A DNA stretch of 15,797 nt from Streptomyces violaceoruber (GTDB lineage: Bacteria > Actinomycetota > Actinomycetes > Streptomycetales > Streptomycetaceae). Where the stretch lies: NCBI GenBank assembly GCA_000720805.1, contig JODI01000131.1, positions 1 through 15,797 of the forward strand. Direction: 5' to 3'. Every line of letters begins with the position of its first letter. The stretch's first letter is position 1. Under the pieces are notes generated by a model, which ran no database searches, was not told the DNA's origin, and saw nothing but the letters and a program-made list of their open reading frames with translations. Positions 1 to 15,797 of this stretch are shown piece after piece. The translations under genes and the position numbers were made by a program.

Positions 1-184
1 TGTGAGGTCGCACTGTTGTTGCGGTGACTGCATGTCGGTGACCTGCGGTGCCGCAGATGGATTGCGACGGGGCCTGGACCCTGCTCGGGCCGTTTGACCT
101 GCGATCCTGCAGGTTTGGTGAGACTGCCGCAGTTGCGGTGAGAACGCCTACTGCGGGGTGCTGGGGGAGTGCGCCGGAAGGTGA
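1..184. other. Non-coding flank with short inverted repeats
   Basis: I see no convincing gene here. The stretch lies downstream of the minus-strand gene that ends at 185. It contains a perfect 6-bp inverted repeat, CTGCGG-TG-CCGCAG, at 43-56, and a second near copy of the arrangement, CCGCA-GT-TGCGG, around 127-138. The 10-mer GTTGCGGTGA occurs twice, at 18-27 and 132-141. These could be part of a transcription terminator or the remnant of a mobile-element end, but nothing proves either. Confidence 0.3.
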
Positions 185-526
185 TCATGGACGCAGCTCG
201 GGGAATGCCTCCTCCCAGACGTCCTTGGTGGCTCTGCTGATGAGCTTGTGGAGCACTGGCCAAAGCTCAAGCAGGATGCCTCTGTTGAGGAAGCGGCATA
301 GGTCGTCACGCATGCCTTCGGCGAGCTCTGTTCTGTACAGGCTCATGCGCTGGCGTGGCAGGTCCAGATCGAGGGTGCGCAGTCCGGACCACGCGATGTG
401 CAGCGGCAGCTCCACCAACCCGTGCTCGGGTCCGGTCAGCTCGTTGAGGCTGGAGGGCAGACGTCGCCTGTACCTCGCTCGCAGCAACGCTGCGATGGCG
501 CTGGGGTCGTCGTGCACGGTGTCCAT
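185..526 (-). CDS. Hypothetical protein (113 aa)
   Basis: I do not recognise a named family. The start chosen is the ATG at 526-524, because it has a good ribosome binding site (AGAGGA, about 4 nt upstream on the minus strand). A longer version from 637 would add 37 poorly coding-like residues. The protein is soluble-looking, begins MDTVHDDPSAIAALLRARYR and has a leucine/arginine-rich helical composition, with a run of hydrophobic helices near the C-terminus (residues about 80-105). No catalytic motif or membrane segment is visible. It lies 138 bp downstream of the coiled-coil gene on the same strand and could be co-transcribed with it. Composition and third-position GC favour this frame over the overlapping plus-strand frames. 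Confidence 0.6.
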   Translation of the reverse strand: MDTVHDDPSAIAALLRARYRRRLPSSLNELTGPEHGLVELPLHIAWSGLRTLDLDLPRQRMSLYRTELAEGMRDDLCRFLNRGILLELWPVLHKLISRATKDVWEEAFPELRP

Positions 527-664
527 TTTCCTCTGTGCGCTGACCTTGGTGTCCCACCGGGTGGTGTAGCGGGGATCTTGGGATAGCCCCTGCTTAGGGC
601 GGCCAACGCGCAGCCTCCCGGGTGGGTGGACAGCCACCTGGTTGTGATGCGGCCCTTGGCCGCC

Positions 665-1246
665 TCAGCGCGCTGTGCTAGGGGGCTCGGTCGTCCCGCC
701 CGCGATCCAGGAGTTATGGCTTCGCCCCATCCAGCTCCACGGTTCCTGCAGGTGGCGCTGTGCCACGGTGATGTAGTGATACAGGCAGCGTTCGATCTCA
801 GCTGTGCCCACCGAGGGGTCGTCCAAGGAATCGACGATCGCCTGCATCAGGTAGTGCGCCTTCGCCGCAACATTGTTAGGGCCGTCCAGCCGCAGGACCT
901 GGTACGTCCGCTGCGCCTCAGAGAGGAGCACCTCGTCCAGAGCACCTCGATCACGCTTGCGGTCTTCGACGAGCGCCTGGGCGGCTTGCAGGAAGGCCAC
1001 GTACACCTCGCGCTTGGCCTCCAGTCGCTGCGCCCTTGCCTGCGCTTCCAGGGTCTGCTGCACCGTCTTCAAGACGGCCTCGGCCTGCTGCTCTCCAGCG
1101 TGCCGTGCCGCAGCCGCCTGCTCCTCGCCAGCAAGTTGCGCTGCAGCCGCTTGACGAAGCCCGGCTCTACGCGTGAGCCAACCGGTGACGACGCTGCCAG
1201 CAATCGCTGATCCTGCCGCGATCAGTGCTACCCCCCAGTCGCTCAT
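665..1246 (-). CDS. Membrane-anchored coiled-coil protein
   Basis: A 193-residue protein of unknown function. Residues 1-22 (MSDWGVALIAAGSAIAGSVV...) form one N-terminal hydrophobic segment rich in Gly and Ala, followed by a basic stretch (TRRAGLR), so the C-terminal part should stay in the cytoplasm. Residues about 28-80 are extremely rich in Ala, Gln, Glu and Arg with a heptad-like pattern, suggesting a long coiled coil. The rest is mixed helical and ends in a Ser/Thr/Pro tail. The ATG at 1246 is preferred because GAGAGGAT lies just upstream on the minus strand; a start at 1351 would add 35 residues of low-quality sequence before the hydrophobic segment. The IS630 element inserted 123 bp upstream of this start may have separated the gene from part of its promoter. 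Small single-pass proteins of this type are common hypothetical proteins in Streptomyces. Confidence 0.65.
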   Translation of the reverse strand: MSDWGVALIAAGSAIAGSVVTGWLTRRAGLRQAAAAQLAGEEQAAAARHAGEQQAEAVLKTVQQTLEAQARAQRLEAKREVYVAFLQAAQALVEDRKRDRGALDEVLLSEAQRTYQVLRLDGPNNVAAKAHYLMQAIVDSLDDPSVGTAEIERCLYHYITVAQRHLQEPWSWMGRSHNSWIAGGTTEPPSTAR

Positions 1247-1369
1247 GGCAACATCCTCTCGCGTGCGGGCGGCACTCGAGCACGCGGGATGGCCGACGGG
1301 GTCGTCCACGCTGCCGTTGCCCGAAGATCGGTCTTCGCCATCGCACCCCATCCATGGCTCGCTCCCTTA

Positions 1370-1389
1370 CTGACCTTGGCGTCATAGCG
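1370..1389 (+). repeat. IS630 left terminal inverted repeat
   Basis: This 20-bp end matches the reverse complement of 2516-2535 at 15 of 20 positions, including the blocks CTGAC and GGCGT. It is preceded directly by TA. Confidence 0.75.
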
Positions 1390-1445
1390 TCTGGGTCTTC
1401 GTCGGGCCGGGTGACAGGGGCTGTCTGGGCTGGTAGCCCGGAAGT

Positions 1446-2521
1446 ATGCGGTATCCGGATGGGGGCGGGCTGACCGCCGAGCAGCGCAAGCGCCGTGAAG
1501 AGGTACGCATGCGGGCCGCTGACCTCTTCGAGAAGGACGTGAAAGTCCCGTGCATCGCCCGGGAGTTACGGGTAAGTGAGAAATCGGTCTACCAGTGGCG
1601 TCGTGCCTGGAAGGCGGGCGGGCGGGAAGCGCTGCGTTCCCAGGGGCCCCCGGGCCATGACTGCCGCCTCGGCCCCCACCTGCAGGCAAAGCTCGCGACC
1701 TGGCTCGACGAGGGCCCGGCCGCGCACGGCTGGACGGACGACCAGGTGTGGACCGCCGCACGGGTGCGCACGCTGATCGGGCGGAAGTTCCACCGCTCCT
1801 ACAGCGTCTCTGGCGTCACGCGGCTGCTGCACCGGATGGGCTTCAGCGTGCAGGTGCCTGCCCGGCCCGCCGCCGAACGTGACGAGGAGGCGATCACCGC
1901 ATGGCGGGAGGCGACCTGGCAGGAGGTAAAACCCTTAGGGAGGCGACCGGCGCGTTCGTCTGCTTCGACGAAGCGGGCGTGACCGGCAGGCCGCCCAAGG
2001 GCCGCACCTGGGGCCGACGCGGCATCACCCCGAGGGTCAAAGTGCCCGGCCGGAGCCGGGGACGGCTCTCCGTGGCCGGACTGCTGTGCTATCGGCCTGG
2101 CCTGCCCGCCCGCCTGTGCTACCGGCTGCGCCGGCATACCGGCCGCAAGGGTGAGCGCCGTTCGCTCGGCGAGAGCGACTACATCCGCCTGCTGGATGGC
2201 GCCCACCAGCTACTGAAGGCCCCGCTGATTGTGGTGTGGGACCGGCTCAGCACCCACATCTCCAAGATGATGAACGCGCTCGTGGCCGAGCGGGAATGGC
2301 TGACCGTCATCCTGCTGCCCGGCTACGCGCCCGAGCTCAACCCGGTCGAGGGCCTGTGGGCGCATATCAAGCGGAGCCTGGCCAACCTCGCCGCCCGCAC
2401 CCTCAGTGAGCTGGAGACTCTGCTCCGCAGGCGTCTCAAGGCGCTGCAATACCGGCACACCATCCTCGGCGGATTCCTCGCCGGAACGGGCCTTGCCCTC
2501 GGCAGACCGGACGGACCCTAA
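1446..2521 (+). CDS. IS630-family transposase, two frames joined by -1 shift
   Basis: DDE transposase that cuts and joins DNA at TA targets. The first frame (1446 to the stop at 1982) carries a helix-turn-helix region at residues about 35-55 (IARELRVSEKSVYQWRRAW). The second frame (open from 1901 to 2521) carries the catalytic core: the first Asp in FVCFDEAG, the second Asp in VVWDRLSTH, and the Glu in ELNPVEGLW, 36 residues after the second Asp. A -1 change at the AAAA run at 1928-1931 joins the frames smoothly (...WQEVK/TLREATGAF...) into a protein of about 358 residues, normal for the family. Programmed frameshifting is known in IS630-type elements, so this may be functional rather than damaged. 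The alternative is a one-base mutation that inactivates the gene. A TTA codon lies near residue 40. Confidence 0.8.
1921..1934 (+). promoter_or_regulatory. Candidate -1 frameshift site in IS630 transposase
   Basis: The sequence reads AGGAGGTAAAACCC. In the zero frame the codons are GTA AAA CCC. The lysine tRNA on AAA (1929-1931) can slip back one base onto AAA (1928-1930), after which ACC is read and the catalytic frame follows. A perfect Shine-Dalgarno-like AGGAGG lies immediately upstream, a feature that can stimulate frameshifting, although its distance here is shorter than usual for -1 events. Confidence 0.5.
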
Positions 2522-2535
2522 TACGCCGAAGTCAG
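2516..2535 (-). repeat. IS630 right terminal inverted repeat
   Basis: Reading inward on the minus strand, this end begins CTGACTTCGGCGT and pairs with the left end at 1370-1389. It is followed directly by TA at 2536-2537. The transposase stop codon (2519-2521) lies inside this repeat. Confidence 0.75.
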
Positions 2536-2621
2536 TAAATCCTCTAGGGCTCTGACGTTCACACAGGCTGCCCCGCCCTAGCTGGCAGCGGGGGCGAGAC
2601 CGGCTCACAGGCGATAAGTTC

Positions 2622-2656
2622 TAGCAGTCCATATATGGGCTATGTAGAGTACGAGT
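2622..2656 (+). promoter_or_regulatory. Promoter for leaderless padR transcript
   Basis: A -10-like hexamer, TAGAGT, lies at 2645-2650 and would place transcription initiation about 7 bases downstream, at the A of the ATG at 2657. No Shine-Dalgarno sequence precedes that ATG, so the message is probably leaderless. No good TTGACA-like -35 box is visible at the expected place, which is common when a regulator binds there. The assignment is an inference from spacing. Confidence 0.45.
2626..2641 (+). promoter_or_regulatory. Palindromic operator, probable PadR autoregulatory site
   Basis: The 16-bp sequence AGTCCATATATGGGCT is a palindrome with one mismatched pair around a perfect 10-bp core, CCATATATGG (2629-2638). 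It lies between the expected -35 and -10 positions of the padR promoter, where a bound dimer would block RNA polymerase. PadR proteins commonly repress their own operon through such sites, so the regulator encoded at 2657 is the natural candidate ligand. Confidence 0.5.
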
Positions 2657-3001
2657 ATGGGTACGTTGCGTATGACCCTGCAGACCCAACTGGTGCTGCG
2701 GGCCTTGCTGGAAGACCCCGCCAAAGAGCGTTATGGCCTTGAGTTGTGCGAGCTGGCGGGACTGCCGTCGGGCACGATCTATCCGATCCTCGCCCGCCTG
2801 GAACAAGTCGGCTGGGTGGACAGCACCTGGGAGGACCCCGCCGTACACGAGGAAGCCGGCCGCCCGCGCCGTCGCTTCTACCGGATCACCGAGGACGGTG
2901 CCGAGCGCGCACGGGACGCCCTCGCCCGTGCCTACCGCGCCCGCAAACAGCCCCTGCCGGGCTGGGCCGCCCGCCCGATCGCGAACGGGGGAGTGTCATG
3001 A
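2657..3001 (+). CDS. PadR-family transcriptional regulator
   Basis: A 114-residue winged-helix repressor. The N-terminal part shows the PadR layout: residues about 8-20 (LQTQLVLRALLED), YGLELCELAGLPSGTIYPIL as helix-turn-helix (about residues 26-45), the recognition helix continuing into ARLEQVGWV, then a wing with RPRRRFYRITEDGAERA (about residues 70-88). The C-terminal dimerisation helix is short, typical of small subfamily-2 members. The ATG at 2657 is used because the promoter points to a leaderless message; the ATG five codons later lacks a ribosome binding site as well. Its stop overlaps the ATG of the HD hydrolase gene (ATGA), so the two are translated together. A ligand cannot be guessed from the sequence. 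Confidence 0.85.
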   Translation: MGTLRMTLQTQLVLRALLEDPAKERYGLELCELAGLPSGTIYPILARLEQVGWVDSTWEDPAVHEEAGRPRRRFYRITEDGAERARDALARAYRARKQPLPGWAARPIANGGVS

Positions 3002-3834
3002 GGGCCCGGCGCCGGTTAGCACCCCGACCGAGTAAGCGCCGCTCCGCCGCCCCGTCCCTGGACGACATCCTGGCCGTCGTCCGTAAGCACCACCCGGACG
3101 CCGACGCCTCGCTCATCCGGCACGCCCACGATGAGGCCGCCGTCTGGCACGCGGGCCAAACCCGCCGCAGCGGCGACCCGTTCCTCACCCACTGCCTTGC
3201 CGTCGCCGGCATCGTCGCCGACATCGGCATGCCGGCCCCCGTGATCTGCGCGGCTCTGCTGCACGACGTTGAGGACAGTCCCTGCCCGCCGGGCCGCGTG
3301 AGCGAGCACTTCGGGCAGGAGACAGCCGATCTGATTGCAGCCGTCCGCACCGCCAAGCTCAGCACGATCCCGCTCACCGCCCTCCACTTCGGCACAGCAA
3401 GGCCGACGGGGCTCCAGCCCACGCGTGAGGAGGCCGTGCTGGCCATTCGCCTCGCCGACCGGCTGCACAACATGCGCACCATCGCGTTCGTCGCCCCGAC
3501 CAGGCGCTACCGCGTCGCCCGTGAAACCCTCGACGTCATCGCACCGCTGGCCCGCGCGGCAGGCCTGACCGACGTAAGCCGGGAACTGCAGGACCTCTCC
3601 TCGGGCGTTCTGCAGCCCACGTCCACCGCCGCGGTCACCACACGCACGCTGTCCATGCTGACCCTGCTGCTTCCCACGCCGACACGCGCACGGTGGCGCG
3701 AGGAATGGCACGCCGAAATCGCTACCCTCCCCACCCGACGCACCCGCACTCGCTTCACTCTCCGAGTGCTGCTCAGCACACCCAGGCTGTCGTGGACGCT
3801 GCGCCGAACAGCCTTCCGGGAACGACCATGGTGA
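2998..3834 (+). CDS. RelA/SpoT-like HD-domain hydrolase without synthetase domain
   Basis: A 278-residue protein. Residues about 55-165 match the hydrolase half of RelA/SpoT proteins: RRSGDPFLTHCLAVA with a metal-binding His, ALLHDVEDS with the HD pair and ED acidic pair, and RLADRLHNMRT with the second conserved Asp. No synthetase or TGS domain follows, so if active it would degrade (p)ppGpp or a similar pyrophosphorylated nucleotide, like small alarmone hydrolases, rather than make it. The C-terminal tail (about 220-270, ARWREEWHAEIATLPTRR and after) is basic and resembles tails found on proteins next to PadR genes in Streptomyces; its role is unknown. The gene overlaps the PadR stop by 4 bp and overlaps the next small ORF by 7 bp (ATGGTGA). 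Start choice follows the overlap. Confidence 0.8.
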   Translation: MRARRRLAPRPSKRRSAAPSLDDILAVVRKHHPDADASLIRHAHDEAAVWHAGQTRRSGDPFLTHCLAVAGIVADIGMPAPVICAALLHDVEDSPCPPGRVSEHFGQETADLIAAVRTAKLSTIPLTALHFGTARPTGLQPTREEAVLAIRLADRLHNMRTIAFVAPTRRYRVARETLDVIAPLARAAGLTDVSRELQDLSSGVLQPTSTAAVTTRTLSMLTLLLPTPTRARWREEWHAEIATLPTRRTRTRFTLRVLLSTPRLSWTLRRTAFRERPW

Positions 3835-4055
3835 GCACCGCGGCTCGCATCGGCAGCGCGCTGGGTGCGGCGGCCGCTTTCGCCATCGCCACGGCCCGTG
3901 GCGGCCTGTCCGCCTGGACGGCCGGAACTCTCACGGCAGGAAACCCTTGTCCTGGTCGCGGTCGTCCTGTTCATCCCCAGCGAGACACCAGCCCGCCGAC
4001 TGGGTCAGCTGATCAAGGCATGGCGCGCCCCCGCCGAAGCTCCCGTCAGGCCTGA
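3828..4055 (+). pseudogene. Small membrane-protein gene, apparently frameshifted
   Basis: An ORF beginning ATGGTGAGC overlaps the HD-hydrolase stop and encodes a short Ala/Gly-rich hydrophobic start (MVSTAARIGSALGAAAAFAI), consistent with a membrane segment. After about residue 33 its coding quality collapses, while the +1 frame becomes sensible: LSRQETLVLVAVVLFIPSE followed by a basic stretch, ARRLGQLIKAWR (about 3924-4010). Joining the two frames would give a small protein with two membrane segments and a basic tail. A one-base change near 3920-3945 is the simplest explanation. The third member of a PadR-HD-membrane operon is plausible, but I have no family name, and a genuine 75-residue product cannot be excluded. 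Confidence 0.4.
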
Positions 4056-4253
4056 GCCGGTCCAGCCCCCCTGCGGCTCCACCCCCGCTTTCTCCAGACG
4101 GCAGATGACAGGCGGCCCCAGTCCCGCGAGATGCGAGCTGCTGTTCACCACTTGCCTTTGCGAGCCAGAGCCGCAATCCACGGGCGCCCCTCCCCAGCCC
4201 CTCGACCATCGTGATCTTGAGTGGGACGCGGAGGCCTCGGAGCTGCTATGTGC
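4056..4253. other. Intergenic gap, nothing recognised
   Basis: The gap lies between the end of the PadR operon (plus strand) and the end of the NACHT-like pseudogene (minus strand), so transcription converges on it. The alternative frame of the small membrane gene stays open into it, but with no recognisable protein. I saw no clear hairpin followed by a T-run. Confidence 0.4.
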
Positions 4254-5445
4254 TCAGAGGTCGGCTGAGATCTCGCCGATGATCTGTCGGCCGCGCTGGT
4301 CTCCCAGCTCGGTCAGTGCCTGGGCGGCGGTCATGCACCAGTCGAGCCAGTCCGGGTCGCCCCGGTAGTCCTCGACCAGTTTGTGCAGCGCGCGAACTGC
4401 CGCCTCAGGATCCAGGGTTGCGAGGCGGTTCGCTGAGTCGAGGCGGTCGTCGAATGGAATGTCCGCTGCGGCGAGGTACTCCAAGGCGCGGCAGGCGCGT
4501 TCGTCCCCGGCTGCCAGCAGCACTTCAGCGGCTCGAACACGGACGGAGTCGTACAAGGACGGGTCGTGGACGAGCCGGTGGCAGGCGTCTTTCCCCCTCC
4601 GCGGGTGCAGCTCCAGCAACCACCTGGCAGCAAGGAGACGGTCGCTGAAGTCCGGGCTGTGCGGGTCATCGTTGAATTCCTGGTCCAGCAGTTGATCGTC
4701 CGCCAGCGTCTCCAGCGCGGTGGTGCCCTCTTGCAGCTCCAGTTCCGCCAGCACGGCCGCCGCCCAGACGCGCGGGGTGGCCTCGCCATCGGGATCTGCG
4801 CTCGCTGTCGCCATGGCCTGCGCGGCCGCCTGGACCAATGGTTTCCACTGATCGGCGAGCAGGGTGCCAAGAGACAGCTGGGTGGCGATCAACAGGCACC
4901 CGCGGATGTTGCCGGGCACCGCCAGGGCCCTGAGAGAGGCGACCGGATCGGTGGGCGAGGCAGTGCCGGGGGCGATGAGGAACCCGATGTAGGAGGCAGT
5001 GTCCAGCGGCGCCCCCCACGGGTTGCTTCCCCCATCCCCCTTCCAGGGGCCGAGCAACCGGTCCAGCTATGCAGCATGGGCAGAGGGATCGCGTGCGATG
5101 TGGCGTGCAGCGCAGTACTCCTGAAGGGTCTGATGGAGGAAGGCGAAACCCTCCCCGGAGCGAGTGAGTAGCCCGCTGCGCCCAAGGGACGAGGCCAGGA
5201 AACCGTTCCAGTCGTCTTCTGGAACAGCGCGGGGGCGCCGGGCGCTGTCCATGGCGGCCAGTGCACTGACCCAGGACGCTTCGCTGCCGCTGTGAAGGTC
5301 GAACGCCAGACTGTCGATTGCGTCCGGCAGCTGATCGAGCAGGTCGTGCGCCTGCGACAGGGCTGTGGGCCCGAAGCGGGCGATGGCGGCGTCGGTCTGG
5401 CTCCGGACGCCGGACGGGGCCCGCCATGTTCCGGCCAGAGCTGAT
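4254..5445 (-). pseudogene. NACHT/STAND-type NTPase C-terminal remnant with in-frame TAG
   Basis: The minus strand encodes a continuous frame interrupted by one TAG at 5069-5067. Before the stop lie RSQTDAAIARFGPTALSQAH, LLDQLPDAID and FAFLHQTLQEYCAARHIARD; the last is the characteristic end of the winged-helix region after a NACHT NTPase domain. After the stop, in the same frame, the protein continues for about 270 residues (LDRLLGPWKGDGG ... GEISADL) as Leu/Ala/Asp-rich helical repeats of HEAT/ARM style, the usual sensor part of such proteins. No Walker A or B motif exists upstream, because the frame loses its coding character near 5445, where the antitoxin remnant begins on the other strand. 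The gene is therefore both 5'-truncated and nonsense-mutated. STAND NTPases often act in signalling or phage defence. A TTG at 5057 could start a repeat-only product of 267 residues. Confidence 0.6.
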
Positions 5446-5717
5446 GCTTTTGCTGTGGGAGCGTGAGGCGGAGCTCGCGGCTGCCGCCCAGCTGCTCTCT
5501 GAATTCCGTGCCGACCGCCGCGCCGCGACTGGTGCCTGCGTTCGAGCAGGACTGGGCGCGCACGTCCCGGCACTCCTTCAGCCTCGCCCCGGTCCACGAC
5601 GTCGTCCGCACCTGGCGGCGGCTCGCCGCTGCGCCGGCCGTCGACGCCTTCATCGAGGGTGGGTGCGACGACTCCGACGGCATCGACCTGGACCAGGTCC
5701 TCGGAGACCGTACGTGA
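5426..5717 (+). pseudogene. Decayed DUF6247-like antitoxin gene
   Basis: The last part, from about 5505 to the TGA at 5715-5717, reads PRLVPAFEQDWARTSRHSFS, APVHDVVRTWRRLA and a C-terminus with FIEGGCDDSDGIDLDQVLG. This is the style of small actinobacterial proteins (DUF6247-like) that precede RelE-type toxins. The expected N-terminus is in a different frame: from the ATG at 5426 or 5444, residues such as LLLWEREAELAAAAQLLSEF look coding, then a +1 shift near 5505-5530 is needed to join the conserved part. Its 3' end overlaps the toxin reading frame by GTGA. The assignment is by motif memory; the alternative is an intact shorter protein from a GTG at 5463 with an odd N-terminus. Confidence 0.5.
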
Positions 5718-5985
5718 GCGAGCTGCCGCCCTGGCCCGCCCGCCTGTAACCCCAAGCCGCAGGCACCGCGAAGGAGTTGCCCGACCACGCCCGCAAGATG
5801 CTGCGGGACGTCCTGGACATCACCGGCTGCGACCCGTGGTCCTTCCCGCCCTTCAACACCCGCGACCCCGAGGGCGAGGACGTCTGATCCGCCTCGGTCG
5901 GCGGGCTGACCGCCGTCTACTGGATCAACCGCACTGCCGGACGCATGTACGTCGTCGACGGTGACCCGGCCGGACGTGGGGGCCG
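5714..5985 (+). pseudogene. RelE/ParE-like toxin gene with two in-frame stops
   Basis: One frame starting at GTG 5714, which overlaps the antitoxin stop, reads SELPPWPARL, then TAA (5747-5749), then GTAKELPDHARKMLRDVLD, DPWSFPPFNTRDPEGEDV, then TGA (5885-5887), then SASVGGLTAVYWINRTAGR and MYVV. This is the usual layout of actinobacterial RelE-like ribonuclease toxins, where the second stop position normally holds Arg (EDVRSAS); CGA to TGA is a single transition. Past MYVV the sequence leaves the family and runs into transposase debris. The gene cannot make a full toxin. Loss of the toxin together with a frameshifted antitoxin fits decay of an addiction module. Confidence 0.6.
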
Positions 5986-5989
5986 TGAA

Positions 5990-6077
5990 GCCGGTCGCCC
6001 TCACGGGTGACGACGAGCATGGTCACCCATTCCACAAGTGCATGCGGTAGGTCGAGTGCGGCAGGATAGATGACCAA
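5990..6077 (-). pseudogene. IS5-type transposase N-terminal fragment
   Basis: On the minus strand, from a TTG at 6077, the frame reads VIYPAALDLPHALVEW followed by VTMLVVTREG, matching my memory of the start of Streptomyces IS5-type transposases (DDE_Tnp_4 group). It stops resembling the family at about 5995, precisely where the toxin remnant begins on the other strand. Only about 27 residues remain, so the family call is tentative. A hairpin lies directly upstream. Confidence 0.4.
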
Positions 6078-6139
6078 CGAGGCCCCCGAGCAGCGTGGTT
6101 GAGACGTCAGACATCTCGATCAACAGCCCGGGGGCCTCG
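6078..6139. repeat. Long hairpin with perfect 11-bp stem
   Basis: CGAGGCCCCCG at 6078-6088 pairs perfectly with CGGGGGCCTCG at 6129-6139. Inside the loop, GTTGA (about 6098-6102) can pair with TCAAC (6119-6123). The structure sits directly upstream of the IS5-type fragment and downstream of the IS110 fragment (minus-strand orientation). It may be a terminator-like structure protecting a transposon from outside transcription, or a structured non-coding end of an element. No T-run follows, so a classic intrinsic terminator is unproven. Confidence 0.6.
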
Positions 6140-6190
6140 CTCGTTGCGCTGTGCAGTCTGTCACCTGATCGGAGGCCAGCTCGAAGAAGC

Positions 6191-6400
6191 TCACTCTGCG
6201 AGCGCCCACGGATCGAGCTCCCCACCGATCAGCGCCTTGCGTATCCGGCGGCTGAGACGGCCAGGAAGCCGAAGACCACGGAGGTCAGTGTGATGCAGCA
6301 GCCCTCCAGCAGGTTCCGCAGCCGCTGCGCCGCCCGGGCCTGCTCGCGCACCAGGTCGGTGCTGTACCTCGTCGGATCCCGCAGTTGCCGGATCGGCAGC
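6191..6400 (-). pseudogene. IS110-family transposase fragment, frameshifted
   Basis: On the minus strand one frame reads LPIRQLRDPTRYSTDLVREQ then AQRLRNLLEGCCITLTSVVF, ending at a TGA at 6231-6229. The other frame takes over with RRIRKALIGGELDPWALAE before stopping at 6191. This matches the central region of IS110-type transposases (pattern LRDLTRYR...L..R..E..RL...LE.AGIKL.SV...GVSGR.ML.ALI.G). A one-base change near 6255-6265 separates the halves. Both the N-terminal RuvC-like domain and the C-terminal Tnp domain are missing, so this is a dead remnant. Confidence 0.6.
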
Positions 6401-6669
6401 GCCGGCGCGAAGCTCGCGCATCACCGCCGTGCAGCGCCAGGCACATCATTCACGCTCACCCTCGCGAACCGCACGGATTCGCAGCTCCAGCAGCCGAAGT
6501 CCTGGCCGCTACCGTCCTGCGGCTAAATCTGCCATCGGCTGCCCCTCTCGACCGAGGCATTGCATCGTAGGCTGAATTCGTCGGTCTGGGCCAAATCAGT
6601 GTTGAGCAGCGGCAATGCGCCTCATCGCGTCGGCGAACACGAGGGACTCACGGCAATGGACAGGACCAG
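6401..6669. other. Upstream region of the seven-gene operon
   Basis: No convincing gene. A possible -10 element, TAGGCT, is at 6568-6573, without a clear -35 box, so the operon promoter probably lies between about 6530 and 6600. GAGGGA at 6641-6646 precedes a five-codon ORF (ATG at 6656). Composition is less GC-rich toward 6560-6720 than in neighbouring genes. I saw no recognisable riboswitch. Confidence 0.35.
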
Positions 6670-6673
6670 ATGA
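6656..6673 (+). other. Possible five-codon leader peptide overlapping the first operon gene
   Basis: ATG GAC AGG ACC AGA TGA (Met-Asp-Arg-Thr-Arg) has GAGGGA 9 nt upstream, and its TGA overlaps the ATG of the nucleotidyltransferase gene (ATGA). Both Arg codons (AGG, AGA) are rare in Streptomyces. It could couple or tune translation of the first gene. A chance occurrence is quite possible. Confidence 0.25.
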
Positions 6674-7476
6674 AGAAATACGTGACGAAACTCATTGAAG
6701 AGCGCCAGAATGTGCATGCGGTATTGATGGCTGGAGGGCTGGGGACGCGTCTGAAGCCCGTCACCGACGTGCTGCCGAAGCTTCTCCTGCCGATAGCCGG
6801 ACGGCCTCTGCTTGATTATGTCCTGGACCGCATCGCTGTCGCGGGGATTCACCGCGTACATCTGATGCTCGGTCATTCTGCAGCGCTGATCAAAGCGTAC
6901 GTCGAGGCCAACAGTGAACGCTGGCCCTCGCTTCACTTCTCCGTAACCGTCGAGGATTCCCCTCTCGGCACCGCAGGCCCGCTACGGTTGCTGGAAGAGG
7001 TGAACACACACCTTCTCGTCCTGAACGGCGACGTGCTGACGGACGTTGATCTGGGGCACATCGTTGTCGAACACATGAGGTCGGGTGCGGATCTCACGGT
7101 AGTTGCGGCCTCCCATACCACCAAGGTGCCGTTCGCGGTCCTGGAATCGGACGGAGTCGGCCGTCTGACCGGCCTTGTCGAGAAGCCCTCTTACCAGCAC
7201 TGCGTTGCGGCAGGAATGTATGTGCTGGGACCTCGATGCCGGTCGGTGTTCGTCAGCCGCGGACCGGACGACATGCCGGAACTCATCGGCAGGGCCCTTG
7301 CTGCGAAGCAGGTCGTCCGCCAGTACCTGCTCGACCCTGCGACGACGTGGTGCGAAGTCGGGGAAGCGTTCGGTTATGCCGAAGCGCACCAAAAGGCGGC
7401 CGCGCTTCGGCTGTTCGAACCGACTCCATCCCCTCTGACCTGTCAGCGGGCTGCGGGCGAGAAGGAATTTGTATGA
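6670..7476 (+). CDS. Sugar-phosphate nucleotidyltransferase
   Basis: A 268-residue cytoplasmic enzyme expected to join a sugar 1-phosphate to an NTP, giving an NDP-sugar and pyrophosphate. The signature LMAGGLGTRLKPVTDVLPK spans residues 19-37, with GGxGTRL for the nucleotide phosphates and the Pro-Lys pair at 36-37. PLGTAG is at 98-103 and LNGDVLTDVDL at 118-128, whose Asp is the metal and nucleotide ligand. VEKP and AGMYVLG follow in the sugar-binding half. There is no C-terminal left-handed beta-helix, so this is a single-domain form. Sugar and nucleotide preference cannot be read directly. The ATG at 6670 has AGGA five bases upstream. Its 5' end is AT-richer than its neighbours. It is the first gene of the operon, and its stop overlaps the next start (ATGA). 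Confidence 0.85.
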   Translation: MKKYVTKLIEERQNVHAVLMAGGLGTRLKPVTDVLPKLLLPIAGRPLLDYVLDRIAVAGIHRVHLMLGHSAALIKAYVEANSERWPSLHFSVTVEDSPLGTAGPLRLLEEVNTHLLVLNGDVLTDVDLGHIVVEHMRSGADLTVVAASHTTKVPFAVLESDGVGRLTGLVEKPSYQHCVAAGMYVLGPRCRSVFVSRGPDDMPELIGRALAAKQVVRQYLLDPATTWCEVGEAFGYAEAHQKAAALRLFEPTPSPLTCQRAAGEKEFV

Positions 7477-8837
7477 GGCCGTTACCGTACGTTCCGTATG
7501 GGAAGGCGCTTGAAGGCGTACCGCATGTGTTTGTCGATTCTCTGCGGACACCGTTTACCAGGTTGGAGCTCAGTCACTGGCCGGGTAATGGCACGCCCTC
7601 GGAACTCAAGGCAGACGTCAGCACGCAGTCAGTGCTAGGACTGCTGGCACTCGGGCAAGCACGCCGGGAGGAACTGCTGGACGGCGCCACGGCGGTCAGT
7701 TGCGACCACTACGACGTCGACGGATTACTCAGCGTGTGGTCCCTGACCGCTCCTGACCAGGCGCTCCGCCATCGAGATTTGGTGGCCCGGACGGCCGTGT
7801 GCGGTGACTTCGACATGTTCACGGGCGCCGAACCGGTGCGGTCGTGTCTCGCGTTACTGGCTGCAGAGAAGGCGATCCAGCGGTCGATTCTCGACAGCGC
7901 CGGATCCCTCACGGTCGAAGATCATACCGGCCGGCTCTTTGCCGGAGTCCTTGAAGCGGCACCAGACTGCTTGTCGGCTCCGCAGAAATGGGAAGACCAC
8001 TGGGCGCAGGAATGGGAACAGATCGATCGGTCCCGCCGCATCCTCAGAGCCCGGCCCACTGCCATCACCGAGTATCCGCACCTCGATTTGGCGGTGGTCG
8101 AGGATGAGGAGGAGCCGCTGCACGAGTGGGCCGTTCACGAATCGACCCGCGCACTCAGTGTTCTTCTTCTGCGCCCCGATGGACGGCACAGCATGCGTTT
8201 CCGCTATGAGAGCTTCGTCGACCTGCAGAGCCGGACGGTACCTGCCCGAGTGCGCGGTGATGTGCTCGCCGCCCGCTTGAACGAGGCGGAGAACCAGGCC
8301 GGATGCACCTGGTTCTGTGAGCCGCCGTCGAGCGCCACACCGCTTCTCCAACTCTACAGCGAGAGCAGCGTTCCGGCACCGAGCGCCATCGACGCTGACG
8401 AACTGCGACGCCTGGTCGTGCAGTACTTCGTGGACGCCGACGCGGAGCCTGCGCTGCGCTGGTCCCCCCCATGCCCATTGGTATTCCGAGACGCCGGTCG
8501 GCCCGCCTTCCAAGGAGACCGCATGAAACGTGTTGCCCGCATCGGCGCACAGTTGACCGACGGCCGTGTCGTCGAGGTGGACACGGACGACGGCAGGATG
8601 CTGGCGCGTCTCGTCGACGGCTCCCCAGTCGTCCACGCTTTCCTGTGCCCCCATAGCGGAGCTCCGCTGAGTGAGGCGTACACCGTGGCAGGCACCCTCG
8701 TCTGCTCCTGGCACCGGTCCGTCTTCCGCGGCGCGGACGGAGCACACCTGTATGGGCCGGCTGGCTGCGGCATCGCCATCCGTGCCGCCTCCCTCGACGG
8801 CGACGATCTGCTCATCGACGACAGCACGGCGGGATGA
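7473..8837 (+). CDS. DUF6687-like protein fused to a Rieske [2Fe-2S] domain
   Basis: A 454-residue protein in two parts. Residues 1-350 resemble the DUF6687 family, with an N-terminal PYVPYG..., LSHWPGNGTP (33-42), CDHYDVDGLLS (77-87) and CGDFD (110-114). DHYDVDG resembles motif I of DHH phosphoesterases (D-x-D-x-D-G), which suggests but does not prove a metal-dependent phosphoesterase-like core. From Met351 a Rieske domain follows: C392-P-H394, sixteen residues, then C411-S-W-H414, the complete ligand set for a [2Fe-2S] cluster. An excellent ribosome binding site, AAGGAG, lies just before the Met351 ATG at 8523, so a separate 104-residue ferredoxin may also be made. Two TTA codons (7725-7727, 7854-7856) imply bldA control. 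The start overlaps the previous stop (ATGA), with GAAGGAA upstream. Confidence 0.75.
   Translation: MRPLPYVPYGKALEGVPHVFVDSLRTPFTRLELSHWPGNGTPSELKADVSTQSVLGLLALGQARREELLDGATAVSCDHYDVDGLLSVWSLTAPDQALRHRDLVARTAVCGDFDMFTGAEPVRSCLALLAAEKAIQRSILDSAGSLTVEDHTGRLFAGVLEAAPDCLSAPQKWEDHWAQEWEQIDRSRRILRARPTAITEYPHLDLAVVEDEEEPLHEWAVHESTRALSVLLLRPDGRHSMRFRYESFVDLQSRTVPARVRGDVLAARLNEAENQAGCTWFCEPPSSATPLLQLYSESSVPAPSAIDADELRRLVVQYFVDADAEPALRWSPPCPLVFRDAGRPAFQGDRMKRVARIGAQLTDGRVVEVDTDDGRMLARLVDGSPVVHAFLCPHSGAPLSEAYTVAGTLVCSWHRSVFRGADGAHLYGPAGCGIAIRAASLDGDDLLIDDSTAG
8523..8837 (+). CDS. Possible separately translated Rieske ferredoxin (internal start)
   Basis: This in-frame start inside the DUF6687-Rieske gene has AAGGAG with a six-base spacer, better than most gene starts in this operon. 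The product (104 residues, MKRVARIGAQ...) would be a complete small Rieske protein: CPH at 42-44 and CSWH at 61-64. It would carry one electron to a partner oxygenase or other redox enzyme. No oxygenase is encoded in the visible operon. Either the fusion, the short form, or both may be produced. Confidence 0.45.
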   Translation: MKRVARIGAQLTDGRVVEVDTDDGRMLARLVDGSPVVHAFLCPHSGAPLSEAYTVAGTLVCSWHRSVFRGADGAHLYGPAGCGIAIRAASLDGDDLLIDDSTAG

Positions 8838-8838
8838 G

Positions 8839-9882
8839 ATGCCGATACCACGACCGGACGACCTGCTGCGCATGTGGGCGAACACCGCCCAAGAAGCGGT
8901 GCAACTCACCGTGCCCCAGGCCCGGTTGCTGGCCGATCCACGGAAAGACTCGTACCGCTGTCTGTCAGTCATCGGCATCACGGCCGACGGGGTGCTGGCG
9001 CGCCCCGCGTTCGGGTGGCTGCTGCCACGGCGTCCGCCGAGCGGCACCCTGCCTGCCCTTGTCGGCCGTGCGTACACATCTGTCCAGCAGGCGAGTGTCC
9101 TGCTGGCCCAGCGGGTCGACGTCCACCAAGCAGTGCTGCAACTGGCCACCGCCAATGCGGATCTCGCCCAGTGGGAACGGGCATCACGCCCTGCGGACGA
9201 CGCCCTCGTCGCCGCCTGTTCGCGCGGTGCCCGCGCGGTGCGGTCGGAAACCGACCCGAGAGCGCTGGCCGCGATCCAGGGCTGGTTCGGGCGCCATGGC
9301 GACAGCCTGCTCGGTCGGACCGTCCGACGTGTCTTTCGTGCGACGGGCCCGGTCCCCGAGGACACGCGCCACCGAGGGGATGACGACACCCACCTCGCGA
9401 CCTGCGCGGGCGTCGATACCGAAGACCTGCTCCGCGCCGGGGGTACGTCCGCCGTGCAGGTGTACAGGGCCACGGCCCTGGCGCACCAGGACGGCGAACC
9501 CGTCTGGGCAGTCCTCGAACGCCGCTGCGACGAATGGACACTGAGCACCGCCAGCGCGCATGTCCTGCGGCTCCTCGCTTCGACCGCCCGCACCGCCGCT
9601 ACCCGGGTGCACAGAATGCTCCTGCGGGAGTCCCTGCCCATGCCGACGGCCCGGGTGATCTACGGCCTGCTCGTGTGGTCGGCCCTCGATACGGCGGCGA
9701 TCCACCGAGCCAAGCTCGGCACAGCCGGGGAGTGCGGAGTGGACGATGCTGTGCTGCTGGAGCTGATGGCACAGATCAAGGCCTACGCCCATGAGTTCCT
9801 GGACGGCGTTCCGGCGCTGCGCGTACTCGGCAACCCCTCGTCCCGACACGCCCTGCAACCCACGCCAGGGGAGCGACGGTGA
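8839..9882 (+). CDS. Uncharacterised protein (347 aa)
   Basis: I recognise no family. The protein begins MPIPRPDDLLRMW and is soluble and mostly helical, with many Ala, Arg and Leu residues and no signal peptide or membrane segment. Notable stretches are an acidic GDDDTHLATCAGVD near the middle and a helical C-terminal half with LLVWSALDTAAIHRAKLG and LLELMAQIKAYAHEFLDG. There is no Walker motif, DxD, GNAT loop or classic metal site. It starts one base after the previous stop (TGAGATG), and its stop overlaps the GTG of the next gene, so it is made as part of the operon and probably works with the 647-residue protein. An ATG at 8834 is in another frame and does not give a similarly long sensible product. 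Confidence 0.75.
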   Translation: MPIPRPDDLLRMWANTAQEAVQLTVPQARLLADPRKDSYRCLSVIGITADGVLARPAFGWLLPRRPPSGTLPALVGRAYTSVQQASVLLAQRVDVHQAVLQLATANADLAQWERASRPADDALVAACSRGARAVRSETDPRALAAIQGWFGRHGDSLLGRTVRRVFRATGPVPEDTRHRGDDDTHLATCAGVDTEDLLRAGGTSAVQVYRATALAHQDGEPVWAVLERRCDEWTLSTASAHVLRLLASTARTAATRVHRMLLRESLPMPTARVIYGLLVWSALDTAAIHRAKLGTAGECGVDDAVLLELMAQIKAYAHEFLDGVPALRVLGNPSSRHALQPTPGERR

Positions 9883-11822
9883 CGCCCTTCTGGACCGATC
9901 CGTCGCTTGCTCGCTGGCTCGGTGCGGTCGCTCAGGGCCGGGCGGTCGCGCTGAACGCGCTGGGGGTCCACCCAAACGATCCATGGGCTGCCGAAGGTGG
10001 CGATGCGGCCTGCGACCTGTTCGAGTTCCTCCTCAGCCTGCGTCCCACCCTGCGCATGCACGACGGTGCGCGGGCGCGGCAGCTGAAGAAGATCACCCGG
10101 GCCCTTAATTTCCGGCTGGCGGCACAGATCTCATGGGTGGAAGCCCCGACTGCGCTGATCGCGGTGAACACCAGCCTGGCGCGCGCCGCGGTCGCCGCCC
10201 TGCATCCCGCGGCGGACCGGGACGCAGCGCTGACAGAGATCATCCGAACCAGCCTCGTGCCGGCCGATACCTCCTGCGCTTCGCTGCTCACCTCGCGGTA
10301 CCGGCCGGTGCGTTCCGAGGAGTGGGCGGTGCTCGACGGAGCCCGGTTGCCACGGGTTCGGCTGGCTCCGCAGCGGCCGGTGCTCGTGCTGTCCAGCGCC
10401 GGCCGGCCGGCGGACGTCCAGACGGCTCTGCTGGCGTACTTGCCTGTGATCAGGGACTACGGGCACCAGGATTTGACCGTCGTACTGGCTGACGACGCCG
10501 CCTCACCGGCGCACGCAGGGAAACTGGAGGCCGTGGCAGCGCAGGCCGCGGACCGCTATGGAATCGAGGTCGTCCGGTTCTCCGAGTGGCGAGGAGACGG
10601 GCGGCGCGGCGCCAAACACCGGTTCCGCGGCCACGTGCTGCAGCGACTAGACCGGCTTGGCCTCCCGCGGCACGACATGGAGGCCGCAGGCCGTGCTCTC
10701 ACCCCGGGACTCCCCGGTACGGCCAACGCCGTGTTCACTCGATTCGCGGGTCGCGACCTGCTGTGGCTGGAGGAGGACGCCATCCCCTTCGCCGTCGAAC
10801 GCAGGCCCACCGGCTCACGGGACATGGCCACGCACACCGAAGAGGCGCGCGTACTGGCCGAGCACATGGTGGACCTGGTCGGGGAAAACGGCGCATCACA
10901 ACGGCATCCGGTGGATTTCCCGCACATCGTCGACCGGTGCCTGCACGCCACGGATCTGGAAGCCCTGCCCTTCGCGGCACAGACACCGACGTACGAGGAT
11001 GCCGGTTTCGAACGGGTCAGCGGCGCCGAGCGGGAACCGCACGGTTCCGCGGGAATGGTCCACTTCCACACGTGCGGCGAAGTGGACTATCGAGCCCGCC
11101 TCAGCCATCGCTTCGTGATGAGCGAAGCCGTCAGAGCCGAGGACCGGGCGGTATTCCTGAAGGGAGGAATGCCCCTGCAAAGGGGTTTCACCGAGGCACC
11201 GCCCACTGTTTCGTTACGACAGTGGACTTCCGCCTTCGGCACCGTTGTCGGATTCTCGGGACAAGCCCTGCTGCAGCCTCTCACAATGTGGGCGACCAAA
11301 GTACGCCTGGGCGACTTCGCGGTGGGACAACTGGCCCGCTTCCGCGGCATGACCGGCTGTGTGGCCGGTACCGCACTGGAGCACCACAGGGGTGACGTCA
11401 CCGACTCCGGCCGTGGAGAGCTGCCTTCCTACCTGGCCAATGAGGAGTTGCTCTGGCCCCTGTTGCGTCACACCGACATGGTATTGGCCGGCCTGCCCCG
11501 AATCCGGGACTATTCCCAGTGGTTGCTCACGGCTGGAGAATCACTCCGCGCACCACAGCCGGGCTATATAGTGCCACCCGCCCTGGCGCACGCCCTCCAC
11601 GCAGAATTCAAAGAAGACCTGCGGCAGGCAAGAAAGTCGGCTATTCCCGCTGTTCGCGAGTACGGCACGACTCTCCGAGCCCGCCTGAGTGCTTTCGCAC
11701 AGAAGCCTTGGATTGATTATCACGCGATGCTCGAGCGTCAGGCAACGACTGAAATACAGGCCTATGCGGCACAGTTGAGGGTTTGGTCTCACATCGTCTC
11801 CTCAGCAGGGGCTGGGGAGTGA
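9879..11822 (+). CDS. Large GT-A-like putative glycosyltransferase (647 aa)
   Basis: The largest protein of the operon, with three visible regions. Residues 1-165 are a helical N-terminal region of unknown family. Residues about 166-310 look like a nucleotide-sugar-binding GT-A fold: PVLVLSSAGRPADVQTAL (167-184) as first strand and helix, DLTVVLADDAAS (198-209), then GTANAVFTRFAGRDLLWLEE with D300 (280-300), where the acidic EED would take the place of the metal-binding DxD. The rest, to 647, is a large helical region with several conserved-looking His and acidic sites (HFHTCGEVDYRARLSHRF). I infer a glycosyltransferase that uses the NDP-sugar from the first gene; DUF6271-type proteins look distantly similar. 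It starts at GTG 9879, overlapping the previous stop (GTGA). A TTA codon is at 11214-11216. No membrane segment is clear, so it should act in the cytoplasm. Confidence 0.55.
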   Translation: MTPFWTDPSLARWLGAVAQGRAVALNALGVHPNDPWAAEGGDAACDLFEFLLSLRPTLRMHDGARARQLKKITRALNFRLAAQISWVEAPTALIAVNTSLARAAVAALHPAADRDAALTEIIRTSLVPADTSCASLLTSRYRPVRSEEWAVLDGARLPRVRLAPQRPVLVLSSAGRPADVQTALLAYLPVIRDYGHQDLTVVLADDAASPAHAGKLEAVAAQAADRYGIEVVRFSEWRGDGRRGAKHRFRGHVLQRLDRLGLPRHDMEAAGRALTPGLPGTANAVFTRFAGRDLLWLEEDAIPFAVERRPTGSRDMATHTEEARVLAEHMVDLVGENGASQRHPVDFPHIVDRCLHATDLEALPFAAQTPTYEDAGFERVSGAEREPHGSAGMVHFHTCGEVDYRARLSHRFVMSEAVRAEDRAVFLKGGMPLQRGFTEAPPTVSLRQWTSAFGTVVGFSGQALLQPLTMWATKVRLGDFAVGQLARFRGMTGCVAGTALEHHRGDVTDSGRGELPSYLANEELLWPLLRHTDMVLAGLPRIRDYSQWLLTAGESLRAPQPGYIVPPALAHALHAEFKEDLRQARKSAIPAVREYGTTLRARLSAFAQKPWIDYHAMLERQATTEIQAYAAQLRVWSHIVSSAGAGE

Positions 11823-11878
11823 GAGAGCGCCGGATGGATCCGGACAGGGTAGTTCGGACAGAGGATGGAGGGAGTCAC

Positions 11879-12565
11879 GTGCACTCAGGCAACCAGCTGG
11901 GCCGGAAGACGGACCGAGTCCTTGTGGTCAGTCCGCACAGAGACGACGAGACCATCGGATGCGGCGGCGCTCTTTGCGCCCATGCCGCGCGTGGCGACGC
12001 GGTTGGGGTGGTACATCTGTGCGGCACAGGAGGCGCAACCGAGGCAGAGGCACAGGCGGCGGCGGCAGTTCTCGGCGTGACCGAGATGGTCACCCTCGGA
12101 GGGGACCCCATCCAGCTCGGTGCCGACCGAAGGCTCTTCGTCGAACTCGTTGCTGTCCTTCGGAGTTTCCGACCGACCACCTTGTACATCCCGCATGCCG
12201 ATGACGACGATCCGTCGCACCGAACGGCGCATGAACTCGCCATGGAAGCACGGTGGGCAGCGGCGTATCCGGTCTACCCGGAGGCGGGTGAACCATGTTC
12301 CGTGCCGGATGAGGTCTATGCGTACGAGGTCTGGACACCTCTGGCGCGGCCATCAGCCTTCGTGGACATCACACAACATGCGGCTCAGAAGGAAAAGGCA
12401 CTGCGCCAGTACGACTCTCAAATCGAACTGGCCCGCTGGGACGAAGGCGCGCTGGGACTGAACCGGTACCGCGGTGTCACTTCCGGATGCGGTGACTATG
12501 TCGAGGCCTTCGATGCCCTGAGGGTTCCACGGTTTCATGCACGCGGCCGACAAGGGGGATCATGA
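11879..12565 (+). CDS. PIG-L/LmbE-family deacetylase
   Basis: A 228-residue zinc-dependent N-deacetylase-like enzyme. Near the N-terminus, SPHRDDETIGCGG (18-30) is the family AHPDDE motif, with H20 and D23 as expected zinc ligands and D22 as the likely catalytic base; Arg replaces the usual Pro at 21. HADDDDPSHRTAH (106-118) supplies the third ligand His. Family members remove acetyl groups from GlcNAc-type sugars, as MshB does in mycothiol synthesis and BtrD in aminoglycoside synthesis. GTG 11879 is chosen because GGAGGGAG lies 5 nt upstream. An upstream ATG at 11834 would add 15 residues with a weaker site. It begins 56 bases after the glycosyltransferase, and its stop overlaps the acetyltransferase ATG (ATGA). 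Confidence 0.85.
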   Translation: MHSGNQLGRKTDRVLVVSPHRDDETIGCGGALCAHAARGDAVGVVHLCGTGGATEAEAQAAAAVLGVTEMVTLGGDPIQLGADRRLFVELVAVLRSFRPTTLYIPHADDDDPSHRTAHELAMEARWAAAYPVYPEAGEPCSVPDEVYAYEVWTPLARPSAFVDITQHAAQKEKALRQYDSQIELARWDEGALGLNRYRGVTSGCGDYVEAFDALRVPRFHARGRQGGS

Positions 12566-13815
12566 ACGTGACCACAGGTCCGGACTCTGTAAACATCGGG
12601 ACTCTGACACAGGAGGAGTGGGACGCCTGGTACGGCACATTCGAACGCGCCCTGGGTGGAGTACCCAAAGCCCCCGAGGAACGGCGCCTTTGGCGCGGCC
12701 TCACCGAGGTGGCCCGTTCGCTGGCCGCACGGAGCGGGGACGGGATCGTGGGCACGGCCGGTGCATTCTTCTTCCAGGTCTCGGTCCCCGGCGGCGCCCT
12801 TGTCCCGGCCGCGGGGCTGACCATGGTGAGCGTTCAGCCGACCCACCGTCGACGTGGTCTGCTGCGGGCGATGATGCGCCGGCTGCTTGACGACACACGT
12901 GAACGTGGCGAGCCCCTGGCGCTACTCACCGCGTCAGAGCCTGACATCTACGGGAGATACGGGTTTGGAAGCGCCGCCGTCCGACTCTCCCTCACCATCG
13001 ACAGCACCAGGGTCGCACTGCGCACCCCGGAGGGGACCGATGCGGCGCGGTTGCGGCTTTTCCCACCTGAGCTGGTCCTCGACCGGTGCGAGGCTCTCTA
13101 CGCCCAGCGGATCCGATCGCGTCCAGGCGCGCTCGTGCGCGGACCGGGCTGGAACCGGTTGCCGCTACTCGCTCCCGACGCCGGGCGAGCCGCCCATTCC
13201 CCTCTGCAATGCGTGACCGTCGACATCGCCGGCGAATTCTCCGGGTACGCGCGGTACTCGGTGGAACCCGTGTGGGCGGCACACGGAGCCGAGGGCATCG
13301 TGCACGTCCGCGATGTGGAGGCGTCCTCTCCCGAGGCATACGCGGCCCTTTGGCGATATCTCTTCGACCTCGATCTCACTTCTTCCGTGGTCGCCGAAAA
13401 CCGGCCGACGGACGATCCGCTCATTCACCTGGTCACCGACATCCGGCGTTGCGACGCGCGAGTACTCGATTCTCTTTATCTCCGCCTCGTGGACGTGGGC
13501 AGCGCGCTGGCCACGCGAACCTATGCGGTCCCCGTGGACATCGTGATCGAAGTCGACGATGAATTCTGCCCCTGGAACACCGGGCGCTGGCGGCTGTCAG
13601 GCGACGGAAAAGGGGCGGAGTGCACGCGTACACGTCAGGCTGCGGACCTTGCACTGTCCGCACGGGAACTGGGCGCCGTGTACCTGGGCGGAGTGAGCCT
13701 GCACGGGCCAGCGGCAGCTGGGCAGGTGCGGGAACTGACCATCGGTGCGCTGGACCACGGGGCCCAGGCATTCCGGTCGGCGACGGCGCCGTGGCTGCCC
13801 TACGTGGCCTTCTGA
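12562..13815 (+). CDS. Eis-like GNAT N-acetyltransferase
   Basis: A 417-residue protein of the Eis family, normally hexameric and able to acetylate several amines on substrates such as aminoglycosides. Residues about 87-105 (LTMVSVQPTHRRRGLLRAMM) form the acetyl-CoA pyrophosphate loop (RRRGLL). ASEPDIYGRYGFGSA (124-138) matches the Eis motif with the general-acid Tyr (Y130). A central second GNAT-like part and a C-terminal sterol-carrier-like domain follow. The chain ends in Phe417 (PWLPYVAF), and in mycobacterial Eis the terminal carboxylate is part of the active site, so the length and end are right. It could protect the producer by acetylating an aminosugar product, or be a biosynthetic step. 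The ATG overlaps the deacetylase stop, with GGGGG upstream. Confidence 0.85.
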   Translation: MNVTTGPDSVNIGTLTQEEWDAWYGTFERALGGVPKAPEERRLWRGLTEVARSLAARSGDGIVGTAGAFFFQVSVPGGALVPAAGLTMVSVQPTHRRRGLLRAMMRRLLDDTRERGEPLALLTASEPDIYGRYGFGSAAVRLSLTIDSTRVALRTPEGTDAARLRLFPPELVLDRCEALYAQRIRSRPGALVRGPGWNRLPLLAPDAGRAAHSPLQCVTVDIAGEFSGYARYSVEPVWAAHGAEGIVHVRDVEASSPEAYAALWRYLFDLDLTSSVVAENRPTDDPLIHLVTDIRRCDARVLDSLYLRLVDVGSALATRTYAVPVDIVIEVDDEFCPWNTGRWRLSGDGKGAECTRTRQAADLALSARELGAVYLGGVSLHGPAAAGQVRELTIGALDHGAQAFRSATAPWLPYVAF

Positions 13816-13836
13816 CCCGCGATCATGGAGAACCAA

Positions 13837-15021
13837 GTGATACTTCCAGAAGGGGCCCGGCGGGCGCGGTGGTCGGTTGCCGCGATCTTCGCCTTGAACG
13901 GTGTGGCTACCGGCACGTTCACCGTCCGCATCCCGTCCGTCCAGGCTCGACTGGGTCTGAGCGACGGCGAACTGGCCGTGGCGCTGTTCATGCCGTCGAT
14001 CGCGGGGGCCGTCACTCTGCTCTACGCCAGCCGGATCATGGACCGGTTCAGCGGGCGGACCTTGGCGCGGTGTCTGCTCGGCGTGTGGCTGGTCTGCCCG
14101 CTGCTACCGGTGGTGGTGCCGAACTTTGCTGCGTTGTGCGCGGCGCTTCTCGTGTACGGCGCGGTCGCCGGCCTGCTTGACGTGGTCATGAACGTCCAGG
14201 GGCTGGCGGTGGAGCGAAGTCTCGGCCGTCCCCTGATGTCCGGCTTCCACGGCATGTGGAGCCTGGGAGCACTCGGGGGAGCGGGGCTGGGAACCGCGTC
14301 CGCTTATGCGGGACTCGGAGCTGTGGCGCATGTGGGGTTGGTGATGGCGGTCCTGGTGCTCGTGGCGCTGGTGGCAGGGAGAAGTCTGCTGCCCGGCGAC
14401 GCCGCAACGGATGCCAGGGGAGAGCGGGGGGCCCGGGCCGCCCTGCCGCGTGGGCCGGTGCTTCGGATAGGGCTGGTCGGTTTCTGCGCCATGTTTGTGG
14501 AGGTGGGCGTCGCCAGCTGGTGCGGTGTCTACCTGAGCAAGGTGACCTCCGCGGCGCCCGGAACGTCCGCATTGGCCTACACGCTCTTTCTACTGACCGT
14601 GGCCGGCTGCCGTCTCGGCGGTGACCTTGTGATCCACCGATGGGGTGCACAGCGTACGGTGCGTCTTGCGAGTGGCGTGGGCCTGGTGGGCGGTGTGCTG
14701 GTGATTGTGGCGCCAGGGGCCTCGGCGACCACACTGGGATTCGGGCTTCTCGGAGCGGGAGTGGCGCTCGTCGTTCCGATGTCGATCGCCTCGGCTGGGC
14801 GCGCCGGACGGCGGTCGGGCCACTCGGTCTCCGGAGTTTCGACCCTCACCTATGGCGCAGGCATGCTGGCGCCCACCGTGCTCGGCGCCGTGGCTGCCTG
14901 GACGAACCTGCGTGTGTCCTTGCTCCTTGCCACCTGCCTGGTGGTCGCCATGGGCATCGGCTCACGTGCACTGAGGGACACAACTACGCCGACGCCGCAG
15001 GTTGCGTCCCTATCTTCGTAG
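13837..15021 (+). CDS. MFS exporter
   Basis: A 394-residue integral membrane protein with about twelve hydrophobic segments, an AlaArgArgAlaArg-rich cytoplasmic start, and the loop LYASRIMDRFSGRTL after the second segment, corresponding to the MFS motif A region. Its central loop, after about residue 195, is charged (TDARGERGAR), splitting two six-helix halves. It resembles the YbjJ/FucP-like branch of the major facilitator superfamily. The best ribosome binding site, GGAG (13827-13830), points to GTG 13837; ATG 13825 in the same frame adds four residues but has no site. It follows the Eis gene by about 20 bases and is the last gene of the operon, presumably exporting the product. I saw no obvious terminator after it. 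Confidence 0.85.
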   Translation: MILPEGARRARWSVAAIFALNGVATGTFTVRIPSVQARLGLSDGELAVALFMPSIAGAVTLLYASRIMDRFSGRTLARCLLGVWLVCPLLPVVVPNFAALCAALLVYGAVAGLLDVVMNVQGLAVERSLGRPLMSGFHGMWSLGALGGAGLGTASAYAGLGAVAHVGLVMAVLVLVALVAGRSLLPGDAATDARGERGARAALPRGPVLRIGLVGFCAMFVEVGVASWCGVYLSKVTSAAPGTSALAYTLFLLTVAGCRLGGDLVIHRWGAQRTVRLASGVGLVGGVLVIVAPGASATTLGFGLLGAGVALVVPMSIASAGRAGRRSGHSVSGVSTLTYGAGMLAPTVLGAVAAWTNLRVSLLLATCLVVAMGIGSRALRDTTTPTPQVASLSS

Positions 15022-15168
15022 GCGCTTGCCGACCTGAGCTCCGCATGGGGTTGCCGGGTACAGGGAGGAGGACTGTAAGAGGGCGTTTGAGGTAGGCAGA
15101 TTGCCCTTGATGCCCTAGTACTCCAGTCAGAAATCGTGTCCTGAGCTGCTTCTTCTCGTTGTCCGGTC
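15022..15168. other. Gap between operon and IS701 fragment
   Basis: No gene seen. The left end of the IS701-type element should lie in the second half, possibly near 15115-15140 (TAGTACTCCAGTCAGAAATCG), but its partner end is absent, so it cannot be confirmed. Confidence 0.3.
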
Positions 15169-15594
15169 GTGGAGGGGATTACTGAAGTCGAGGGCTGGGC
15201 TGGGGAGTTGGAGTCCGTCTTCGCTCGGGTGGCGGGCCGGTTCGGTCGTGCGGATCTGCGGTGGCGGATGCGGGACTATGTCCGCGGCCTGCTGGCGCCG
15301 GTGGGCCGCAAGAACGGCTGGCAACTGGCCGAGTACGCCGGACATCGTGACCCTGCTGGGCTGCAGCATCTGCTCAACGGTGCCCGCTGGGACGCTGACG
15401 CCGTTCGAGACGACCTGCGCGAGTACGTCGGACAACAACTCGGCCCGGACGGCGTGCTGATCATCGATGACACAGGGTTCATCAAGAAGGGCACCACGTC
15501 GGCCGGGGTGTCCCGGCAGTACACCGGCACGTCCGGGACCCGTATTTCAATAACTGTCAGCGACGGGTTCCGCGGGGGTTGTTCGGGCGTGTAG
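15169..15594 (+). pseudogene. IS701-family transposase, 3'-truncated
   Basis: A GTG start at 15169 is followed by residues typical of IS701-type (DDE_5) transposases: ARVAGRFGRADLRWRMRDYV, KNGWQLAEYAGHRDPAGLQH, LLNGARWDADAVRDDLREYV and LIIDDTGFIKKGTTSAGVSR, the last holding the first catalytic Asp (IDDTGF). The sequence matches the family up to QYTGTSG (about 15538), then leaves it and meets a stop at 15594. Full proteins run to roughly 400 residues, so about two thirds is missing, including the remaining catalytic acids. The break coincides with the end of another insertion sequence on the opposite strand. Confidence 0.75.
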
Positions 15595-15797
15595 CTGTTC
15601 CAATGTGCGGGCGGGCGATCCGGGTATCGGCGTGATGAGGATCCGGTGCAGGTCAAGGAGCCGTTTTGCGTCCTGGTACTGGATGGACAGGTTGGTTAGG
15701 TTGACGTTCAGTAGTTGGGCCAGGAACGTCATGGTCACAGCTCTGCGGCGGCGGAGGATGGCTGCCAGGAGCCGGTGGGTGTGGTCCACGCTGCTGG
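15547..15797 (-). CDS. C-terminal part of another IS transposase, runs off the window
   Basis: The minus-strand frame is open from the window edge to a TGA at 15549-15547. It reads DHTHRLLAAILRRRRAVTMT, FLAQLLNVNLTNLSIQYQDA, KRLLDLHRILITPIPGSPAR and ends PVADSY. The arrangement RAVTMTFLAQLLNVNLTNLS looks like a helix-turn-helix region near the C-terminus of a Streptomyces transposase, but I cannot name the IS family. The gene's start lies outside the window. Its end is within about 10 bases of the break in the IS701 fragment, so it seems to belong to an element that inserted into or recombined with that copy. Confidence 0.5.
   Translation of the reverse strand, partial: SSVDHTHRLLAAILRRRRAVTMTFLAQLLNVNLTNLSIQYQDAKRLLDLHRILITPIPGSPARTLEQLHARTTPAEPVADSY

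Follow-up and report, generated by a model that had tools for sequence, protein, structure and literature searches.

The seven plus-strand genes described here (A to G, positions 6670 to 15021; Table 1) can be read, with moderate confidence, as a compact small-molecule pathway that is built on a rare conserved cassette and works on an NDP-aminosugar; the product would probably be a small aminosugar-based natural product that is built, trimmed and exported. The window analysed is one whole contig of 15,797 bases, at whose edges the view ends, from a Streptomyces violaceoruber genome (G000) of 10.5 Mb in 350 contigs. The analysis shows the gene order, the families, their conservation and the predicted folds. 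Coordinates, together with Pfam and NCBIfam searches, confirm the operon proposed in an earlier sequence-only reading: neighbouring genes overlap by 4 bases or are separated by gaps of 1 to 11 bases. The gaps of up to 56 bases given in that reading apply only if E starts at GTG 11879; from ATG 11834 the gap is 11 bases, and from a further alternative start, GTG 11819, E would overlap D by 4 bases.

Table 1. Genes of the operon and parts of protein B, in window coordinates.
Feature	Position	Strand	Assignment and spacing
A	6670-7476	+	sugar-1-phosphate nucleotidyltransferase, Pfam NTP_transferase PF00483
B	7473-8837	+	DUF6687 and Rieske in one protein; 4-base overlap with A
B, N-terminal part	7473-8477	+	DUF6687 PF20392; DHH/DHHA1-like predicted fold
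B, C-terminal part	8478-8837	+	Rieske [2Fe-2S] domain PF00355
C	8839-9882	+	orphan; 1-base gap after B
D	9879-11822	+	GTG start; 647-aa GT-A protein, GT75 (MtdL/UAM)-like predicted fold; 4-base overlap with C
E	11834-12565	+	PIG-L/LmbE-type N-deacetylase by family; 11-base gap after D from ATG
F	12562-13815	+	Eis-like GNAT acetyltransferase by family; 4-base overlap with E
G	13825-15021	+	MFS transporter, probable exporter (direction inferred); 9-base gap after F

The families first assigned by eye (nucleotidyltransferase, DUF6687-Rieske, orphan, PIG-L, Eis-like and MFS) were all recovered by the Pfam and NCBIfam profiles. A matches NTP_transferase with 98.7 bits (5.3e-28), and its best NCBIfam profiles (mannose-1-phosphate guanylyltransferase, Arch_glmU and AglF) all score far under their cut-offs. 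E belongs to the PIG-L/LmbE family (PF02585, 57.3 bits against a gathering score of 28.2, 3e-15) and carries an HxDDE motif recognized by eye. F contains the Eis-type GNAT and SCP2 domains PF13527, PF17668 and PF13530 and scores 513 bits with the profile of the Eis-like subfamily NF002367, whose cut-off is 259; G matches MFS_1 PF07690 (57.3 bits, 1.7e-15). C has no Pfam match over cut-off. In a search of 5.8 billion proteins, with scoring of the 7997 candidates that shared most words with it, C had two matches, itself included. An alignment shows a likeness between the last ~120 residues of C and a small stand-alone Actinomadura protein.

We have compared the window with five other loci that contain D, in Streptomyces sp. 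TSRI0281 and in Actinomadura terrae, litoris, rubrisoli and macra. Gene orders were derived from an ORF script combined with tblastn and Pfam; the script alone is rough, having lost or cut most of the window genes once, and E again. The order DUF6687-Rieske-C-D is the same in all six loci, and a PIG-L gene follows D in all six: in A. macra it is divergent, being found by Pfam and missed by tblastn, and in TSRI0281 it lies beyond an inserted decarboxylase gene. The relatives of E in loci L002 to L005 are 59-68% identical (tblastn). By the same method a relative of A is present in one of the five other loci, that of TSRI0281 (L002; 51% identical), and relatives of F and G in none; since the DNA read stops 4.4 kb (L002) and 1.7 kb (L005) past D, F and G could lie further out in these two. 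Because the order is kept throughout while A, F and G differ, the conserved core of the cassette is real and its ends vary; the claim that the genes stay together elsewhere thus holds for DUF6687-Rieske-C-D and the PIG-L gene and not for the full set of seven. A PfkB-type kinase gene (L003:7286-8185, Pfam) immediately precedes the A. terrae cassette, and A. litoris has a homologue of it (L004:7212-8186).

The cassette is rare. When the ~8000 best word-sharing candidates among 5.8 billion proteins were scored, D had 16 matches and DUF6687 (residues 1-335 of B) 23, each including itself. A 42-kb contig of Streptomyces sp. NPDC088270 encodes relatives of D and C that are 83% and 75% identical to them. 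D was found in one of 295 sampled genomes of the genus, its own, and is absent from another genome of the same species; its profile, run against 150 relatives, recovered two: G000 itself and, weakly (E 7e-4 over 40 positions), one more. A DUF6687 match over cut-off was obtained in one of 392 sampled genomes of the genus, with one further match below it, and in 6 of 396 genomes of the phylum. Among 72,556 plasmid records DUF6687 occurs in two, both from Burkholderia, one match being full-length at 30% and the other covering 10% at E 0.3; no phage relative of B was found. On the Burkholderia arboris plasmid (L027:7638-9011) the relative lies in an ORF that is extended at its N terminus and stands next to one that is MFS-like by eye; the region is without annotation, and its surrounding ORFs look MFS- and regulator-like. 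Ten proteins neighbouring DUF6687 in four other loci (L016 left out) comprised two ArsA, one PhzF, one Ppx-GppA and six without match, with no shared theme seen in these four.

Protein B matches DUF6687 with 264.6 bits and Rieske with 31.4 bits (residues 364-429; Pfam), the latter with a CxH...CxxH motif read by eye. The fusion noticed earlier is a property of the window: its protein alone, among the 23, carries both Pfam domains in one chain, and in all five other loci DUF6687 and Rieske are separate genes, which overlap by 4 bases in four loci and by 13 in A. macra (ORF script). In two database proteins (P0030 and P0032) a nucleotidyltransferase is instead joined to DUF6687. The AF2 model of DUF6687 (pLDDT 95) has PAP phosphatase, NrnA, DhhP and RecJ as its top structural matches in the PDB, and also PggH and NrN, so that the predicted fold probably resembles that of the DHH/DHHA1 phosphoesterases; the invariant H79-x-D81-x-D83-G84 stretch, which like D112 is kept in 23 aligned sequences, resembles their motif I. 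Residues ~180-320 superpose at 3.1-3.4 Å over 102-115 residues on NrN, DhhP, RecJ-type and NrnA chains, which we take to be DHHA1 proteins, and the C-terminal domain of the model thus appears to have a DHHA1-like fold. DHH motif III is absent from the invariant or nearly invariant alignment columns and from 10 aligned sequences inspected, and a PDB sequence search with the DUF6687 profile returned chance-level matches (best E 0.035).

For D, which has no Pfam match at E≤1, the GT-A likeness claimed from the sequence is borne out by the predicted structure, in which the GT-A N-terminal region, the core particular to GT75 and the C-terminal helices are all recognized. Sugar transfer, also claimed, is less certain: the nearest folds are those of NDP-sugar ring mutases, and therefore the chemistry of D may be other than transfer. 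MtdL, Hyg20 and plant UAM are GT75 NDP-pyranose mutases, from which D differs by an additional N-terminal part of ~160 aa. In place of the GT75 DDD metal motif D has E298-x-D300, in 15 of 15 aligned homologues, a D-to-E change that may still permit metal binding. A counterpart of the Arg nucleophile of MtdL, R159, could not be placed: between residues 353 and 405 no Arg is conserved at ≥90%, but the alignment there is unsure and pLDDT is below 50 at 370-387. R476, D479 and H502 are likewise invariant (15/15) and align with MtdL R257, D260 and H287, the phosphate/metal site of GT75, in a weak hhalign comparison (E 0.09, probability 0.6%). The Pfam RGP profile matches neither D nor anything in G000, a PDB sequence search with the D profile stayed at chance level (best E 0.49), and MtdL is outside the best 50 Foldseek matches.

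From sequence and predicted structure we infer all of the enzyme activities in the following scheme. A would activate a sugar-1-phosphate, likely of an N-acetylhexosamine; D, as a metal-dependent GT75-like GT-A enzyme, would contract the ring of the NDP-sugar or transfer the sugar; E would strip the N-acetyl group. In B, a DHH-like phosphoesterase domain coupled to a Rieske electron carrier would act on the nucleotide or phosphate moiety, perhaps oxidizing as well, and C would be accessory. F would acetylate the free amine, perhaps for self-protection, and G would export the product. Several observations weigh against this scheme: within the DNA read the Actinomadura cassettes have no relatives of A, F or G; if D is a mutase, the operon has no separate glycosyltransferase for which the furanose would be the substrate; Rieske carriers normally work with an oxygenase, yet none is visible in the operon; the match of D to GT75 is weak by sequence; and literature and PDB sequence searches turned up no experimentally tested protein from the D, C or DUF6687 families. 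A search of the literature for DUF6687 found no paper, and one for a Streptomyces gene cluster combining Rieske and PIG-L deacetylase found none. The operon brings enzymes of mostly known kinds together in a new way with three uncharacterised proteins; for two of the three a likely fold can now be named.

An alternative of rather low probability is that the product of the cassette inhibits leucyl-tRNA synthetase (LeuRS) in the manner of agrocin 84/TM84, with protection by N-acetylation (F) and, in TSRI0281, by a resistant second LeuRS. Read downstream, the TSRI0281 cluster has a condensation domain, an adenylation-carrier protein, a Cfr/RlmN-like radical SAM protein, a nucleotidyltransferase and three ABC genes, followed by DUF6687, Rieske, a LegB-like dehydratase (inserted before C), C, a methyltransferase (inserted before D), D, a PLP decarboxylase, PIG-L, a 208-aa protein that is GNAT-like by eye, and LeuRS; the earlier statement that no peptide synthase is present is thus right for the contig of the window and does not extend to the 5' side of this cluster. 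The genome of TSRI0281 contains two LeuRS N-terminal halves, the cluster-side one at L034:1-1369 (-), equivalent to L002:14860-16228, and cut by the contig end, where the assembly merges and up to which it was read. Over positions 1-180 the two copies differ at 34 of 175 aligned residues, but over 181-420 at just 1 of 237; so abrupt a change near residue 180 suggests recombination. The likeness to the agrocin 84 cluster, with its self-immunity LeuRS AgnB2, lies in the second LeuRS, and some AgnB2 self-immunity determinants likewise adjoin the HIGH loop (PMC5059758). However, only one place in G000, and only one in each of the four Actinomadura genomes, exceeds the LeuRS cut-off, so that the likeness bears on TSRI0281 first. 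The 208-aa protein has no Pfam (E≤0.01) or NCBIfam (E≤0.001) match and follows PIG-L after a 358-base gap; it and the truncated LeuRS may belong to a neighbour; D has no homologue at E≤1 in the plasmid collection, which may not include pAgK84; and the radical SAM gene (L034:14974-15831, -), whose product is short and under the cut-offs of both RlmN (216.8 vs 290 bits) and Cfr, could indicate the ribosome as the target. The literature search for TSRI0281 found no paper. Less likely again is the wider proposal that this is a new type of antibiotic cassette, in which the DHH-fold nucleotide-processing enzyme, linked to the Rieske carrier, and the GT75-like enzyme would build an aminosugar-nucleotide mimicking leucyl-adenylate and blocking LeuRS, with N-acetylation or a recombinant second LeuRS as the protection of the producers.

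It is also improbable, in our estimate, that the operon serves to make a surface glycan or glycolipid modified with a furanose or aminosugar, and no diffusible compound. Nucleotidyltransferases, GT75-like folds and PIG-L enzymes occur in glycan pathways too, and no relative of the exporter was detected beside the Actinomadura cassettes (tblastn; ten surrounding genes scanned), but polymerase, flippase and lipid-carrier families are absent among the seven genes (Pfam, NCBIfam), the operon ends with the Eis-like and MFS genes, and the cassette is rare in the sampled genomes. A mycothiol- or bacillithiol-like thiol pathway, the kinship first suggested by the order sugar enzyme, PIG-L, acetyltransferase, is close to refuted: a PIG-L deacetylase and a GNAT acetyltransferase are shared with mycothiol synthesis, PIG-L alone being common in kind, but E scores 26.8 against 224 bits for MshB (TIGR03445) and 90.5 against 182.5 for BshB1, D is predicted to be GT-A while MshA is a GT-B enzyme, F falls in the Eis-like subfamily, no cysteine ligase family is found among the seven genes (Pfam, NCBIfam), and DUF6687, Rieske and C are additional.

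With the aminosugar pathway as the preferred reading, the likely folds point to testable activities for DUF6687 and for the D family, which has no Pfam model; the linked second LeuRS in one relative, TSRI0281, suggests a directly assayable target; and the rare cassette now defined is of a kind that genome mining centred on polyketides or peptides would likely miss.

No clue to function came from scanning the window for RNA families, tRNAs, promoters, terminators, defence genes and repeats: there was no Rfam family over gathering score, no tRNA; there were two promoter-like sites (both on the minus strand) and four terminator-like sites against 3.6 in shuffles, the only one on the plus strand being inside C; PADLOC anti-phage models match none of the seven operon proteins (E≤0.01). 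Upstream of the operon (1446-2521) two overlapping ORFs encode a transposase, the first with HTH_33 and other domains and the second with DDE_3, and a DDE_5 transposase fragment (15169-15594) lies just 3' of the operon, near the contig end; transposase genes on both sides suggest mobility of the operon. The G+C content is 61-63% in A/B and E (6500-8000 and 11500-12500) vs 70-71% across C and the first part of D, dips that perhaps reflect a mixed ancestry.
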